From Gammaproteobacteria bacterium (GTDB taxonomy: Bacteria; Pseudomonadota; Gammaproteobacteria; SZUA-140), in NCBI GenBank assembly GCA_016218365.1, contig JACREF010000008.1, forward strand, positions 124,001-188,000: 64,000 nt of DNA. The letters are read 5' to 3'. A model generated the notes under the pieces. It did not search any database and was not told where the DNA came from. It saw nothing but the letters and a program-made list of their open reading frames with translations. This document shows, one piece after another, positions 1-64,000 of this stretch; positions within the stretch are counted from its first letter, which is position 1; every line of letters begins with the position of its first letter. The position numbers and the translations under genes are program-made.

Positions 1-758
1 ACCGCGACACAGGGCATCACGCGTTTCCGGTTATTACACACGGCGTCGATCATGCTTGCAACTGCTGCGGCCGGGGAATCGTTGGCACTGCTGGTCTTCT
101 TCAATGCCAGGATCTCGGCGCCGCCATTACGGGTCCGATCTACAATACGATTGATGGTCGCCTGATCGAGGAAGTTTTCCACCGGGATGCCACTGATGGT
201 GGTAAACCGCGTCATCGGCACCATCGAATCGCCATGCCCACCGAGCACCATCGGCGAGATGTCCTTGATCGAAAAGCCACTCTCCATCGCGATGAAGCTT
301 GCCATGCGCGCCGCATCCAGCACCCCTGACAGGCCAAACACCCGGTTGCGCGGCCAGCCGGTGATCTTGCGGAAGGCATAGGTCATGATATCAACGGGGT
401 TGGTGACCAGGATGACGATGGCATCCGGTGCGTAGCGCATGACATCCCTGGCCACGCCACGGATGACCTCGAGATTGGCCTCCAGCACATCCGACCTGGA
501 CATGCCGGGTTTGCGCGGCAGGCCGGCCGTGATGACCACCATATCGGAACCGGTCATCACCTTGCTGTCCTGGTCGCCATAGACCTTGGTATCAAACCCA
601 AACAGGATCGCCGATTCCTGGATGTCGAGTGCGACACCTTTGGCCGCATCCTCGCGGACGTCCATCAGCACCACCTCATGGCTGTACTCCGCAATGGCAA
701 GACTCTGGGCCGTCGACTCTCCGACGCGTCCGGCACCGACGATGGTAATCTTTTTCAT
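1..758 (-). CDS. mdh: Malate dehydrogenase, C-terminus beyond window
   Basis: NAD-dependent malate dehydrogenase interconverting malate and oxaloacetate in the TCA cycle. About 252 residues are visible and the 3' end runs off the window at base 1. The N-terminal Rossmann motif GAGRVG is at residues 8-13. The substrate loop LPRKPGMSRSD at about 80-90 is the malate, not lactate, form. The NAD-binding segment VTNPVDIMTY is at about 118-127 and the catalytic His is in GGHGDS (H175). This is the LDH-like MDH type, not the E. coli dimeric type. The ATG at 758-756 follows a good AAGGAG ribosome site. Malic enzyme lies just upstream on the same strand, so malate metabolism is clustered. Confidence 0.93.
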   Translation of the reverse strand, partial: MKKITIVGAGRVGESTAQSLAIAEYSHEVVLMDVREDAAKGVALDIQESAILFGFDTKVYGDQDSKVMTGSDMVVITAGLPRKPGMSRSDVLEANLEVIRGVARDVMRYAPDAIVILVTNPVDIMTYAFRKITGWPRNRVFGLSGVLDAARMASFIAMESGFSIKDISPMVLGGHGDSMVPMTRFTTISGIPVENFLDQATINRIVDRTRNGGAEILALKKTSSANDSPAAAVASMIDAVCNNRKRVMPCVA

Positions 759-892
759 GACAACTCCTTGTGCTCAAGTAACCGCCAAACCGGCAGACCT
801 GGCGGTGCAGCCAGGTTTAACCCTGTTCCCTGCATCGGCTATTGTAGAAAAAGATTGAGCGTGCGGACATCAGGTCATCCATGACCCGGGGC

Positions 893-2152
893 TTATACGT
901 GCGTGAAATGTGAGGGATAAAAATCAGGATAGGGTAGGCGGGCAACGCCGGATTGCACCGCGGCATGGGCCACCGCCGGTGGCACCCGGTCAATCAATCG
1001 GGGATCAAGTGGCTTGGGTATGATGTAATCATAGCCAAACTCGAGATGCTCCAGACCATAAGCGCGCAGCACCTCCTGCGGCACCGGCTCATGGGTCAGA
1101 TCGGCCAGTGCCTGCACCGTTGCCACCAGCATCTGCTGGTTGATCAGCCGCGCCCTGACATCCAGCGCCCCGCGAAATATATACGGGAAGCCCAGCACAT
1201 TATTCACCTGGTTCGGATAATCGCTGCGGCCGCTGGCCATGATCAGATCGCCACGTACTGCCTTGGCCAGTTCTGGCCGGATCTCGGGATCGGGATTGGA
1301 CAAGGCAAAGACGATCGGCCGCTGCGCCATGCTGGCAACCATCGCCTCAGTGACCAGATCCGGTCCCGACAGCCCGATGAAGATATCTGCACCGCGCATC
1401 GCATCCGCCAGCGTCCGCTCCGCTGTCTTGATGGCAAACTGCTGCTTGTAGACGTTGAGATCTCCCCGTCCCTCATGGATTACCCCGCCACGGTCAAGCA
1501 AACGAATATTGTCGCGGCTGGCACCCAGCGCCAGCAGCAGATTCATCGAGGCAATGCCTGCCGCCCCGGCACCGAGGCAGACGATCTTGCTGTTGCCGAT
1601 GGTCTTTTGCTGCAACTTCAGCGCATTGATCAGTCCGGCGGCGGTGATAACGGCCGTACCATGCTGGTCATCATGAAACACCGGGATGTCGAGCCGCCGC
1701 TTCAGCTCTTCTTCGATCTCGAAACAATGCGGCGCAGCAATATCTTCCAGGTTGATGCCGCCAAAGGTCGGGGCAATGCGCGTCACCGTATCGATGAAGG
1801 CCTGCGGGGATTCGGCATCAACCTCGATATCAAAGACGTCGATGTCGGCAAACTTCTTGAACAGGATGCCCTTGCCTTCCATCACCGGCTTGCCGGCCAG
1901 TGGTCCGGCATTGCCCAGACCCAGCACCGCGCTGCCATCGGTGATCACTGCCACCAGATTGCCCTTGATGGTATAGCGGTAGGCATCCTCCGGGTTGCGC
2001 ATGATCGCCCGTACCGGTTCGGCTACCCCGGGGGAATAGGCCAGCCCCAGGTCTTCCTGGTTGGTGCAGGGCTTGGTGATCGAAATACTGATCTTTCCCG
2101 GCTGCGGCTTGGCGTGATAATCCAGTGCCGCCTGTTTGCGATCTTCGTTCAT
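893..2152 (-). CDS. Malic enzyme (oxaloacetate-decarboxylating malate dehydrogenase), short form
   Basis: Oxidative decarboxylation of malate to pyruvate and CO2 with NAD(P)+. Family landmarks are present: [13 protein letters not shown] at about 71-83, [13 protein letters not shown] at about 135-147, [10 protein letters not shown] at about 159-168 and the nucleotide-binding GAGAAG at about 194-199. At 419 residues it lacks the C-terminal phosphotransacetylase-like domain of MaeB (about 760 residues) and resembles the short bacterial enzymes. Cofactor preference cannot be read with confidence. The ATG at 2152 is the first good start. It sits about 135 bp upstream of mdh on the same strand, and the two enzymes would balance malate, oxaloacetate and pyruvate. 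Confidence 0.92.
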
Positions 2153-2251
2153 AGCTCTTCAGGTCAGTGAGGTCATGTATCAATGCCACCCGGCCAGCCG
2201 GGAGGAGACTGGGGCAGATTCTAGCATGAAGGCCCGGTTTATGGGTGAATG

Positions 2252-2887
2252 TTACGGCCGGATCCGGTCATACAGATTCATGTACACCAGATTGTGCTGG
2301 CGCCGGCCATAATCGACCCGGGTCAACGAGGCATAATCAACGGTCAGTCGGCGGTAGGATTCCAGCGGCATCTGCAGGGCCTCGGTGACGCACATCCGGA
2401 TCGGACCAACATGGGCCACGACGACGATGGTCTCGCCTGGATGGCGCTCGATGATCCGGTGGATTACGCCATTGATTCGATCGCGGTGGGCGTGGATCGT
2501 CTCCCCACCCTGTGGCACAAACATCACCGGGTCTTGTTTCCAGGCCCGGTACTGGTCGGGGAAATCACGTTCGATGGCATCAAAATACAGGCCGTCCCAG
2601 GCCCCGAACGGCCTTTCCTTCAGGTCGACATCGACAGTATGGGGCACCCCATAGGCCTGAATGATCGGCTCTGCGGTCAGGCGCGCCCGCTGCATCGGAC
2701 TGACATAAATCCTGTCAACGTCAGGCTCGATACTGGCCAGCTGCCGTGCAGCGGCCTGAGCCTGTTGCAGGCCCTCGGCAGTCAGCACCGGATCCTCCCG
2801 ATCGTCACAATAAAGGCGGTCATGGGGAAAGTCAGGCTTGCCGTGCCTGACATAGATGATCCGGGTGCTTTGCTCCTTCTCACGCAT
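2252..2887 (-). CDS. Histidine phosphatase family protein (phosphoglycerate mutase-like)
   Basis: A 211-residue histidine-phosphatase-fold enzyme. The phospho-accepting RHG motif is at residues 14-16 (VRHGKPDF), and the second catalytic His is in VVAHVGP at about 158-164. Members include cofactor-dependent phosphoglycerate mutases, alpha-ribazole phosphatase (CobC) and general phosphatases; the sequence does not settle the substrate. The start lies 8 bp after the nikR stop on the same strand, so it is probably the last gene of the nickel operon or co-transcribed with nikR. A role linked to cobalt/nickel cofactors (CobC-like) is possible but only an inference from position. Confidence 0.85.
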   Translation of the reverse strand: MREKEQSTRIIYVRHGKPDFPHDRLYCDDREDPVLTAEGLQQAQAAARQLASIEPDVDRIYVSPMQRARLTAEPIIQAYGVPHTVDVDLKERPFGAWDGLYFDAIERDFPDQYRAWKQDPVMFVPQGGETIHAHRDRINGVIHRIIERHPGETIVVVAHVGPIRMCVTEALQMPLESYRRLTVDYASLTRVDYGRRQHNLVYMNLYDRIRP

Positions 2888-2894
2888 GCGGTGA

Positions 2895-3356
2895 TCAGGT
2901 CAGCGGGCTGCTGTGGACATGGGGTTTGCCGCCCGTCTGGTGGGTACTCTCGGCCATACCGACCGGCACCATATGCAGCTTGCCGTGCCGTACGCCGCGT
3001 TCGGCCATCACCGCATTGGCAAAATCGCGCACCTCGTTGATCGCACCGCGCATCACCGCCACCTCGAGACAATTATCATGGTCGAGATGAACATGCATGC
3101 TGGAGACATTCAGCTCATGATGGCGATGATGGGCATTGGTAATCCGGCTCGCCAGCTCCATCTCGTGATGATTGTACACATAACTCAGTGCGGCCACACA
3201 GTACCCATCATCGGACTTTTTCAGTCTCTCCATCTCAAGCCGCTTGCGAATCAGGTCGCGCATCGCCTCCGAGCGATTGGTATAACCATGCTCCGCAATA
3301 TAGGTATCAAATTGCTCGGCCAGCGCGGTATCCAGTGATATTGTAATCCTTTCCAT
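2895..3356 (-). CDS. nikR: Nickel-responsive transcriptional regulator NikR
   Basis: A 153-residue ribbon-helix-helix repressor with a C-terminal ACT-like nickel-binding domain. The N-terminal MERITISLDTALAEQFD and helices around NRSEAMRDLIRKRL form the RHH DNA-binding unit. The metal site is represented by SSMHVHLDHDNCLEV at about residues 105-119, with the conserved His, His and Cys ligands. NikR turns off nickel uptake when nickel is sufficient. It lies directly downstream of nikO and upstream of the histidine phosphatase, so it probably autoregulates the operon. Identification is firm; the operator sequence is not established here. Confidence 0.95.
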   Translation of the reverse strand: MERITISLDTALAEQFDTYIAEHGYTNRSEAMRDLIRKRLEMERLKKSDDGYCVAALSYVYNHHEMELASRITNAHHRHHELNVSSMHVHLDHDNCLEVAVMRGAINEVRDFANAVMAERGVRHGKLHMVPVGMAESTHQTGGKPHVHSSPLT

Positions 3357-3402
3357 ATCCTACCCCTGTTGATAAGCTGTCAGCGAACCTGCCATACCAG
3401 CG

Positions 3403-4584
3403 TCATTTGTCGTGCCCATGGTCATGCTTATGATCATGGCCGGGCTCGTCATCATGATGGCGGTGACCTTCATGATCATGATCGTGTGTATGGTCGTGCC
3501 CGTGATCATCATGATTATGTCCGCTACCCTCCCCCTCATGATGGTGATGAGGGCCATCATGGTCGTGCCGATGCCCGTCGGCCCCATGATCATGGTCATC
3601 ATCATGGGTATGCGGCACACCGACATTCCCATGACCTTCGTGATGCAGATGGTCGCGCCCCAGATCATGGGAATGCCCTTCGCCAACCCGATCATGCATA
3701 TGGCTGTGTGGGTGCGGATGGACGTGGATGTGGACATGCTCATGACCATCCGGCCCATGGGCATGGCGATGGGCATGCAGGAATTTCGAGATGATCTCGC
3801 GATGGGCGTCGTCCATCTCTGACGCATAGAGGATGCCGTGTAACAGTTCATGGGTCATCAACGCCAGTGGCAGTTCCAGCTTGTTTCTCTCCAACAGCTC
3901 CCGGTCATACAGGATATCCTTGCTTGGGCCGTCAGCGATGATCCGGCCATCGGCCAGCACCAGGCATCGATCACAGACCTCCAACGCGATATCCAGGTCA
4001 TGGGTGCACAGCAGGATAGTCTTGTCTGAGTTCTTAAGCCAGGTGATCAGCTTGCGGCGATTCAGCGGATCCATATTGGTTGATGGCTCGTCAAACACCA
4101 GCACATTAGGCCGATATGACAACACCGTCGCCAGCGCCAGGCGCTTTCTTTCACCAAACGACAAATGAAATGATGAACGCTGCTCGAAGCCTTCCAGGCC
4201 GACGATCTGCAACGACTCCGTGACCCGTGCCTCAATCTCGTCCCTCGGCAGGCCCAGATTCAATGGCCCGAAGGCTACATCATCGAATACTGTCGGGCAA
4301 AACAGCTGGTCATCCGGATCCTGAAATACAATACCGACCCTGCGGCGCACGTCCTTTAGCGACTTCTTGCTGATCTCGATCCCGTCAACACTGATCCGGC
4401 CGGAGGTCGGCAGCTGAACTCCATTCAGGTGACTCATGAAGGTGGACTTGCCGGCACCGTTGGGGCCGATCAATGCAACCTTCTCTCCTTCAAGAATGCT
4501 GCACGACAATCCCTTCAGCACCTGCAGTCCATCAGGGTATGAGAAGTGAATGTCTTGTACATCTATCATTGTCTTTTTGGACAT
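3403..4584 (-). CDS. nikO: Nickel/cobalt ECF-type transporter ATPase with long His-rich tail
   Basis: ATP-binding subunit of an energy-coupling-factor nickel transporter (CbiO/NikO family). Walker A GPNGAGKST is at about 40-48, the signature-type LSFGERKRLALA at about 142-153, and Walker B VLVFDEPST follows. The canonical ABC domain ends near residue 265. The remaining roughly 125 residues are extraordinary: more than 40 histidines alternating with Asp and Gly, with runs such as DGPHHHHEGEG. Such tails bind Ni2+, Zn2+ or Cu2+ and may buffer imported metal at the cytoplasmic face. The two-base bias of this segment makes long antisense ORFs that should be ignored. Order nikM-nikQ-nikO-nikR suggests one operon. 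Confidence 0.93.
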   Translation of the reverse strand: MSKKTMIDVQDIHFSYPDGLQVLKGLSCSILEGEKVALIGPNGAGKSTFMSHLNGVQLPTSGRISVDGIEISKKSLKDVRRRVGIVFQDPDDQLFCPTVFDDVAFGPLNLGLPRDEIEARVTESLQIVGLEGFEQRSSFHLSFGERKRLALATVLSYRPNVLVFDEPSTNMDPLNRRKLITWLKNSDKTILLCTHDLDIALEVCDRCLVLADGRIIADGPSKDILYDRELLERNKLELPLALMTHELLHGILYASEMDDAHREIISKFLHAHRHAHGPDGHEHVHIHVHPHPHSHMHDRVGEGHSHDLGRDHLHHEGHGNVGVPHTHDDDHDHGADGHRHDHDGPHHHHEGEGSGHNHDDHGHDHTHDHDHEGHRHHDDEPGHDHKHDHGHDK

Positions 4585-4613
4585 GCCTGCTCCTGCAACT
4601 TTTTATATGAATC

Positions 4614-5402
4614 TCAATACCAGCCCTGGACGGCCTGATTGAATACCCCGCTGTAATCCAGTGCTACCAGTGCTGAAGCCATGATCAGAACTATCACCGC
4701 CTTGATGCCATCCAGTCCGCCGGCACTGAATGTGACCATGGAATGAAACTCGCCCTGATATCCCTTTGACAACATTGCCTTGTAAACCCGATCGGTACGC
4801 TCGAAACTGCGAATCAGCAAGGTACCGACAAAATGACCCATCACCTTCATGGTCCGGCCATCAGTACGTGCAATAAACCCGCGGGCGCGCATCGATACGA
4901 ACATCCGCTCCATTTCCTCCAGGAACACAAAGGTATAGCGATAGGTAAACAACAACATCTGCACAATGATCTTCGGACACTTCAGGTGCTGCAATGCCAG
5001 CATCGACACATCAAAGCGGCTGGAACCAAACATTGAAAATGTTACAAAAACGATCGCCATGGCCTTGGTGAAGATCAGTGTCGCCAGCCGCAGTCCTTCC
5101 CACGCAAATCCCAGCCCCAGCACCTCGAAGGCGCTCTGTCCCGGGTAGGAAAGCGGCATCACGATGAAAAACGGCAACAGAAAGATCAATACGAAGCTCA
5201 TGCCATGCCAGACAAAATGGAACGGCAGGGCGGTTAATAGCAATATCAGGCCCGCCAGCACCAGCGCCATCACCGCTACCGGGATCGTCTTGATCAGCGC
5301 AATGCCGACGACGAACAACCCCAATGCAGCGATCTTGAACCGCGGATCCCAACGCTGGATCGGCGACTCGACATGGGCATAGCGATCAATATCTAGAGCC
5401 AT
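4614..5402 (-). CDS. nikQ: Nickel/cobalt ECF-type transporter transmembrane protein
   Basis: A 262-residue integral membrane T-component (CbiQ/NikQ family) that couples ATP hydrolysis by NikO to substrate release from NikM. Hydrophobic segments run at about 25-60, 65-90, 105-130 and 235-255. The characteristic coupling-helix region with Ala-Arg-Gly lies in SMRARGFIAR at about 164-173. It follows nikM with a 22-bp gap and precedes nikO by 29 bp, consistent with co-transcription. Nickel rather than cobalt specificity is inferred from the linked nikR, nikK and nikL. Confidence 0.92.
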   Translation of the reverse strand: MALDIDRYAHVESPIQRWDPRFKIAALGLFVVGIALIKTIPVAVMALVLAGLILLLTALPFHFVWHGMSFVLIFLLPFFIVMPLSYPGQSAFEVLGLGFAWEGLRLATLIFTKAMAIVFVTFSMFGSSRFDVSMLALQHLKCPKIIVQMLLFTYRYTFVFLEEMERMFVSMRARGFIARTDGRTMKVMGHFVGTLLIRSFERTDRVYKAMLSKGYQGEFHSMVTFSAGGLDGIKAVIVLIMASALVALDYSGVFNQAVQGWY

Positions 5403-5424
5403 ACACCCTCGCTATATATCGCCA

Positions 5425-6045
5425 TTACTGGTATCCGCTCTTTCTGTGCCCGGTCAGCATATCGGGACGAATCCTGTGCAGGAAATCTGCGCATGCGCCC
5501 GTTACAACTGCTTCGATGATCATGATCGGGATATGTGCCAGCAACACGCCCTCGGCGATGGTATTGAAGGCCTGACCGGTAGTCATCAGAAATGCAGCAA
5601 GCATCGAGCCCGAGGTGACCGATCCGATTGCACCTGCCAGTGCACCAAAGATCATCTCCTTCTTTTTAAAGTTGACCAGATGGCGCAACCTCCAGACACC
5701 ATATCCTACCAGCGCCCCGGTCCCCATCATCAGCGTGTTGATTCCGATGACGGTGATCCCGCCGTGACCAAAGATGATCGCCTGCAGGATGATGCCGAGC
5801 ATAATCGCGATAAAGGCCCGCCGCCCGAGGATCACCCCCAGCAGGCCATTCAATATCAGATGGATACTGGCCGGCCCCAATGGCACCTTGATCAGTGACG
5901 CGATAAAAAATACCGCCGTCAGCACCGAGATCTTGGGTATTTCTTCCATGTCCATGTTACGCATCGAGACCGCGGCCACCGTCACCGCCACGGCGTAACC
6001 TGACGCCCAGACCGACAGCGGCAGAATTCCCTCTGATATATGCAT
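5425..6045 (-). CDS. nikM: Nickel/cobalt transporter substrate-binding membrane protein
   Basis: A 206-residue CbiM/NikM S-component with about six membrane segments. The mature N-terminus MHISEGILP is diagnostic: the Met1 amine, His2 and nearby residues form the square-planar metal site in NikM structures. FGHGGITVIG at about 93-102 provides further conserved metal-site residues. No CbiN/NikN partner gene is present; instead NikL and NikK lie just upstream, which fits the NikKLMQO subtype of ECF nickel importers. Start choice is fixed by the need for His at position 2. Confidence 0.94.
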   Translation of the reverse strand: MHISEGILPLSVWASGYAVAVTVAAVSMRNMDMEEIPKISVLTAVFFIASLIKVPLGPASIHLILNGLLGVILGRRAFIAIMLGIILQAIIFGHGGITVIGINTLMMGTGALVGYGVWRLRHLVNFKKKEMIFGALAGAIGSVTSGSMLAAFLMTTGQAFNTIAEGVLLAHIPIMIIEAVVTGACADFLHRIRPDMLTGHRKSGYQ

Positions 6046-6107
6046 TACACCCTCACTGAGCTGGCTGATCCATTCAATATCGTCACGGTCTTAAATAATC
6101 TTCATCA

Positions 6108-6695
6108 TTATTCTTTCTTCTCGATCAGCTTTCTGGCCTTCAGATAAAAAAATAAGCCGCCGAGCCCAATGATCAGGCCTACCCCGCCGATGATGTCGCT
6201 CAAGGTCCTCTGCTCCTTCATTTCTGACAGACTGCGCATCACCGGCCTGATCGCGGCACCGACCGCCTGACGCAGTTGTTCTTCAGTGAGCCCTGGTGTG
6301 GTGGTTATGGCAGCCTGTTTCACTGGTGCTGCTGTACCATCGACCTTCGCTGCCTTGGCTGGCGCGGCCACTGGCCCGGCAAGATCCCCCTTAGGAAGGG
6401 TAAATTCTGTTTGATGGCCCTGACCAACATTGAGGACTATCTTCAGATCATCCTGCTTCGGGGCCTTGAAACTGAACTGACCCTGTTCATTGGTCTTCCC
6501 CTTTAACATTACATTGCCGGCACTGTCAGAGACCGTGACCTCACTGTCCATCGGCTTCTTGCCGTCGGCAAAATAACCTTCCATATAAACATTGTCGCCC
6601 TCGGCATAAGCAAACATGTTGACCTTGTGGGCCTCCGCCTGTGCCGACAACCCCGCCAACATCAATAAGCCGGCCAGAATCTTCATTGTGCTCAT
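6108..6695 (-). CDS. nikL: Nickel ECF transporter accessory protein NikL-like
   Basis: A 195-residue protein with an N-terminal signal peptide (cleavage after about AQAEA, residue 22). It then has a carboxypeptidase-regulatory-like beta domain (residues about 25-100) with the usual NEQGQFSFKAP element, a linker rich in Ala/Pro/Lys, and a C-terminal membrane helix (about 165-188) ending in KKE. This matches NikL, which replaces NikN in the NikKLMQO transporters and is thought to sit over NikM from the periplasmic side. The mature N-terminus HKVNMF begins with His directly after the signal peptide, a possible metal ligand. Confidence 0.82.
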   Translation of the reverse strand: MSTMKILAGLLMLAGLSAQAEAHKVNMFAYAEGDNVYMEGYFADGKKPMDSEVTVSDSAGNVMLKGKTNEQGQFSFKAPKQDDLKIVLNVGQGHQTEFTLPKGDLAGPVAAPAKAAKVDGTAAPVKQAAITTTPGLTEEQLRQAVGAAIRPVMRSLSEMKEQRTLSDIIGGVGLIIGLGGLFFYLKARKLIEKKE

Positions 6696-6731
6696 CGTTG
6701 AACTCCGCTGCTACCCGAGTTTATGTCTTAA

Positions 6732-6780
6732 ATTATAGCTTATTTTATGAAGAATTATGCTTGTTTCACTGATCTTCATA
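6732..6780 (-). promoter_or_regulatory. Candidate nikL promoter and inverted-repeat operator
   Basis: A perfect 8-bp inverted repeat, TATGAAGA at 6746-6753 and TCTTCATA at 6773-6780, is separated by 19 bp in the gap upstream of nikL. On the minus strand its proximal arm ends 8 bp before a TATAAT -10 box (6732-6737), where a repressor would cover the -35 region. No good -35 box is visible. The half-site shares TATGA with the E. coli NikR site GTATGA-N16-TCATAC, but spacing differs. NikR is the obvious candidate; direct evidence is lacking. Confidence 0.42.
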
Positions 6781-6855
6781 TCGTTTTAAGCTGCACAAAA
6801 TAAAGGGCGGGTCGGCCAGGGCACCCTTTACTCTCGAGCCATGCCCTAGCCTAAG

Positions 6856-7635
6856 TTACTTGAAATCATGGGTTTTCACCCACAGCAGCGCCCCGATCTC
6901 GACCGGATAGGCCTTGCCATCCTTGTTGATGGTCTTGTCATCCTCATTCAACGCGGCAAACCCCCACCAGCCAGCCTTCGGCATCGCATAGGTAAAGACC
7001 CCATTGCTATCGGCCTTGATAACCTGGGTGATCATCGGGTCGGCCCCCACCTTTATCTTGCCATTGGCATAGTATTCAACCTCGACCTCGGTGTTCGGGG
7101 CAGGTTTCCCATCGACCTTGACGATGCCCTGGAACACATTACCGGCATAGAGACCGTAAGGCCGTGTCATCGGAATGATCTCGGTCTTCAGACCGACTTC
7201 CTGATCCCAGCCTTCCTCCAGACCAAAGCCATTGACGACCACCTTGGTGTAATGAACGATGAACTTGTCTTCCGCCGCCTCCCAATAGGGCGCGGGTTCA
7301 ATGAAGAATACATAATCACCCGGACGCGACACCTTGTAATTCATCCGATAGCCATTATGCGGCTTGCCCTGACCATCATTGAACTTCAGCGGTTTCAGGT
7401 CCTTGGCCAAACTTTCCTTCGTACCATCATGCATGACCCCAAACTGGGTCGGCATGCCCATGTCCATACCATGGCCTTCAAACGGATGGGTAAACATTGC
7501 ATCCAGCTGCAGCTCACGCGGCTGATCCTGCCTGACCATGTCATTGGACGGAACGATCATCTGGAAATGTGCCCATGAGGTCTGGGGCCCCAGGGTCAGC
7601 GCCGCGACGGCGGCCATTGCAAAAACCTTCTTCAT
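6856..7635 (-). CDS. nikK: DUF4198 family periplasmic nickel-uptake protein NikK-like
   Basis: A 259-residue secreted DUF4198 protein. The preferred start is the ATG at 7635, which gives a clean signal peptide ending at SWAHFQ and has an AAGGAG site 6 bases upstream; a longer frame to 7710 lacks these. The mature protein starts with HFQMIVPS, a pattern conserved in this family, and has Ig-like beta domains with conserved His residues such as [13 protein letters not shown]. NikK proteins accompany NikLMQO importers and probably bind or pass nickel in the periplasm. It lies between the porin gene and nikL on the same strand. Confidence 0.87.
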
Positions 7636-7683
7636 CTTCGACTCCTTCGCGCTTAACGTAGATTGATTGCTTAACGAATCCTG

Positions 7684-7715
7684 GCTGCATACCGTGGATA
7701 AGTACGACATGCAGC
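7684..7715. repeat. Inverted repeat upstream of nikK
   Basis: GCTGCAT at 7684-7690 and ATGCAGC at 7709-7715 form a perfect 7-bp dyad separated by 18 bp, about 50 bp before the nikK start. It could be a regulator site or an RNA hairpin in the leader. It does not match the arms of the repeat upstream of nikL, although both contain a TATG(A/C)AG half-site. Confidence 0.3.
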
Positions 7716-7753
7716 GGGATATTCATTTATATCTGTCTATCATCCATCCAGCA

Positions 7754-9094
7754 TCAGAACATCACTGCGGCGCGCACACCCATGACAGAAAATGCATCCT
7801 GAGTGGTATCACCGCCCGGGTTGGTGATGTACTGCCAGTCCGGCGTCACCGTGAAGGTCTTCGTCACGGCGAAGTTATAATAGGCCTCCATCATCTGTTC
7901 ATCGGACCCCAAGGCGGCATTCGTTGCCTTGTAGGCATCACTCAGCGTCGTCATGCCATACGCAATGCCGATCACATCGTCGGCGCGATTGAATGCGCCA
8001 CCACTGATTTGCAACCCGGCGCTGACCGTCTGATCGAACTGGGCAACGTTCTTGTCCTGGCTGCCCCAGCGCAGCCACACGCCAACATTGTCCGAGACCT
8101 GCTGATCAAGGCTCACCCCAACCCCGGTATTGTCATCAGAAATCTTTGTAATAGGCACATAATTTGGATCTGATGTATCGGTGATCGCGCCACCAGTCTC
8201 GGTAAGAAAATTGCTAAAATGTGCTTGCTGGTTGCGCCAGCCATAGATGCGATAGTTACCGGGGCGCCCCAGCAGCGTGGGCTTGAGGTCGATCTCGACC
8301 GCCTGGAAGGTCTTGTCGAACATATCGACATAATCGCCATTGGCATCGATCGACAATGCGGTGACATCCAACCACTCAACAGGTGAATAGGTCAGCCGCA
8401 GGCCGGGACCGTAGAAATTCGCCGTACCACCGAATTCTAGTGCAGTATTGTTATCGAATTGGTTGCCGAGAAACTGCGTATGCTCATCATTGGCATAACT
8501 GTTGGCATCCAAATAACTGGTCGGGCTGATCTCACCAAGTGTCAATGTCCACTTATCATCACCAAGCATCGTCTCATAATAGATCTCAACGGCCTGCACT
8601 TGGCTGCTCATGAAGTCTTCGTTGTCATTATTGACGCCGGTCGGGTCACCATTCGGCCCTGCCAACAGGGCCGGCATATTCAGGTTTCCCTGATCGCCTT
8701 GCGAAACATCGAAGTGAACGAGGAACTTGCTCTTCTCATCCAGCGTCGATTCATAGAATACATCAGCCGACATGGTACCCTGGCTGCTATCATTGCTGGT
8801 GCCGGAGGTTGATTGAGCAATGGCCAGCAACCAGCCACTGATCGTCGCTTCCCCGACTGAGTGCATCGGGTGCAGGCGGTGGCCAGACTCGGCATTCATA
8901 TCATGGTGCTCCTCGCGACCTGCCGCCGTGTCGGTCACATTGCCTGCCAGCACCGTATTGCTTTCTTTCCTGTCATCTTTACCCTCATGGGCCTGCGCAT
9001 AAAATGGAGCGGCCAAGCCTATACTGACCGCCATCGCAAGCACAGACCTTTTTACCGCAGCCACTTTCTGTTCCTCTATTGATCGTTGCATCAC
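7754..9094 (-). CDS. OprB-like outer membrane porin at the head of the nickel locus
   Basis: A 446-residue outer membrane beta-barrel protein with an N-terminal signal peptide (cut near FYAQAHEG). The C-terminal segment VTPDWQYITNPGG followed by a final VMF is characteristic of the carbohydrate-selective OprB porin family. The mature N-terminus carries a His-rich stretch, including EEHHDMNAESGHRLHPMH at about 61-78, not usual in sugar porins and able to bind metal. No sugar uptake genes are nearby; nikK starts about 120 bp downstream on the same strand. A role as outer membrane nickel channel is inferred from position and the His stretch. The start is GTG at 9094 or the adjacent ATG, behind GAGGAG. 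Confidence 0.8.
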   Translation of the reverse strand: MMQRSIEEQKVAAVKRSVLAMAVSIGLAAPFYAQAHEGKDDRKESNTVLAGNVTDTAAGREEHHDMNAESGHRLHPMHSVGEATISGWLLAIAQSTSGTSNDSSQGTMSADVFYESTLDEKSKFLVHFDVSQGDQGNLNMPALLAGPNGDPTGVNNDNEDFMSSQVQAVEIYYETMLGDDKWTLTLGEISPTSYLDANSYANDEHTQFLGNQFDNNTALEFGGTANFYGPGLRLTYSPVEWLDVTALSIDANGDYVDMFDKTFQAVEIDLKPTLLGRPGNYRIYGWRNQQAHFSNFLTETGGAITDTSDPNYVPITKISDDNTGVGVSLDQQVSDNVGVWLRWGSQDKNVAQFDQTVSAGLQISGGAFNRADDVIGIAYGMTTLSDAYKATNAALGSDEQMMEAYYNFAVTKTFTVTPDWQYITNPGGDTTQDAFSVMGVRAAVMF

Positions 9095-9145
9095 TGTTCA
9101 TCTCCTCAATTTATTCTATGACCCACTGCGATTGTTCATTGAGCT

Positions 9146-9300
9146 AACAGGCTGTTGATAAACAGCCTGCGTGCGGCGCAAGGAGGCGCCGCCATTTTTC
9201 AAGCCGGGTTTATCTGCTTGAAAAATGGAGCAAAGCAGAAATCACATTTTTGCTTTGCGGGTTGAAAAAGGCCACGGACGGCCTTTTTCAACACCCTGCT
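9146..9300. repeat. MITE-like palindromic repeat
   Basis: About 155 bp made of nested inverted repeats with no coding potential. Imperfect ends AACAGGCTGTTGA (9146-9158) and TCAACACCCTGCT (9288-9300) are near complements. Inside are CATTTTTCAAGC/GCTTGAAAAATG (9193-9227), GCAAAGC/GCTTTGC (9230-9258) and GTTGAAAAAGGCC/GGCCTTTTTCAAC (9261-9292). This is the architecture of a non-autonomous palindromic element of the type scattered in proteobacterial genomes. It separates the porin gene from the His-rich gene and may also end transcription. Confidence 0.7.
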
Positions 9301-9374
9301 AAATTAATGCCGACATTTCCTGTTTGGTCTTTTCGGCCTCCTTCTGATTATCCTTAAGTTATTAAATCCCAGTT

Positions 9375-9641
9375 TTACTGATGATCATGATCAATATCAT
9401 CTTCATGGTTATGGTTATGCTCGTGTTCATGGTCATGCTCACCCATGACCGGATATGGATGACTGTGATCCTGGTGACTTCCATCATCATGTCGGTGCTT
9501 GTGGGAATGGCTATGGGAATGCTGATACTTTAACGGGCTCCTGGGTCCACTGATCATGCTGTTTTTCCGGTTCACCTGGAAATCAACCGATTTGGGCCGT
9601 ATCCGCTTGACATTGTTATGCGTACTTTCTGACATGCCCAT
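9375..9641 (-). CDS. Small histidine-rich, probably metal-binding protein
   Basis: An 88-residue protein with no recognised domain. Residues 1-38 are basic and unremarkable. Residues 40-88 are dominated by His-Ser, His-Lys and later His-Asp/Glu repeats (YQHSHSHSHKHRHDD, then GEHDHEHEHNHNHEDD). There is no signal peptide, so it should be cytoplasmic. Small His-rich proteins store or chaperone Ni2+ (for example Hpn); the sequence is not recognisably homologous to Hpn. A strong sigma70-type promoter lies 28-56 bp upstream. Start could also be the second ATG two codons in. The nickel locus begins about 280 bp downstream on the same strand. Confidence 0.72.
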   Translation of the reverse strand: MGMSESTHNNVKRIRPKSVDFQVNRKNSMISGPRSPLKYQHSHSHSHKHRHDDGSHQDHSHPYPVMGEHDHEHEHNHNHEDDIDHDHQ

Positions 9642-9668
9642 CTCGTCAAGAGTAAATAATACTATAAA

Positions 9669-9697
9669 ATAATACGTATGATCTTCGCCCCTGTCAA
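9669..9697 (-). promoter_or_regulatory. Sigma70-type promoter of the His-rich gene with palindromic spacer
   Basis: On the minus strand a consensus -35 TTGACA (9692-9697) is followed after 17 bp by TATTAT (9669-9674). The spacer and -10 contain the near-palindrome TCATACGTATTA. Its left half TCATAC is the E. coli NikR half-site, but the second half-site at the E. coli distance is absent. A repressor bound here would block the promoter. Confidence 0.6.
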
Positions 9698-9741
9698 CCC
9701 CTTTCTTGAAAATCGGCTAACTGGGAAAATATAGGCGTAAC

Positions 9742-9769
9742 AAAAAAAGCGCGCCGTTTAGTGGCGCGC
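9742..9769 (-). terminator. Rho-independent terminator of the moa operon
   Basis: GCGCGCC (9749-9755) and GGCGCGC (9763-9769) form a 7-bp GC-rich stem with a 7-base loop. On the minus strand it is followed by seven T (complement of the A run 9742-9748). It lies about 40 bp after the moaE stop. Confidence 0.85.
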
Positions 9770-9809
9770 CTTTTCCAGCATACTACGTCAACATCAATAA
9801 ATTACTTAA

Positions 9810-10274
9810 TCACTTGGCTATCCGCTTGGCAACCCCTGGGTCCTCGGAGTTATGCTCGACCCAGTGCTTGACGCCGGCCTTGGTGACTTCACACTTCCAG
9901 AACGGCGCACTTTCCTTTAAATAGTTAATGATGTAACGGCAGGCATCGAATGAATCACGCCGATGGGCTGACCATACCGCAACCAGCACGATCGGGTCTG
10001 TCGGTACCATGTCTCCAACACGGTGCACCACATAGGAATCCATGATATCCCAACGATCGTGCGCCTCTTGCATGACCTTCTCAATATGCTTCTCGGTCAT
10101 ACCCGGATAATGATCCAGGCTCATCGCCCGAACATCATTGCCATCATTAAAATCGCGCATCGTGCCGACGAACAAGACTACCCCGCCATGTTTGCCCGGT
10201 GGCAGCGCTTCGCGCTCGTAGTCGCTTACTTCCTTGTAGGGATCCATCGCATCTTTAAGAATCTTGACTTTCAT
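9810..10274 (-). CDS. moaE: Molybdopterin synthase catalytic subunit MoaE
   Basis: Large subunit of molybdopterin synthase, which with thiocarboxylated MoaD converts cPMP to molybdopterin. The 154-residue protein has the family motifs VVLFVGTMRDFNDG at about 32-45, LDHYPGMTEKHIEKV at about 54-68 and HRVGDMVPTDPIVLVAVWSAHR at about 84-105. The last helps shape the active site. It follows moaD after 3 bp on the same strand and is the last gene of moaA-moaC-moaD-moaE, ended by a strong terminator. Confidence 0.95.
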   Translation of the reverse strand: MKVKILKDAMDPYKEVSDYEREALPPGKHGGVVLFVGTMRDFNDGNDVRAMSLDHYPGMTEKHIEKVMQEAHDRWDIMDSYVVHRVGDMVPTDPIVLVAVWSAHRRDSFDACRYIINYLKESAPFWKCEVTKAGVKHWVEHNSEDPGVAKRIAK

Positions 10275-10277
10275 ACC

Positions 10278-10511
10278 TCAACCTCCCGTCACCGGCGGAA
10301 AGAATGCGACCTCATCGCCATCCTTGAGCTTGTGATTCATGTTGGTGTATTCCATGTTTACCGCCACCAGTATTGAATCTGAAGCCGGGATGTTGGACAC
10401 CTTGGTCCACAGGTCGGAAACGGTAGCACTGGCGCCATCAAATGACACCTGTTCATCACTGCGCCCGATCTTGTCGCGCAGGCTAGCAAAGTATCTGACT
10501 TTAACTTTCAT
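10278..10511 (-). CDS. moaD: Molybdopterin synthase sulfur carrier subunit MoaD
   Basis: A 77-residue ubiquitin-like sulfur carrier ending in the essential double glycine (FFPPVTGG). The C-terminal Gly is adenylated by MoeB and converted to a thiocarboxylate that donates sulfur to cPMP in the MoaE active site. Size and the C-terminal VTGG tail make the call clear. Two MoeB-like adenylating enzymes are encoded in the divergent gene group 2-4 kb away. Confidence 0.95.
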   Translation of the reverse strand: MKVKVRYFASLRDKIGRSDEQVSFDGASATVSDLWTKVSNIPASDSILVAVNMEYTNMNHKLKDGDEVAFFPPVTGG

Positions 10512-10563
10512 ACTAAATCCCTCACACCTTTACTATCGTAACACTGCGGTTGCTGGTAAATGT

Positions 10564-11049
10564 CTAGTCTTCGCGCTTCCAGCTGCCAGACTTGCCGCCG
10601 GACTTAGACAACATGCATACATCGGTAATCCGCATGAAGCGGTCCACCGCCTTGCACATGTCGTAGACTGTCAGCAGCGAAATCAGCACCGCATTGACCG
10701 CCTCAATCTCGACGCCAGTTTGACCTTTGCAGCGGACCGTGGCGCGGCAATATACCGAATTGGTCTCTGGTTCAGGCTCTAACTCGACATTAACATTGGT
10801 GATCATCAGCGGATGACACAACGGTACCAGCTCTGCAGTGCGCTTCGTAGCCATGATCCCGGCCACGCGCGCGATACCGAGCACATCGCCCTTTTTGTTG
10901 TCGCCCCTGATAATCCTGTCCAGCGTGCTTTTTTCCATAAAGATACGGCCGTCAGCCACGCCTTCACGAACGGTCTCTTCCTTGGCGCCCACATCCACCA
11001 TGTAGGCATCACCGGAAGAATTAAAGTGGGTCAATTCGTTATAACTCAT
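10564..11049 (-). CDS. moaC: Cyclic pyranopterin monophosphate synthase MoaC
   Basis: Accessory protein that with MoaA forms cyclic pyranopterin monophosphate from GTP in the first step of molybdenum cofactor synthesis. The 161-residue sequence has [11 protein letters not shown] at about 70-80, [17 protein letters not shown] at about 104-120 and [14 protein letters not shown] at about 128-141, all conserved in the family. The C-terminal [13 protein letters not shown] is also typical. It lies between moaA and moaD on the same strand. Confidence 0.96.
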
Positions 11050-11091
11050 GATATTGCTCTCAAGCTAGGTTGAAACTAAAGTTAATCCTGC

Positions 11092-12174
11092 TTAACCGCC
11101 AATCTGCGTCATACTCGACCGGTTACGGCTGATGTCAGACACATTGACCTTGGCCTTGATACTGGCAGCCTTCTTGGATTCAAAACCGTCGATATGCTTC
11201 TCGCCAAAGGCCTTGCGGAACAACGCCTCGACATCCTCGTCCGTACCACCTTTTCTCATGACATCCTTAAGCAGATACGGCTCCTCTGAATACAGGCAAT
11301 TCATGATGCTGCCATCTGCCGTGACACGGATACGCGAGCAGTTACCACACAGACTGCGGGTAAAGGCCGGGATCACCGCGATCTTGCCGGCATAACCTGG
11401 TGCCTGGTAGATATGATGCTCAGTACGGGTACCCGACGCTTCTTTGATGCCCTTGTAATGACTCTCGATCTGACCGGTCAAGTCGGCCGCACTGGCAAAA
11501 TGCTGCCCCGATTCCCAAATCTGATGGGCATCAAACGGCATAAATTCAATGAAACGCACCGTGACCGCCTTATCCTTGGTCAATTCACAGAAATCGATAA
11601 GCTCGTTCTCGTTAAAACCACGCATCAGCACCACATTGACCTTAACCCGCGGAAACCCAAGTGCCACGGCCATTTCAATGCTCTCCATGACCTTGCCGAT
11701 CCCCTTGCGACGGGTGATCTGCTCAAACTTGTCTTCGTGCAAGGTATCCAGGCTGATATTCACACCTGTCAACCCAGCCTTGCGCAATGGCTCTGCAAAC
11801 TTGGGGAATAGGATACCGTTGGTGGTCAGATGTACGCCCTTGATACCCGGGGTGTTGACGGCATATTTCACCAGATCAACGATGTCCGGACGAACCAGTG
11901 GTTCGCCGCCTGTGAAGCGTACCTTCTTTACGCCCATGCTTGCCAGGACCTTGATGACGCGCTCAATCTCATTCGAGCGCAGCACCATGTCCTTTTCCTT
12001 GAACTGCACACCTTCTTCAGGCATGCAGTAGGTACAACGAAGATTGCACTGCTCGATCACCGCGATGCGTACATAATCAAAAGTGCGTCCGAACCGATCC
12101 TGCAGCGGTGGCCGAGTGGGAACATACGGGGCAACCTGACCCTTGCCTTCGGACTTCGCGGTTTCGTTGAACAT
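11092..12174 (-). CDS. moaA: GTP 3',8-cyclase MoaA
   Basis: Radical SAM enzyme that starts molybdenum cofactor synthesis by cyclising GTP. The N-terminal cluster motif CNLRCTYCMPEEG binds the SAM-coordinating 4Fe-4S cluster. The C-terminal CGNCSRIRVTADG plus a later Cys (MNCLYSEEP) binds the second cluster. The chain ends in the functional double glycine (MTQIGG). A frame open to 12189 begins with TTG; the ATG at 12174 is preferred because AGGAG lies 7 bases before it. This gives about 360 residues. It heads the minus-strand moa operon. Confidence 0.96.
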   Translation of the reverse strand: MFNETAKSEGKGQVAPYVPTRPPLQDRFGRTFDYVRIAVIEQCNLRCTYCMPEEGVQFKEKDMVLRSNEIERVIKVLASMGVKKVRFTGGEPLVRPDIVDLVKYAVNTPGIKGVHLTTNGILFPKFAEPLRKAGLTGVNISLDTLHEDKFEQITRRKGIGKVMESIEMAVALGFPRVKVNVVLMRGFNENELIDFCELTKDKAVTVRFIEFMPFDAHQIWESGQHFASAADLTGQIESHYKGIKEASGTRTEHHIYQAPGYAGKIAVIPAFTRSLCGNCSRIRVTADGSIMNCLYSEEPYLLKDVMRKGGTDEDVEALFRKAFGEKHIDGFESKKAASIKAKVNVSDISRNRSSMTQIGG

Positions 12175-12627
12175 ATCATTGCTCCTCAAGGACTAATCCT
12201 GATTGACCTTCTTGACACCAGAATCCCAGTTTTCAACAGGCATACCCTTGCCGCTGCCGTAACCAGCCTCATCCCAGGCCAGACTGTCAAAGATGGACTA
12301 GATAGCCGCTAAAAAGTTCCGAACTTTAATCGGCACCCTAGCGGCCCACGCCCTAACCCGACTAATCAGCCGTGTGATTTTATCATAATTTGCCTTCCCT
12401 GAAACACGCCGCTTTGAAGATCGGCCTGGCATCTTACTTAACAGATTGTTATAAAAGGAGAATCAAATATATGTTTAGTCGGCGGCTGTGATAACAATTC
12501 GCCATCAAAAAATATATAATCCTGCAACGCCCCGTCTTAGCGGGTGGTCGACCGGTCCATGTATTTATTTATGCGCCGCCGCCAAGCTGCGGGATATTCC
12601 AGAAATCATCACTCATCGAGCAAACAC
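12175..12627. other. Intergenic region between moaA and the divergent kelch gene, with structured leader
   Basis: About 450 bp without an established gene. It holds a nested hairpin: outer arms GCCGCTA (12305-12311) and TAGCGGC (12339-12345), inner perfect arms AAAGTTC/GAACTTT (12313-12327). It lies about 130 bases upstream of moaA on the minus strand, the position of a leader RNA. Between it and moaA an open frame of about 34 codons (12192-12299, minus) lacks a standard start except an internal ATG at 12242. On plus, a TATAAT box at 12515-12520 with weak TAACAA at 12492-12497 is a candidate kelch promoter. An AAGGAG-preceded six-codon ORF lies at 12471-12491. No Moco-riboswitch match was recognised. 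Confidence 0.4.
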
Positions 12628-13560
12628 ATGAAATATCATAACGTTATCAGCGGATCATGGAATACAAAAACTTCCCTGGAGATCGCCAGATCACACCCGC
12701 CGACTGCGATCTATAAAGACAAACTGTACGCCTTTGGGGGCGGTGGTCCGAAATTCAAAAGCCAGAACACCTCCATTGTTTACGACCCTGCGCTCAATAG
12801 CTGGAAATATATAGCACCGATGCCCAGCTTTCGTTCCGGCGCCATCGCCAAAACAGTTGGAGATGCCATCTATGTCATTGGCGGAGGCTTCAAACAAGAC
12901 AATGGTACTTTCAAATTCCTTCGTACCACAGAGATCTATTATCCAGATCGTGATATATGGGAAAAGGGTCCGGACATGATCATGCCTCACGACTATCCGG
13001 CCGGGGCGTTACTCGGTGGGCATATCTATATCCTTGGTGGCCACCATCCTGATGCTGTCGTTGCCGGCCCACAGACTGACCCTGGTTTTGATTTTTGCGA
13101 ACGCCTGCACCTTGCCACCGGGCGCTGGGAACAAATCGCGCCGCTGCCAACACCGCGATTTGCCCTCGATGCCGAGGTGATTGATGATAAAATTGTTACC
13201 TTGGGCGGTGTTGCCTTCACCCCGCAGGGGTTTAACAATTTCGACCATACCGAGGTGTACGACCCGAGTACCGGTCTGTGGCAGCGCGGGAGCATTACTC
13301 TGCCTTGGACCGCAGCTGGCATGGGGTGCTGTCTGTTGCATAATCATCTGATTGTATTTGGTGGATATAGCGGGGACGGCATCAGCGATCATGTTGCCGG
13401 CTACGATCTTGCCACACAGAAATGGTCTATCCTGGCGCCGATGCCAGGGACGCTGGCCGCAATGGGTGTCGGTGTCATTGGCAACACCGCCTATCTGGTC
13501 GGTGGGTGGGCAGATGACCGACGCGAGCCTCAAAGCTGTGTCTACGCCTTCAATACCTGA
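12628..13560 (+). CDS. Kelch-repeat beta-propeller protein
   Basis: A 310-residue protein built from about six kelch repeats, seen as recurring YAFGGG, YVIGGGF, YILGGHH, VTLGGVAF, IVFGGYSGDG and YLVGGWADD with following Trp residues. It should form a beta-propeller. No signal peptide is visible with the chosen ATG at 12628; a frame open to GTG at 12544 adds an unlikely basic stretch. Function is unknown; bacterial kelch proteins include sialic-acid epimerases and binding proteins. The MoeB-like gene starts inside its last 47 bases, so the two are translationally linked and a role around Moco or a molybdoenzyme is possible. Confidence 0.8.
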   Translation: MKYHNVISGSWNTKTSLEIARSHPPTAIYKDKLYAFGGGGPKFKSQNTSIVYDPALNSWKYIAPMPSFRSGAIAKTVGDAIYVIGGGFKQDNGTFKFLRTTEIYYPDRDIWEKGPDMIMPHDYPAGALLGGHIYILGGHHPDAVVAGPQTDPGFDFCERLHLATGRWEQIAPLPTPRFALDAEVIDDKIVTLGGVAFTPQGFNNFDHTEVYDPSTGLWQRGSITLPWTAAGMGCCLLHNHLIVFGGYSGDGISDHVAGYDLATQKWSILAPMPGTLAAMGVGVIGNTAYLVGGWADDRREPQSCVYAFNT

Positions 13561-14350
13561 TGAACCACGCACTACGGCGAAAACAGAGCTGGCGCGGGAA
13601 CAGCTGATTCGTTATAGCCGTCAGTTACGGTTGCCCGATGTCACCGCCGCTGATCAGCAGCGTCTGCTTAATACCCGCGTCGCCCTGATCGGCCTTGGAG
13701 GGCTGGGCTCTCCGACTGCCCTGTACCTGGCAAGCAGCGGGATAGGGCATTTGACGCTTTGTGATGGCGACAACGTCGAGCTCAGCAACCTTCATCGGCA
13801 GTTGCTGCATTCTATGGCTGATCTAGGTCGAAACAAGTGTGATTCGGCGCAAGACCGACTACGATCTATCAACCCTGTCTTGTCGATAACCAAGGTGCCA
13901 GAATATCTGGCAGGCCCGGTACTCGATACAACTATCGCCAGTTGCGACCTGGTTGTAGATGCCAGTGATAATTTTCCGACCCGTTTTGCGGTTAACGCCT
14001 CCTGTGCTCGCCATCTTAAACCCCTGCTCTCCGGCTCAGTGATACGCATGGAAGGTCAGGCCAGTATGTTCAGACATGACCTGTTGCATGCCCCCTGTTA
14101 TCGTTGCCTATATTCCCCTGATGAGGACAATCTGTTCGGCAGCTGTGACGGTGAAGGTATCCTGGCACCGGTTGCAGGCATTATTGGCACCATCATGGCA
14201 ACAGAGACGTTGAAATTTGTATTGACCGGCCAAAGTAGCCTTGACGGACAACTGCTACAGGTCGATGCCAGGCAGTTGAATATGAAACTTTCCCTGCTCC
14301 GGAACGATCCAAGCTGTCCAACATGTGCCGCCCGGAGAACAAGCCCATGA
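13514..14350 (+). CDS. MoeB/ThiF/HesA family adenylyltransferase, first paralogue
   Basis: E1-like enzyme that adenylates the C-terminal Gly of a sulfur carrier such as MoaD or ThiS. The ATP-binding GLGGLGSP lies at about 57-64, NLHRQLLH at about 90-97 and DASDNFPTRFAVN at about 138-150. Zinc-binding pairs are CYRC and CPTC. The ATG at 13514, behind GGTGGG, fits the family N-terminus (REQLIRYSRQL) and overlaps the kelch gene; the open frame further upstream is not homologous. About 278 residues, with no rhodanese domain. Carrier specificity (MoaD or ThiS) is open because a second paralogue follows at 14453. Confidence 0.88.
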   Translation: MTDASLKAVSTPSIPDEPRTTAKTELAREQLIRYSRQLRLPDVTAADQQRLLNTRVALIGLGGLGSPTALYLASSGIGHLTLCDGDNVELSNLHRQLLHSMADLGRNKCDSAQDRLRSINPVLSITKVPEYLAGPVLDTTIASCDLVVDASDNFPTRFAVNASCARHLKPLLSGSVIRMEGQASMFRHDLLHAPCYRCLYSPDEDNLFGSCDGEGILAPVAGIIGTIMATETLKFVLTGQSSLDGQLLQVDARQLNMKLSLLRNDPSCPTCAARRTSP

Positions 14351-14452
14351 AATTAATGTTATAATCCCTGCGGTCGTTATAACCGCTGTATAATCAATCT
14401 GTATTCTATGTGAGCCCTGTATTAGTACATCCAACCTGGCTGGAGGTTGTCA

Positions 14453-15634
14453 ATGAAAGCCAAAGATCGTCGTCTGTCAGAACTGCGTTCCGTAATTAAA
14501 GAAATCACGCCTAAAGAGGCCCAAGATCTGATCAAGGACAATGGCGCGTCCCTGATCGATGTCCGAGACAGTGATGAGGTTGCCCAAGGCAGCCCTCGTG
14601 GTGCACTCCGCCTGGGCCGCAGCTTCCTCGAGCTGCGCGTTGAAGACTCAGTGCCCAACCTGGAACAGCCTGTCATTGTTATGTGCGCGGGCGGAGCCCG
14701 TTCATTATTTGCTGCCGAGGCATTGGTGGGTATGGGCTACAAACAGGTTTTTTCATTGGCAGGCGGTTTCAATCGCTGGAAAAATGAAGGACTCGGCTTC
14801 GAAGTTCCTCGCTTTCTTGATGCCAAGGGCAAAGAGCGTTATTCTCGTCACCTATTGATGAAGGAGGTCGGTGAACAGGGACAGTTGAAACTACTCGACA
14901 GCAAGGTGCTGCTGATCGGTGCTGGCGGCCTAGGATCACCCTCAGCCTACTACCTGGCCGCAGCAGGTGTCGGCACCATCGGCCTTGTCGATCACGACGT
15001 CGTCGATCGCAGCAACCTGCAGCGCCAGATTATTCATACCGAAGACAGAATCGGCATGCCCAAGGTTGAGTCCGCGAAAATTGCCATCGAGGCCCTGAAT
15101 CCTGACGTCAAGGTAAAGACCTATCAGCATAAACTGGATGTTAGCAATGTCGAAGAGATCTTTTCCCAGTATGATGTCATCGTTGATGGCACGGACAACC
15201 TGACCGCCCGCTACCTGATCAATGATGCCTGTGTAAAGCTGGGCCTTCCCAACGTCCATGCTGCTGTATACAGATTTGATGGCCAAATCACTGTATTCTG
15301 GCCCGCCTACAACAAGGATAAATCAGGCTGCTACCGCTGCATGTTCCCGGAGCCACCACCACCGGAACTGGCACCGTCTTGTGCTGAGGCAGGGGTTCTG
15401 GGCGTAATGCCAGGTGTTTTCGGTTTGCTGCAGGCCGTCGAGGTACTTAAAATTCTGCTCGATGTGGGTGAACCACTGGTCGGCCGCCAGCTGACCTATG
15501 ATGCCTTGGGCGGTGAGTTTTACACGATGAAACTCAAGCCTAATCCCAAGTGTCGTTACTGCCGCGACGGCTCTGTATTCCCGGGTTATGATGAAGTAGC
15601 GGAGGTGTGCGCTAGCAACCTTGGTGGCCATTAA
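14453..15634 (+). CDS. moeB: Molybdopterin-synthase adenylyltransferase with N-terminal rhodanese domain
   Basis: A 393-residue fusion. Residues about 20-115 form a rhodanese domain (SLIDVRDSDEVAQGSPRGAL; active-site loop CAGGARS with a candidate persulfide Cys). Residues 125-393 form the E1-like adenylation domain with GAGGLGSP, RSNLQRQIIHTE and DGTDNLTARYLIND, plus zinc Cys pairs CYRC and CRYC. One chain could both adenylate MoaD and deliver sulfur. In MOCS3-type proteins the rhodanese domain is C-terminal, so the order is reversed here. The ATG at 14453 follows TGGAGG; the TTG two codons earlier is less likely. A strong terminator follows. Confidence 0.9.
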   Translation: MKAKDRRLSELRSVIKEITPKEAQDLIKDNGASLIDVRDSDEVAQGSPRGALRLGRSFLELRVEDSVPNLEQPVIVMCAGGARSLFAAEALVGMGYKQVFSLAGGFNRWKNEGLGFEVPRFLDAKGKERYSRHLLMKEVGEQGQLKLLDSKVLLIGAGGLGSPSAYYLAAAGVGTIGLVDHDVVDRSNLQRQIIHTEDRIGMPKVESAKIAIEALNPDVKVKTYQHKLDVSNVEEIFSQYDVIVDGTDNLTARYLINDACVKLGLPNVHAAVYRFDGQITVFWPAYNKDKSGCYRCMFPEPPPPELAPSCAEAGVLGVMPGVFGLLQAVEVLKILLDVGEPLVGRQLTYDALGGEFYTMKLKPNPKCRYCRDGSVFPGYDEVAEVCASNLGGH

Positions 15635-15650
15635 GCCACGTTAAAAACGG

Positions 15651-15685
15651 AAAAGGGCGTGTCATTTTTTCTGACACGCCCTTTT
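15651..15685. terminator. Bidirectional rho-independent terminator
   Basis: Perfect 14-bp arms AAAAGGGCGTGTCA (15651-15664) and TGACACGCCCTTTT (15672-15685) with a T-rich 7-base loop. It stands between the convergent moeB and HDOD genes and has T runs in both directions. Confidence 0.92.
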
Positions 15686-15713
15686 CATTTTATATCTCCT
15701 AATAATTATTATT

Positions 15714-16643
15714 CTAGCCAACCAGCTGCCTGACCATGTTATCAAGACTTTCCTGACCACTTCCAAACAACTGGCTGGTGATGGCATTGATCTGGTATTC
15801 ACCAAGACCAAGCTCGTGAACAGCGGTAACAGGCATCACATCTGATCCGTCACCAATGCCCTGTTTCTTGAGCACAAAATCACTCACCCGAACCAGCGAG
15901 ACCATAACTGAGCTGGGCCCATGATAGTACTCATTATGATGTTCTCGAGTCGCAACAACAACTTCCTCCGGAAGGCGCCATGACTTCAACAACCATGCGC
16001 CTATCTGCGCATGGTCTATACCAAGCACCTCATGCTCTACCTCTGCAATTGGCCGACCTTCATGCTGCAACAAAAACTTGTTAAGTAGGATAAACTCATT
16101 TCTGAACAGGTGGCCAAAAACCAGGTGACCAAAGTTGTGCAGCAAGCCGGCCAAATAGGCCAGTCCAGCCTCAGGTCGAATGCTGCTGTCCAGCGCATTA
16201 CTTAATGCCTGGGTCAAGGCGGCGCTGTAAACAGCATGGCGCCAGAAGTTATCCAGCCCCAAAGGCAGATTCTTCGGAATACGAAATGGCTTGGCAGTCG
16301 TCATACCCAGCGCCAGATTCATCACCATGTTAAATCCCAGTACACGCGAAATGGCGGTCTGTACTGAATCTATCTTTCCGCGATAGGCGAACAACGGAGA
16401 TGAGGCATACCTCATAATCTGAGCACTCAAACTCGGATCAAGTTCTACGATCGCCGCTAGATCCTTGATATTAGCATTCACATCAGAACTAAGTCTGATG
16501 ATGCGCTGGGCCATTGCTGGCATGGGTGGCAATGTCTTGATTTCCTTCAAACGCGGCTTGATATCCAGTAATGGGCCTTTTTTGGCACCCACCTCGGCAG
16601 CAGATGAACTTTCAACAACCGGCTTGATGTTTAAAGCATGCAT
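15714..16643 (-). CDS. HDOD domain protein
   Basis: A signalling protein with an HDOD domain (degenerate HD phosphohydrolase fold), beginning at KTLPPMPAMAQRIIRLSSD and covering most of the chain. Recognisable elements are AIVELDPSLSAQIMRYASS, HNFGHLVFGH and LGIDHAQIGAWLLKSW. HDOD proteins act in motility, chemotaxis and second-messenger circuits; no partner gene is adjacent. The start is uncertain. The frame is open to an ATG at 16805 (363 residues), but the ATG at 16643 (309 residues) has GGTGG 7 bases upstream and leaves about 38 residues before the domain. Confidence 0.85.
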   Translation of the reverse strand: MHALNIKPVVESSSAAEVGAKKGPLLDIKPRLKEIKTLPPMPAMAQRIIRLSSDVNANIKDLAAIVELDPSLSAQIMRYASSPLFAYRGKIDSVQTAISRVLGFNMVMNLALGMTTAKPFRIPKNLPLGLDNFWRHAVYSAALTQALSNALDSSIRPEAGLAYLAGLLHNFGHLVFGHLFRNEFILLNKFLLQHEGRPIAEVEHEVLGIDHAQIGAWLLKSWRLPEEVVVATREHHNEYYHGPSSVMVSLVRVSDFVLKKQGIGDGSDVMPVTAVHELGLGEYQINAITSQLFGSGQESLDNMVRQLVG

Positions 16644-16916
16644 AGCATTCCACCCTTGAAGTACTGTAGATCCTGTAACCTTTATCGGGACACCCAAGAG
16701 GTTATCCCAATGATCTATCGAGTTCTTTGCATCATGCCCGTGCATCATGTGATCAACGTCACAAATCCAACTACCCCCATAATGAACTGGGCATTTAATG
16801 TTCATATTCGGTCTTTGGCGTTTATCTTCATAACGAATTGGTTATTGCTACTGCGGCTAATCTGATGTTATACAGGTTATATTTTAATCAGTTCTTTCTG
16901 GCCCAAGGGGGGTCAA

Positions 16917-17258
16917 ATGGCTGAGCCAGTAATCAAGAATGATAACCACCTGTACCGGTTGCTGCGCGACGGCCAGATCAAGGCCTTTAACGAGGCGCGG
17001 GAACGGGGAGAAAAGGCCGATCTTACTGGGTGCGATTTCCGTGGCGTCGACTTACGGGGCATGAACGCAGACGGATTAGACCTGAGTAATGGTTATTTCA
17101 GACAGGCCGATTTGCGTGGTATCAACTTTTCCACCGCACGTCTCGAAGGCGCCAGCATTCATGCCACCAAGATATCAGGAGTGTTTTTCCCCAAGGAACT
17201 ATCTGCTGAAGAAATCACGTTATCGTTGCTGCATGGAACACGCTTGCGCTGCCGATAA
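16917..17258 (+). CDS. Pentapeptide-repeat protein
   Basis: A 113-residue protein whose middle (residues about 34-85) is a run of A(D/N)LXX pentapeptides, for example ADLTGCDFRGVDLRG and LDLSNGYFRQADLRG, forming a right-handed quadrilateral beta-helix. The N-terminal 30 residues are charged and helical. Some such proteins mimic DNA and bind gyrase (Qnr), but this one has too few coils for that; function is unknown. A strong AAGGGGGG site precedes the ATG. It ends 6 bp before the convergent kinase gene. Confidence 0.8.
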   Translation: MAEPVIKNDNHLYRLLRDGQIKAFNEARERGEKADLTGCDFRGVDLRGMNADGLDLSNGYFRQADLRGINFSTARLEGASIHATKISGVFFPKELSAEEITLSLLHGTRLRCR

Positions 17259-17264
17259 CGCCCT

Positions 17265-18248
17265 TCATACAAGGGGCGCGGCACGCCGCTGAAGAAGATT
17301 ACGCAGCTCTATCAATGATGAATCGGCGTGGGTGGCCTGCATTATATAAGAAAATGTTCGAGGTATGTCTTGTAAATATCCGGGCTTATGGTCACGAATA
17401 TTGAGTCGCGCAAAGATGCCGGCGGCCTTTAGATGGCGCTGCACACCCATGCGCTCGAACCAGAGTCGAAACCGCTCCATGCCAACCTCGTTGATGAGCT
17501 GTTTATCGACAATGAGCTGGTAATACTCCTCAACCCAACGCTGGATTTGCGTTGCGGGCCACGCGATATAGCAGTCTTTTAGCAAAGACACCAGGTCATA
17601 GGTAACCGGGCCAATGACGGCATCCTGAAAATCAAGAATCCCGGGATTTCCAGCCTGCAGGACCATCAAATTACGCGAATGGTAATCACGATGCACCCAT
17701 ACCATCGGTTGCTCCAGTGCCGAATCCGCGAGCAGCGTAAAAGCCTGGTCAAGAACTACAAGCTCCTCCTCAGTAAGCACCAGCCCCAGATGGCGCCCGA
17801 GAAACCAGTCCCTGAACAACCCCATTTCATTCAGCAACAGTGTTCGAGAATAAGGGGGAAGAATCCCCCTATCTGTTGGACCTTGCTGCAGGCGCATCAA
17901 TGCCTGCATCGCGTCACCGTACAAATGCGATACTGTCGTTTCGTTAAGCTCGGCTAGATACTGGCGAGTACCCAGGTCGCTCAATAACAGCAAGCCCTTG
18001 TCAAAATCTGCGGCTAACACTTCCGGAACGCTAAGTCCCATGCCACCCATCGCCTTGGCGATCTTTACGAACGGGTGACAATCTTCCTTGTCGGGTGGGG
18101 CGTCCATAACAATCCAGGTCTGCCCCCGGTGTGTCACCCGAAAATAGCGCCGGAAACTGGCGTCCCCGGAGGCCGGGACAACCAGGCATCCAGCCATCCC
18201 CCTTTCTTCCCGCAACCATTGCTCCAGCATGTCTAGTCTATCGTCCAT
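17265..18248 (-). CDS. amgK: Aminoglycoside-phosphotransferase-fold sugar kinase, AmgK-like
   Basis: Probable anomeric N-acetylmuramate/N-acetylglucosamine kinase of the peptidoglycan-recycling bypass. The 327-residue sequence has the kinase catalytic HRDYHSRNLMV (Asp in HRD) and metal-binding DFQDAVIGP. The location next to and divergent from lptD-surA is the same as in Pseudomonas, where amgK is followed by the nucleotidyltransferase gene murU. Here no murU follows; a convergent pentapeptide gene does. The ATG at 18248 is chosen over the TTG at 18266 because GAGGGTGG precedes it. Confidence 0.8.
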   Translation of the reverse strand: MDDRLDMLEQWLREERGMAGCLVVPASGDASFRRYFRVTHRGQTWIVMDAPPDKEDCHPFVKIAKAMGGMGLSVPEVLAADFDKGLLLLSDLGTRQYLAELNETTVSHLYGDAMQALMRLQQGPTDRGILPPYSRTLLLNEMGLFRDWFLGRHLGLVLTEEELVVLDQAFTLLADSALEQPMVWVHRDYHSRNLMVLQAGNPGILDFQDAVIGPVTYDLVSLLKDCYIAWPATQIQRWVEEYYQLIVDKQLINEVGMERFRLWFERMGVQRHLKAAGIFARLNIRDHKPGYLQDIPRTFSYIMQATHADSSLIELRNLLQRRAAPLV

Positions 18249-18344
18249 CCACCACCCCACCCTCAAACTGACTGACCTTATAGTCTAAACCGGATATACT
18301 TCCAGCCTGACAGCAATTTATCAACCATCCACCGATTCGACCCA

Positions 18345-20549
18345 GTGCTGCTATCTAAGTTATCACATCGTCCATTACTTGCCTTGTCGGCCATCGTTCT
18401 ATCCCTGCTAGGCAGTCCGGTCCGTGCCACGCCCAGCGCCCAGAGCAACTGGTCCTTGTGTTCTTACCACGGCGCCCTGCCTGAATGGTCAAAATCAGTA
18501 GCGTCAGATGGTCTCACCACCTTCAATGCAGATCAGGCAGAAGTCTCATCCAAGGGACTATACAACCTGCTCGGCACGGTACGAATCGCCAAGGATGGTC
18601 AATATCTAAGCTCAGAACAAGCCCATTACAATCGTGACCTTGATCAATTTCAAGCCAATGGTGCGATTGACTACTGGAGAGACAATATCTATTTGCGTAG
18701 CACTGGGGCCACACTGGATCTGGGCAAACAATCAGGCCATCTTGAAGGCGTCTCCTTTGCACTCAATAGCCGCCATGCCCGTGGTGACGCTATACGAGCA
18801 GCACTGGTTGATGCCAATACCACAATTCTCGATGATATACGCTACACCACCTGTGATCCTGGCAATAACACCTGGTGGCTCCATGCCAATCAGCTAACCC
18901 TGGATCACAAAGAGGGCATAGGCTATGCACGGCATGTCTGGGTCAGCATCAATCAAGCCCCGGTGTTTTATTTTCCATGGATGAGCTTCCCGATAAGTGA
19001 TCAACGAAAAACCGGTTTTCTGGTGCCCGAAATAAGGGTATCGGATCTTTCTGGCCTGGAACTGAAAACGCCCTATTACTTTAATATCGCCCCCAACTAC
19101 GATCTGACCGTAAGTCCCCGCCTCCTTGAGAAGCGAGGCACATTGGTTGAAAACGAATTCCGCTATCTGAGCCGCCATGCCCATGGTGATATTCGGGCAG
19201 AATATTTGAATTCGGATGCCATGATGGGCGTGGATCGCAGTTATTTCTCTTATCACCACTCGGGTCAATTCAATAATCTGTCAACCACCCTTGAATACAA
19301 CAAGGTCAGTGACCCCCATTACTTCGAACATTTCGGGAATGGGCTAGGCATCACCAGCATAACGCACCTGCCGCAGTCACTCTTTATCGGCTACCGAAAA
19401 CACCCCATCGAGGCCTCAACACTGATTCAAACCTATCAGACAGTAGACCCAAGCATCGTGTCCGCTTCCAGACCATATCAGAGACTGCCGCAACTACAAC
19501 TGAACGTCATACCTGCTCATAATAATGGCTTAACATTCAAATTTGGCTCCGAATATGTCCAGTTTGTGCAGCCAGTGCTGCCTGATGGACAACGCCTGCA
19601 CTTGTCAACTGAGCTGGGGAAATCATATGGCAACGAGGCATGGTTCTTGATGCCTAGCCTGCAATTGAACCATACGATATATAATGTCGAAGGCTCCCCT
19701 GACGAATTGTCCAGGACGGTGCCAATATTCTCCGTGGACAGCGGTGTCTTTCTTGATCGCTTCATTAAACGAAATCAAGATACGAAGTGGTTGCAAACTC
19801 TGGAACCCAGACTCTATTATTTGTATGCTCCATTCACTAACCAACTTAACCTGCCGGTGTTTGACACCGGACTGCCCGAGCTCAGCTACACCCAGATGTT
19901 CCGCAACAACAGATTCTCCGGCAATGACCGCATTGGTGATGCTAATCAGGTAACGATGGCCGCTACCAGTCGACTGCGTGAACAGGACAGTGGCCGCACC
20001 TTGCTCCTTGCCTCCATGGGTAACATTTATTATTTCGAGGATCGCCGAGTAACTCTGCCCGGCTTGCCTGCTGAAACCTTCAGCCAATCCGATCTTCTGG
20101 CCCAAGTCGAATATACACCTGCCAGCACTCTAGCGATTACGGCAACGACCAATATAGATGTCACCACCGAGCGGCCGAGAATGGGGGGCGGTCAACTCAG
20201 GTACCGTCCTAATGAACGCACAGCCTTAAATATTGGTTACCGCTACAGAATGAACATCCTTGAACAGGGTGATGCCGCTATAATGCTACCACTAGGGCCT
20301 AACTGGTCTGTACTCGGGCGCTGGAATTACTCCTACCTTGAGAATCAGGTGCTGGAAACTCTTGGTGGTGTCGAATACAACAGCTGCTGCTGGGCAATGC
20401 GGCTGATAGCCAGGCGCTATTTGATCAACAGCATAGGAGACATCAATGATGCTGTCTATTTCCAGATCGAGCTCAAGGGACTCACCAGCTTCGGCCAACA
20501 TATAGATAATTTGCTGGAAAATGGTATGCTTGGATTTCCTGCCAATTAG
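18345..20549 (+). CDS. lptD: LPS-assembly protein LptD
   Basis: Outer membrane translocon that inserts lipopolysaccharide into the outer leaflet together with LptE. The 734-residue protein has a signal peptide (about 1-28), an N-terminal OstA/jellyroll domain (FNADQAEVSSKGLYNLLGTV, repeated YNRDLDQFQANGAIDYW) and a large C-terminal barrel. Cys residues at WSLCSYHG, TTCDPGN and NSCCWAM correspond to the disulfides needed for LptD maturation. The start is a GTG with no strong ribosome site. surA follows after 8 bp, matching the conserved order. Confidence 0.95.
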   Translation: MLLSKLSHRPLLALSAIVLSLLGSPVRATPSAQSNWSLCSYHGALPEWSKSVASDGLTTFNADQAEVSSKGLYNLLGTVRIAKDGQYLSSEQAHYNRDLDQFQANGAIDYWRDNIYLRSTGATLDLGKQSGHLEGVSFALNSRHARGDAIRAALVDANTTILDDIRYTTCDPGNNTWWLHANQLTLDHKEGIGYARHVWVSINQAPVFYFPWMSFPISDQRKTGFLVPEIRVSDLSGLELKTPYYFNIAPNYDLTVSPRLLEKRGTLVENEFRYLSRHAHGDIRAEYLNSDAMMGVDRSYFSYHHSGQFNNLSTTLEYNKVSDPHYFEHFGNGLGITSITHLPQSLFIGYRKHPIEASTLIQTYQTVDPSIVSASRPYQRLPQLQLNVIPAHNNGLTFKFGSEYVQFVQPVLPDGQRLHLSTELGKSYGNEAWFLMPSLQLNHTIYNVEGSPDELSRTVPIFSVDSGVFLDRFIKRNQDTKWLQTLEPRLYYLYAPFTNQLNLPVFDTGLPELSYTQMFRNNRFSGNDRIGDANQVTMAATSRLREQDSGRTLLLASMGNIYYFEDRRVTLPGLPAETFSQSDLLAQVEYTPASTLAITATTNIDVTTERPRMGGGQLRYRPNERTALNIGYRYRMNILEQGDAAIMLPLGPNWSVLGRWNYSYLENQVLETLGGVEYNSCCWAMRLIARRYLINSIGDINDAVYFQIELKGLTSFGQHIDNLLENGMLGFPAN

Positions 20550-20557
20550 TACTCGTT

Positions 20558-21853
20558 ATGACCAGATATCTATCGTTTCTTAACCTCACATGCCTGTATG
20601 GACTGTTGACGATCTCGCAGTGGGCCGTCGCTACACCGACGACGCTCAACCACATCGCCGCGATCGTCAATGATCAGGTCATCACTTCCAACGAACTGCT
20701 CATCGAACAGGATCTGATGCGCAGCCAGCTACGCCAACAAAAGATTGCCATACCTCCATCTGAAGTATTTCAAAAACAGGTGCTTGAACATTTAATCACA
20801 AATCTCATCCAGATCCAGATGGCTTCCGACGTCGGTATCAGCGTCGATGACGAAACATTGAATAAAACCCTGCAAAATGTTGCTGCCCAAAACCATCTAT
20901 CGTTGCAGGAGTTCAGAGAGGTGTTCGATCGGGACCATCTTGACTTCCAGAGATTTCGCGAATCATTGCGGGGCGAAATCGCAATTAGACGTCTGCAACA
21001 GAGAAATATTGATAACCGTATTTCTGTCTCAGAGCAGGAGATCAATGTCTTTCTGGATAAGGCCCAGGATCAGTCACCAACAACTGAATATCATATCGGC
21101 CATATCCTGATCGCTGTTGATGAAAGCGCCAACCCCACAGTAATTGAGCAAGCATTTGCTCAAGCAAATCAGATTGTGCAAAGACTGCGCGCCGGGGACG
21201 ACTTTAATAAATTGGCGACTGAAGCTTCCATATCACAGTTCACCATGCAAGGTAGTGACCTTGGCTGGCGCAAGGCGGGCCAGCTACCCACCCTGTTCGC
21301 AGCAAGTGTCCCGGCCATGGTTATCGGCTCGGTCAGCGCGCCGCTGCGTAGTCCGAGCGGCTTTCACATTATCAAGTTACTGGAACGTCGTGGGGTCGTA
21401 ACCCATATGACCACTCAGTCACATAGTCGACATATCCTGATCCGACCCAACGAGTTGACAAGCGATCAGGATGCGCGTTCCAGGCTGGAGCAATTGCAGC
21501 TGAAAATTTCGGCTGGAGAATCGTTTGAGGATCTGGCCCGAACCAATTCCGAGGATCCTGGTAGTGCTGCCAATGGCGGCGACTTGGGCTGGGCCTCGCC
21601 AGGCACCATGTCCCCGCCATTTGAGGAGGCGATGAATGCCCTTAAACCCGGCGAAATCAGCAATCCAGTCAAATCAGGTTTTGGCTGGCATCTGATCCAG
21701 CTTGTCGAACGTCGACAATATGATGATACTGATGAATTCCGACGTAACCAAGTACGCGAACAGCTTTTCAGTCGCAAGGTGGAAGAAGCACGCCAGATCT
21801 GGGTCAGCCGGATTCGCAATGAGGCTTATGTCGAAATTCATTTAACTGACTAA
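20558..21853 (+). CDS. surA: Periplasmic peptidyl-prolyl isomerase and chaperone SurA
   Basis: A 431-residue periplasmic chaperone for outer membrane proteins, including LptD. It has a signal peptide (about 1-26), the N-terminal chaperone domain (LNHIAAIVNDQVITSNEL), and two parvulin domains: residues about 175-275 (YHIGHILIAVDES, GSDLGWRKAGQLP) and 285-390 (HSRHILIRPNEL, NGGDLGWASPGTM). The C-terminal helix completes the chaperone core. The TAA stop is immediately followed by the polA ATG, which suggests tight coupling. Confidence 0.96.
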   Translation: MTRYLSFLNLTCLYGLLTISQWAVATPTTLNHIAAIVNDQVITSNELLIEQDLMRSQLRQQKIAIPPSEVFQKQVLEHLITNLIQIQMASDVGISVDDETLNKTLQNVAAQNHLSLQEFREVFDRDHLDFQRFRESLRGEIAIRRLQQRNIDNRISVSEQEINVFLDKAQDQSPTTEYHIGHILIAVDESANPTVIEQAFAQANQIVQRLRAGDDFNKLATEASISQFTMQGSDLGWRKAGQLPTLFAASVPAMVIGSVSAPLRSPSGFHIIKLLERRGVVTHMTTQSHSRHILIRPNELTSDQDARSRLEQLQLKISAGESFEDLARTNSEDPGSAANGGDLGWASPGTMSPPFEEAMNALKPGEISNPVKSGFGWHLIQLVERRQYDDTDEFRRNQVREQLFSRKVEEARQIWVSRIRNEAYVEIHLTD

Positions 21854-24571
21854 ATGGCGATGGTTGATCATTCAGTCAAGCCGGATCTTATCCTTGTTGA
21901 TGGGTCTTCCTATCTATATCGCGCCTTCTATGCCTTACCACCGCTGACCAACTCACACGGTGAACCAACTGGCGCGATTCTAGGTGTCGCCAACATGCTG
22001 AGAAGCATGCTCGATGAATTTAGACCATCACATATGGCTGTGGTCTTTGATGACAAAGGGCGAACCTTCAGAGATGACCTGTACGCACAGTACAAGGCAC
22101 ATCGACCACCGATGCCCGATGATCTTCGGCTACAAGTTCAACCATTGCAGCAACTGGTACGGGCAATGGGACTCAGCTGTCTGGTCATCCCCGGTGTTGA
22201 AGCCGATGATGTCATTGGCACACTGGCCATCCAGGCACATGCGCGCGGCATGACAACCCTGATCTCCACCGGCGACAAGGACATGGCACAGCTGGTCTGC
22301 GACCGTATCACACTGATCAACACGATGAATAAAACCATCCTTGACAGCACCGGCGTCAAGAACAAATTTGGCGTGCCGCCAATTGCGATGATTGACTATC
22401 TCGCTTTGGTCGGTGACAGCTCGGATAACATCCCCGGCATCCCCGGTATCGGCCCCAAAACGGCCGTCAAGCTTCTCAACGAGCATGGGACGCTCGACCA
22501 GATCACTGCGCACGCCGGTGAGATCAAGGGTAAACTAGGCGAGAATCTCCGCGCCCATCTGCACCAACTGCCGCTGGCACGACAACTCGCCACCATCCGC
22601 TGCGATGTGACACTCGATACCACTCTGGAAGATCTAACAGTAAAATCACCTGACTTGCAGCAGCTTGTTTCGTTGCTCAGCCAGTTCGATTTCAAGCGCT
22701 GGCTTAATGAGATCAATATTGAACTTACCCCGCGCCAAAATCACTCTGCGCCCAACCAGCTTGCTGCCGAATACGATACCATTCTCGAATGGTCCAGCCT
22801 TGAGGGCTGGCTAGATCGCCTGCGCACAGCTGGCATATTTTCATTTGATACCGAGACCACCGGTCTCGATTATATGGAAGCCGAGCTGGTTGGCCTGTCC
22901 GTCGCAGTCGAGCCCGGTGTTGCCGCCTATATCCCATTGCTGCATGACTATGTCGGCGCCCCGCAGCAATTGCCCAGGGATCAGGTACTGGCACGACTAA
23001 AGCCATTACTTGAAGATCCATCGTGCGTGAAGATCGGCCAGAACATCAAATTCGACCTCAGCATCATGGCACGTTACGATATCTACCTGGCAGGTATTGA
23101 CTATGACACCATGCTCGAATCCTATGTGATCGACAGCAATGCGACCCGTCATGACCTGGATTCGCTGGCCGAAAAATATCTGGGATACCGAACCATCCGC
23201 TTTGAGGACATAGCGGGCAGTGGTGTCCGCCAGTTAACCTTTAACCAGATTGATCTCGCACAAGCGGCGCCGTATGCCGCCGAGGATGCCGATATTGCCT
23301 TGCGTCTGCATCAAGCGCTGTGGCAACAACTGACCAGTGATGACAAACTGTTGCACGTCTATCAGGACATTGAACGGCCGCTGATCCCCATCCTGTCTCA
23401 GATGGAGCGCCATGGGGTGCTGATCAATTGCCAGTTGCTGTCACAGCAAAGTCTCGAGATCGATCAGCGTCTGACCGAACTGGAGGTGACGGCCCACCAA
23501 CTGGCGGGGAGTGCATTCAATATCTCTTCGCCCAAGCAGATTCAGGATATCCTGTTCACCAAACTGGGCCTGCCGATCACCGAGCGCACGCCGACCGGTC
23601 AGCCCTCGACGGCCGAATCGGTGCTGCAGGAGCTGGCGCTGGATTATCCGCTACCTCAGGTCATCCTCGAATACCGCAGCTACAGCAAACTGAAATCCAC
23701 CTACACCGATCGCCTGCCCGAGCAGCTCAACCCGCGCAGTGGCCGCATCCACACCTCGTATCATCAGGCCGTGGCCGCCACCGGCCGGTTGTCATCGAGC
23801 AATCCCAATCTGCAAAATATCCCGATCCGCACCGAGGCCGGGCGACGTATCCGTCAGGCCTTTATCGCACCGCCGCATCATCACCTCGTCGCGGCCGATT
23901 ACTCGCAGATCGAGCTGCGTATCCTGGCCCATCTGTCGCAGGATCCAGGACTGCGGGCGGCCTTTCGCGACGGCCTGGATGTCCATCGCGCAACCGCCGC
24001 CGAGATCTTTGGTGTTGATGTAGCAACGGTCAGTGACGAACTCCGGCGCCGCGCCAAGGCGATCAATTTCGGACTGGTCTACGGCATGTCCGCCTTCGGC
24101 CTGGCGCGTCAGCTCGGTATTGACCGCAACGAGGCCCAACACTATATGAAACGGTATTTTGAACGTTTCCCCAATGTTAATGATTACATGGAGCGTACCC
24201 GTGAATTTGCCCGTCAGCATGGCTTCGTCGAAACGTTATTCGGCCGACGACTGTATCTGGCGGATATCAAGGCCCGCAATACCAACCGCCGACAGTATGC
24301 CGAGCGCGCCGCGATCAATGCCCCGATGCAAGGTACAGCGGCTGACATCATCAAGCTCGCGATGATCAGACTCGCTGAGCAACTGCGCGGTCACAGCGAT
24401 GAGGTCGCCATGATCATGCAGGTCCATGATGAGCTGGTGTTCGAGGTCAGGGATGCCGTCCTGGAGAGCTGGATCCCGCTGATCCGGGATACCATGCAAC
24501 AGGCCGCCCAGCTGTCAGTCCCATTGATCGTTGATATAGGTCACGGGGCGAACTGGGACGAGGCCCATTGA
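21854..24571 (+). CDS. polA: DNA polymerase I
   Basis: A 905-residue replication and repair polymerase with all three domains. The 5' nuclease spans residues about 1-290 (LVDGSSYLYRAFYALP, EADDVIGTLA, DNIPGIPGIGPKTA). The proofreading exonuclease begins near 328 and keeps the metal ligands (D332-T-E-T-T-G). The polymerase domain has DYSQIELRILAHLS (D682) and QVHDELVFEV (about 856-865). The ATG touches the surA stop codon; an alternative ATG is 6 bp later. In most relatives surA is followed by pdxA/ksgA, so direct surA-polA linkage is unusual. Confidence 0.97.
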   Translation: MAMVDHSVKPDLILVDGSSYLYRAFYALPPLTNSHGEPTGAILGVANMLRSMLDEFRPSHMAVVFDDKGRTFRDDLYAQYKAHRPPMPDDLRLQVQPLQQLVRAMGLSCLVIPGVEADDVIGTLAIQAHARGMTTLISTGDKDMAQLVCDRITLINTMNKTILDSTGVKNKFGVPPIAMIDYLALVGDSSDNIPGIPGIGPKTAVKLLNEHGTLDQITAHAGEIKGKLGENLRAHLHQLPLARQLATIRCDVTLDTTLEDLTVKSPDLQQLVSLLSQFDFKRWLNEINIELTPRQNHSAPNQLAAEYDTILEWSSLEGWLDRLRTAGIFSFDTETTGLDYMEAELVGLSVAVEPGVAAYIPLLHDYVGAPQQLPRDQVLARLKPLLEDPSCVKIGQNIKFDLSIMARYDIYLAGIDYDTMLESYVIDSNATRHDLDSLAEKYLGYRTIRFEDIAGSGVRQLTFNQIDLAQAAPYAAEDADIALRLHQALWQQLTSDDKLLHVYQDIERPLIPILSQMERHGVLINCQLLSQQSLEIDQRLTELEVTAHQLAGSAFNISSPKQIQDILFTKLGLPITERTPTGQPSTAESVLQELALDYPLPQVILEYRSYSKLKSTYTDRLPEQLNPRSGRIHTSYHQAVAATGRLSSSNPNLQNIPIRTEAGRRIRQAFIAPPHHHLVAADYSQIELRILAHLSQDPGLRAAFRDGLDVHRATAAEIFGVDVATVSDELRRRAKAINFGLVYGMSAFGLARQLGIDRNEAQHYMKRYFERFPNVNDYMERTREFARQHGFVETLFGRRLYLADIKARNTNRRQYAERAAINAPMQGTAADIIKLAMIRLAEQLRGHSDEVAMIMQVHDELVFEVRDAVLESWIPLIRDTMQQAAQLSVPLIVDIGHGANWDEAH

Positions 24572-24902
24572 ACCCAGCTATAGGCCTGTCTAACGAACCT
24601 GCAAAAAATTTTGTCACCTGGTTCAATATTTATGAAACTTTTGCTGACGCCTCCAGTCTTATGGTTACATTGGCCAGTTACCCCCTTAACGTGACCATAT
24701 TAGTGTAGTGCAACAGCCCGGCCTCCCCCCTTGAGCCGGGCTTTGTTTTATCTGCCCCCAGGCTTTTATATACAGCGCCTTTCACAGAGCCAACAAACTG
24801 AAATTTAATTAATTTTTATATTCAGGTATCTCGCCACCAACACAGCTATTAATTATCCAGGGCCCTTTAATTCCGCGCTTTGGCCCCCATTATAATTATA
24901 AG
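24572..24902. other. Intergenic region after polA
   Basis: No open frame of note. It contains the polA terminator at 24715-24742 and, near its end, a TATAAT box (24891-24896) that would serve the downstream RNA candidate. The segment 24750-24860 is AT-rich without a clear signal. Confidence 0.5.
24715..24742 (+). terminator. Rho-independent terminator after polA
   Basis: AGCCCGGC (24715-24722) and GCCGGGCT (24735-24742) form an 8-bp stem around a C-rich loop containing CTCCCCCC, followed by TTGTTTTA. It is oriented to end polA transcription. The C-rich loop resembles the loops of the RNA candidate just downstream. Confidence 0.8.
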
Positions 24903-25023
24903 CAGATTGCTTTCTCTGTTTCCCGCCCGGCCTCCCTGGCGGGGAAATCGTGCCCGGACCCCAACCGGGACACGTCTCGGCCCCGGCACCCACCCTCTCC
25001 GTGATTCGCCGGGGCTTCTTTTT
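24903..25023 (+). ncRNA. Candidate small RNA in the polA-engB interval (Spot 42/ErsA position)
   Basis: An apparent stand-alone transcription unit of about 120 nt. A perfect TATAAT lies at 24891-24896 with only a weak -35. Three hairpins follow: TTTCCCGC/GCGGGGAAA (24919-24947), GTGCCCGG/CCGGGACAC (24950-24973) and the terminator GCCCCGGC/GCCGGGGC (24980-24987/25008-25015), followed by TTCTTTTT on the plus strand. All loops are C-rich (CCTCCC, ACCCC, CCCACCCTCTCC), the type that pairs with Shine-Dalgarno sequences. The convergent engB cannot explain a plus-strand terminator. In E. coli (spf) and Pseudomonas (ersA) this interval encodes an Hfq-dependent sRNA; sequence similarity to Spot 42 is not evident. 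Confidence 0.62.
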
Positions 25024-25633
25024 AGACCTGATCCAGACCCAGCCAGCGGGTGACGCAGTGCCTGGCCTCATCTACCCCGAGCTTTTTCAGTGCCGAAAAG
25101 ACCTGAACGGACATTTGGGCCGCCGGGTAATCACGGCCCAGCAAGACGCGGGCGGCCTGCAAGGTCTGACTGGCGGCACCGCGACTCAGCTTGTCAGCCT
25201 TGCTGAGCAGGATATGCACTGGTAGTTCTTCGGCCTGGCACCAATCCAGCAGCTGCAAGTCAAAGTCTGTAAATGGGTGGCGGATGTCCATGATCAGTAT
25301 CAGCCCTTTCAATGCCAGTCGCTGCTGTAGATATCCCCCGACCAGCTCGCCCCAGTCACGGCGCACGGCGGCCGGCACCTTGGCGTAACCATACCCAGGC
25401 AGGTCAACCAGATAACACTGGGGACTGACTGTAAAGTAATTCAGCAACTGGGTACGACCCGGTGTCTTGCTGGTCCTGGCCAGCCCCTTATGGCCGGTCA
25501 GCACATTCAGCGCCGAAGACTTGCCTGCATTGGAGCGGCCGGCAAACGCTACCTCACGGCCGTCATCCGCCGGCAACTGAGACAGTGCGGCTACGCTCTT
25601 GAGGAACTGCGCTGCCTGCAGGATAGAGGTCAT
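25022..25633 (-). CDS. engB: Ribosome biogenesis GTP-binding protein EngB
   Basis: Essential GTPase (YihA/YsxC) acting in assembly of the large ribosomal subunit. P-loop GRSNAGKSS, switch region with RTSKTPGRTQLLNYF, DLPGYGYAKV (G3) and LLSKADKL (G4) are all intact. The ATG at 25633 gives 203 residues, the family length; the frame open to 25777 overlaps the neighbouring gene and is not homologous. Convergence with polA across a small-RNA gene is conserved in Escherichia and Pseudomonas. Confidence 0.95.
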   Translation of the reverse strand: MTSILQAAQFLKSVAALSQLPADDGREVAFAGRSNAGKSSALNVLTGHKGLARTSKTPGRTQLLNYFTVSPQCYLVDLPGYGYAKVPAAVRRDWGELVGGYLQQRLALKGLILIMDIRHPFTDFDLQLLDWCQAEELPVHILLSKADKLSRGAASQTLQAARVLLGRDYPAAQMSVQVFSALKKLGVDEARHCVTRWLGLDQV

Positions 25634-25664
25634 CGAATGGACTCGGCCGCGGCCCGCGACCGGT

Positions 25665-26153
25665 TCAGCGCTTGCCTCGGCCAAACATATAGCGCGACAA
25701 CGACATCTCGTCGGCGCTGACGCGGCGAACCAAGTGATCGAGGCTGATGATCGCATGTTCGAGGAAGTTAACTGCAATATATGGATGCTCGACGCGCAGC
25801 CTCTCGTATAGGGCCCGAGGCAGTTTCAGCAAACGGGTATCCCCGGTAACCGCACGCACCCGGAGCATCCGTGGTTTGCGGTCAAAAAATGACATCTCAC
25901 CGACCAGCTCTCCGGCCGTCATCCGGCCGATCTCGGTCTCGCGGCCGCTGTCTTCATACAGCAAGGCCACCTCCCCACTGACGACAAAATACAGGGCATC
26001 GCCGACATCCCCGATATCCGCAATCATGGCGCCCTTGGCGCACTCAACCAGATGAGTAAATTGCAACAGGGTCTGAACCTCATTGATGGTCAATGATTCG
26101 CACAAATACTGCTGGCTCAGAAACTGGGTCAGATCGATCTTCTTGTCGGTCAT
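25665..26153 (-). CDS. Cyclic-nucleotide-binding domain protein without DNA-binding domain
   Basis: A 162-residue single-domain protein of the CRP/CAP cNMP-binding fold. VECAKGAMIADIGDVGDALYFVVSGEVAL is the start of the beta-roll and GELVGEMSFFDRKPRMLRVRAVT is the phosphate-binding cassette region, with Gly-Glu and Arg. The C-terminal helix ends without a helix-turn-helix, so it is not a transcription factor on its own. Ligand and partner are unknown. It lies 31 bp upstream of engB on the same strand and divergently from dsbA. Confidence 0.82.
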   Translation of the reverse strand: MTDKKIDLTQFLSQQYLCESLTINEVQTLLQFTHLVECAKGAMIADIGDVGDALYFVVSGEVALLYEDSGRETEIGRMTAGELVGEMSFFDRKPRMLRVRAVTGDTRLLKLPRALYERLRVEHPYIAVNFLEHAIISLDHLVRRVSADEMSLSRYMFGRGKR

Positions 26154-26330
26154 AAACTCTCCTGGTCTCAGTCATGCGCTACTACAGCTGCCGATATAAT
26201 ACCTGTCCCGAGGCTTTGTTTCCATGCCGTGCCTAGTACCGGCCCTGGCGCCAGACCTGATCTTCAAATGCCGCCGCATCCGTGTATACTGTTCACAATC
26301 AAGTTGTTTTGATATCCAAACGAGGTCTGC

Positions 26331-26969
26331 ATGAAAAATTTCCTGGCCCTGGCGGCCTTGCTAGTGTTGTTGCCTACCCTTGGACACGCTGCAGTGAGCC
26401 CCCAGGATGCGGCGAAAAAAACGCCGTACGAAATGATTACACCGCCGGTGCCAACGGCCAGTGGAGGAAAGATCGAGGTCGTTGAAATATTTTTCTACGG
26501 CTGTCCGCATTGCCATGAATTTCATCCCTATATGGAACAGTGGCTGAAGACCCGACCCGCCAATGTCAGCTATGTCAGGATGCCGGCCGTGCTGCGCGAC
26601 GACTGGTCGCTGCTGGGCCGCGCCTACTATGCAGCCGAACTGCTCGGGGTCCTGGACAAGTCACACACGGCACTGTTCGATGCCATCCATAAAGGTAAAC
26701 GGCAGGAACTGTTCACTGAGGACGGTCTGGCAAATTTCTATGCCGACTACGGCGTCAACAAGGATACCTTCCGCAAGACGCTGTACTCCTTCGCGGTCGA
26801 AACCAAGATCAGCTGGTCCAAACAGATGGTCCGCCGTTATCGGATCGGTGGTACGCCGACGGTCATCATTAACGGCAAATACCGCGTGGACCCTGGCATG
26901 ACCAACGGTTTTGACGGAATGATCCGCACCGTTGATTATCTGGTCAAACAGGAAGGCAAACGCTCCTGA
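26331..26969 (+). CDS. dsbA: Thiol:disulfide interchange protein DsbA
   Basis: Periplasmic oxidant that introduces disulfides into exported proteins. A signal peptide (residues 1-20, cut at GHA-AVS) precedes a thioredoxin fold with the redox site C58-P-H-C61 in FFYGCPHCHEF, an inserted helical domain, and the cis-proline loop GGTPTVI. Length 212 matches the family. LptD, whose disulfides depend on this enzyme, is encoded 6 kb away. The following gene starts 17 bp downstream on the same strand. Confidence 0.95.
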   Translation: MKNFLALAALLVLLPTLGHAAVSPQDAAKKTPYEMITPPVPTASGGKIEVVEIFFYGCPHCHEFHPYMEQWLKTRPANVSYVRMPAVLRDDWSLLGRAYYAAELLGVLDKSHTALFDAIHKGKRQELFTEDGLANFYADYGVNKDTFRKTLYSFAVETKISWSKQMVRRYRIGGTPTVIINGKYRVDPGMTNGFDGMIRTVDYLVKQEGKRS

Positions 26970-26985
26970 CAAGAACTATAGAGCC

Positions 26986-28608
26986 ATGAATGCCGCACAG
27001 CTGTTTGTACGCTGCCTGGAAAATGAAGGGGTCGAATTCGTTTTTGGTATTCCAGGCGAGGAAAACCTTGCCCTGATGGATGCCCTGGCGGACTCCAGGA
27101 TCCGCTTCATCACCACCCGCCACGAACAGGGCGCGGCCTTCATGGCCGATGTCTACGGCCGATTGACCGGAAAACCCGGCGTCTGCCTGGCAACCCTGGG
27201 ACCTGGTGCAACCAACCTGTTAACGGCCGTGGCGGATGCCAACATGGATCATGCGCCACTGGTCGCGATCGCCGGTCAGGCCAGCACCACCCGTCTGCAC
27301 AAGGAATCTCATCAGGTACTGGACCTCACCAGTATCTTTGCCCCGGTTACCAAATATTCTACGCGTATCGTTTCCCCCGATATCATCCCGGAGGTGATCC
27401 GCAAGGCCTTCAAGCTGTCGGAGACCCCCAAGGAAGGTGCGACCTTCATCGAATTTCCGGAAAATATCGCGGCGATGAAACTTGACGCCACGCCGCTGCG
27501 CGCCGAACAGCAGCTGTCGGGCGAGCCGTCCGCGGAGGCAGTACAATGTGCGGCGGCGATCATCTCGCATGCCCGCCACCCGATCATCCTCGCCGGCAAT
27601 GGTGTGATCCGCGCCCGCGCCTGGCAACAGCTGGGGCAGTTTGCAGAACGCCTCAATATCCCGGTCACCAATACCTTCATGGCCAAGGGCGTGATCCCGT
27701 TCCGCCACCCGATGGCGCTGGGTACCGCCGGACTGCAATCTCACGATTATGTCAGCGGTGGTTTCGCCAGCGCCGACGTTATTTTATGTATCGGTTTTGA
27801 TCTGGTTGAATACCACCCCCACCTGTGGCATCCAACCCGTGACCGCCGCATCATACATATCGACAGCAGCCCGGCAGAGGTCGACGCCAGTTATTCTGTT
27901 GAGGTTGATGTCATTGGCGACATCCGCCACAGCCTGGATCAGATTGCCGAGCTCGCAACCGCATATGTCGGCCACCCGTCACGTCCGTTGCGCGAGGCGT
28001 TGATCGGGGAGATGAACCAGCATCGTGATGACCTGTCATTTCCCGTCAAGCCCCAGAAGATTATCTGGGATCTGCGCACCGCGATGGCCCTCGATGATAT
28101 TGCCATCTGTGATGTCGGCGCCCACAAGATGTGGATGGCGCGGATGTTCCGCTGCGAGCAGCCCAACACCTGTATCATCTCCAATGGTTTCGCCAGCATG
28201 GGGATTGCGGTGCCGGGGGCACTGGCAGCACGACTGGCCTTCCCTGAGCGACGCATCGTCGCTGTCACCGGTGACGCCGGCTTCATGATGAACTCTCAGG
28301 AGATCGAGACGGCGCTGCGTTATGACATCCCGTTCGTTATCCTGATCTGGAATGACGGCGGTTACGGCCTGATCGAGATGAAACAGAAAAAACAATATGG
28401 TCGTACCGGCAATGTCCGCTTCAACAATCCCGATTTTGTCCAATATGCGGCATCATTCGGCGCCAAGGGGTACCGTATCAATGACACCCGCGAATTGCTG
28501 CCCACACTGAAGGCGGCCTTGGGCGACAACACTGTCAGCATTATCGACTGCCCGGTGGATTACTCGGAAAACCTGAAACTGACGGCAAAACTCGGCGAGA
28601 TGGTCTAA
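26986..28608 (+). CDS. Thiamine-diphosphate-dependent acetolactate synthase-like enzyme
   Basis: A 541-residue TPP enzyme, most like acetolactate synthase large subunits. The catalytic Glu is E47 in TTRHEQGAAFMADVYGR. The cofactor motif begins at GDAGFMMNSQE (about 428) and ends with WNDGGYGL. IGFDLVEYHPHLW resembles the FAD-independent catabolic AlsS type, not the anabolic IlvB type, and no small regulatory subunit gene is adjacent. It would make acetolactate from two pyruvate; another TPP-dependent pyruvate reaction cannot be excluded. The ATG at 26986 fits the family N-terminus MNAAQLFVRCLENEGVEFVF. Confidence 0.85.
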   Translation: MNAAQLFVRCLENEGVEFVFGIPGEENLALMDALADSRIRFITTRHEQGAAFMADVYGRLTGKPGVCLATLGPGATNLLTAVADANMDHAPLVAIAGQASTTRLHKESHQVLDLTSIFAPVTKYSTRIVSPDIIPEVIRKAFKLSETPKEGATFIEFPENIAAMKLDATPLRAEQQLSGEPSAEAVQCAAAIISHARHPIILAGNGVIRARAWQQLGQFAERLNIPVTNTFMAKGVIPFRHPMALGTAGLQSHDYVSGGFASADVILCIGFDLVEYHPHLWHPTRDRRIIHIDSSPAEVDASYSVEVDVIGDIRHSLDQIAELATAYVGHPSRPLREALIGEMNQHRDDLSFPVKPQKIIWDLRTAMALDDIAICDVGAHKMWMARMFRCEQPNTCIISNGFASMGIAVPGALAARLAFPERRIVAVTGDAGFMMNSQEIETALRYDIPFVILIWNDGGYGLIEMKQKKQYGRTGNVRFNNPDFVQYAASFGAKGYRINDTRELLPTLKAALGDNTVSIIDCPVDYSENLKLTAKLGEMV

Positions 28609-28610
28609 GC

Positions 28611-29486
28611 ATGGGGCGCGTCCGGCAATCCTTGTCGTCCGGACGACATCCACTGCACGGCCACACCCCAACACCGCCGACAACTTTGCACACGCTGGAA
28701 AGACTCAGACTACTGACCTTCAATATCCAGGTCGGCATCGCCGCGACCCGGCTGCGCCACTATCTTACCCACAGCTGGCGCCATCTGCTCCCGCATCACC
28801 AAAGCCAGGCAACATTGGACCGCATCGGCGAGCTGATTCGTCACTTCGACATTGTGGCATTACAGGAGATCGATTCCGGCAGTTTTCGCAGCCAGTACAT
28901 CAATCAGGCGGAATATCTGGCCAGTGCCGGACGTTTCCCGTACTGGTATTCACAACTGAACCGCAACCTTGGTCATCTCGGCCAGCACAGCAATGCCTTA
29001 TTGTGCCGCCTGTTGCCCGCCGAGGTTACCGATCATCGGCTGCCCGGTTTTGATCGCGGACGCGGTGCGATCGAGGCCCGTTTCGGCCCGCCCGGCGCTC
29101 AACTACTGCTGCTGACCGTACATCTCGGGCTCGGCCGACGGTCGCGCCTGCGGCAGATGGAATATCTGTGTCAACTGCTCGGTAATGAACAGCACGTCAT
29201 AGTCATGGGTGATTTTAATTGCAGGTCACAAAGCCGCGAGCTGGCGCATCTGCTGGATAATACTAGCTTGTGCCCGTTACCTGGGGAGGTCTGCACCTTC
29301 CCGAGCTGGCGGCCGAAACGTAACATCGATCATATCCTGGTATCACCGACACTGAAGATTGAGCGTCTGGATGTGCTTGATGAAACACTGTCCGATCACC
29401 TGCCCGTCATGGTTGACCTATTATTACCGGATGATCTGCGCACCGCATGGGCAAACGCAGCCGCTACCCCTCAACCAAGCGAGTAG
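28611..29486 (+). CDS. Endonuclease/exonuclease/phosphatase family protein
   Basis: A 291-residue metal-dependent phosphodiesterase-fold enzyme. Ordered motifs are LLTFNIQVG (about 34-42), LQEIDSGSF with the metal-binding Glu, VMGDFNCRS, and NIDHILVS with SDHLPVMVDL. The family hydrolyses phosphodiesters in nucleic acids, lipids or sugars; substrate not deducible. The N-terminal 30 residues are low in homology and the true start may be later. The ATG starts 2 bp after the previous stop, so the two genes are likely co-transcribed. Confidence 0.83.
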   Translation: MGRVRQSLSSGRHPLHGHTPTPPTTLHTLERLRLLTFNIQVGIAATRLRHYLTHSWRHLLPHHQSQATLDRIGELIRHFDIVALQEIDSGSFRSQYINQAEYLASAGRFPYWYSQLNRNLGHLGQHSNALLCRLLPAEVTDHRLPGFDRGRGAIEARFGPPGAQLLLLTVHLGLGRRSRLRQMEYLCQLLGNEQHVIVMGDFNCRSQSRELAHLLDNTSLCPLPGEVCTFPSWRPKRNIDHILVSPTLKIERLDVLDETLSDHLPVMVDLLLPDDLRTAWANAAATPQPSE

Positions 29487-29530
29487 CTTATGCTGTTTTG
29501 CGGCAGGGTAGCTGTAGTGTAACGCAACAC

Positions 29531-29571
29531 CAGTTGCCCCCGCAGTCAGGACTTTCCCCCGGAGGCAACTG
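29531..29571. repeat. Intergenic inverted repeat between convergent genes
   Basis: CAGTTGCC (29531-29538) and GGCAACTG (29564-29571) form an 8-bp dyad with a 25-base C-rich loop. It lies between the plus-strand phosphatase-fold gene and the minus-strand DUF2231 gene. It may aid termination, but no T run follows on either strand. Confidence 0.35.
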
Positions 29572-29587
29572 AGCCAGGCTGGAATGA

Positions 29588-30085
29588 TCAGGACGCGCCG
29601 CCTGTAGCCTGTGACAGGCCCTGCGGGTGGACCACCTCGACATTCACGCCGTGTTTATAAACCAGCTCACCGCCGTGATAGGCCGCGGTAACCAGCATTG
29701 CCATGCCGGCAATGCTGCCGAGGACAAACACCAGGGCCTTTACACCATCAAGCTTGATCTTCTTCCACATCGCCGCTAGCAGGATAACAGCCAGCACCGC
29801 GTGAATAACGATGGTGATCCCGGCCAGCTCTTCATGTTCTTCAAGCGGTGCCTTGTCAAAGCCCTTGTCGAGAGCGGCATCCAGCGCCAGGTCACCGAAG
29901 GCGGCGGCGGCGATCGCCATCATCACTCCAACCCCAAGCGCCACGGCCATCGTCAGCTGCAAACACCCTTTGTCAGCCAGATTTGCCTTTCTGACCCACA
30001 ACACCAGACTCAACAGCGTCGACACTGTAAACAACACGACAGGAAAATGAACAAGGATCGGATGAATATGGCTAATGTCGATCAT
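29588..30085 (-). CDS. DUF2231 family inner membrane protein
   Basis: A 165-residue membrane protein matching the DUF2231 pattern: HPILVHFPVVLFTVS in the first membrane helix, four predicted helices (about 10-30, 42-65, 88-108, 115-138), and TAAYHGGELVYKHGV near the end. Conserved His residues in the first helix and C-terminal loop suggest haem or metal binding, not demonstrated. No partner gene is adjacent. The start is ATG at 30085. Confidence 0.82.
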   Translation of the reverse strand: MIDISHIHPILVHFPVVLFTVSTLLSLVLWVRKANLADKGCLQLTMAVALGVGVMMAIAAAAFGDLALDAALDKGFDKAPLEEHEELAGITIVIHAVLAVILLAAMWKKIKLDGVKALVFVLGSIAGMAMLVTAAYHGGELVYKHGVNVEVVHPQGLSQATGGAS

Positions 30086-30328
30086 GCTGAAGGCTCCTTT
30101 GTATTCTTATGTAGCAGAATCGTACCTCATTTTGCAGGACATAACATGTCCCGTCCAGGTCCGTTCTGTCGCTCAGCAATTATCGGTACCTGCCGGCGCT
30201 GTCTTGATCTTCCACCATCGGTTTGGGGTTTACTGCCCCCCAACCCTGATCTGTACCGTTTAGGGATTACTCTCAATCGCCCCTGCCCGTTGCAGCAATC
30301 ACCCCAGTTATTTACTGGTAATATATCT
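30086..30328. other. Intergenic region upstream of the palindromic repeat
   Basis: About 240 bp with no supported gene. It contains a hairpin-forming GGTTTGGGG/CCCCCCAACC pair at about 30220-30244. No promoter stands out. Confidence 0.3.
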
Positions 30329-30461
30329 AAGGAGGCTCTGATTAATTCGTATTGTCGTCATGCCCGCGGAAGCGGGCATCCATAAATAATTGTAATATCT
30401 GGATTCCCGCTTCCGCGGGAATGACGGCCGTGGTAATTTTTGAATTACTCAGAGTTTCCTT
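30329..30461. repeat. MITE-like element with GTCAT-CCCGC palindromes
   Basis: A 133-bp element with 20-bp imperfect terminal inverted repeats: AAGGAGGCTCTGATTAATTC (30329-30348) and GAATTACTCAGAGTTTCCTT (30442-30461). Inside are two REP-like palindromes in inverted arrangement, CGTCATGCCCGCGGAAGCGG (from 30356) and its mirror ending in CGGGAATGACG (30426). This matches the widespread 'GTCATTCCCGC' repeat type. It ends only 22 bp before the persulfide dioxygenase ATG, so it forms part of that gene's upstream region. Confidence 0.82.
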
Positions 30462-30483
30462 AAAAAATTGAAAGAGGCAAATC

Positions 30484-31560
30484 ATGCTAGTCTTCCGGCA
30501 ACTTTTCGACCCGCAATCATCAACCTATAGCTACCTGCTGGGTGACCGCGCCTCGAACGAGGCCATACTGATTGATCCTGTATTTGAACAAGCTGCGCGA
30601 GACATGGCGCTGCTCAGGGAGCTGGAACTTGGCCTCGTTACCACGCTCGACACTCATGCTCATGCCGATCATGTCACCGGTGCCTGGCTGTTAAAGCAGC
30701 GCCTCGGCGGAAAAATCGCGATCTCGGCCGCAAGCGGGGCCGAGGGCGCAGATATTCGGCTCGGCGACGGCGACCGGATCAGTTTTGGCAAACGCCATGT
30801 CACTGCACTTGCGACACCGGGCCATACCAATGGCTGCATGACGTTTGTCCTCGATGACGAGAGCATGGCCTTCACCGGCGACACGCTGCTGATCCGTGGC
30901 TGCGGACGCACCGATTTCCAACAGGGCAGCGCCCACCGACTGTATCTGTCAATCAAGACACGGATCTTCACGCTGCCTGATGATTGTCTGCTATGGCCGG
31001 GACACGATTACCGTGGACTGACGGTGACCAGCGTGGCTGAGGAAAAGGCGCATAATCCGCGCCTGGGCGGCAATATTTCCGAGAGTGATTTCGCCGGCTA
31101 TATGGAACACCTGGGCCTGCCACATCCCAGGCAGATCGACATCGCAGTGCCCGCCAACATGATCTGCGGCCGGCTGACCGATGGTGTGTTGGCGACCGAA
31201 GGCCCCGGCTGGGCACCGGCCACCTTCACCTTTGCTGGGTTTTGGGAAATAGACCCCTCATGGGTGGAGGAACATGGAACAGCCCTGCAGATCGTCGACG
31301 TGCGCGAGGCAGAAGAATTCGCGGGGCCGCTCGGCCGCGTGCCGGGCGCATTGAATATCCCATTGGGCACCCTGGCGGCCCGGGCCGGCGAACTCTCCAG
31401 GGATGAACGGCCCGTCATCACCGTCTGCCGCTCTGGCGCGCGCTCGGCCCAGGCCGTGACGATCCTCAAGAAGGCAGGATTTGATAAGGTCGCCAACATG
31501 GCTGGCGGCATGCTGCGCTGGCGTGCCCTGAACCTGCCGACGCAAGATGCTCGTGACTGA
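30484..31560 (+). CDS. Persulfide dioxygenase-rhodanese fusion
   Basis: A 358-residue fusion. Residues 1-240 form an ETHE1-type metallo-beta-lactamase-fold persulfide dioxygenase with THAHADHVTG (H58, H60, D62, H63), TPGHTNGCM and the iron ligand His in WPGHDYRG. Residues about 265-355 form a rhodanese domain with LQIVDVREAEEF and the active-site loop CRSGARS. The enzyme oxidises glutathione persulfide to sulfite, and the rhodanese part moves sulfane sulfur between thiosulfate and glutathione. This detoxifies or exploits sulfide. No sulfide:quinone reductase gene is adjacent. AGAGG precedes the ATG. Confidence 0.9.
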   Translation: MLVFRQLFDPQSSTYSYLLGDRASNEAILIDPVFEQAARDMALLRELELGLVTTLDTHAHADHVTGAWLLKQRLGGKIAISAASGAEGADIRLGDGDRISFGKRHVTALATPGHTNGCMTFVLDDESMAFTGDTLLIRGCGRTDFQQGSAHRLYLSIKTRIFTLPDDCLLWPGHDYRGLTVTSVAEEKAHNPRLGGNISESDFAGYMEHLGLPHPRQIDIAVPANMICGRLTDGVLATEGPGWAPATFTFAGFWEIDPSWVEEHGTALQIVDVREAEEFAGPLGRVPGALNIPLGTLAARAGELSRDERPVITVCRSGARSAQAVTILKKAGFDKVANMAGGMLRWRALNLPTQDARD

Positions 31561-31639
31561 GGCGAGAGCCTACCGAAGGACGCAAGGCCCGGAATTATAA
31601 GCCGCCCGAGTGTTTTGGGTTTGCCACGGCAAGGTGTTA

Positions 31640-32713
31640 TTACGGAAATAGCGCCTGCGTCAAATGGCAGATCATACGCTCTTCATCGGCCGGGATGCAC
31701 AAGATCGATTTGGATGACGGCTGGTGCATCCAGGTGGAATGGCTCTTATTAGCCTGTTCATCCAGCGCAAACCCGATAAATTTCAACGGGCGGCATATTT
31801 GCTCGCGCACCCGGTTCGCGTGTTCACCGATACCGCCGGTGAACACCAGCGCATCCACCCCACCTGATTTTGCGGCGAGACTGCCTATTGCACCGCTGAC
31901 CTGGCGGCAAAAATAATCTATGGCGAACCGTGCTGCGGCGCTGGTGCTGTCGAGCAAGGCTGACATGTCGCTGCTTTCGTTGTCCGACAGTGCCAGCAAC
32001 CCCATATGGTGATACACCATATCGGATAATTGTGACAGGTCATGGCGGCGGGCCAGTTCCAGCATCACACCAGGATCGAGATCGCCGCTGCGCGTGCCCA
32101 TCACAATGCCGCCGGCCGGCGTAAAGCCCATGGTGGTATCGATCGAACAGAGCGCTTCCATCATACACAGACTCGCACCGCTGCCCAGGTGCGCCACGAT
32201 AATCTTCCCCCGGGCGGCCTCTCCGAGCAGGTCGGGCAGTTGTGTCGCAACATACGCATAATTTAGCCCATGAAAACCAAAACGCCGCAGCCCGGTGTGC
32301 CGTGGAATCGGCAGCCGCCATGATAGCTCGGGCATGGTGACGTGGAATGCCGTGTCAAAACAGGCAATCTGCGGCACGGCAAAACGCTCGCGACACAGAT
32401 CAACGCCGAGCAGGTTGCCCGGCAGGTGCAGCGGTGCCAGTTGCATGATCGTGGCCAGACGGGAACGCTCTGCATCATCAATCAAGCGTGCCGGTTCGAC
32501 CGCATCGCCGCCGTGCACCAGGCGATGGCCGACTGCATCGAGCGACACCTCATCGAGCTCGGTTAGCAGCTGATCAAAGGCTGCGGCATGATCGGCGTAT
32601 TGCCCGTGTCCAATCTGCGGGTAGCGAAACCGTCGCCGCGTGTCATCGGGCAAAAACAGCTCGGCCTTGAGGCTGGAAGAGCCGCTGTTGATGGTCAGGA
32701 TTGTCTGATTCAT
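31640..32713 (-). CDS. ackA: Acetate kinase
   Basis: Converts acetyl phosphate and ADP to acetate and ATP. N-terminal ILTINSGSSSLKAELF is the nucleotide-binding start. Further motifs are GHRLVHGGDAV, FDTAFHVTMPE, RRFGFHGLNYAYV and GTRSGDLDPGV (catalytic His and Arg). At 357 residues it is shorter than the usual 400. It lies 6 bp downstream of xfp on the same strand, so acetyl phosphate made by phosphoketolase is the expected substrate. Confidence 0.95.
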   Translation of the reverse strand: MNQTILTINSGSSSLKAELFLPDDTRRRFRYPQIGHGQYADHAAAFDQLLTELDEVSLDAVGHRLVHGGDAVEPARLIDDAERSRLATIMQLAPLHLPGNLLGVDLCRERFAVPQIACFDTAFHVTMPELSWRLPIPRHTGLRRFGFHGLNYAYVATQLPDLLGEAARGKIIVAHLGSGASLCMMEALCSIDTTMGFTPAGGIVMGTRSGDLDPGVMLELARRHDLSQLSDMVYHHMGLLALSDNESSDMSALLDSTSAAARFAIDYFCRQVSGAIGSLAAKSGGVDALVFTGGIGEHANRVREQICRPLKFIGFALDEQANKSHSTWMHQPSSKSILCIPADEERMICHLTQALFP

Positions 32714-32719
32714 GCCGTG

Positions 32720-35083
32720 TCAGTAAGGCCAGGTCCAGCCATCCGCTTCCGGCAGATCGATGCCATGCTCATAGGCGTAACTGCGGCACTCAATCTGACG
32801 ATTCAGCATCTTCTCTTTGATGTGTGCCCCCGCCACATGCAGCGCCGGGATACGGTCGATCACGTCGATCACCAGACTGAAGCGGTCGATCTGGTTCTGG
32901 ATCGCCAGCTCCAGCGGCGTGTTGATGCTGCCTTTTTCCTTATAGCCGCGCACATGGAAGTTCTTGTGGTTGTTGCGACGGTACGCCAGGCGGTGTATCA
33001 GCCACGGATAGCCGTGGAAGTTGAACATCACCGGCTTGTCCAGCGTGAACAGGCTGTCGAAATCGCAGTCGGTCAGGCCATGCGGGTGTTCGATGGCAGG
33101 CGTGAGCTTGTAGAGGTCGACGACATTGATGAACCGTACCTTCAGCTCGGGGAAGTTCTCGCGCAGCAGCACCACAGCGGCCAAGGCCTCCTTGGTCGGG
33201 ATATCACCCGCACTGGCCATCACCACATCAGGCTCGACGCCCTGATCGTTGCTTGCCCAATCCCAGATGCCGATACCTTTGGTGCAATGCTCAATGGCGG
33301 CATCCATGCCCAGAAACTGCAAATGCTTCTGCTTGTCGCAGACGATGACATTGATGTAGTTGGTGCTCTTCAGGCAATGATCGGCGACCGTCAGCAGGCA
33401 GTTCACATCGGGTGGCAGGTAGATGCGCGTGACCTCAGGGCTCTTGTTCACCACCACATCGAGAAAACCCGGGTCCTGGTGCGTGAAACCATTGTGGTCC
33501 TGGCGCCACACGGTAGAGGTGATGAGCAGGTTCAGCGATGATACCGGTGCACGCCATGGCACGTCCTTGGACATCGCCAGCCATTTGGCATGCTGGTTGA
33601 ACATCGAGTCAATGACGTGAACGAAGGCCTCATAGGTGGAGAAGAAGCCGTGGCGACCGGTCAGCAGATACCCTTCCAGCCAGCCCTCCAGCGTGTGCTC
33701 GGACAGCATCTCCATCACGCGGCCATCCGGCGACAGCTCGCCGCCCCCTGCATCCTCCGGCAGGTAATCTGCCAGCCAGGTCTTCTTGCTCACTTCATAG
33801 ATGTTGTCCAGCTTGTTCGAGCTGTTCTCATCCGGCCCGAACACGCGGAAGTTGTGCATGTTGTCGCGCATGATGTCGCGCAGAAATCTGCCCAGCGGAC
33901 GGGTATTCTCCGCCACCGCCGTGCCCGGCCTTTTTACCTCGATCGCATACTCTCTGCAATCCGGCATATGCAGCGCCTTGCGCAGCAGCCCGCCATTGGC
34001 ATGATGATTGGTGCTCATGCGGCGCGTGCCTTTGGGTGCCAGCGCCTTCAGCTCAGGCAATAGCGCACCACTCTCATCGAACAACTCAGATGCCTTGTAG
34101 CTCTTCAGCCACTCCTCCAGCTTGGCGAAATGTTCCGGTGTCTTCACATCACCGATCGGCACCTGGTGGGCGCGCCAGAAACCTTCCACCTTTTTGCCGT
34201 CAACCTCTTGCGGTCCGGTCCAGCCCTTGGGTGAACGCAGCACGATCATCGGCCAGCGCGGGCGCAGCGGTTTGCCGCTGCTGCGCGCCTGCTGCTGGAG
34301 GCGGCGGATCTCCAGCACACATCGCTCCATCGTCGCTGCCATCGCCTGGTGCATGACAGCCGGATCGCTGCCTTCGACGAAATGGGGCGTCCAGCCATAA
34401 CCCTTGAACAGACTCTCCAGCTCCTCGTGCGAGATGCGCGACAGGATGGTGGGGTTATTGATCTTGTAGCCGTTGAGATGCAGGATCGGCAGTACCGCAC
34501 CGTCACGGATCGGATTCAGGAACTTGTTGGAATGCCATGACGTGGCCAGCGGGGCCGTCTCGGATTCACCATCACCCACCATCACGGTCACGATCAGCTC
34601 CGGGTTATCATAGGCGGCACCGAAGGCATGTGACACGCTGTAGCCAAGCTCGCCGCCTTCGTGGATGGAACCCGGGGTTTCCGGGGTGCAGTGGCTGCCA
34701 ATGCCGCCGGGGAAGGAGAACTCCTTGAAGAACTGGCGCATGCCTTCTTCATGCTCCCCCTTGTTGGGATACACCTCGCTGTACGTCCCCTCCAGATACA
34801 CCGGCCCAAGGATGCCGGGCGCCCCATGCCCCGGACCGGCCATGAAGATGGCATCGAGATCGTATTTGTTGATCAGCCGATTCATGTGAATATAGGCAAA
34901 GGCCAGGCCCGGGCTGGCGCCCCAGTGGCCCAGCAGACGATTTTTGATGTGTTCAGGCTGCAGCGGTTCGCGCAACAGCGGATTGTCGCGCAGATAAATC
35001 ATGCCCGCAGCGAGGTAGTTACACGCGCGCCAGTAGGCGTGGATGGCATCCAGCTCCTTGCGGCTTAGCACAGCCTGTGTCAT
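32720..35083 (-). CDS. xfp: Phosphoketolase
   Basis: Thiamine-diphosphate enzyme splitting xylulose 5-phosphate (and possibly fructose 6-phosphate) with phosphate into acetyl phosphate and a C3 or C2 aldehyde. Family marks include [39 protein letters not shown] (TPP site) and [18 protein letters not shown]. The ATG at 35083 follows GGAGGAAG and gives 787 residues; the frame open to 35110 is less likely. It is followed by ackA and preceded by glgP on the same strand, a set that would move stored glycogen carbon to acetate with ATP. Confidence 0.95.
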
Positions 35084-35133
35084 GTGGTCTTCCTCCGAGG
35101 TAATTATCAACTAGCCTAGCGAGCAGCGGTGGT

Positions 35134-37635
35134 TCATGAATTTTCCTGCCGCCGGTTACTCTTCACTGGCGTCACCGGCTTTACATCCCATACCTTCTTT
35201 GCATATTCCTGTATGGTCCGGTCGCTGGAGAACCTGCCCATATGGGCGACATTGAGGATGGCGCGGCGCGCCCATTCCTCGTGATCCTGATAGAGCGCGC
35301 TGACCCTGTCCTGGGCGGCGATATAGCTGGCATAATCGGCCAGCAGCAGAAAGTTATCACCATTGTGCAGCAGGCTTTCAAAGATTGGCCGGTAACGCCC
35401 CGGCTCGTCTACCGAGAAGAAACCATTGCCGATCAGGTCCAGCGCCTGCCTCAGCTCGGCATTGCCGTGGTAATATTCCCAGGGGTTGTAGCCCCGCGCA
35501 CGCAGCTCGGCCACCTGTGGCGTGGTCAGACCGAAGATGAAGATATTGTCATCGCCGACTTCCTCGCGGATTTCAATATTGGCGCCGTCCAGGGTGCCGA
35601 TGGTCAGCGCGCCATTGAGCGCCATCTTCATATTGCCGGTGCCGGAGGCCTCAGTGCCTGCGGTTGAAATCTGCTCGGAGAGCTCGCTGGCGGGAAATAT
35701 CTTCTCCGCCATGGAGACGTTGTAGTTAGGGTAAAACACCACCTTCAGCAGATCGCCCACTGCCGGGTCGTGGTTGACGATGGCCGCCACGTCGTTGATC
35801 AGACGGATGATCAGCTTTGCCATCCAGTAGGCGGGCGCCGCCTTGCCGCCGAAGATCACCGTGCGCGGCGTGATGCCGTGTGTCTGGCCGCAACGGATGC
35901 GATTGTAGAGCGTGATCACATGCAATACGTTGAGCAGCTGGCGCTTGTATTCGTGGATGCGCTTGACCTGTACGTCGAACAGCGAATCCGCGTCCACCCG
36001 CACACCGATATGCTGACCGATATACTCGGCAAGATACAGCTTGTTGGCATGCTTGACGGCGCGGAACTGCGCGCGGAATTTCGGATCCTCGGCATGCTCG
36101 ACCAGCTTGCCGAGCTGTGCGAGGTCGCGCACAAAGCCGCTGCCGATGCGTGAGGCAATCAGTTCCGACAGGCGCGGGTTGGCCTGATGCAGCCAGCGGC
36201 GCGGCGTGATCCCATTGGTGACATTGATGAACTTGGCCGGGAAGATGCGGTGGAAATCGGCGAACAGCGCGGTCTTCAACAGCTCGCTATGGATGGCGGC
36301 GACGCCATTCACGGTATGGCTGCCGACCACCGCCAGGTGTGCCATGCGCACACGCCGGCCACCCATCTCGTCAATGATGGAAACGCGCTTCAGCAAGTCG
36401 GTATCACCGGGAAAGCTATGGTTTACCTGCCCGAGAAAACGGCTATTGATCTCGTAGATGATCTCCAGATGACGCGGCAGTACGCGCCCGAATATCTCCA
36501 CCGGCCAGGTCTCCAAGGCCTCCGGCATCAGCGTATGATTGGTGTAGGCAAAGGTGCTTGTCACCAGGCTCCAGGCGTAATCCCACTTCAGATGATGCGT
36601 GTCGAGCAATTGATGCATCAGCTCTGCCACCGCGATGGCAGGGTGGGTATCATTTAGCTGAATGGCGATCTTTTCCGGCAGCAGATTCCATTCGTCGTGA
36701 TTGGACAGAAACCGGCGCAGGATGTCCTGGACCGATGCCGAAACAAAGAAATACTCCTGCTTGAGGCGCAACTCCCGCCCGTTTGACGACGAGTCATCCG
36801 GGTAGAGCACCTTGGACAGGTTTTCTGTAATATCTTTTTCTACCACCGCCCCGATATAATCGCCTGCATTGAAGGAATCGAGATTGAATTCACGCGTCGC
36901 CTTGGCGGCCCACAGCCGCAGGTTATTGACCGATTCCGTGTTGTAGCCGGGGATGGGCATATCATAGGCCATCGCCATCACCGTCTCACCCCCTATCCAG
37001 TGATGCTCGATAGTGCCGTGCATATCGGCAAATGTGACGACATGACCGTAAAAATTAACCGGGTAGAGGCGCTCCGGACGCTGGAACTCCCAGGGATTGC
37101 CATAACGCAGCCAGTTGTCCGGATGCTCCACCTGCTGCCCGTTCTCGATGCGCTGGTTGAACATGCCATATTCATAGCGGATGCCATAACCTTGACCAGG
37201 CAAATCGAGCGTCGCCATCGAGTCAAGAAAACAGGCGGCGAGACGCCCCAGGCCACCGTTACCGAGCGCGGCATCGGTTTCCAGTTCCTCGATCTGTTCC
37301 AGCCGCTGACCCAGGGCACCCAAGCCCTCGCGCAGCGATGGCGCTATCCCCAGGTTGAGCGCGGCATTCGACAGCGTGCGCCCGATCAGAAATTCCATCG
37401 ACAGATAATAGACCCGTTTAGGGTCCTGCTCGTAATGATTGTCCACCGTCCTCGACCATCGCTCGATCAGATGATCGCGCACGGCGTGGGCAGCGGCGTC
37501 ATACCAATCACGCCCGGTGGCAACCTTGACGGACTTGCCTATGGTATACATCAAATGATTGGTCAGCGAATGTTCGATTGAATGTTGGTCAGAGCGCAGG
37601 AAGTGCTTATAAGTATAATTCTTAGGGGTGCTCAT
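35134..37635 (-). CDS. glgP: Glycogen/alpha-glucan phosphorylase
   Basis: Releases glucose 1-phosphate from glycogen. The 833-residue enzyme carries YLSMEFLIGRTLSNA, ALGNGGLGRLAACFLDSMAT and the pyridoxal-phosphate lysine in EASGTGNMKMALNGAL. Length matches the family. The ATG at 37635 follows AGGAGGG. It is the first of three minus-strand genes (glgP, xfp, ackA); about 50 bp separate it from xfp. Confidence 0.96.
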   Translation of the reverse strand: MSTPKNYTYKHFLRSDQHSIEHSLTNHLMYTIGKSVKVATGRDWYDAAAHAVRDHLIERWSRTVDNHYEQDPKRVYYLSMEFLIGRTLSNAALNLGIAPSLREGLGALGQRLEQIEELETDAALGNGGLGRLAACFLDSMATLDLPGQGYGIRYEYGMFNQRIENGQQVEHPDNWLRYGNPWEFQRPERLYPVNFYGHVVTFADMHGTIEHHWIGGETVMAMAYDMPIPGYNTESVNNLRLWAAKATREFNLDSFNAGDYIGAVVEKDITENLSKVLYPDDSSSNGRELRLKQEYFFVSASVQDILRRFLSNHDEWNLLPEKIAIQLNDTHPAIAVAELMHQLLDTHHLKWDYAWSLVTSTFAYTNHTLMPEALETWPVEIFGRVLPRHLEIIYEINSRFLGQVNHSFPGDTDLLKRVSIIDEMGGRRVRMAHLAVVGSHTVNGVAAIHSELLKTALFADFHRIFPAKFINVTNGITPRRWLHQANPRLSELIASRIGSGFVRDLAQLGKLVEHAEDPKFRAQFRAVKHANKLYLAEYIGQHIGVRVDADSLFDVQVKRIHEYKRQLLNVLHVITLYNRIRCGQTHGITPRTVIFGGKAAPAYWMAKLIIRLINDVAAIVNHDPAVGDLLKVVFYPNYNVSMAEKIFPASELSEQISTAGTEASGTGNMKMALNGALTIGTLDGANIEIREEVGDDNIFIFGLTTPQVAELRARGYNPWEYYHGNAELRQALDLIGNGFFSVDEPGRYRPIFESLLHNGDNFLLLADYASYIAAQDRVSALYQDHEEWARRAILNVAHMGRFSSDRTIQEYAKKVWDVKPVTPVKSNRRQENS

Positions 37636-37880
37636 GAAGCCCTCCTGACCACAACATTACGGCACGAGAAGAAAACTCTATCCGGCAGACGGTTGGCCCG
37701 CCTCAGCCCGTCTTTTATCGACGGGCATCACATTAACCTGAAGCCAAGGACCTGCTCAACTGGATAGCGCGCCCTAGAGGATAAAGCTGGGCACTGGTCA
37801 GAAGGTCTTTCCATCCCGTCTGTATCAGTCGTGAAAAACATCTCTTCCAGCCTGACAGGCCGGAAACAATCCCCCTTATG
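37636..37880. other. Intergenic region holding one end of the accessory region
   Basis: About 245 bp upstream of glgP and downstream of the alkD remnant. It contains the 16-bp tRNA-Arg 3'-end copy at 37767-37782, directly preceded by GCTCAACTGGATAG, which resembles a tRNA D-arm. This is the core-side boundary of the accessory region. No open frame is supported. Confidence 0.45.
37767..37782. repeat. 16-bp copy of the tRNA-Arg 3' end (att-like direct repeat)
   Basis: GCGCGCCCTAGAGGAT here is identical to 42100-42115, the 3' part of the minus-strand tRNA-Arg gene, in the same orientation. Direct repetition of a tRNA 3' end at a distance of 4.3 kb is the classic footprint of site-specific integration. 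No integrase dedicated to the tRNA site is present between the copies. Confidence 0.6.
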
Positions 37881-38670
37881 TTAGCAAGAACCTTGCTGCG
37901 GTCCTAATATCCGTGCATCATCCGGCGCAATACGCGATGCCGATTGCGCTGCAGGTCGATATGATCCATGCAAATAGGCCTGCCTTTCGCTTTCCGGCAG
38001 TTTCTCGATTGCATAGCGCAACATGGTACGCGGCATCTCTTTATAGTGTCTCGCCAGAAATCCTGTTTCAATATCCCGGCTTCTCTTGCCCACTTCGCGC
38101 AACATCCACCCCACGGCCTTGTGGATCAGGTCTTCCGGGTCTGCCAGCAACATCGCGGCAATTGTCAGGGTATCTGTGAAGTCGTCTCTTTTTACAAAAT
38201 AGAGCGTGGACATCACCGCCATCCTTCGTTCCCACAGGCTTTTTGATCGTACCAGCCGATAAACAGGTTTTCTATTTCTGGAAAACAGGTGAGCCCCGAT
38301 AATATGCGGCGCTGAACAATCAACCAGATCCCAGTTATTGATGCATGCGGCATGCCGCAGGTAAAAGCGAAAGATCGCCTGCTGCTCACCACACTGTTTT
38401 TCAGAGGAATAGCGTGCAACCAGTATCAACACGGCCAGCAGTCGTGCTTCATGGAAAGGAGATCTCAGAAGATTCTCGATATCTCTCAAGGAGAGGGTGC
38501 AATATTCTTTGGCGCATTTTCTGATGGCCGGGACCCGTATCCCGAGGATACCTATCCCCTTCACCATATTCTCCCTTGCCAGTCTTGAAAAATCGCTGCG
38601 AATGGGCTGCAATCTCGCTGTCCCCCAGCTCCCGCAGCGTGCTGATGATTGTAGCGGCCTGCCCACCCAT
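37881..38670 (-). pseudogene. Frameshifted DNA alkylation repair protein (AlkD family)
   Basis: Two frames together give a complete AlkD-like HEAT-repeat glycosylase. The N-terminal part (ATG at 38670 or TTG at 38685) reads QRFFKTGKGEYGEGDRY and then leaves homology. The next frame continues GILGIRVPAIRKCAKEY through NNWDLVDCSAPHIIGAHL, LWERRMAVMSTLYF, KAVGWMLREVGKRSRDIE and MPRTMLRYAIEKLPE to 37881. One extra C in the string TATCC around 38545-38552 explains the shift. A sequencing error would also produce this. The intact enzyme removes alkylated bases such as 3-methyladenine and 7-methylguanine. Confidence 0.82.
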
Positions 38671-38786
38671 GATGGGATCTACCAATCTCCAGCGCCGCCG
38701 GACACCGGCCGCAGGCGCTGACTCAGACTATTACGGATGTTCAATTTCATGTCGTGCGCAACAGGAGTTTGGCCCCTTATATTCTG

Positions 38787-38846
38787 CCATAACGCAACCA
38801 TGCCCAAAATTAGAACTCATAAACCGTGGTCTGTTTCGTGTTACGT
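38787..38846 (-). repeat. Degenerate attC-like site after the CHAT-like cassette
   Basis: On the minus strand ACGTAAC (38840-38846), overlapping the stop of the 38841-39590 gene, and GTTATGG (38787-38793) stand where attC R'' and R' boxes are expected, about 60 bp apart. Both deviate from RYYYAAC and GTTRRRY. The internal symmetry is weak, so this is only a plausible decayed site. Confidence 0.35.
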
Positions 38847-39590
38847 TCTGGGCCCCGCTTTCAATTTCCCGGAATTCCACAACCGAAAGCTTGAGCTTCC
38901 CGGCACCGACTCACGCGCGTGCCGGAAGGCAACGCCCGTGGTCTTCCCATTTAAGAGGTGGCTAGTTAGAAAAGTCTGACAGAATTGTGAAGCAACTGCT
39001 CCTTCAACAGAGTGAAATGGCCCAATAAAATACCTACAGATAGGTGCTTCCGACATGATTGCACCAAAACTCTGGTACCCAGTTTTGCAGCACAAGGATA
39101 TGTAGGTCTTTTTTGGGGCACCATGTACTCGAAGTTCCTGGACGAGGGTAGCGGAATCTTTCCAACCATCAACGGCGAACTTGATACCCGTTTTATTCCC
39201 ATGACCTATCCAAATTACGTGCGAATATGCTGCTTGGTTCTGCTGCCAGAATTGCGTTAACTCCGCGAGACTTCGAACACGAACAGAGCGGATTTGATCA
39301 TCCGGAACAAGTAGGCGGCAAAATTGGGCCACGGATTTAGCGAGCGGGTCCAATAACGTATGTTCAGTTTCGAAGTCACCAATATTTATAACAAGTATTC
39401 CGACATCCTTGTGTAGTAGTGCAGACCCAATCAAACCAGACGGATTTCCGTCTCGCAAACGCACCTTCACTCGTTTTCCGTTGAGCTCAACTACGCTGGT
39501 CTTGTATAGCGCCACCCCCGTGCTTTCCATGCCAGGAATGCATGTGCAGGGAACATATACGGTATCGCCAATATGAAGGGTTCTCGCCAT
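38841..39590 (-). CDS. CHAT/caspase-like cysteine peptidase homologue in an integron cassette
   Basis: A 249-residue protein of unknown function. Residues 1-60 look like an SH3-like beta-barrel (HIGDTVYVP, NGKRVKVRLRDG). The rest has the clan CD pattern: a hydrophobic strand and HG dyad (VIWIGHG, H130-G131), then after about 35 residues a strand ending in SLCCKTG (C168), matching the CHAT motif LSACxTG. The later IGPFHSVEGAVASQF and GVAFRHARE complete the fold. No signal peptide is seen. CHAT proteins are often proteases in immunity or cell-death systems; that role is inferred. The start lies 11 bp from an attC site and the stop within another. Confidence 0.72.
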   Translation of the reverse strand: MARTLHIGDTVYVPCTCIPGMESTGVALYKTSVVELNGKRVKVRLRDGNPSGLIGSALLHKDVGILVINIGDFETEHTLLDPLAKSVAQFCRLLVPDDQIRSVRVRSLAELTQFWQQNQAAYSHVIWIGHGNKTGIKFAVDGWKDSATLVQELRVHGAPKKTYISLCCKTGYQSFGAIMSEAPICRYFIGPFHSVEGAVASQFCQTFLTSHLLNGKTTGVAFRHARESVPGSSSFRLWNSGKLKAGPRT

Positions 39591-39600
39591 AGTTTTTGGC

Positions 39601-39690
39601 AGCTAACGCCATGCATAAGCCGCGAGCAAAACGCGCGGCGACTTGCGAGTCGAGTATGCGGAGCACACGGGCTTGATGCATTTGTTGGGT
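39601..39690 (-). repeat. attC recombination site (90 bp)
   Basis: On the minus strand it begins with ACCCAAC (complement of 39684-39690; matches RYYYAAC) and ends with GTTAGCT (39601-39607; one mismatch to GTTRRRY). The inner arms AAATGCATCAAGC and GCTTATGCATGGC are imperfect complements, and GC-rich variable sequence lies between them. It begins 4 bp after the stop at 39695 and ends 10 bp before the ATG at 39590, the usual tight spacing of gene cassettes. Confidence 0.82.
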
Positions 39691-39694
39691 GTCT

Positions 39695-40138
39695 TCATTG
39701 CCGACTCAATTCAGCGATGAATTCGTGAAGCCGACGCGACCTGCCATCAAGTGACTTCGACATTTTCGATTTCTCCGAGCTGTCACCGTAGAACGTCATG
39801 CCGCTAAAGTCTCTAAATCGAACAACGTATGCGGCACCAAGACTATCGCGCAGCCAAGCTTCAACGCGCGCCACCCAGGTGTTATGGTCCGTAACTGGGA
39901 GCGGCGTTTGATCCAGCCGCGCCCGCAATGCTTGAGCCTCTTGAATAAAGGTTGCCAACTTTTCAGCTTGGTGCCTTCGCTCGGCGGGCGTGATCTTTTC
40001 TTCTTTGATAGGAAGCAGATCCTTTGACTTTTTCGTAGCCCAGGACAATAGATCGACGTTGTTTGTCCACGTCAGATACGTGAGCCATCCGAGGAAGAGC
40101 GTTAAAACAATTCTGCTGATCCAAAGTGTCATGTACAT
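39695..40138 (-). CDS. Unknown membrane-anchored protein, integron cassette gene
   Basis: A 147-residue protein with one N-terminal membrane helix (residues about 5-25, WISRIVLTLFLGWLTYLTW). A basic and helical segment follows (ITPAERRHQAEKLATFIQEAQALRARL), then a C-terminal domain of no recognised family (VVRFRDFSGMTFYG). The ATG at 40138 (or 40132) is preferred; the longer frame to 40150 uses a TTG inside the attC site. The gene lies alone between two attC sites, typical for a cassette. No function can be assigned. Confidence 0.7.
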   Translation of the reverse strand: MYMTLWISRIVLTLFLGWLTYLTWTNNVDLLSWATKKSKDLLPIKEEKITPAERRHQAEKLATFIQEAQALRARLDQTPLPVTDHNTWVARVEAWLRDSLGAAYVVRFRDFSGMTFYGDSSEKSKMSKSLDGRSRRLHEFIAELSRQ

Positions 40139-40144
40139 TTCGAC

Positions 40145-40207
40145 ACCCAACGTAAAAGTGAGGGACTGCGCGCTTTTGCGCAGTCCCTATCGACTGCCGG
40201 GTTGGGC
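40145..40207 (-). repeat. attC recombination site (63 bp)
   Basis: On the minus strand it starts with GCCCAAC (complement of 40201-40207; exact RYYYAAC) and ends with GTTGGGT (40145-40151; exact GTTRRRY). The centre holds near-perfect arms AGGGACTGCGC and GCGCAGTCCCT. It begins 1 bp after the stop of the 40209 gene and ends 7 bp before the next ATG. This short form is near the lower end of attC lengths. Confidence 0.87.
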
Positions 40208-40208
40208 A

Positions 40209-40790
40209 TCATCCGAAGAATACCTTGGCGATGATGCCTACAATGGCGATGACAACAGCAACTACAATTTCGGCGAGATACTTGCGCCACCATGGCTCGG
40301 CCTTCGCTTGAGGACTTGCGCTCCGATGCGAAAGGACAGAGTAGATCGAGCACGCTGTGAAATGCTGAGCGGTGCATGATGACCACGACCAAAGAGGGTG
40401 ACCGGGAGGAGTGCCATCTTTTTCGAGACGCTGGTGAGCAAAGTCCGAATCGATTTCATCACCGTACTTGGTGAGGCCACTTGCGAAATACCCGAATCGC
40501 TCAAATGTGACCTCTGGACAGAAGTTGCAATAGATGGATGGGTTGTCAGGAGTACCGAATAGAGATGTGGCTTGCTCGTCGGTACGTGGCCAAAGGTCGC
40601 TTGATTTCCAATTCTTGAGAAGCCGCTCATCTTCGGCCTCAGGAATCTTTGTACTGCCCGCTTTGCCAAGAAGAGACAAGCTCTGGTAGTAGCGCGGGCA
40701 CGACTGAACAGTTGCGAAAGGGCAGCGAAAAGCAACGCCTCGCTCTTGGCTTAAATTTGCGTACCACTCACGATTAGGAATATCCGTCAT
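40209..40790 (-). CDS. Unknown Cys-containing tail-anchored protein, first cassette gene
   Basis: A 193-residue protein with a C-terminal membrane helix (about 172-191, AEIVVAVVIAIVGIIAKVF), preceded by basic PWWRKY. This suggests a tail anchor with the soluble part in the cytoplasm. Six cysteines occur in pairs or spaced sets (C23/C31 in CPFATVQSCPRYY, C88/C91 in YCNFC, C139/C147) and could bind metal. No known family was recognised. It is the first cassette after the attI-like region and would be read from an integron promoter or its own. Its stop lies next to the attC at 40145-40207. Confidence 0.72.
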   Translation of the reverse strand: MTDIPNREWYANLSQERGVAFRCPFATVQSCPRYYQSLSLLGKAGSTKIPEAEDERLLKNWKSSDLWPRTDEQATSLFGTPDNPSIYCNFCPEVTFERFGYFASGLTKYGDEIDSDFAHQRLEKDGTPPGHPLWSWSSCTAQHFTACSIYSVLSHRSASPQAKAEPWWRKYLAEIVVAVVIAIVGIIAKVFFG

Positions 40791-40810
40791 GTAATCGGCC
40801 AGCCTATGAT

Positions 40811-40956
40811 GCCCAACCGTATAATAGGCGGGTTATGCAGTATTGAGTGATAGGCGGCTTCCGCCTATTGTGCGATTGACGGAATCCGCCTAGCATTAAT
40901 CCCATGATGAGCATTTCAGGGCTGGATGCCCGCCTCACTGGACAAGGAGTGTCGCC
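40811..40956. other. attI-like region between cassettes and integrase remnant
   Basis: A 146-bp divergent interval. GCCCAAC at 40811-40817 reads GTTGGGC on minus, an exact GTTRRRY core that would be the junction of attI and the first cassette. It is followed by a perfect hairpin ATAGGCGG/CCGCCTAT (40850-40868) and further TAGGCGG/CCGCCTA copies near 40824 and 40886, which could be integrase-binding repeats. No LexA box was seen before the integrase start. Confidence 0.6.
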
Positions 40957-41337
40957 ATGTCGGATTCCCTTTCTCAGCATCCCGATGCCGCCTCGCGTTT
41001 TTTTGATAACTATCTGATCCTGCTCGACAGAAATAAGATGCCCGACAAGCGGCGGTGCTGGTATGTCAAGCATGTCGAGGACTTCATTAGGGCGCAAAAC
41101 AGGCGCAAGGTCAAGGGGCTTTCCGGTCATGATGTAAGCGGATACCTTGCCATGCTAGGCCGCCACAACCGGCTGCAGGACTGGCAATTTTCCCAATGTA
41201 TCGATGCTATGTGGATTCTCTACATCGAGGATCTCGCCTCAATCTCGCTGGATTTGATCACCTCTTCGATAAGGATTTCAGCACGGCGCAACGTGAAGCC
41301 CAGCACCTTCATCCGCCCGATCAGGCGCCCCTGACGG
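40957..41337 (+). pseudogene. Truncated integron-type integrase, N-terminal part only
   Basis: A 126-codon frame, of which residues 1 to about 90 look like the N-terminal SAM-like domain of long gammaproteobacterial integron integrases: RFFDNYLILLDRNKMPD, WYVKHVEDFIRAQNRRK, LSGHDVSGYLAMLGRHNRLQ and WQFSQCIDAMWILY. Homology stops near 41230, where sequence antisense to a Fic-family gene begins. The catalytic domain with the R-H-R-Y residues is missing, so it cannot recombine DNA. It retains a strong AAGGAG site and lies divergent from the cassettes, the standard intI position. Confidence 0.72.
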
Positions 41338-41429
41338 TGATGCACGGTGGCAAGCCGCCCCGCCAGGGCGCTGTGATCCCGGCGAAATTTCGGCCAGTCT
41401 GTTAGCTGATGGATATATTTTGTCGCCAT
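41220..41429 (-). pseudogene. Fragment of a Fic-family protein (DUF4172 N-terminal domain)
   Basis: From the ATG at 41429 the minus strand reads KYIHQLTDWPKFRRDHSAL, then RHRQGRL-type residues HHRQGRLIGRMKVLGF and EEVIKSSEIE. These match the DUF4172 domain at the N-terminus of many Fic/DOC AMP-transferases. It ends within 10 codons after KSSEIE, and no Fic core (HPFxxGNGR) follows. The break coincides with the break of the integrase on the other strand, so the two truncated genes meet tail to tail near 41230-41240. Confidence 0.68.
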
Positions 41430-41734
41430 AACATCCGCATATTGTGCGGAGATTATGGGTTCTAATCTCCGCACGCCTGGCAGGATCGGTGAGGCTGGCG
41501 AATCACGCAGCGGGCGTGGCTTGGGGACACCCATTTTAGATTCACCCATCGCCAACACTGACGCTGCTGGTCAATGAAATCACTGTCACCGCGATGAGGT
41601 AAAGGTAACGGGCAGCTGCATGGGATGCAAAAGACACGATGAGAAAAGCGCCCGAAACGATACGCCTGGGCACTGGGTTGAATATATTGCCCTTGTGTGA
41701 TGCCTGACGCCGCGGAGCACCGCTTAATTACTGT

Positions 41735-41947
41735 TTACTGACCAGTACCAGCCTGATCCGCGTCCTTTAGTTGCTGTTGGCTGGCTGCCATGGCAGCATC
41801 TATCTGGTCAGTCACATGCTCTTTGGTCTTTTGTGCGTCCTTGACCTCTTCCGCTTTTGCCTTGCCCACCGTAACTGCGGTCGTGGCCACATCGACGCCA
41901 CAACCCGAGAGGGAGAGGATTATTGCCAGCGCCATGTATTTGTTCAT
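41735..41947 (-). CDS. Small lipoprotein of unknown function
   Basis: A 70-residue protein with a lipoprotein signal: MNKYMALAIILSLSGC, lipobox LSGC with Cys16 as lipidation site. The mature part is Ala/Lys/Glu/Gln-rich and should be one long helix (AEEVKDAQKTKEHVTDQID). The next residue after Cys is Gly, so outer membrane sorting is expected. AAGGA lies 8 bases before the ATG. The longer frame to 42052 has no support. It lies between the Fic fragment and the tRNA-Arg gene. Confidence 0.72.
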   Translation of the reverse strand: MNKYMALAIILSLSGCGVDVATTAVTVGKAKAEEVKDAQKTKEHVTDQIDAAMAASQQQLKDADQAGTGQ

Positions 41948-42097
41948 CGGCTCGTCCTTATAAGGCAGGAAATTAAAGGCATTACTCTGCTGCATCGGCC
42001 AGAGACATAAATAATAGAGACACAAATAATTAAGAGTGGTGCCCGCTGTCATTGCAGGGAGCGGACGGGTGAGGAAGTGCCCAGAAACATACCGGAA

Positions 42098-42174
42098 TGG
42101 CGCGCCCTAGAGGATTCGAACCTCTGACCTTTGGAATCGGAATCCAACGCTCTATCCAACTGAGCTAAGGGCGC
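42098..42174 (-). tRNA. tRNA-Arg (anticodon CCG)
   Basis: Cloverleaf on the minus strand: acceptor GCGCCCT pairs with AGGGCGC; D-arm GCTCAGTTGGATAGAGC; anticodon stem TTGGA/TCCAA around loop TTCCGAT giving anticodon CCG, reading CGG; T-arm AGAGGTTCGAATCCTCT; discriminator G and encoded CCA. Total 77 bases. It follows glmS on the same strand. Its last 16 bases before CCA recur at 37767-37782. Confidence 0.95.
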
Positions 42175-42245
42175 GTGTCTTGCAGACCGCATAGGATACT
42201 CAGCAGCGCCCCGGATGTCCACGCCGGGGAGGCCGTGAGCCGGGC

Positions 42246-44078
42246 TTATTCCACCGTCACCGACTTGGCCAGGTTACGGGGCTGGTCGACGTCGGTGCCT
42301 TTGAGCACGGCGACGTGATAGGCCAGCAGCTGCAGCGGGACGGTGTGGACGATCGGCGCGATCTCCTCGTCGACGGCCGCCATGTCGAGGCGCTGGATCG
42401 CCGGGTCGGGGTCCACCTCGACGGTCTCGTCGGCAAACACCAGCAGACTGCCGCCGCGCGCCCGCACCTCCTGCAGGTTCGACCTGAGCTTTTCCAGCAG
42501 GTCGTTGTTCGGTGCCACGGCGATCACCGGCATATCGGCATCGATCAGCGCCAGCGGGCCGTGCTTCAGTTCGCCGGCCGGGTAGGCCTCGGCATGGATA
42601 TACGAGATCTCTTTGAGCTTCAGCGCCCCTTCGAGCGCGATCGGATAATGGCTGCCGCGGCCGAGGAACAGCGCATGCTGTTTGTCGCCGAACTGCTGCG
42701 CCAGGGCCGCGATCGCCGGGTCGAGCGTCAACACGTCCTCGATACGCCGCGGCAGGCTCTGCAGCTGGCGGACCAGCCGCTGCTCGGTATCCGAACTCAT
42801 GCCATGCTGGCGGCCGAGCGCGATGGTCAGCAGCAGCAGCGCGGTCAGCTGGGTCGTGAAGGCCTTGGTCGAGGCCACGCCAATCTCGGGGCCGGCCCGC
42901 GTCATCAGGCACAGATTGGCCTCGCGCACCAATGTGCTCTCCGGCACATTGCAGATCGCCAGCGCATCACTGTAACCGAGCCTGCGCGCCTCCTTCAGCG
43001 CCGAGATGGTATCGGCGGTCTCGCCGGACTGCGAGACCGTGACGATCAGCGTGTCAGGCTCGACGACCGGCTTGCGATAGCGGAACTCACTGGCGACCTC
43101 GACGACGCAGGGCAGGCCGGCCAGCGCCTCGATCCAGTAGCGGGCGACCATGCCGGCATGATGGCTGGTGCCGCAGGCGATGATCCGCACACGCCGCACC
43201 CGGGCAAACAGCGCCGTGGCGCCGACGCCAAAGGCCTCGGGCAATACCCGCTGGTCGGTGATCCGCCCTTCCAGCGTCTCGGCGACCGCCGTCGGCTGCT
43301 CGAAGATCTCTTTCAGCATGTAATGGCGATAACCGCCACGGTCAATGGAACCCGCGGTCACTGAGCTGTGTTTGATCGCGCGCTGCGCCGGGTGGCCACT
43401 GCGATCAATGATGGACACGGCCTGTCTGGACAGGTCGGCGATGTCGCCATCCTCGAGAAACATGAACTGGCGCGTCACGGCGATCAGCGCCGAGACATCC
43501 GAGGCGATGAAGTGTTCGTCGTCGCCGATACCGATCACCAGCGGGCTGCCGTGCCGTGCCACGATGATCCGGCCCGGTTCATCATTGTTCAACACCGCGA
43601 CCGCATACGCCCCTTGCAACTGGGAGATCGCGGCCCGCACTGCCTCCAGCGTATCAGGGTGTTTTTTCAACTCGTAATGGATCAGGTGGGCGATGACCTC
43701 GCTGTCGGTCTCGGAGCTGAATTGATACCCCTGCCGCTGCAGCTGTTCGCGCAGCGCACGGTGATTCTCGATGATACCATTATGGACGATGGCGATCTTG
43801 CCGTGGCTGATGTGCGGATGGGCATTGGCCTCACTGGGCACGCCATGCGTCGCCCAGCGGGTGTGGGCAATACCGGTCCGGCCCTGCAGCGGCTGCTGAT
43901 CGATACATCGTCTCAGATTTACAATCTTGCCGACGGCGCGGCGCTGGCCGATCGCGCCATCACCCTGCAGCACCGCAAGCCCCGCCGAGTCATAGCCGCG
44001 ATATTCGAGCCGGCTCAGGCCATCGAGCAACACCTTGACGGTATCTTCCTTTGCAACGGCACCGATTATCCCGCACAC
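42246..44078 (-). CDS. glmS: Glucosamine-6-phosphate synthase (isomerising)
   Basis: Makes glucosamine 6-phosphate from fructose 6-phosphate and glutamine, the first step to UDP-GlcNAc. The start is GTG at 44078, which places the catalytic Cys at position 2 (MCGIIGAVAK); a frame open to 44132 would bury it. The glutaminase domain has HTRWATHG and HNGIIEN; two SIS domains follow (CGTSHHAG, VSQSGETADT, LGRGSHYPIALEGALKLKE), and the chain ends in LAKSVTVE. 610 residues match the family. It begins 4 bp after glmU. Confidence 0.96.
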   Translation of the reverse strand: MCGIIGAVAKEDTVKVLLDGLSRLEYRGYDSAGLAVLQGDGAIGQRRAVGKIVNLRRCIDQQPLQGRTGIAHTRWATHGVPSEANAHPHISHGKIAIVHNGIIENHRALREQLQRQGYQFSSETDSEVIAHLIHYELKKHPDTLEAVRAAISQLQGAYAVAVLNNDEPGRIIVARHGSPLVIGIGDDEHFIASDVSALIAVTRQFMFLEDGDIADLSRQAVSIIDRSGHPAQRAIKHSSVTAGSIDRGGYRHYMLKEIFEQPTAVAETLEGRITDQRVLPEAFGVGATALFARVRRVRIIACGTSHHAGMVARYWIEALAGLPCVVEVASEFRYRKPVVEPDTLIVTVSQSGETADTISALKEARRLGYSDALAICNVPESTLVREANLCLMTRAGPEIGVASTKAFTTQLTALLLLTIALGRQHGMSSDTEQRLVRQLQSLPRRIEDVLTLDPAIAALAQQFGDKQHALFLGRGSHYPIALEGALKLKEISYIHAEAYPAGELKHGPLALIDADMPVIAVAPNNDLLEKLRSNLQEVRARGGSLLVFADETVEVDPDPAIQRLDMAAVDEEIAPIVHTVPLQLLAYHVAVLKGTDVDQPRNLAKSVTVE

Positions 44079-44082
44079 GGCA

Positions 44083-45462
44083 TCAATCCTTTTTGCTGCT
44101 ATCTTTTTTTCGCGGGCGCTGCCAGCCTGCAATGCTTTTTTGCTGGCTGCGGCTCAGCGTCAATTGCTCAGGCGGGGTATCGCGATTGATCGTCGAGCCG
44201 GCACCGATCGTTGAGCCCTTGCCCAGCGTCACCGGCGCGATCAGCTGGCAATCCGAGCCGACGAACACATCGTCTTCGATGATGGTCTGATGTTTGTTGG
44301 CACCATCATAATTGCAGGTGATGGTGCCGGCACCGATGTTGACACCGCTACCGATGGTCGCGTCACCGACATAGCTCAGATGATTGACCTTCGAGCCCTG
44401 CCCGACCGTAGATTTTTTGATCTCGACGAAATTTCCAATATGGACATCTGCAGCCAGTTCACTGCCGGGACGGATGCGGGCAAACGGCCCGATGCGCGCG
44501 CCGTGGCCGATCACCGCCTGGTCGATGACGCTGCAGGCGTGGATCACCACATCATCAGCGAGCACGCTGTTGCGGATGACACAGTTCGGACCAATCATCA
44601 CGCGCTCGCCGAGTTGCACGCGGCCTTCGAACACGACATTGACATCGATGATGCAGTCACGGCCGGCGGTGACCGTGCCGCGTACATCCAGCCTGCTGGC
44701 ATCCTTTACTGTCACACCCTGCGTCATCAGCTGATCGGCGATGCGGCGTTGCAGACAGCGCTCCAGATGTTCGAGCTGGCCACGGGTGTTGACACCCATG
44801 ACCTCGTCTATATCAGCTGTCGTCACGCCTGAAACCGTGACGCCTTCATTGACTGCCAGTGCGACGACATCGGTCAGATAATATTCACGCTGGGTATTGT
44901 CATTATCAAGCTGCTCGAGCCAGCGCCGCAGGCGATGGGCCGGTGCCGCCATGAATCCGGTATTGACCTCGGTGATCTGGCGCTGTGCCACACTGGCGTC
45001 CTTCTCTTCGACGATGCGGATGATATCACCGCCATTGCTGCGGATGATCCGGCCATAACCGTGCGGGTCCGGCAGTTGCACCGTCAGCAAGGCCAGCGAC
45101 CTTGGCCCGGCCTTGGCCAGCAACTGATGCAGGGTATCCGCCGTGATCAGCGGCACATCGCCGTACAGCACCAGCACGATGTCATCATCATCAATCCCGT
45201 CGATCGCCTGTTGCACCGCATGACCGGTGCCGAGCTGGCTGGCCTGATGGATCCATATGATCCCCGGCCGATCGACGCTGGCACGCACCTGTTCGCCGCC
45301 ATGGCCATACACCACGCGCAACTCTGATGTATCAAGCGCCGTGACGGTGTCCAGCACATGCGCCAGCAATGGCCGGTCACCGAGGCGATGCAGCACCTTC
45401 GGCAGGCTGGAGCGCATACGGCTGCCTTCGCCAGCAGCCAGGATAATCACCGTGATCTTCAT
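44083..45462 (-). CDS. glmU: Bifunctional UDP-N-acetylglucosamine pyrophosphorylase / glucosamine-1-phosphate acetyltransferase
   Basis: Catalyses the last two steps of UDP-GlcNAc synthesis. The N-terminal nucleotidyltransferase has LAAGEGSRMRSSLPKVLH at about 8-25 and YGDVPLI. From about residue 250 a left-handed beta-helix of hexapeptide repeats follows (GPFARIRPGSELA, VEIKKSTVGQGSKVNHLSY), ending with NYDGANKHQT and VTLGKGSTIGAG. The ATG at 45462 is the standard N-terminus (MKITVIILAAGEG) and gives 459 residues; upstream frame to 45480 is not needed. Confidence 0.96.
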   Translation of the reverse strand: MKITVIILAAGEGSRMRSSLPKVLHRLGDRPLLAHVLDTVTALDTSELRVVYGHGGEQVRASVDRPGIIWIHQASQLGTGHAVQQAIDGIDDDDIVLVLYGDVPLITADTLHQLLAKAGPRSLALLTVQLPDPHGYGRIIRSNGGDIIRIVEEKDASVAQRQITEVNTGFMAAPAHRLRRWLEQLDNDNTQREYYLTDVVALAVNEGVTVSGVTTADIDEVMGVNTRGQLEHLERCLQRRIADQLMTQGVTVKDASRLDVRGTVTAGRDCIIDVNVVFEGRVQLGERVMIGPNCVIRNSVLADDVVIHACSVIDQAVIGHGARIGPFARIRPGSELAADVHIGNFVEIKKSTVGQGSKVNHLSYVGDATIGSGVNIGAGTITCNYDGANKHQTIIEDDVFVGSDCQLIAPVTLGKGSTIGAGSTINRDTPPEQLTLSRSQQKSIAGWQRPRKKDSSKKD

Positions 45463-45529
45463 CTCAATGGGATACCACAACAGGTTTCATCGGCCAATTA
45501 TATGTAAATTCTCCCCCCCCAGAAACAAC

Positions 45530-45551
45530 AAAACCGCCGATCAGCGGTTTT
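45530..45551 (-). terminator. Rho-independent terminator of the atp operon
   Basis: AAAACCGC (45530-45537) and GCGGTTTT (45544-45551) form an 8-bp stem with a 6-base loop. On the minus strand it is followed by TGTTGTTTCT. It lies 28 bp after the distal atpC stop and separates the ATP synthase genes from glmU. Confidence 0.82.
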
Positions 45552-45578
45552 GCTTTAGCACCGTCAGATGACGGGGCA

Positions 45579-46007
45579 TTAACGTACCCCGCTCTTCTGG
45601 CGCAGCTTATTGATCGTCTGCAGCTGGGCCACGGCTTCGGCCAGTTCGGCCACGGCCTGGGCATATTCCAATGCCGAAATCTTGTCGCGCAGCATCTGTT
45701 CGGCCCGTCCCTTGGCCGCCAGCGCCTTGGCCTCGTCCAGGTCCCTGGCACGCATGGCCGTGTCCGCCAGCACCGTCACGACATGGGGTTGAACCTCAAG
45801 TATGCCACCGGAGACATAGAAGGATTCCTCCTGCCCCTCAGCCAGCTTGACCCGCACCTCGCCGGGCCGCAGCTGGGTCAGCAACGGGGTGTGACGCGGC
45901 AGGATACCGATCTCTCCCAACACCACCGAGGCAATCACCATCTCTGCCGGGCCGGAAAATACCGCCTCCCTGGCACTGACAATATCAACATGTACTGTTA
46001 TGGCCAT
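45579..46007 (-). CDS. atpC: ATP synthase epsilon subunit, distal duplicate
   Basis: A complete 142-residue epsilon subunit: N-terminal beta-sandwich ([60 protein letters not shown]) and C-terminal helical hairpin. It is about 80 percent identical to the copy at 46314-46742, with identical length. The reading frame and all core residues are kept, so it is probably expressed, though it has drifted more in the C-terminal helices. It arose by tandem duplication of atpC with the 3' end of atpD. Epsilon couples rotation and inhibits ATP hydrolysis; two variants could tune this. Confidence 0.92.
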
Positions 46008-46043
46008 GGTTGTTCTCTAGACCTGTCCAATCAGCTCCGCCGA

Positions 46044-46295
46044 TTATTGCAGCATCCTGGCCTGCTCAACCACTTCTTTGATGTCGCCGCCCTGGTAGCA
46101 GACCCGTTCCGGTTGTTGGCGGTATTGACCGTCGACGATTACCTTGAAACCAGTGATCGACACCGTCAGGCGGGGGTAATCGCCTGGGACATCAGTGAAT
46201 ACGTCAGCAACCAAGAATGGCTGTGACAGCAAGGGCTGGATCTTATCGGCGGGTGATGGTCAGTGCACCGTTTCTGGACGGTCCACCGCTACCGT
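46044..46295 (-). pseudogene. Duplicated 3' fragment of atpD
   Basis: The minus strand encodes LSQPFLVADVFTDVPGDY, SITGFKVIVDGQY and IKEVVEQARMLQ in one frame. These align with the last 60 residues of the intact beta subunit ([17 protein letters not shown] and so on). Weaker nucleotide similarity extends upstream to about 46295, interrupted by a small gap. It lacks the nucleotide-binding domain. Distance from the true atpD end is 734 bp, equal within 1 bp to the distance between the two atpC copies. Confidence 0.88.
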
Positions 46296-46313
46296 CCTAC
46301 GTCAGGAGCTGTT

Positions 46314-46742
46314 TTAACGTACGCCGGTCTTCTGGCGCAGCTTCTTGATCGCCTGCAGCTGGGCCACCGCCTCGGCCAGTTCGGCCTCGGCCTGGGCATA
46401 TTCGAATTCAGAGCTCTTGTCACGCATCGCCTGTTCAGCCCGTTCCTTGGCCGCCAGCACCTTGGCCTCGTCCAGATCCTTGGCGCGCGACGCGGTATCG
46501 GCCAGCACCGTCACGACATGGGGTTGAACCTCAAGCATGCCACCGGAGACATAGAAGGATTCCTCCTGTCCCTCAGGCAGCTTGACCCGCACCTCGCCCG
46601 GCCGCAGCTGGGTCAGCAGCGGAGTATGACGTGGCAAAATGCCAACCTCACCCATCACCGCCGAGGCAAACACCATCTCGGCTGCGCCGGAGAAGATCGC
46701 CTTTTCGGCACTCACGATGTCGACATGTATGGTCATGGCCAT
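46314..46742 (-). CDS. atpC: ATP synthase epsilon subunit, proximal copy
   Basis: A 142-residue epsilon subunit directly after atpD (36 bp gap), in the normal operon position. It has [39 protein letters not shown] and [21 protein letters not shown], then helices ending in LRQKTGVR. This is the copy expected by synteny. A 735-bp unit containing it and the 3' end of atpD is repeated downstream, giving the second atpC. Confidence 0.95.
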
Positions 46743-46777
46743 GCTCGCTCTCTTGATCTGCTCGATCGGTTTGCCAA

Positions 46778-48193
<1,416 letters not shown>

Positions 48194-49054
48194 TTACAGC
48201 GCCGAGGCACCGCCGACGATCTCGGCGATTTCCTGGGTAATCGCCGCCTGGCGCGCCTTGTTGTACATCAGCTTCAGGTCACCGATCAGGTTGCCGGCGT
48301 TGTCAGACGCCGCCTTCATCGCCACCATCCGCGCTGCCTGTTCGCAGGCCGCATTTTCCACCACACCCTGATAGACCTGTGACTCGATGAAACGGGTCAA
48401 CAGCGCCGTCATCACGTCCTTGGCCTCAGGCTCGTATAGATAATCCCAGTGATGCTTCAATTGCTGGTCGTCCGAGGCCTGGATCGGCAGCATCTGCTGG
48501 ATCGTCGGCTTCTGGGTCATGGTGTTGACGAATTCGTTATACACCAGATACAGACGATCGATCTTGCCTTCGTCATAGGCATCGAGCATGACCTTAACGA
48601 CGCCGATCAGATCCTCCAGCTTCGGCGCGTCGCCGAGGTGATGGGCCTGACCGAGCACCTCGCCACCCATGCGGGCGAAGAAGCCGGCCGCCTTGTTGCC
48701 GATGGTGCACAGCGATATCTGGATGCCGTCATTGCGGTTTTGCCGCATCTCGGCCACCAGCCGTCTGAACAGATTGCTGTTCAGGCCACCACACAGCCCG
48801 CGATCGGAGGAGATGATGATATAACCGACCCGCTTGACCGGACGCTCCACCAGATACGGGTGCTTGTATTCCGGGTGGGCGTTGGCCAGATGGCCGATCA
48901 CATTGCGCATCTTCTGGGCATAGGGACGCGAGGCCGCCATGCGCTCCTGGGCCTTGCGCATCTTGCTCGCCGCGACCATTTCCATTGCGCGCGTGATCTT
49001 CTGCGTGTTCTGCACGCTCTTGATCTTGACGCGGATCTCTTTACCTACGGCCAT
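48194..49054 (-). CDS. atpG: ATP synthase gamma subunit
   Basis: Central rotor shaft of F1, 286 residues. The N-terminal helix [25 protein letters not shown] and the C-terminal helix [20 protein letters not shown] form the coiled coil inside the alpha3beta3 ring, and [13 protein letters not shown] is conserved. It follows atpA after 18 bp. Confidence 0.97.
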
Positions 49055-49072
49055 CGCCCGGTCCCCGTGCTG

Positions 49073-50614
49073 TTACCAGACGCTGCTGGCCTTGAATGCC
49101 GTGATCGCAGACTTCAATGCGCCCTGGATCTCGTCATTGTAATCGCCGGTCTTGTTGATCCTGTCGATCAGCTCGGCATGTTTGCTCTTCATGTAGCCGT
49201 GCAGCGCGGCCTCGAAATCGCCGACCTTCTTCAGTTCGACATCATCGAGGAAACCCTGGTTGGCGGCAAACAGCGATACCGACTGTTCAGCGACGCTGAG
49301 CGGGGCATATTGCTTCTGCTTCATCAGCTCGGTGACGCGCTGACCACGCTCCAGCTGCCTGCGGGTCGCTTCATCAAGATCCGACGCAAACTGCGAGAAT
49401 GCCGCCAGCTCACGATACTGCGCCAGGTCAAGACGCACACCACCGCCAAGCTTCTTGACGATCTTGGTCTGGGCCGCGCCACCGACGCGCGATACCGACA
49501 GACCGGCGTTGATCGCTGGACGGATACCGGCGTTGAACAGGTCGGTCTCAAGGAAGATCTGGCCATCGGTGATCGAGATCACGTTGGTCGGAACAAACGC
49601 TGAGACGTCACCGGCCTGGGTCTCGATGATCGGCAGTGCGGTCAGTGAACCGGTCTTGCCCTTGACCTCGCCATTGGTGGCCTTCTCGACGTATTCGGCA
49701 TTGACGCGCGCGGCGCGCTCCAGCAGACGCGAATGCAGATAGAACACGTCACCCGGATAGGCCTCACGGCCCGGCGGACGGCGCAGCAGCAGTGACACCT
49801 GGCGATAGGCCCAGGCCTGCTTGGTCAGGTCATCATAAACGATCAGTGCATCTTCACCGCGGTCACGGAAATATTCGCCCATCGAACACCCGGAGTACGG
49901 CGCGATGAACTGCATCGATGCCGGGTCAGAGGCTGAGGCGGCAACCACGATGGTATGCGCCATCGCGCCATGCTCTTCGAGCTTGCGCACCACATTGGCA
50001 ACCGAAGAGGCCTTCTGGCCGACGGCCACATAGATACACTTAACGCCGGTGCCCTTCTGGTTGATGATGGCATCGATCGCCACCGCGGTCTTGCCGGTCT
50101 GACGGTCGCCGATGATCAACTCGCGCTGACCACGACCCACTGGCACCATCGCATCGATGGCCTTCAGGCCGGTCTGCACCGGCTGGTCGACCGATTTACG
50201 CGAGATTACGCCCGGCGCGACCTTTTCGATCGGCGAGGTCTTGGTGGTGTTGATCGGGCCCTTGCCATCGATCGGGTTGCCCAGTGAATCGACGACGCGG
50301 CCGAGCAATTGCGGGCCCACCGGCACCTCAAGGATGCGGCCGGTGCACTTGACCGTCGAACCTTCGGTGATGTGCTCGTAGGCACCCAGCACCACGGCAC
50401 CCACCGAGTCACGCTCCAGGTTCAGCGCCATGCCGAAGGTATTGCCGTCGAACTCGAGCATTTCACCGGCCATGGCATCGGCCAGGCCGTGAATACGAAT
50501 GATACCGTCGGTCACACTGACCACGGTACCTTCGGTCCGGGCTTCGCTGACAACCTCGAAGCTTTCAATTCGCTTTCTGATCAGTTCGCTGATTTCAGCT
50601 GCATTCAACTGCAT
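49073..50614 (-). CDS. atpA: ATP synthase alpha subunit
   Basis: Regulatory nucleotide-binding subunit of F1, 513 residues. N-terminal [17 protein letters not shown], Walker A GDRQTGKT at about 169-176, and the signature [17 protein letters not shown] are intact. It follows atpH after 36 bp. Confidence 0.97.
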
Positions 50615-50650
50615 TTGCGTATCCTCTCAATCCAAGAATTCTTTAAAATT

Positions 50651-51187
50651 TTAGTGAGACAGCACGTTCACCAACTTGTCCAGCTTGCCTGACACCGAGC
50701 CGTCGATCACCAGATCGCCGGCCCGGATGACCGCACCACCCACCAGCGTGGTATCGGTACGGCATTCCAGTGTTACCTCGCGACCCAGCCGCGTCTTCAG
50801 CGCCGCCGCCACCCGCGTCTTCTGCTCGTCACTGACCGGAAACGCCGCGATCATCTCTGCCTGCACGGTCTTCTCGGCCTCGGCCTTGTAGGCCTCATAC
50901 AGCTCTGCAATCTCGGGCAACACCGCCAGACGACCATTCTCTGCCAGCAGGCGAACCAGGTTCTGGCCAAATTTGTCCATGTCCTTGCCACACACCTCAT
51001 TGATCAGCTCAGCCAACTTGGCACGTGGCACCTTGGGGTTACCCACGATGGTCCGCAGCGCATCACTGCCCGCGACCGCCGCTGCGGCATGCAGGGTCTT
51101 CGACCATTCATTGAGCCGCTTGTGACTGGACGCCAGCGAGAACACTGCTTCGGCATAGGGACGTGCGATTGTCAGCTTCTCAGCCAT
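50651..51187 (-). CDS. atpH: ATP synthase delta subunit
   Basis: A 178-residue stator subunit linking the alpha subunits to the b dimer. IARPYAEAVFSLA at the N-terminus and VIDGSVSGKLDKLVNVL at the C-terminus are characteristic, with VGGAVIRAGDLVIDGS conserved. It lies between atpF and atpA with about 20 and 36 bp gaps. Confidence 0.95.
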   Translation of the reverse strand: MAEKLTIARPYAEAVFSLASSHKRLNEWSKTLHAAAAVAGSDALRTIVGNPKVPRAKLAELINEVCGKDMDKFGQNLVRLLAENGRLAVLPEIAELYEAYKAEAEKTVQAEMIAAFPVSDEQKTRVAAALKTRLGREVTLECRTDTTLVGGAVIRAGDLVIDGSVSGKLDKLVNVLSH

Positions 51188-51206
51188 TACCGCTCACTCT
51201 CAAAAG

Positions 51207-51677
51207 TTAAATCTGGGCAACCAGGTCTTTCAGCAAATCATCATGCTTGTTGGCGTCGATCTCGCGACCGAGGATCTTGCCGGCACCGGCTGCGGCAATC
51301 CCCGCCACCTGCTTGCGCAGCTGTTCCTTGGCGCGATTGACCTCCTGGTCGATCTCGGCCTTGGCGGCAGCGACCAGCCGTCCGCCCTCGGCACGGGCCT
51401 CGGTCTTGGCGCCGTCGATGATCTCGCTGGCACGCTTCTCGGCCTGGGCAATGATCTCGCTCGCCCTGTTCTTGGCCTCGACCAGCGCCTCCTTGGCACG
51501 CTTCTCGGACAACTCCAGCTCATGCTTGCCCTTTTCAGCCGCCGCCAGTCCGTCGCTGATACGCTTCTGACGCTCGGCCAGCATGGCGTTCATCGGGCCC
51601 CACAGCAGCTTGTTCACGAAGATGATCAGCATGATAAACGCTGCCATCTGGGCAAACAGTGTTACGGTTATATTCAT
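51207..51677 (-). CDS. atpF: ATP synthase subunit b
   Basis: A 156-residue peripheral stalk subunit. One N-terminal membrane helix (about 5-27, TLFAQMAAFIMLIIFVNKLLW) is followed by a long, charged coiled coil rich in Ala, Lys and Glu (AERQKRISDGLAAAEKGKHE). It dimerises and holds the F1 stator. It follows atpE after about 42 bp. Confidence 0.95.
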   Translation of the reverse strand: MNITVTLFAQMAAFIMLIIFVNKLLWGPMNAMLAERQKRISDGLAAAEKGKHELELSEKRAKEALVEAKNRASEIIAQAEKRASEIIDGAKTEARAEGGRLVAAAKAEIDQEVNRAKEQLRKQVAGIAAAGAGKILGREIDANKHDDLLKDLVAQI

Positions 51678-51719
51678 CTGCGCGTTCCTCTAAGGTTACT
51701 GGGCCGCTGACGCCAGGAC

Positions 51720-52019
<300 letters not shown>

Positions 52020-52058
52020 TTACAGTTCAATGTTAAAACAAAACCAACAGCATTCAGA

Positions 52059-53292
<1,234 letters not shown>

Positions 53293-53299
<7 letters not shown>

Positions 53300-53496
53300 G
53301 CCGTCCGGGCCAGCAATCTGTACACCTTCAGGATCCCCCCAACCAATCCGAGGCCGCCGAATACTAGCATGAAGATCGGCGAGCTATCCAGCCAAACATC
53401 GGTGAAATAGCCCAGCACAAAGCCGGCGACCACCATCGATGTCAGCATCGTTCCGACCCCCACGAGCAATAGCCCCGGCGGTACGGGTTTGTTCAT
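53293..53496 (-). CDS. AtpZ-like small membrane protein
   Basis: A 67-residue protein with two membrane helices (about 9-30, 40-60) and the family pattern GFVLGYFTDVWLDSSPIFMLV and GLVGGILKVYRL. This is the AtpZ/putative F0F1-ATPase subunit family, usually encoded just before atpI. It may act in Mg2+ or Ca2+ handling or assembly. It is the first gene of the atp operon here. Confidence 0.82.
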
Positions 53497-53556
53497 GGCA
53501 TCAATCCCGGAAAATGAGCGCGGAGTATAACGCGCGCCCTTAGGCCCTGCAAGAGA

Positions 53557-54450
53557 TCAGCTGATATGGGCGAGGATGCCTTCCAGTTCGTCCAGATTGT
53601 GATAACTGATCACCAGCTTGCCCTTGCCTTTGGCGCTGTGCTGCAGGCTTACTGTCGCGCCAAGGCGCTGACTCAATTCATCCTGCAAGCGGAGGATGTC
53701 GGGATCTTGCTGCGGCTGCGCGGTCACGGCGGGCCGGGTCGCAGGGGCGCCGTCGCGCAGGCGTCGCACCAGCTGTTCGGTCTCACGCACCGACAGGCCC
53801 TTGGCCACCACCTCGCGGGCCGCCCGGGTCTGCGCCTCGGCGCCCAGGCCCAGCAGTGCGCGGGCATGGCCCATCTCCAGCTCGCGCCGCTCCAGCAGCT
53901 CCTTGACCTCGACATTGAGTTCAAACAGGCGCAACAGGTTTGACACGGCAGCCCGCGACCGGCCCACCGCCTCGGCCGCCATCTGGTGGGTCAGCTCAAA
54001 CTCGTCGATCAGCCGGCGGATCGCCCCGGCCTCTTCCATCGGGTTCAGATTTTCGCGCTGGATGTTCTCGATCAGCGCCATCGCCATCGCATCCTGGTCC
54101 TTGACGTGCCTGATAACAGCCGGGACCTGCTGCAGACCCGCCATCTGGGCGGCGCGCCAGCGGCGCTCGCCGGCAATGATCTCGTAGTTTTCACCGGCGA
54201 TCGGCCGCACCACAATCGGCTGCACCACGCCCTGGGCACGTATCGAATCGGCCAGCTCCAGCAGCGCCTCCTCACGCATATCGCTGCGCGGCTGATACTG
54301 ACCGCGACGCAGCGCGGTGACCGGCAGGTGCCGCAGTTCGCTGTCTCCGCCCACTGTGCCCGGCACAGGCGAATCCACCAGCCGGCCACCGCTGGCGATG
54401 CCGCCGCCCAGCAGGGCGTCCAGCCCGCGTCCCAACCCCTTCTTCTTCAT
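53557..54450 (-). CDS. parB: Chromosome partitioning protein ParB
   Basis: Site-specific DNA-binding CTPase that loads at parS and spreads. The 297-residue form from the ATG at 54450 starts MKKKGLGRGLDALLGGG as in other chromosomal ParB proteins. The CTP-binding region has GENYEIIAGERRWRAA; the helix-turn-helix includes TEQ-like residues around THQMAAEAVGRSRAAVSNLLRL, and the C-terminal dimer domain ends in YHNLDELEGILAHI. It follows parA after about 80 bp. Confidence 0.95.
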   Translation of the reverse strand: MKKKGLGRGLDALLGGGIASGGRLVDSPVPGTVGGDSELRHLPVTALRRGQYQPRSDMREEALLELADSIRAQGVVQPIVVRPIAGENYEIIAGERRWRAAQMAGLQQVPAVIRHVKDQDAMAMALIENIQRENLNPMEEAGAIRRLIDEFELTHQMAAEAVGRSRAAVSNLLRLFELNVEVKELLERRELEMGHARALLGLGAEAQTRAAREVVAKGLSVRETEQLVRRLRDGAPATRPAVTAQPQQDPDILRLQDELSQRLGATVSLQHSAKGKGKLVISYHNLDELEGILAHIS

Positions 54451-54531
54451 CACCATGCCGTAGGTCACCCCTGTCCCGTCATTGCCAAACCGCCGTCGCT
54501 TCCGCCCCTGCGCCGCAAACTACCCCTGCCT

Positions 54532-55326
<795 letters not shown>

Positions 55327-55986
55327 CTATCCCGGTTCGTGTGCCGCCATCCGGTCGATGCTGACCACATGGCGGGCTGCCCGCAGCTGGGGAACGCTGA
55401 TGGCTTGTATGTTTTTGATTGTAAAAGGCGGGACTATGGCCGCCAGCTCAGCCGCCGGATGCTGCCCCTTCATCGCCAGCACCTGACCGCCTGGCCGGCA
55501 CAGATGCCCTGCCGAGGCCAGAATCTGGCCAATCGTAGCATAGGCACGGCAGATGACTGTATCAAAACCCTCTACCGGCCGGTAATCCTCGGCCCGTGAC
55601 GTCACGACCTCGACGTTGGCCAGGCCGAGTTCGGCCACCGCCTGCAAGACAAACCGGGTCTTCTTGCGATTACTGTCCAGCAGGACAAAGTGTTGCCCCG
55701 CAGACACCAAGGCCAGCGGGATGCCCGGCAGGCCGGCACCGGTGCCGACATCGATGATCCGGGGTCCGATGATAAAAGGTAACATCACCAGGCTGTCGAA
55801 CAGATGCTGGACCACCATCTGTGCCGGTTCACGTACCGCGGTCAGGTTATAGCTGTGATTCCATTTGTCCAGCATCAGGACAAAGGCCAGCAGCCGCTGT
55901 GGCTCGGTGTCGATATTGAGCTCGGCCAGCCCGGCAACGATCTGCTGCTCCAGTGCCTGATTGCCCGCTGCGCGCTGTCCCGCCAT
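55327..55986 (-). CDS. rsmG: 16S rRNA (guanine527-N7)-methyltransferase RsmG
   Basis: A 219-residue SAM-dependent methyltransferase modifying G527 of 16S rRNA. The motif IIDVGTGAGLPGIPLAL is the SAM-binding site; DSNRKKTRFV and VICRAYA are further family motifs. In many relatives mnmG precedes it; here a divergent channel gene occupies that side, so the gid pair is split. Confidence 0.95.
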   Translation of the reverse strand: MAGQRAAGNQALEQQIVAGLAELNIDTEPQRLLAFVLMLDKWNHSYNLTAVREPAQMVVQHLFDSLVMLPFIIGPRIIDVGTGAGLPGIPLALVSAGQHFVLLDSNRKKTRFVLQAVAELGLANVEVVTSRAEDYRPVEGFDTVICRAYATIGQILASAGHLCRPGGQVLAMKGQHPAAELAAIVPPFTIKNIQAISVPQLRAARHVVSIDRMAAHEPG

Positions 55987-56117
55987 CCCCCCCGCCTGTA
56001 CCGTCGCTGCCCTGTCCCGCCGGTATTATAGCCGACTGCCGCCCTGCTGCGCCTTGGTCATACCCCGACACCAACAGTAATGCTATCTTTACCCGAACCC
56101 AGCCTAAGGTCGTCACG

Positions 56118-57116
56118 ATGTCCCAGAAATCCCTGCGCACGCTGTTTTTATGGGTCATCTGGACCACCTCGATGCTGGTGGTCTATCTGACACTGTACCA
56201 GGACTTCCCGATCCATGAGCTGATCGCCAGCGATACCAGCCACATCTCGATCCTGATCATCATCCTGTTCTGCTTCGGCTTCGTCGCCAGCTTTGTGTTG
56301 ACGCTGCTGATCACCCTTGAGGCCATCGCGGCGCTACGGATCGAGGATGCCATCCGTGGCAACGGCCTGGCCCGGCTGGAGACCAGCGCCTCCAAGCGCC
56401 TGGCCTACCGCTTCTTCGCTGCCCTGAAGGACACGGTGGACAACAATGGCCGCGCCGACGTCGAGGCCTTGCTCAATGTTGAGCTGGCGCCCTATCACCG
56501 CATCAGTCATTCGATAGAAGTGATCGGCAATCTGCTGATCACCCTGGGGCTGATCGGGACCGTGATGGGAATGACCATCACGCTGTCCGGGCTCGGCACC
56601 TCGCTGGATGCCATCGGTGGCGATCAGGATCAATTGCTGACGGGATTACGCAAGGCGATGTCCGGCATGGGCACGGCCTTCTATACCACACTGTTCGGCG
56701 CAGTCCTCGGCGGCATCCTGTTGCGTGTCTATGCCCAGATCACTGACAACGGTGTCGATGGCCTGTTTGACAAGCTGATGCGCACCTGCCTGATCCACTG
56801 CTCTGCCGATCTGCAACCATCGATGGATCGCGACATACGGATACTGGAATCCGAGATCGAATCCCTGGGGAAAAGCTTGACCCGGCTGCAGGTCGCATTC
56901 CATGACACCCGCGAGGCCATGCAGATGTTCCGTGAAGAGATCACCGAACTGAAGACCCAGTCGCGACAGGAAAATGAGGTGCTGCTGAAAAATATCCTGC
57001 TGCAACAGCAACAGAGCGAATCACTGCGCAATGAGGCCCGGCTGCTGCGCCGCGCCACGCAGCCGTGGTGGCGACGCCTCGTCATGGCCCTGGGCCTGGT
57101 GAAGCCCAAGTCATGA
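56118..57116 (+). CDS. MotA/TolQ/ExbB-family proton channel protein
   Basis: A 332-residue membrane protein. Predicted helices lie at about 8-26, 43-68, 136-160 and 186-207; the last two carry the channel motifs LGLIGTVMGMTITLSGLG and GMGTAFYTTLFGAVLGGI of the MotA/ExbB superfamily. Residues 225-310 form a long coiled coil (SEIESLGKSLTRLQVAFHD, ENEVLLKNILLQQQQSE) and the tail is basic. The ATG at 56118 follows AAGGT; an upstream frame to 55953 is not homologous. The gene overlaps the next by ATGA. It should form a proton-driven motor with the product of that gene. Confidence 0.85.
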   Translation: MSQKSLRTLFLWVIWTTSMLVVYLTLYQDFPIHELIASDTSHISILIIILFCFGFVASFVLTLLITLEAIAALRIEDAIRGNGLARLETSASKRLAYRFFAALKDTVDNNGRADVEALLNVELAPYHRISHSIEVIGNLLITLGLIGTVMGMTITLSGLGTSLDAIGGDQDQLLTGLRKAMSGMGTAFYTTLFGAVLGGILLRVYAQITDNGVDGLFDKLMRTCLIHCSADLQPSMDRDIRILESEIESLGKSLTRLQVAFHDTREAMQMFREEITELKTQSRQENEVLLKNILLQQQQSESLRNEARLLRRATQPWWRRLVMALGLVKPKS

Positions 57117-57895
57117 GACGGCGCCGCCGCGATCCCTCGCACAGCATCCAGGAAATATTTTCCGACATGGCGCTGTTGATGCTGAGCTTCTTTATCTTCC
57201 TGTTTGTCACCATCCTGATCACCACCCGGCTTGGTGAAGAACAGCAGCTGCCGGAACTGGAACAGCAGGTCACGAAGTTGCAGGCCGAATTACAGCGGTC
57301 GCAGGATTCCCGCCAGCGCCTGGTACAGCAACTGGATCATGCCGCCAGCAGAAATGTTGCCGGGCAGGTGGACCAGATCCTGGCTACCGCAGGACTGCAC
57401 CATGGCCAGGGGCGCAAGGATTTCGAAATCTTCGTCAAGGGATTAAAAGATCTGCCTGGCAACGACCTGCACCTGGTCGTCGATGCCACCGGATCGATGC
57501 ACGGGGTAACGACGTTTCTGATCCCGGTGCTGCGGGTGATCGTGATGCGTTCGGGCAAACATCTGGATGCCATCACCTGGTTCTCCGGTGGCGAGGCCGA
57601 AACCTATACCGGCTCGATGGGTGAGATGTTTGACAAACTGATGGAGGGCGCGCCCTTCATCGGTAGCAATGAAACCATCGGCGACGCCTTCAAACAGGCC
57701 GCGCGCAACATCCGCGCGCCCGGTGCCTACCTGCTGATCGGTGATGAGCCCTCAGATGACCGGATCTTTTATCTCGATATCAAGGCACCGGTCTTTACCT
57801 TGCCACTGGGCCATTCCAACCCGACCACGTTGTGGGAGTATCAGACCCTGGCCGACAAGACCGGCGGCAAGATGCTGCGACTTGAGTTCCGCTGA
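57113..57895 (+). CDS. Membrane-anchored vWA-domain protein, MotB/ExbD-like N-terminus
   Basis: A 260-residue protein. Residues 1-17 are basic; the single membrane helix (about 19-38) starts at D18 in FSDMALLMLSFFIFLF, the position of the essential proton-carrying Asp of MotB/ExbD. A short coiled coil (about 45-78) follows. Residues about 115-258 form a von Willebrand A domain with MIDAS-like DATGSM (D124), TWFSGG and LLIGDEPSDDR. Typical partners have OmpA or ExbD domains here, so vWA is unusual. The start ATG overlaps the previous stop by 4 bases; a frame to 57065 is ignored. Target of the vWA domain is unknown. Confidence 0.83.
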   Translation: MRRRRRDPSHSIQEIFSDMALLMLSFFIFLFVTILITTRLGEEQQLPELEQQVTKLQAELQRSQDSRQRLVQQLDHAASRNVAGQVDQILATAGLHHGQGRKDFEIFVKGLKDLPGNDLHLVVDATGSMHGVTTFLIPVLRVIVMRSGKHLDAITWFSGGEAETYTGSMGEMFDKLMEGAPFIGSNETIGDAFKQAARNIRAPGAYLLIGDEPSDDRIFYLDIKAPVFTLPLGHSNPTTLWEYQTLADKTGGKMLRLEFR

Positions 57896-58786
57896 TTAAC
57901 CCGCCAGTTCCGCACACAACCGGTCCATCAGCTGCCGGGCCTGCTGCAAGTACCCGCCGCCAAACAGATTGAGGTGGTTAAGCACATGATAGAGCCTGTA
58001 CAGCTCCCTGCGCTGTGCATCCCCCGGCTGCTCGGGTAGCAGTGCACGATAACTGCGATAGAAATCGGCGGTAAAGCCGCCGAACAACTCGGTCATCGCG
58101 ATATCGGTCTCGCTGTCTGCAAAATACACCGCCGGATCGTAGAGCACCGGCTGTCCTGCGGCATCAAACATCAAATTACCGGACCACAGATCGCCATGTA
58201 CCAGCGAGGGCAGGCAGCGCTGCCCGGCAAATATCAGTGGTAGCCGCTCCAGCAACAAATCACCGTGGCCCTGCAGCTCTTTGCAATGGCCGTTGGCATA
58301 CGCCAGTTCCAGCTGGAACTCCAGGCGATGGCGGCGCCAGAACTCGGCCCAGTCATCTTCAAAATGATTAATCTGCCGCGTAGTACCAATGGTGTTGTCG
58401 CGCCGCCACCCAAACTGCTGGGCATGTATTTGGTGCAATGCGGCCAGTTGACTACCGAGCAGCCGGTGACTGTGTGGTTGTGGAGGTGCTGATTCAATGT
58501 ATTCCAGCACCAGAAATGCCTGATCGCAGCAGTGTCCAACACAGATCGGACGCGGAACGCGTATAACGCGGGCATCTGCCAGCTGCTTCAGGCCGGCATA
58601 TTCGGCCTCGAACATCCCTGGTCCGTCACTGGCATGGGTCTTTACAAAGTATTGCTGGCGCTCACCACTGACCAACCAGGCCTGGTTGATGCAACCACCG
58701 CTCAAGGGCTTTACCCGGGAGATTGAAAACTGTCGACCAGCGCTGTCATTGATCTCACATGCAATATGGCCCCACATCGCATCCAT
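57896..58786 (-). CDS. Fructosamine/ketosamine-3-kinase family protein
   Basis: A 296-residue kinase related to fructosamine 3-kinase, which phosphorylates sugar adducts on proteins so that they fall off. Motifs are LSGGCINQAWLV, FVKTH (nucleotide Lys), LGSQLAALHQIH, the catalytic LVHGDLWSGNLMFD and DPAVYFADSETDIAMTELFGGF. Convergent with the vWA gene, whose stop is adjacent. GGGGGTG precedes the ATG at 58786. Confidence 0.92.
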   Translation of the reverse strand: MDAMWGHIACEINDSAGRQFSISRVKPLSGGCINQAWLVSGERQQYFVKTHASDGPGMFEAEYAGLKQLADARVIRVPRPICVGHCCDQAFLVLEYIESAPPQPHSHRLLGSQLAALHQIHAQQFGWRRDNTIGTTRQINHFEDDWAEFWRRHRLEFQLELAYANGHCKELQGHGDLLLERLPLIFAGQRCLPSLVHGDLWSGNLMFDAAGQPVLYDPAVYFADSETDIAMTELFGGFTADFYRSYRALLPEQPGDAQRRELYRLYHVLNHLNLFGGGYLQQARQLMDRLCAELAG

Positions 58787-58844
58787 GGCATCACCCCCGG
58801 TTGATCCAGGGTGTCAGCGTATTAAACGGCTGCAGAGAATGGAA

Positions 58845-58872
58845 GAAAAAAGCGGCTGGATTCCAGCCGCTT
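58845..58872 (-). terminator. Rho-independent terminator after tal
   Basis: AAGCGGCTGG (58850-58859) and CCAGCCGCTT (58863-58872) make a 10-bp stem with a 3-base loop. On the minus strand it is followed by TTTTTCTTCC. It lies 24 bp after the transaldolase stop. Confidence 0.85.
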
Positions 58873-58895
58873 CTCACACCCTAGAAAGACCCTGG

Positions 58896-60035
58896 TCAGG
58901 CCTTGCGCTTGCGTCGAAAGGTCTCAACCTTGCCATCGATGACACCGAGCAGATTGTGGAAGGCATCAATGAAGATCTTGACCCCCTCCTGCTCAAGCTG
59001 CTCAGACACCGCGTGCAGGTCTATGCCGACATTCTTCAGCTTGTCGACCTGCCTGCTGGCCGCCCCGGTCCCATGTTCCAGCGTCGCGGCCACCTTGCCG
59101 TGATCACGGAAGGCCTTCAGCGTTGCCGGGGGCAAGGTGTTGACGGTATCCGTCCCGATCAGCGTCTCAACATATAATACATCGCTGTATTTATCGTTCT
59201 TGGTCCCGGTACTGGCCCACAACACCCGTTGCGACTGGGCACCCGCCTTGGCCAGCTTGGCAAACCGGGCCGACCCAAACAATTCGCGATAGGCTGCAAA
59301 GGCCAGCTTGGCATTGGCAATCGCCACCTTACCCAGCATCTCACGGGCAAAGGCGATGTCACCCTTGCCCTTGTCGATAAATCCCGACAGCTGCTTGTCG
59401 ATGTTGCTGTCGACGCGACTGACGAAGAAGCTGGCCACCGAGGCAATATTGGCCACCGGTTTGCCGTGGGCGCGCCGCTGCTCCAGACCGCGCAAAAAGG
59501 CCTCGGCCACCTGCTGGTAACGTTCCACCGAAAACAGCAACGTGGCATTGACGTTGATGCCCTCGGCAATCAGCGTCTCGATGGCTGCGATACCCGGCTG
59601 GGTCGCCGGCACCTTGATCATCAGGTTCGCCCGGTTGACGCGCGCCCACAACGAGCGTGCCTCATTCACCGTGCCGGCGGTGTCATAGGCCAGATCCGGC
59701 GACACCTCCAGACTGACGTAACCGTCGCGGCTACGGCTGGTCTCGTACACCGGCCGGAACACGTCGGCCGCACCCTGGATATCCTCGATGGCCAGCGCAT
59801 AAAACAGGTCCTGGCTGGTGAAGCCCGGGTTTTTGGCCACAAGCGTCTCGATAGCCTGGTCATAATCCTGGCTGCTGGCGATGGCCTTCTCAAATATCGC
59901 CGGATTCGATGTGACGCCACGCAGGCCGTCATCCACTATCAATCGGTTAAGCTCGCCAGAGGCGAGCATTGAGCGCTGGATATAATCCAGCCAGATGCTT
60001 TGCCCCTGGTCCTGCAATGCCTTAAGGGGATTCAT
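58896..60035 (-). CDS. tal: Transaldolase
   Basis: Transfers a dihydroxyacetone unit between sugar phosphates in the non-oxidative pentose phosphate pathway. At 379 residues it is the longer bacterial type. SIWLDYIQRSMLASGELN and GLRGVTSNPAIFEKAI are N-terminal marks; the Schiff-base Lys is in RVNRANLMIKVPATQPG, with NVNATLLFSVERY and VASFFVSRVDSNID after it. The product supports phosphoketolase by supplying pentose and hexose phosphates. The ATG at 60035 follows AGGAGG. Confidence 0.95.
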   Translation of the reverse strand: MNPLKALQDQGQSIWLDYIQRSMLASGELNRLIVDDGLRGVTSNPAIFEKAIASSQDYDQAIETLVAKNPGFTSQDLFYALAIEDIQGAADVFRPVYETSRSRDGYVSLEVSPDLAYDTAGTVNEARSLWARVNRANLMIKVPATQPGIAAIETLIAEGINVNATLLFSVERYQQVAEAFLRGLEQRRAHGKPVANIASVASFFVSRVDSNIDKQLSGFIDKGKGDIAFAREMLGKVAIANAKLAFAAYRELFGSARFAKLAKAGAQSQRVLWASTGTKNDKYSDVLYVETLIGTDTVNTLPPATLKAFRDHGKVAATLEHGTGAASRQVDKLKNVGIDLHAVSEQLEQEGVKIFIDAFHNLLGVIDGKVETFRRKRKA

Positions 60036-60387
60036 AATCGGGTTTACCTCCTGCTGATAACGACAGATCGCCGTCTGCCAGTTATCGACTTAGTGGGTAA
60101 AAAATTGACCCCTGTTACCTAGGCCATGGCCTGATGTAGATCATATACCCTGGACAGGCGCCACGCTAACCGGGGTATGCTGGCAAACCTATTGTTTTGC
60201 CAGCCGCCCGCAATTCCCTCCCTTAAGAACAGGTTAATGACGCCCATTCTGTTTGACTTCAATACCCTGTTCTTGATATAAAAATGTACAAGATTGAAAG
60301 AGGTATATGCAGGGTAGTGCCCCCGGCGGGGTGTCCCGATAACCGGGCTGGCAACATAAAGTAGAACCAATTTAATTACGTAAGCGG
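60036..60387. other. Intergenic region between tal and a secreted protein gene
   Basis: About 350 bp with no supported gene. A perfect 9-bp hairpin, GCTGGCAAA (60179-60187) with TTTGCCAGC (60196-60204), lies about 145 bp upstream of tal. A minus-strand frame at 60119-60370 has no start signal or domain and is not called. Confidence 0.4.
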
Positions 60388-60855
60388 ATGATAGTAATGC
60401 GAAAGCTATTATGCGAATTATGTCAGCGTCTGGCCGTGGCCCTGTGTATCGGATTGGGCCTGTGCAGCACCCTGCGCGCCCAGACCGTCACCGAGTACAC
60501 CCCGGGCAATCGTATGGGCAGGGCGCCGACAGGCCTGTGTGTCGATGCCTGGAAAAATGTCCACGCCTGCTTCGCCACCTCCTTCACGATGAATAACAAC
60601 CCGCCAGAAGTCTCGCTCAGAAACCTTGCCACGCAAGACCTGTCTGAAGAGGCCTCGATTTTCCACTACAGCCAGCCCTGCCACAGCCTGGAATCGAAGA
60701 AGGCTCCACAAAATCTGCGTGACATGATGTCGGACCTGTCGGTAATGAAGCTGGCCATTGATGACCATACCCGCATGAAGATCCAGCTCGATGCCAATCG
60801 CGATCTGGGCATACATGTTGCCAAGGTTTCGTTGTCTTACGCCACCTGCTGGTAA
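60388..60855 (+). CDS. Unknown secreted protein
   Basis: A 155-residue protein with a signal peptide (VALCIGLGLCSTLRA, cut near LRA-QTV). The mature part has four cysteines (GLCVDAW, VHACFAT, QPCHSLE, ATCW at the end) that could form disulfides in the periplasm. It also contains TSFTMNNNPPEVSLRNL and a helical SDLSVMKLAIDDHTRMK. No family was recognised. Start may be the ATG at 60397. It stands alone between tal and the next membrane protein gene. Confidence 0.62.
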   Translation: MIVMRKLLCELCQRLAVALCIGLGLCSTLRAQTVTEYTPGNRMGRAPTGLCVDAWKNVHACFATSFTMNNNPPEVSLRNLATQDLSEEASIFHYSQPCHSLESKKAPQNLRDMMSDLSVMKLAIDDHTRMKIQLDANRDLGIHVAKVSLSYATCW

Positions 60856-60967
60856 TCTCCCGCTCTGCTGTTTCAGACGCCAGCTGATAAGTCCCGCCTA
60901 CAGTTATCGTTCTATTCAGCCGGCCAGTCGGCTATCATCTTTCCAATCCCACTAATGGCTGGCCGCC

Positions 60968-61489
60968 ATGTACCCTGTGCTGGTCCGTTTTATTGATATC
61001 TGCAGGTTGCATTGCGGCCCCCAGCATCTGCCTGACTCCCGCTTTCTGCTCGCGCTGACCCTGCTTGGCTACCTGTCTGCCGGCATGATGGCCGCTGTTA
61101 CTGATCTGGTGAGCCTGTTCCAGGCACTGGTAATATCCGCACTCAACCTGACACTGCTGGCCGTCTTTCTGTATCTGCTGCTGTGGATCAATAACCTCTC
61201 ATCCCGCTTTTCCCGCAGCCTGACGGCGATCAGTGGCTGCAGCGCGCTGATCGACCTGTGCTCGATTCCGTTGCTGCTGTGGGCCCAGCTCGCGACACAG
61301 GGCAAGCTGCCGGGACTGCTGCTCTCCTCGGTGCTGCTGTGGACCGCCTTGTTGTGGCAGGCGGTCGTTGTCGGGCATATCCTGCGTTATGCCCTGGCGA
61401 CGTTGCTGCCGATAGCCATGTCGCTGTCAGTGCTGTATACACTGATATCGTTTAACATCAACCGAATGTTGTTTGCCAACCTCAACTGA
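60968..61489 (+). CDS. Unknown integral membrane protein
   Basis: A 173-residue membrane protein with about five hydrophobic segments (about 27-47, 48-80, 93-112, 115-137, 140-162). It includes FLYLLLWINNLSSRFSRSL and LDLCSIPLLLWAQLA-like Yip1-type arrangement, but homology is not clear. It ends 11 bp before the mpl start on the same strand and is probably co-transcribed with mpl and ubiX. Confidence 0.65.
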   Translation: MYPVLVRFIDICRLHCGPQHLPDSRFLLALTLLGYLSAGMMAAVTDLVSLFQALVISALNLTLLAVFLYLLLWINNLSSRFSRSLTAISGCSALIDLCSIPLLLWAQLATQGKLPGLLLSSVLLWTALLWQAVVVGHILRYALATLLPIAMSLSVLYTLISFNINRMLFANLN

Positions 61490-61500
61490 ACAGGTTCTCC

Positions 61501-62871
61501 ATGCATGTACATATCCTAGGGATCTGCGGCACCTTCATGGGCGGTATTGCACAGCTGGCCCGCGAACTGGGTTATACCGTCAGTGGATCGGACAGCAATG
61601 TCTATCCACCGATGAGCACCCAGCTGCAGCAGGCCGGCATCACCGTGTCCGAGGGTTATCATGGCGCACATCTGCACCCGGCGCCGGATCTGGTTGTCAT
61701 CGGCAATGCCCTGTCGCGTGGCAATCCGGCCATCGAATATGTACTGGATAACAGCCTGCCCTATATGTCTGGCCCGGAGTTTCTGGCACGTTATATCCTG
61801 CAGGGACGCTGGACACTGGGCGTTGCCGGCACCCACGGCAAGACCACCACCGCCAGCATGCTGGCGTGGATACTGGATCATGCCGGACTCGCGCCCGGAT
61901 TTCTGATCGGCGGCGTGACCCACAACTTCCCGGTCTCGGCACGGCTCGGCCAGACGCCGTTTTTCGTCGTTGAGGCCGATGAATATGACACTGCCTTCTT
62001 CGACAAACGCTCCAAGTTTGTCCATTACCGCCCCCGCACGGTGATCCTGAACAATCTTGAGTACGACCATGCCGACATCTTCCCAAACGTCGAGGCCATC
62101 ATTACTCAATTTCACCACCTGGTGCGCACCATTCCCGGCACCGGCCTGATCGTGCGCAACGATCGTGATGCCCACCTCGCCACGGTGATCCACCGCGGCT
62201 GCTGGACGCCGCAACAGACCTTTGACAGCGAACAGCCGTCGAATGCCGACTGGCAGGCCCGCGAGGTCTCGGCCAGTGGTGACCGGTTCACCGTGTGGTG
62301 CGAGGATCGCGAGGTCGGCACCGTGCGCTGGCAGATGATCGGCCAGCATAATGTCGCCAATGCGCTGGCGGCCATCGCTGCGGCCCGCCATGCCGGCGTA
62401 CCCGCTGCACAGGGGGTCGCGGCCTTGAATCAGTTTGCCGGTGTCAAACGCCGCATGGAGTTATACGGCACGGTAAACCGGATCCGGGTCTATGATGATT
62501 TTGCCCATCACCCCACCGCCATCGAGACCACGCTGCAGGGGCTGCGCCAACAAGTGGGCAATGGGCGCATCATCGCCGTACTCGAGCCGCGCTCCAATAC
62601 CATGAAACTGGGCGTCCATCGTGACAGCCTGGCTGATTCATTACGCGCCGCCGACGATGTGATGATGCTGCAGCCCGCGGAGATCGATTGGCCCTTGGAC
62701 GAGGTGGCATCCCACCTGCCCTCGGCCACGGTCCACACTACCATTGATGCAATCATCGATCAGGTCGTAAAGATCGCCCGCGCCGGCGATCATGTGCTGG
62801 TGATGAGTAATGGGGCCTTCGGTGGCATCCACGCCAAACTGCTGAAGCGCCTGGAACAACTGTATGCGTAA
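61501..62871 (+). CDS. mpl: UDP-N-acetylmuramate:L-alanyl-gamma-D-glutamyl-meso-diaminopimelate ligase
   Basis: Peptidoglycan recycling ligase joining the recovered tripeptide to UDP-MurNAc. The 456-residue Mur ligase has MHVHILGICGTFMGGIAQLA at the N-terminus, the ATP site GVAGTHGKTTTASML, VVEADEYDTAFFDKRSKF and YDDFAHHPTAIETTL. Recycling function is consistent with the amgK-like kinase earlier in the window. ubiX begins inside its last 8 bases. Confidence 0.96.
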   Translation: MHVHILGICGTFMGGIAQLARELGYTVSGSDSNVYPPMSTQLQQAGITVSEGYHGAHLHPAPDLVVIGNALSRGNPAIEYVLDNSLPYMSGPEFLARYILQGRWTLGVAGTHGKTTTASMLAWILDHAGLAPGFLIGGVTHNFPVSARLGQTPFFVVEADEYDTAFFDKRSKFVHYRPRTVILNNLEYDHADIFPNVEAIITQFHHLVRTIPGTGLIVRNDRDAHLATVIHRGCWTPQQTFDSEQPSNADWQAREVSASGDRFTVWCEDREVGTVRWQMIGQHNVANALAAIAAARHAGVPAAQGVAALNQFAGVKRRMELYGTVNRIRVYDDFAHHPTAIETTLQGLRQQVGNGRIIAVLEPRSNTMKLGVHRDSLADSLRAADDVMMLQPAEIDWPLDEVASHLPSATVHTTIDAIIDQVVKIARAGDHVLVMSNGAFGGIHAKLLKRLEQLYA

Positions 62872-63478
62872 CCCGGCCATTGCCGTCGCGATGACCGGCG
62901 CCTCCGGTGCGCAATACGGGCTGCGCCTGCTGGAATGCCTGCTGGACAGCGGGCGCGAGGTCTACCTGATGGTGTCGGCGCCGGCGCAGGTGGTCATTGC
63001 GATGGAAACAGAACTGAAACTGCCCGGCCCGCCCCAGGAAATGGGGCGTTTCCTGACTGCACACTACCGCTGCAGGCCAGGACAGTTGAAGGTCTTCGGC
63101 CGCGATCAGTGGACGGCGCCGGTCGCCAGCGGTTCGGGTGCCCCCGAGGCCATGGTCATCTGCCCGTGTACCAGCGCGACGCTGGCCGCGGTTGCCACCG
63201 GGGCCAGCCGCGACCTGCTGGAACGGGCCGCTGACGTCATGCTGAAGGAACACCGCAAACTGATCCTGGTCTACCGCGAGATGCCGTTGTCGGCCATCCA
63301 CCTCGAACATGCGCTGACACTGGCCCGTCTCGGCAGCATCATCATGCCGGCCAGTCCCGGCTTCTATCACCGGCCGCGTTCAGTGGAAGATCTGGTGGAT
63401 TTCGTCGTGGCCCGGGTGCTCGACCATCTAGGCATCGAACATCAGCTGGTGGCGCGCTGGGGGTTGGAACAGCAATGA
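62864..63478 (+). CDS. ubiX: Flavin prenyltransferase UbiX
   Basis: Makes prenylated FMN, the cofactor of the UbiD decarboxylase in ubiquinone synthesis. The 204-residue flavoprotein starts NPAIAVAMTGASGAQYGLRL, has PCTSATLAAVATGASRDLLERAADV, KLILVYREMPLSAIHLEHAL and IIMPASPGFYHRP. The ATG overlaps the end of mpl by 8 bases. ubiD is not in the window. Confidence 0.96.
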   Translation: MRNPAIAVAMTGASGAQYGLRLLECLLDSGREVYLMVSAPAQVVIAMETELKLPGPPQEMGRFLTAHYRCRPGQLKVFGRDQWTAPVASGSGAPEAMVICPCTSATLAAVATGASRDLLERAADVMLKEHRKLILVYREMPLSAIHLEHALTLARLGSIIMPASPGFYHRPRSVEDLVDFVVARVLDHLGIEHQLVARWGLEQQ

Positions 63479-63509
63479 GCCGGAGCGATACGGCAATCAG
63501 CGGCAACGA

Positions 63510-63839
63510 TCAGCCGCCTGATTCCGAGCGGTGGCTTTCCAGGTAATCTTCGACATTATGGTCATGCTGGATACGCAGGCGATTAGCGCGGGCAAAATTC
63601 ATGATGAAGTTATATGCCGCCGGGTCGCGATTCTCCAGCCCCTTGGCAACGATCAGGCACACGGTCTCGCCGATGATGCAGGGTTGTGCATATTCGGAAT
63701 AGACCAGCTTGTGGTCCGGCCCGAAGCTGGCCAGCACCGCTGACACGCGCTCGGCCCAGTTGCTGGGCCTGAACACCTTCTGGTTATCTTCCCTGACCCC
63801 TTCGATGATGAGCCAGTCTCGTGCTGCGTCTGCTGACAT
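63510..63839 (-). CDS. DUF3579 family protein
   Basis: A 109-residue protein of the DUF3579 type. Marks are DWLIIEGVREDNQKVFRPSNWAERV at the N-terminus, YSEYAQPCIIGETVCLIVAKGLE, and the C-terminal DPAAYNFIMNFARANRLRI. It has no signal peptide or membrane segment. Function is unknown. It converges with ubiX, with 31 bp between stops. Confidence 0.82.
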   Translation of the reverse strand: MSADAARDWLIIEGVREDNQKVFRPSNWAERVSAVLASFGPDHKLVYSEYAQPCIIGETVCLIVAKGLENRDPAAYNFIMNFARANRLRIQHDHNVEDYLESHRSESGG

Positions 63840-64000
63840 GTGATCCTTACTGTAAAAAATAACCGCGTAATTAGCTGGCTATTATATCGCTTCTAAGCCG
63901 GCAAAGTTGAGAGACATTTCCGCTATTTTTCCTTGCTTACTCTGACATCAAAGTTCGACATTTCCGATATGGAATAACCAGTTATCTGCAGATTCAAGAC

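Follow-up and report, generated by a model that had tools for sequence, protein, structure and literature searches.

The locus described here is, with a probability of about 0.93, a decayed integron whose gene cassettes have been frozen in place. In the window (the whole stretch of DNA that was analysed, 64,000 nucleotides, to which all bare coordinates refer), two attC sites, an attI motif, truncated integrase and fic genes and intact cassette ORFs lie side by side, and the cassettes are absent from relatives. A relic integron of the usual layout had been proposed in a first-pass annotation made from the letters alone, and the attI, the truncated integrase and the order of the cassettes all fit that proposal. 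Neither of the two observations that the annotation had set against its own reading was made: an attC model matches both of its sites, and the cassette genes are missing from the relatives searched.

A simple scan for R and L boxes put one site (attC2) at the top of the window, with no equal in five shuffles, and ranked the other (attC1) no better than chance sites. We therefore built a covariance model from 27 attC sites, none of them from the window's genome, drawn from class 1 and other plasmid integrons and from integrase-linked arrays of other genomes. This model gave exactly two matches at E ≤ 10 in the 64-kb window, both on the cassette strand (minus): attC2, the attC of cassette 2, at 39601-39690 (31.4 bits; E = 1e-5 in the window, 3.7e-4 genome-wide), and attC1, the attC of cassette 1, at 40145-40207 (21.7 bits; E = 0.003). 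On that strand both show the R''/R' and L''/L' boxes with an extrahelical base that are expected of an integron. The first-pass annotation had placed attC-like sites at these very coordinates and had suggested a covariance-model search such as IntegronFinder; the independent model used here, home-made rather than IntegronFinder itself, matches both. The modest lower score of 21.7 bits and the number of attC sites, two only, are among the points that speak against a decayed integron.

As a positive control, the array that belongs to the genome's complete integron was found again by the model, with scores of 19.6-34.2 bits. Across the genome (2.26 Mb), matches of at least 19.6 bits fell only in integron-like loci among the 150 of 986 candidates that were scored, which is why attC1, found in the window search, does not appear there. 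With filters off, attC2 was matched in part at 9.5 bits, as against 31.4 bits for the whole site at default settings, a difference that we take to reflect a limit on match length. Folding, proposed earlier as a check on both sites, bore out attC1, which folds far better than its shuffles (z = -4.6), but not attC2, which by global folding does not (z = -0.8); attC2 is identified by its conserved R boxes and by L arms with one unpaired base (ATGCAT-C-AAGCC / GGCTT-ATGCAT). Nothing in Rfam matched at the attC sites. A degenerate third attC had been suspected at 38787-38846, and this suggestion did not hold up: the covariance model found no match there with filters on or off, the fold was unremarkable (z = +0.6), and the candidate was discarded. 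Separately, a 16-nt repeat (15/16) occurs between glgP and the end of that supposed site, at 37098-37113 and 38785-38800, and may be due to chance.

The exact GTTRRRY core reported at the junction with the leader is indeed present, as GTTGGGC on the minus strand at 40811-40817, exactly at the start of cassette 1. Around it runs the motif YAAC..GT..WTAGRCRG, which recurs upstream of long-form integrases in four other genomes (G004, G055, G092 and G067) and is more loosely present beside the genome's own C29 integrase. Since the core lies in a motif common to the regions upstream of related integrase genes, it is, to judge by alignment and position, the attI recombination core, placed beside the integrase start and at the first cassette boundary. 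The attI region with its accessory repeats spans 40810-40875 and contains an inverted repeat, ATAGGCGGCTTCCGCCTAT, at 40850-40868, about 40 nt beyond the core motif. This repeat follows the pattern WTAGRCRG-N-CYGYCTAW and is possibly an integrase accessory site or operator; in G062, G067, G007 and G014, repeats with the same spacing precede long-form integrases or fragments of such integrases. The attI pattern is short, occurs by chance and is not specific genome-wide, a reversed control being equally frequent, so its weight comes from its position. We dropped it as a genome-wide test and used it by position and alignment only.

Diverging from the cassettes, as intI does in an integron, an ORF on the plus strand begins at 40957. 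Its matches to curated families are weak (PF13495, 21 bits; TIGR02249, 20 bits against a cut-off of 265 that a full-length IntI of a complete, active integron would pass). Up to residue ~91, however, it aligns with eight integron integrases of 452-513 aa, in which an extra N-terminal domain precedes the TIGR02249 core; such long-form integrases measure 460-518 aa in the wider survey. The truncated gene thus comprises the start codon and ~91 codons of this extra domain (40957-41232); beyond it the ORF continues through unrelated sequence as far as 41334. The canonical IntI core has been lost together with the catalytic domain, and no catalytic domain was found at the locus. With ~91 codons left, the gene is that of a relic and not of an active integron. 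In a profile search the extra domain occurred in 49 of 369 gammaproteobacterial genomes, often in full-length genes and often in fragments or pseudogenes. Long-form integrases were present in eight of the 39 genomes with an over-cut-off TIGR02249 match (L022, L023, L024, L066, L067, L071, L072 and L073), and all of the further full-length carriers that were checked (8/8) scored well over the TIGR02249 cut-off. Several carriers and fragments adjoin attC sites, among them fragments in other genomes (L149, L150 and L163). Taken together, the alignment to long-form integrases, the TIGR02249 matches of full-length carriers and the neighbouring attC sites identify the ORF, by sequence comparison, as the start of a long-form integron integrase. 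It had earlier been read as the N-terminal domain of integron integrases: the assignment to an integron integrase stands, but the domain is the extra one of the long class, not the standard one. Phrase searches of the literature, which are weak evidence of absence, found no description of long-form integron integrases or of the shared attI motif.

Integrase homology stops at 41223-41235 and meets fic homology within ~10 nt. Head-to-head with the integrase fragment, on the minus strand at 41224-41449, lies the 5' end of a fic gene, recognised by a DNA match to Fic genes over that interval and by a match to its DUF4172 N-terminal domain (1.7e-16; residues corresponding to about 41417-41235). One deletion probably removed the 3' parts of both genes.

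All three minus-strand ORFs of the original description are present, and they are packed tightly against the sites, with gaps of 1, 6, 4 and 10 nt. The cassette 1 gene (40209-40790) encodes a Cys-rich protein of 193 aa with a C-terminal hydrophobic helix, the cassette 2 gene (39695-40138) a protein of 147 aa with an N-terminal hydrophobic segment, and the third gene (38841-39590) a protein of 249 aa. What had been called three gene cassettes is better put as two complete ones, because the model matched nothing at 38787-38846 and the third gene is left without an attC of its own downstream, with filters on or off. This gene is a probable third cassette, either one without a recognisable attC of its own or else flanking DNA; we call it cassette 3. 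All three cassette ORFs are intact, whereas the integrase and fic are broken, a difference that may point to recent capture or selection. The cassettes may be expressed; a promoter scan found nothing at the expected place.

The products of the cassettes had been described as having no recognisable function, which holds for cassettes 1 and 2 but not for cassette 3. Cassette 1 belongs to no family in Pfam, NCBIfam, PHROGs or PADLOC and has no viral relative there; its gene is missing from 368 other gammaproteobacterial genomes, distant relatives (27-30% identity) are carried by six enterobacterial plasmids, and its structure model was useless (pLDDT 42). For cassette 2, neither a family in the same four collections nor a viral or other relative was found. 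Cassette 3 had no sequence match in the PDB, and the fold search alone gave a lead. In its predicted model (mean pLDDT 68, with most of the C-terminal domain at 70-90), the best fold match was SAVED-CHAT 8tl0_A (Z = 18.7 over 172 residues, rmsd 2.7), with the next rows at 12.7; Foldseek gave 5.7e-7 for the same structure. H130-G131 and C168 lie at the ends of predicted strands 124-129 and 161-165, and all three residues are invariant in four relatives. We take these to be the caspase-clan catalytic positions, so that cassette 3 is a candidate CHAT/caspase-fold (clan CD) cysteine protease.

In predicted fold (residues 63-243) and in having His-Gly and Cys at caspase positions, cassette 3 resembles the CHAT proteases of bacterial immunity (SAVED-CHAT 8tl0 and the TPR-CHAT of Craspase). 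It differs from them in being a stand-alone protein of 249 aa with a small N-terminal beta domain, and in matching no CHAT family by sequence. Relatives are scarce: 93 other genomes had none, a collection of 84,980 species had three, and those found belong to a Rhodanobacter and two marine alphaproteobacteria. In Primorskyibacter and Pseudohalocynthiibacter, the relative comes after genes with matches to DUF7665, Prok-JAB (weak) and ThiF. These E1/JAB-like neighbours resemble a ubiquitin-like conjugation set (loci L128:1980-5753 and L114:980-4753), and an IS30 transposase adjoins. A role in defence is plausible for cassette 3. That it founds an undescribed and very rare family of stand-alone CHAT/caspase-fold proteases, anti-phage in function and spread as single-gene cassettes, is a bolder idea that we hold only tentatively and think rather doubtful.

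The same genome also carries a complete, short-form integron, with intI at C29:2852-3898 (476.8 bits). Its two parts are C29:1-3898 and C24:217196-219726; the array runs to the end of the first contig and apparently resumes on C24. It has the same general layout as the relic but a short-form integrase without the extra N-terminal domain and a different attI. Its attC sites are 87-92% identical to attC1 (92% at C24:218922, 87% at C29:1965), which suggests cassette exchange between the two systems. A PemK/MazF-type toxin-antitoxin pair lies in this main cassette array (L021:17264-17862). Three further integron fragments are scattered over the genome: on C8 (L131:1950-2200), an attI and the beginning, ~15 codons long, of an intI like that of C29; on C18 (L093/L132), an attC, XhoI-like restriction-modification genes and an attI-like motif with no integrase; and on C11 (L094), attC sites next to the reverse transcriptase of a group II intron.

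That a second, intact integrase resides in the genome matters for the alternative that survives best, in which the C29 enzyme would have put the cassettes at a secondary site, making a CALIN by off-site insertion next to an unrelated integrase fragment. The likeness of attC1 to the sites of the resident array agrees with such an origin. The attI motif, however, lies exactly at the first cassette boundary, the divergent integrase start is at the usual distance from it, and the fragment is that of a long-form integrase, unlike the resident enzyme, which together leave off-site insertion a slim chance.

The locus lies close to a tRNA gene. A tRNA-Arg(CCG) was identified at 42097-42174 on the minus strand (ARAGORN and Rfam), and its 3' end (42097-42115) is repeated directly, at 18/19 nt, on the plus strand at 37764-37782, which marks the outer boundary of the putative inserted stretch. 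The two copies are 4.33 kb apart, the cassettes lie ~1.3 kb beyond the tRNA, and GC content is 0.50-0.54 inside the tRNA-bounded stretch versus 0.57-0.66 in the flanks. A comparison of cassette presence, as the first-pass annotation had advised, showed that same-family relatives keep glmS and then tRNA-Arg without the cassettes; neither alkD, glgP, the integrase fragment nor the cassettes were found at their glmS-tRNA-Arg junctions, several of these contigs ending near the tRNA. Some smaller features of the region may be recorded here. A weaker related repeat at 41648-41691 and the stretch 37769-37812 have CTGGGCACTGG in common. Directly after this tRNA-Arg, one relative (L116) has an ORF that resembles an integrase start. 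Next to the cassettes, an alkD-like DNA alkylation repair gene (37881-38685) appears by eye to be frameshifted near 38570; its N-terminal motif is in another frame, and the short upstream frame has no family match.

The bounding repeat, the low GC and the presence of other decayed genes are also what one would see in a tRNA-Arg genomic island with a relic integrase of its own, in which the attC-like hairpins would be incidental. We consider this even less probable than off-site insertion, as every full-length protein examined that had the integrase domain was an integron integrase, and the attC matches are independent of that domain. The two views are compatible: an island of this kind may have brought the relic integron in, or may contain it as a nested element. 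An assembly or binning artefact joining a foreign piece of contig into the genome can practically be set aside: this draft genome is split into 33 contigs, and assemblies often break at integron arrays (PMC9024848), but the locus is well inside a 197-kb contig, beside a glmS-tRNA-Arg pair also seen in relatives, and its attC types are common to other contigs of the genome.

For a decayed integron with frozen cassettes, we infer past recombination activity of the following kind. At the outset, an IntI-family tyrosine integrase of the long form would have been encoded rightwards from 40957, with attI beside its start, and would have inserted circular cassettes at the core at 40811-40817. The substrate would have been the bottom strand of each attC (the plus strand of the window) in single-stranded, folded form. 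The outcome would be genes 1 and 2, each with its own site (attC1 and attC2), and gene 3 at the far end, all read leftwards, away from attI. The later deletion would have fused integrase codon ~91 to the 5' part of the neighbouring, convergent fic, with loss of the rest of both, and would have frozen the array in place. Whatever attC came after gene 3 would have been lost at the far end, and any movement of the cassettes would now depend on the genome's other, intact integrase acting in trans.

Integrons with broken intI and frozen cassettes have long been known (PMC12444791, PMC9024848); in Xanthomonas, most isolates have integron modules that are inactive, and CALINs occur elsewhere in about half of the genomes (PMC12444791). 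Like the sedentary chromosomal integrons with inactivated intI of Xanthomonas and others (PMC12444791), the locus combines an attI, a truncated intI and frozen cassettes mostly of unknown function, and its cassettes are on the strand leading away from intI. It differs from them in that its array is very small, its integrase is a long-form one, extra N-terminal domain included, and it lies beside tRNA-Arg, not ilvD. The locus also fits the CALIN definition of IntegronFinder 2.0 (two or more attC sites with no functional intI close by), as judged with our home-made model and not with IntegronFinder itself, and it shares with CALINs (PMC9024848) the presence of a complete integron elsewhere in the genome. 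Unlike a CALIN, it keeps attI and the 5' end of intI, and descent from a complete integron is therefore visible.

As a small example of well-described decayed integrons, the locus is a good but ordinary one. Less ordinary are the long-form integrase and the attI motif that goes with it, the caspase-fold cassette, and the number of integron fragments that one genome carries. With an intact integron, a relic and three fragments in one genome, a single chromosome is enough to follow how integrons turn over and decay. Three intact genes also stay frozen in the relic, and for one of them a test of protease activity is now within reach.

Follow-up and report, generated by a model that had tools for sequence, protein, structure and literature searches.

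The gene at positions 38841-39590 (minus strand) of the 64,000-nucleotide stretch of gammaproteobacterial DNA analysed here (the window) is a member of a rare family that moves horizontally, is scattered over four phyla and is repeatedly placed beside defence genes. We propose, with a probability of roughly two in three, that the family comprises minimal stand-alone CHAT-type cysteine peptidases that would serve as phage-defence effectors, probably through abortive infection. Support comes from the predicted fold, from the conservation of a His-Cys pair and from the gene neighbourhoods of homologues.

Predicted fold and active site

The window gene is an intact 249-codon open reading frame with an ATG start. 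Its predicted parts are as follows:

38841-39590, minus strand: predicted stand-alone SH3/Tudor-CHAT protease gene, 249 aa (open reading frame, homologues, AlphaFold2, VIA-align)
39405-39590, minus strand: N-terminal SH3/Tudor-like barrel, residues 1-62 (separate fold of residues 1-64)
38856-39404, minus strand: CHAT (caspase-like) domain, residues 63-245 (VIA-align against 8tl0, model residues 63-243)
39201-39203, minus strand: codon of the predicted catalytic His130, which aligns with the CHAT His
39087-39089, minus strand: codon of the predicted catalytic Cys168, which aligns with the CHAT Cys

An earlier note on this DNA had proposed a CHAT/caspase-like protease homologue with an SH3-like N-terminus, an HG dyad at H130-G131 and a cysteine, C168, in the motif SLCCKTG. 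These residue positions are correct in the 249-aa frame, although an HG and Cys motif taken alone would be weak evidence. Pfam, PADLOC, NCBIfam and PHROGs gave no family assignment for the protein; its sole Pfam match, DUF1816 (E 0.049), fell under the cut-off and was dropped. CHAT (PF12770) was absent from the Pfam scan of the window protein at E 10 and from that of two other members (L002 and L003) at E 1, so that the profile check proposed in the note failed by sequence, with the gathering score not reached, and we class the protein as CHAT-like without counting it in PF12770. Against the PDB, sequence searches returned only matches of E 0.6 or worse with the protein and none with the family profile, and a fold search was therefore needed.

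The AlphaFold2 model of the full protein, built from 16 homologous rows, reached a mean pLDDT of 91.9 and a pTM of 0.90. Foldseek with this model ranked four chains of the SAVED-CHAT filament (8tl0) highest (E 3.1e-8 to 1.1e-7), with caspases and separase below them, and VIA-align against 8tl0 gave Z 19.7 and an rmsd of 2.5 A over 172 aligned residues, followed by gingipain RgpB (Z 14.5), legumain (14.3) and caspases (near 13). An hhalign comparison of the family profile with 11 PF12770 domains of the same class aligned both predicted catalytic residues, H130 and C168, to the His and Cys of CHAT (E 1.5e-4, at a probability of only 51%), and the two stand behind the strands where a CHAT peptidase has them. 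Residues 1-64 folded alone (pLDDT 85.7) resembled SH3 barrels of the Tudor, PWWP and KOW types with a best Z of 8.1, in agreement with the SH3-like N-terminus of the note; the barrel is a small fold and thus says little about function.

Conservation was assessed in 22 homologues, made up of 17 intact alignment rows, two further viral copies and three broken copies. H130 and C168 are each present in all 22 and are the only invariant residues among the nine histidines and seven cysteines of the protein, while G131 occurs in 21 (alanine in L021) and the adjacent C167 in only 14. The earlier note had staked its reading on a caspase-like fold and on constancy of H130 and C168 across homologues, and both were found.

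Probable integron setting and distribution of the family

The window gene is the third open reading frame counted from an attI-like end, with two attC-like sites upstream of it:

39603-39691, minus strand: attC-like site at the boundary of cassettes 2 and 3, paired arms recognised by reading (fold z -0.73; 45 of 200 shuffles equally good)
39695-40150, minus strand: cassette 2 open reading frame, 151 aa, one N-terminal hydrophobic segment, no family match
40140-40212, minus strand: attC-like site at the boundary of cassettes 1 and 2 (fold z -3.52; none of 200 shuffles equal to it)
40209-40790, minus strand: cassette 1 open reading frame, 193 aa, one C-terminal hydrophobic segment, no family match
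40957-41334, plus strand: possible integron integrase fragment, N-terminal part only (PF13495 E 3.7e-4 and TIGR02249 E 3.4e-4, both below the cut-off, TIGR02249 far below)

Positions 40149-40203, inside the second of these sites, match an attC-like stretch that adjoins the intact intI on contig C29 of this genome, with 87% identity across 55 bp. Downstream of the window gene (38760-38845) no attC was recognised. A homologue on a MAG contig (L010), 77% identical to the window gene, directly adjoins an intact integron integrase (TIGR02249, E 1.4e-144) and provides independent support for a cassette origin, as the earlier note had it.

The local intI is at best a 125-aa fragment. The genome's own intact integron integrase lies on another contig (G000:C29:2927-3865, L052), and the fragment, tried as a relative of that integrase or of the one in L010, resembled neither; its dissimilarity from the genome's own intact integrase suggests a second, decayed integron platform.

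The two neighbouring cassette genes had also been described as encoding membrane-anchored proteins, and by sequence reading each does carry one hydrophobic segment. The idea that they form a membrane-linked defence group with the window gene was dropped: compared with the homologue loci, the cassette 1 and 2 proteins had no match at E 1e-3 except in their own genome, so they do not accompany homologues, and they occupy separate cassettes. Against plasmids, the cassette 2 protein had no match and the cassette 1 protein had six distant ones at 27-30% identity (Escherichia, Salmonella, Mixta).

Counting the window's own genome each time, one genome in 20 of its taxonomic family, two in 369 of its class and one in 398 of a phylum sample carry the gene. 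Plasmid records contained one homologue in 72,556, and five of 50,697 phage records, representing three phages, contained one. Viral contigs searched with the single protein yielded nothing; homologues do occur on viral contigs (L005-L007, L039, L040). Among genome contigs of 84,980 species we found at least 15 homologue loci, a lower bound since that search was pattern-based. The hosts are Pseudomonadota, Actinomycetota, Acidobacteriota and Labilibaculum, which we take from its name to belong to Bacteroidota. Each of 15 re-searched genomes has one copy (the split copies in G397 and G398 counted as one each).

The branches of the family tree are long and several of its forks are left open; the window gene and the L010 homologue pair at 100/97. 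Two close homologue pairs are under purifying selection (dN/dS 0.029 for L006/L007 and 0.159 for L017/L018); for the window gene against L010 or L011 the program returned no dS, as with saturated sites. Four copies are interrupted, by TAA (L014), by TAG (L016), by a frameshift in a low-coverage MAG (L023) and by a split (L024), and these interruptions at different places suggest that a costly gene has been lost repeatedly or, for L023, assembly errors.

Genes beside family members

The earlier note had raised a link to defence, and the neighbourhoods of homologues support it: members adjoin type I restriction, Bil, 6A-MBL, DpdE/DrmMI-like and other restriction-type genes, and a STAND ATPase. 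The tightest arrangement is in Shinella (L019), where the family gene is embedded in a type I restriction operon in the order hsdR, family gene, hsdM, hsdS, its start overlapping the hsdR stop and its stop overlapping the hsdM start. On a Pseudohalocynthiibacter plasmid (L002) the gene follows a complete Bil operon (BilA, BilB, BilC, BilD); the Primorskyibacter locus (L017) is 97% alike and was counted with it as one context. The broken Stenotrophomonas copy (L014) adjoins an E2-E1-JAB fusion (L014:6006-8399; NCBIfam 6A-MBL cap2_3, E 1.8e-164), and a WYL regulator is encoded close by. A WYL protein is also found near the Bil locus of L017.

In Solibacter (L015) the family gene lies between genes for a DpdE-like helicase (7e-261) and a DrmMI-like methylase (8e-78) on one side and a TPR-GreAB-C-PIN protein on the other, and all of them share a strand. 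The operon (L015:3020-15970) also includes an uncharacterised 402-aa protein and is possibly an undescribed Dpd/DISARM-like system. The Thioalkalivibrio copy (L011) stands between an opposite-strand gene for a ResIII/DUF3427/PLD protein and one for a NERD-UvrD helicase (PADLOC C3a187, 8.6e-179), and the Labilibaculum copy (L023) follows Ppl-like and HEC-06-like genes and one uncharacterised gene. In Stutzerimonas (L020) it is flanked by genes for a 1712-aa NACHT-like protein (a weak match) and a weakly PD-T7-5-like protein. That region (L020:4466-13535) comprises the NACHT-like protein, the CHAT gene and then three little-known genes.

Mobile settings include integrons (the window and L010), the viral contigs, Gordonia phages and an element carrying an integrase and DUF927 (L042). 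Three loci with long flanks (L016, L021, L022) have no recognised defence neighbour, and three others (L012, L013, L024) are contig ends or partial loci. The contexts differ greatly, with no single partner common to all, and no dedicated substrate gene recurs beside family members.

To compare neighbours with background, 95 open reading frames from nine loci (103 selected minus eight family members) were matched to PADLOC alongside 105 control reading frames from nine other stretches of the same contigs; the simple reading-frame caller used here overlooked the L021 family member. At E 1e-25 the neighbours matched 73 PADLOC families and the control 23, figures that count families and not genes, since one gene may match many models. 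The best 25 of the 73 neighbour families were of restriction, Dpd and DISARM type, whereas the control matches were mostly one kinase-type family plus mad3/mad6, with no restriction-type models. This excess beside family genes, given here without a p-value, is suggestive.

Possible roles and known relatives

Rare relatives in several unrelated anti-virus operons and in prophages make the family a good candidate for an unrecognised immune protease. In the mechanism that we propose, the barrel, or the partner defence complex where an operon has one, would sense infection, upon which the His130-Cys168 active site would become ordered and the activated protease would cut a host or phage protein, stopping phage growth, probably by abortive infection. 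We infer the proteolysis, its trigger, its target and the abortive outcome from the CHAT relatives SAVED-CHAT and TPR-CHAT, as far as the excerpts of the two reports describe them (PMC11229360, PMC9729208). Integron and prophage copies would act alone, and in the type I restriction, Bil, 6A-MBL, DpdE/DrmMI and similar operons the protease would be an added protein-cutting arm. The diversity of partners suggests a trigger that either lies in the barrel itself or is shared by many infections.

Three other roles have to be weighed against that of a phage-defence effector. The operon-embedded position, with overlaps on both sides in Shinella, and the occurrence in two separate ubiquitin-like contexts would also suit a processing protease that matures, releases or switches a partner component (e.g., HsdR/HsdM, or Bil or 6A-MBL Ubl conjugates) and is not itself the phage-stopping arm. 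We regard this as unlikely, since the partners are mutually unrelated, solitary copies in integrons and phages have none of these partners, and Bil and the cap2_3-like fusion already include a JAB peptidase. The copies in prophages, phages, a plasmid, integrons and an integrase-bearing element could instead point to a counter-defence or competition protease that cuts host defence proteins so that the mobile element establishes; this seems very improbable in view of the chromosomal copy whose reading frame is coupled to those of the restriction operon around it, where there is no obvious reason for a cutter of the cell's own system.

Placement beside defence genes may also reflect hitch-hiking in defence islands, which counts against the effector reading. 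A CHAT-fold housekeeping or stress protease that has no immune role and lies near defence genes through shared islands would account for the three long-flanked loci with no recognised defence gene and for the broken copies, but it fits poorly with the extreme rarity (1/20, 2/369 and 1/398 genomes, own genome counted) and with the phage copies, and we hold it to be quite unlikely. The effector reading can be taken further: the protease may be a module that can be plugged interchangeably into unrelated immune systems (type I restriction, Bil, 6A-MBL, DpdE/DrmMI-like, STAND), guarding them in the manner of PrrC and working alone in integrons and prophages, with gp35 of Gordonia phage CarolAnn as all or part of that phage's second defence. 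This broader picture is tentative, and we lean against it as a whole.

To our knowledge, the CHAT proteases that act in bacterial immunity occur as domains within larger sensors linked to CRISPR or CBASS. The closest solved structure to the window protein is the CHAT domain of one of these, SAVED-CHAT (PDB 8tl0), an effector of type III CRISPR and CBASS systems. The 249-aa window protein differs in having no room for a SAVED sensor, carrying instead its barrel of about 60 residues, and the scanned neighbours included no recognised CRISPR or cyclase gene. Clan CD peptidases (caspases, legumain, gingipain, separase) have the same overall fold, at Z about 13 to 14.5, but are about 5 Z units weaker than SAVED-CHAT, and the window protein is bacterial and a single short chain. 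PrrC is an anticodon nuclease found inside type I restriction operons, and the Shinella arrangement resembles it in placing a second effector gene within such an operon, but PrrC is a nuclease, not a protease, and is unrelated to the family in sequence. TPR-CHAT (Csx29 of Craspase) shares the CHAT-type fold class and a His-Cys dyad, with a spacing of 42 residues from H585 to C627 in the excerpted report (PMC9729208) against 38 from H130 to C168; the window protein has a strand barrel and no Pfam TPR match, and neither gRAMP/Cas7-11 nor Csx30 was recognised among the scanned neighbours.

A single-gene SH3/Tudor-CHAT family in restriction, Bil, 6A-MBL, integron and prophage settings was not found in the open-licence literature searched. 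CHAT proteases in immunity are already known as a kind. Here one 250-residue gene, unrecognised by the four family collections (Pfam, PADLOC, NCBIfam and PHROGs), has spread to mobile elements and to numerous immune operons of unrelated types. If its product is an effector, it would add protein cutting to restriction and to ubiquitin-like defence.

CarolAnn gp35 (KX557275, gene 35) is a family member. According to the parts of a 2019 study of this phage that we drew on (PMC6426606), genes 34-36 are transcribed in the lysogen at a somewhat lower level, and the gene pair 43/44 accounts for only part of CarolAnn defence: Woes, Monty and Wizard plate normally on a strain carrying 43/44, and a separate, unmapped CarolAnn system must act on others, e.g., Huffy and Vendetta. 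The gp43/gp44 pair resembles gp35 in lying in the same prophage region and in being expressed in lysogeny, but it is RexAB-like and unrelated to gp35 (PMC6426606, same parts). CarolAnn lysogens resist phages such as Woes, Monty and Wizard by a mechanism not mapped in that study, for which gp35, given its expression in the lysogen and the partial effect of 43/44, is a candidate, not a demonstrated cause. In a search of the phage collection, the six other lysogen phages in the table of that study had no homologue at E 1.

A search of the study's text as we had it found gene 35 nowhere mentioned by itself, and its authors point to gene 39, along with that gene's homologues, as possibly involved in defence (PMC6426606, in part). 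Genes 34, 36, 38 and 39 are equally open candidates beside gp35. CarolAnn genes 36-39 (L062:4874-7882), uncharacterised and expressed in the lysogen, lie beside gp35 and are candidates for the unmapped defence as well.
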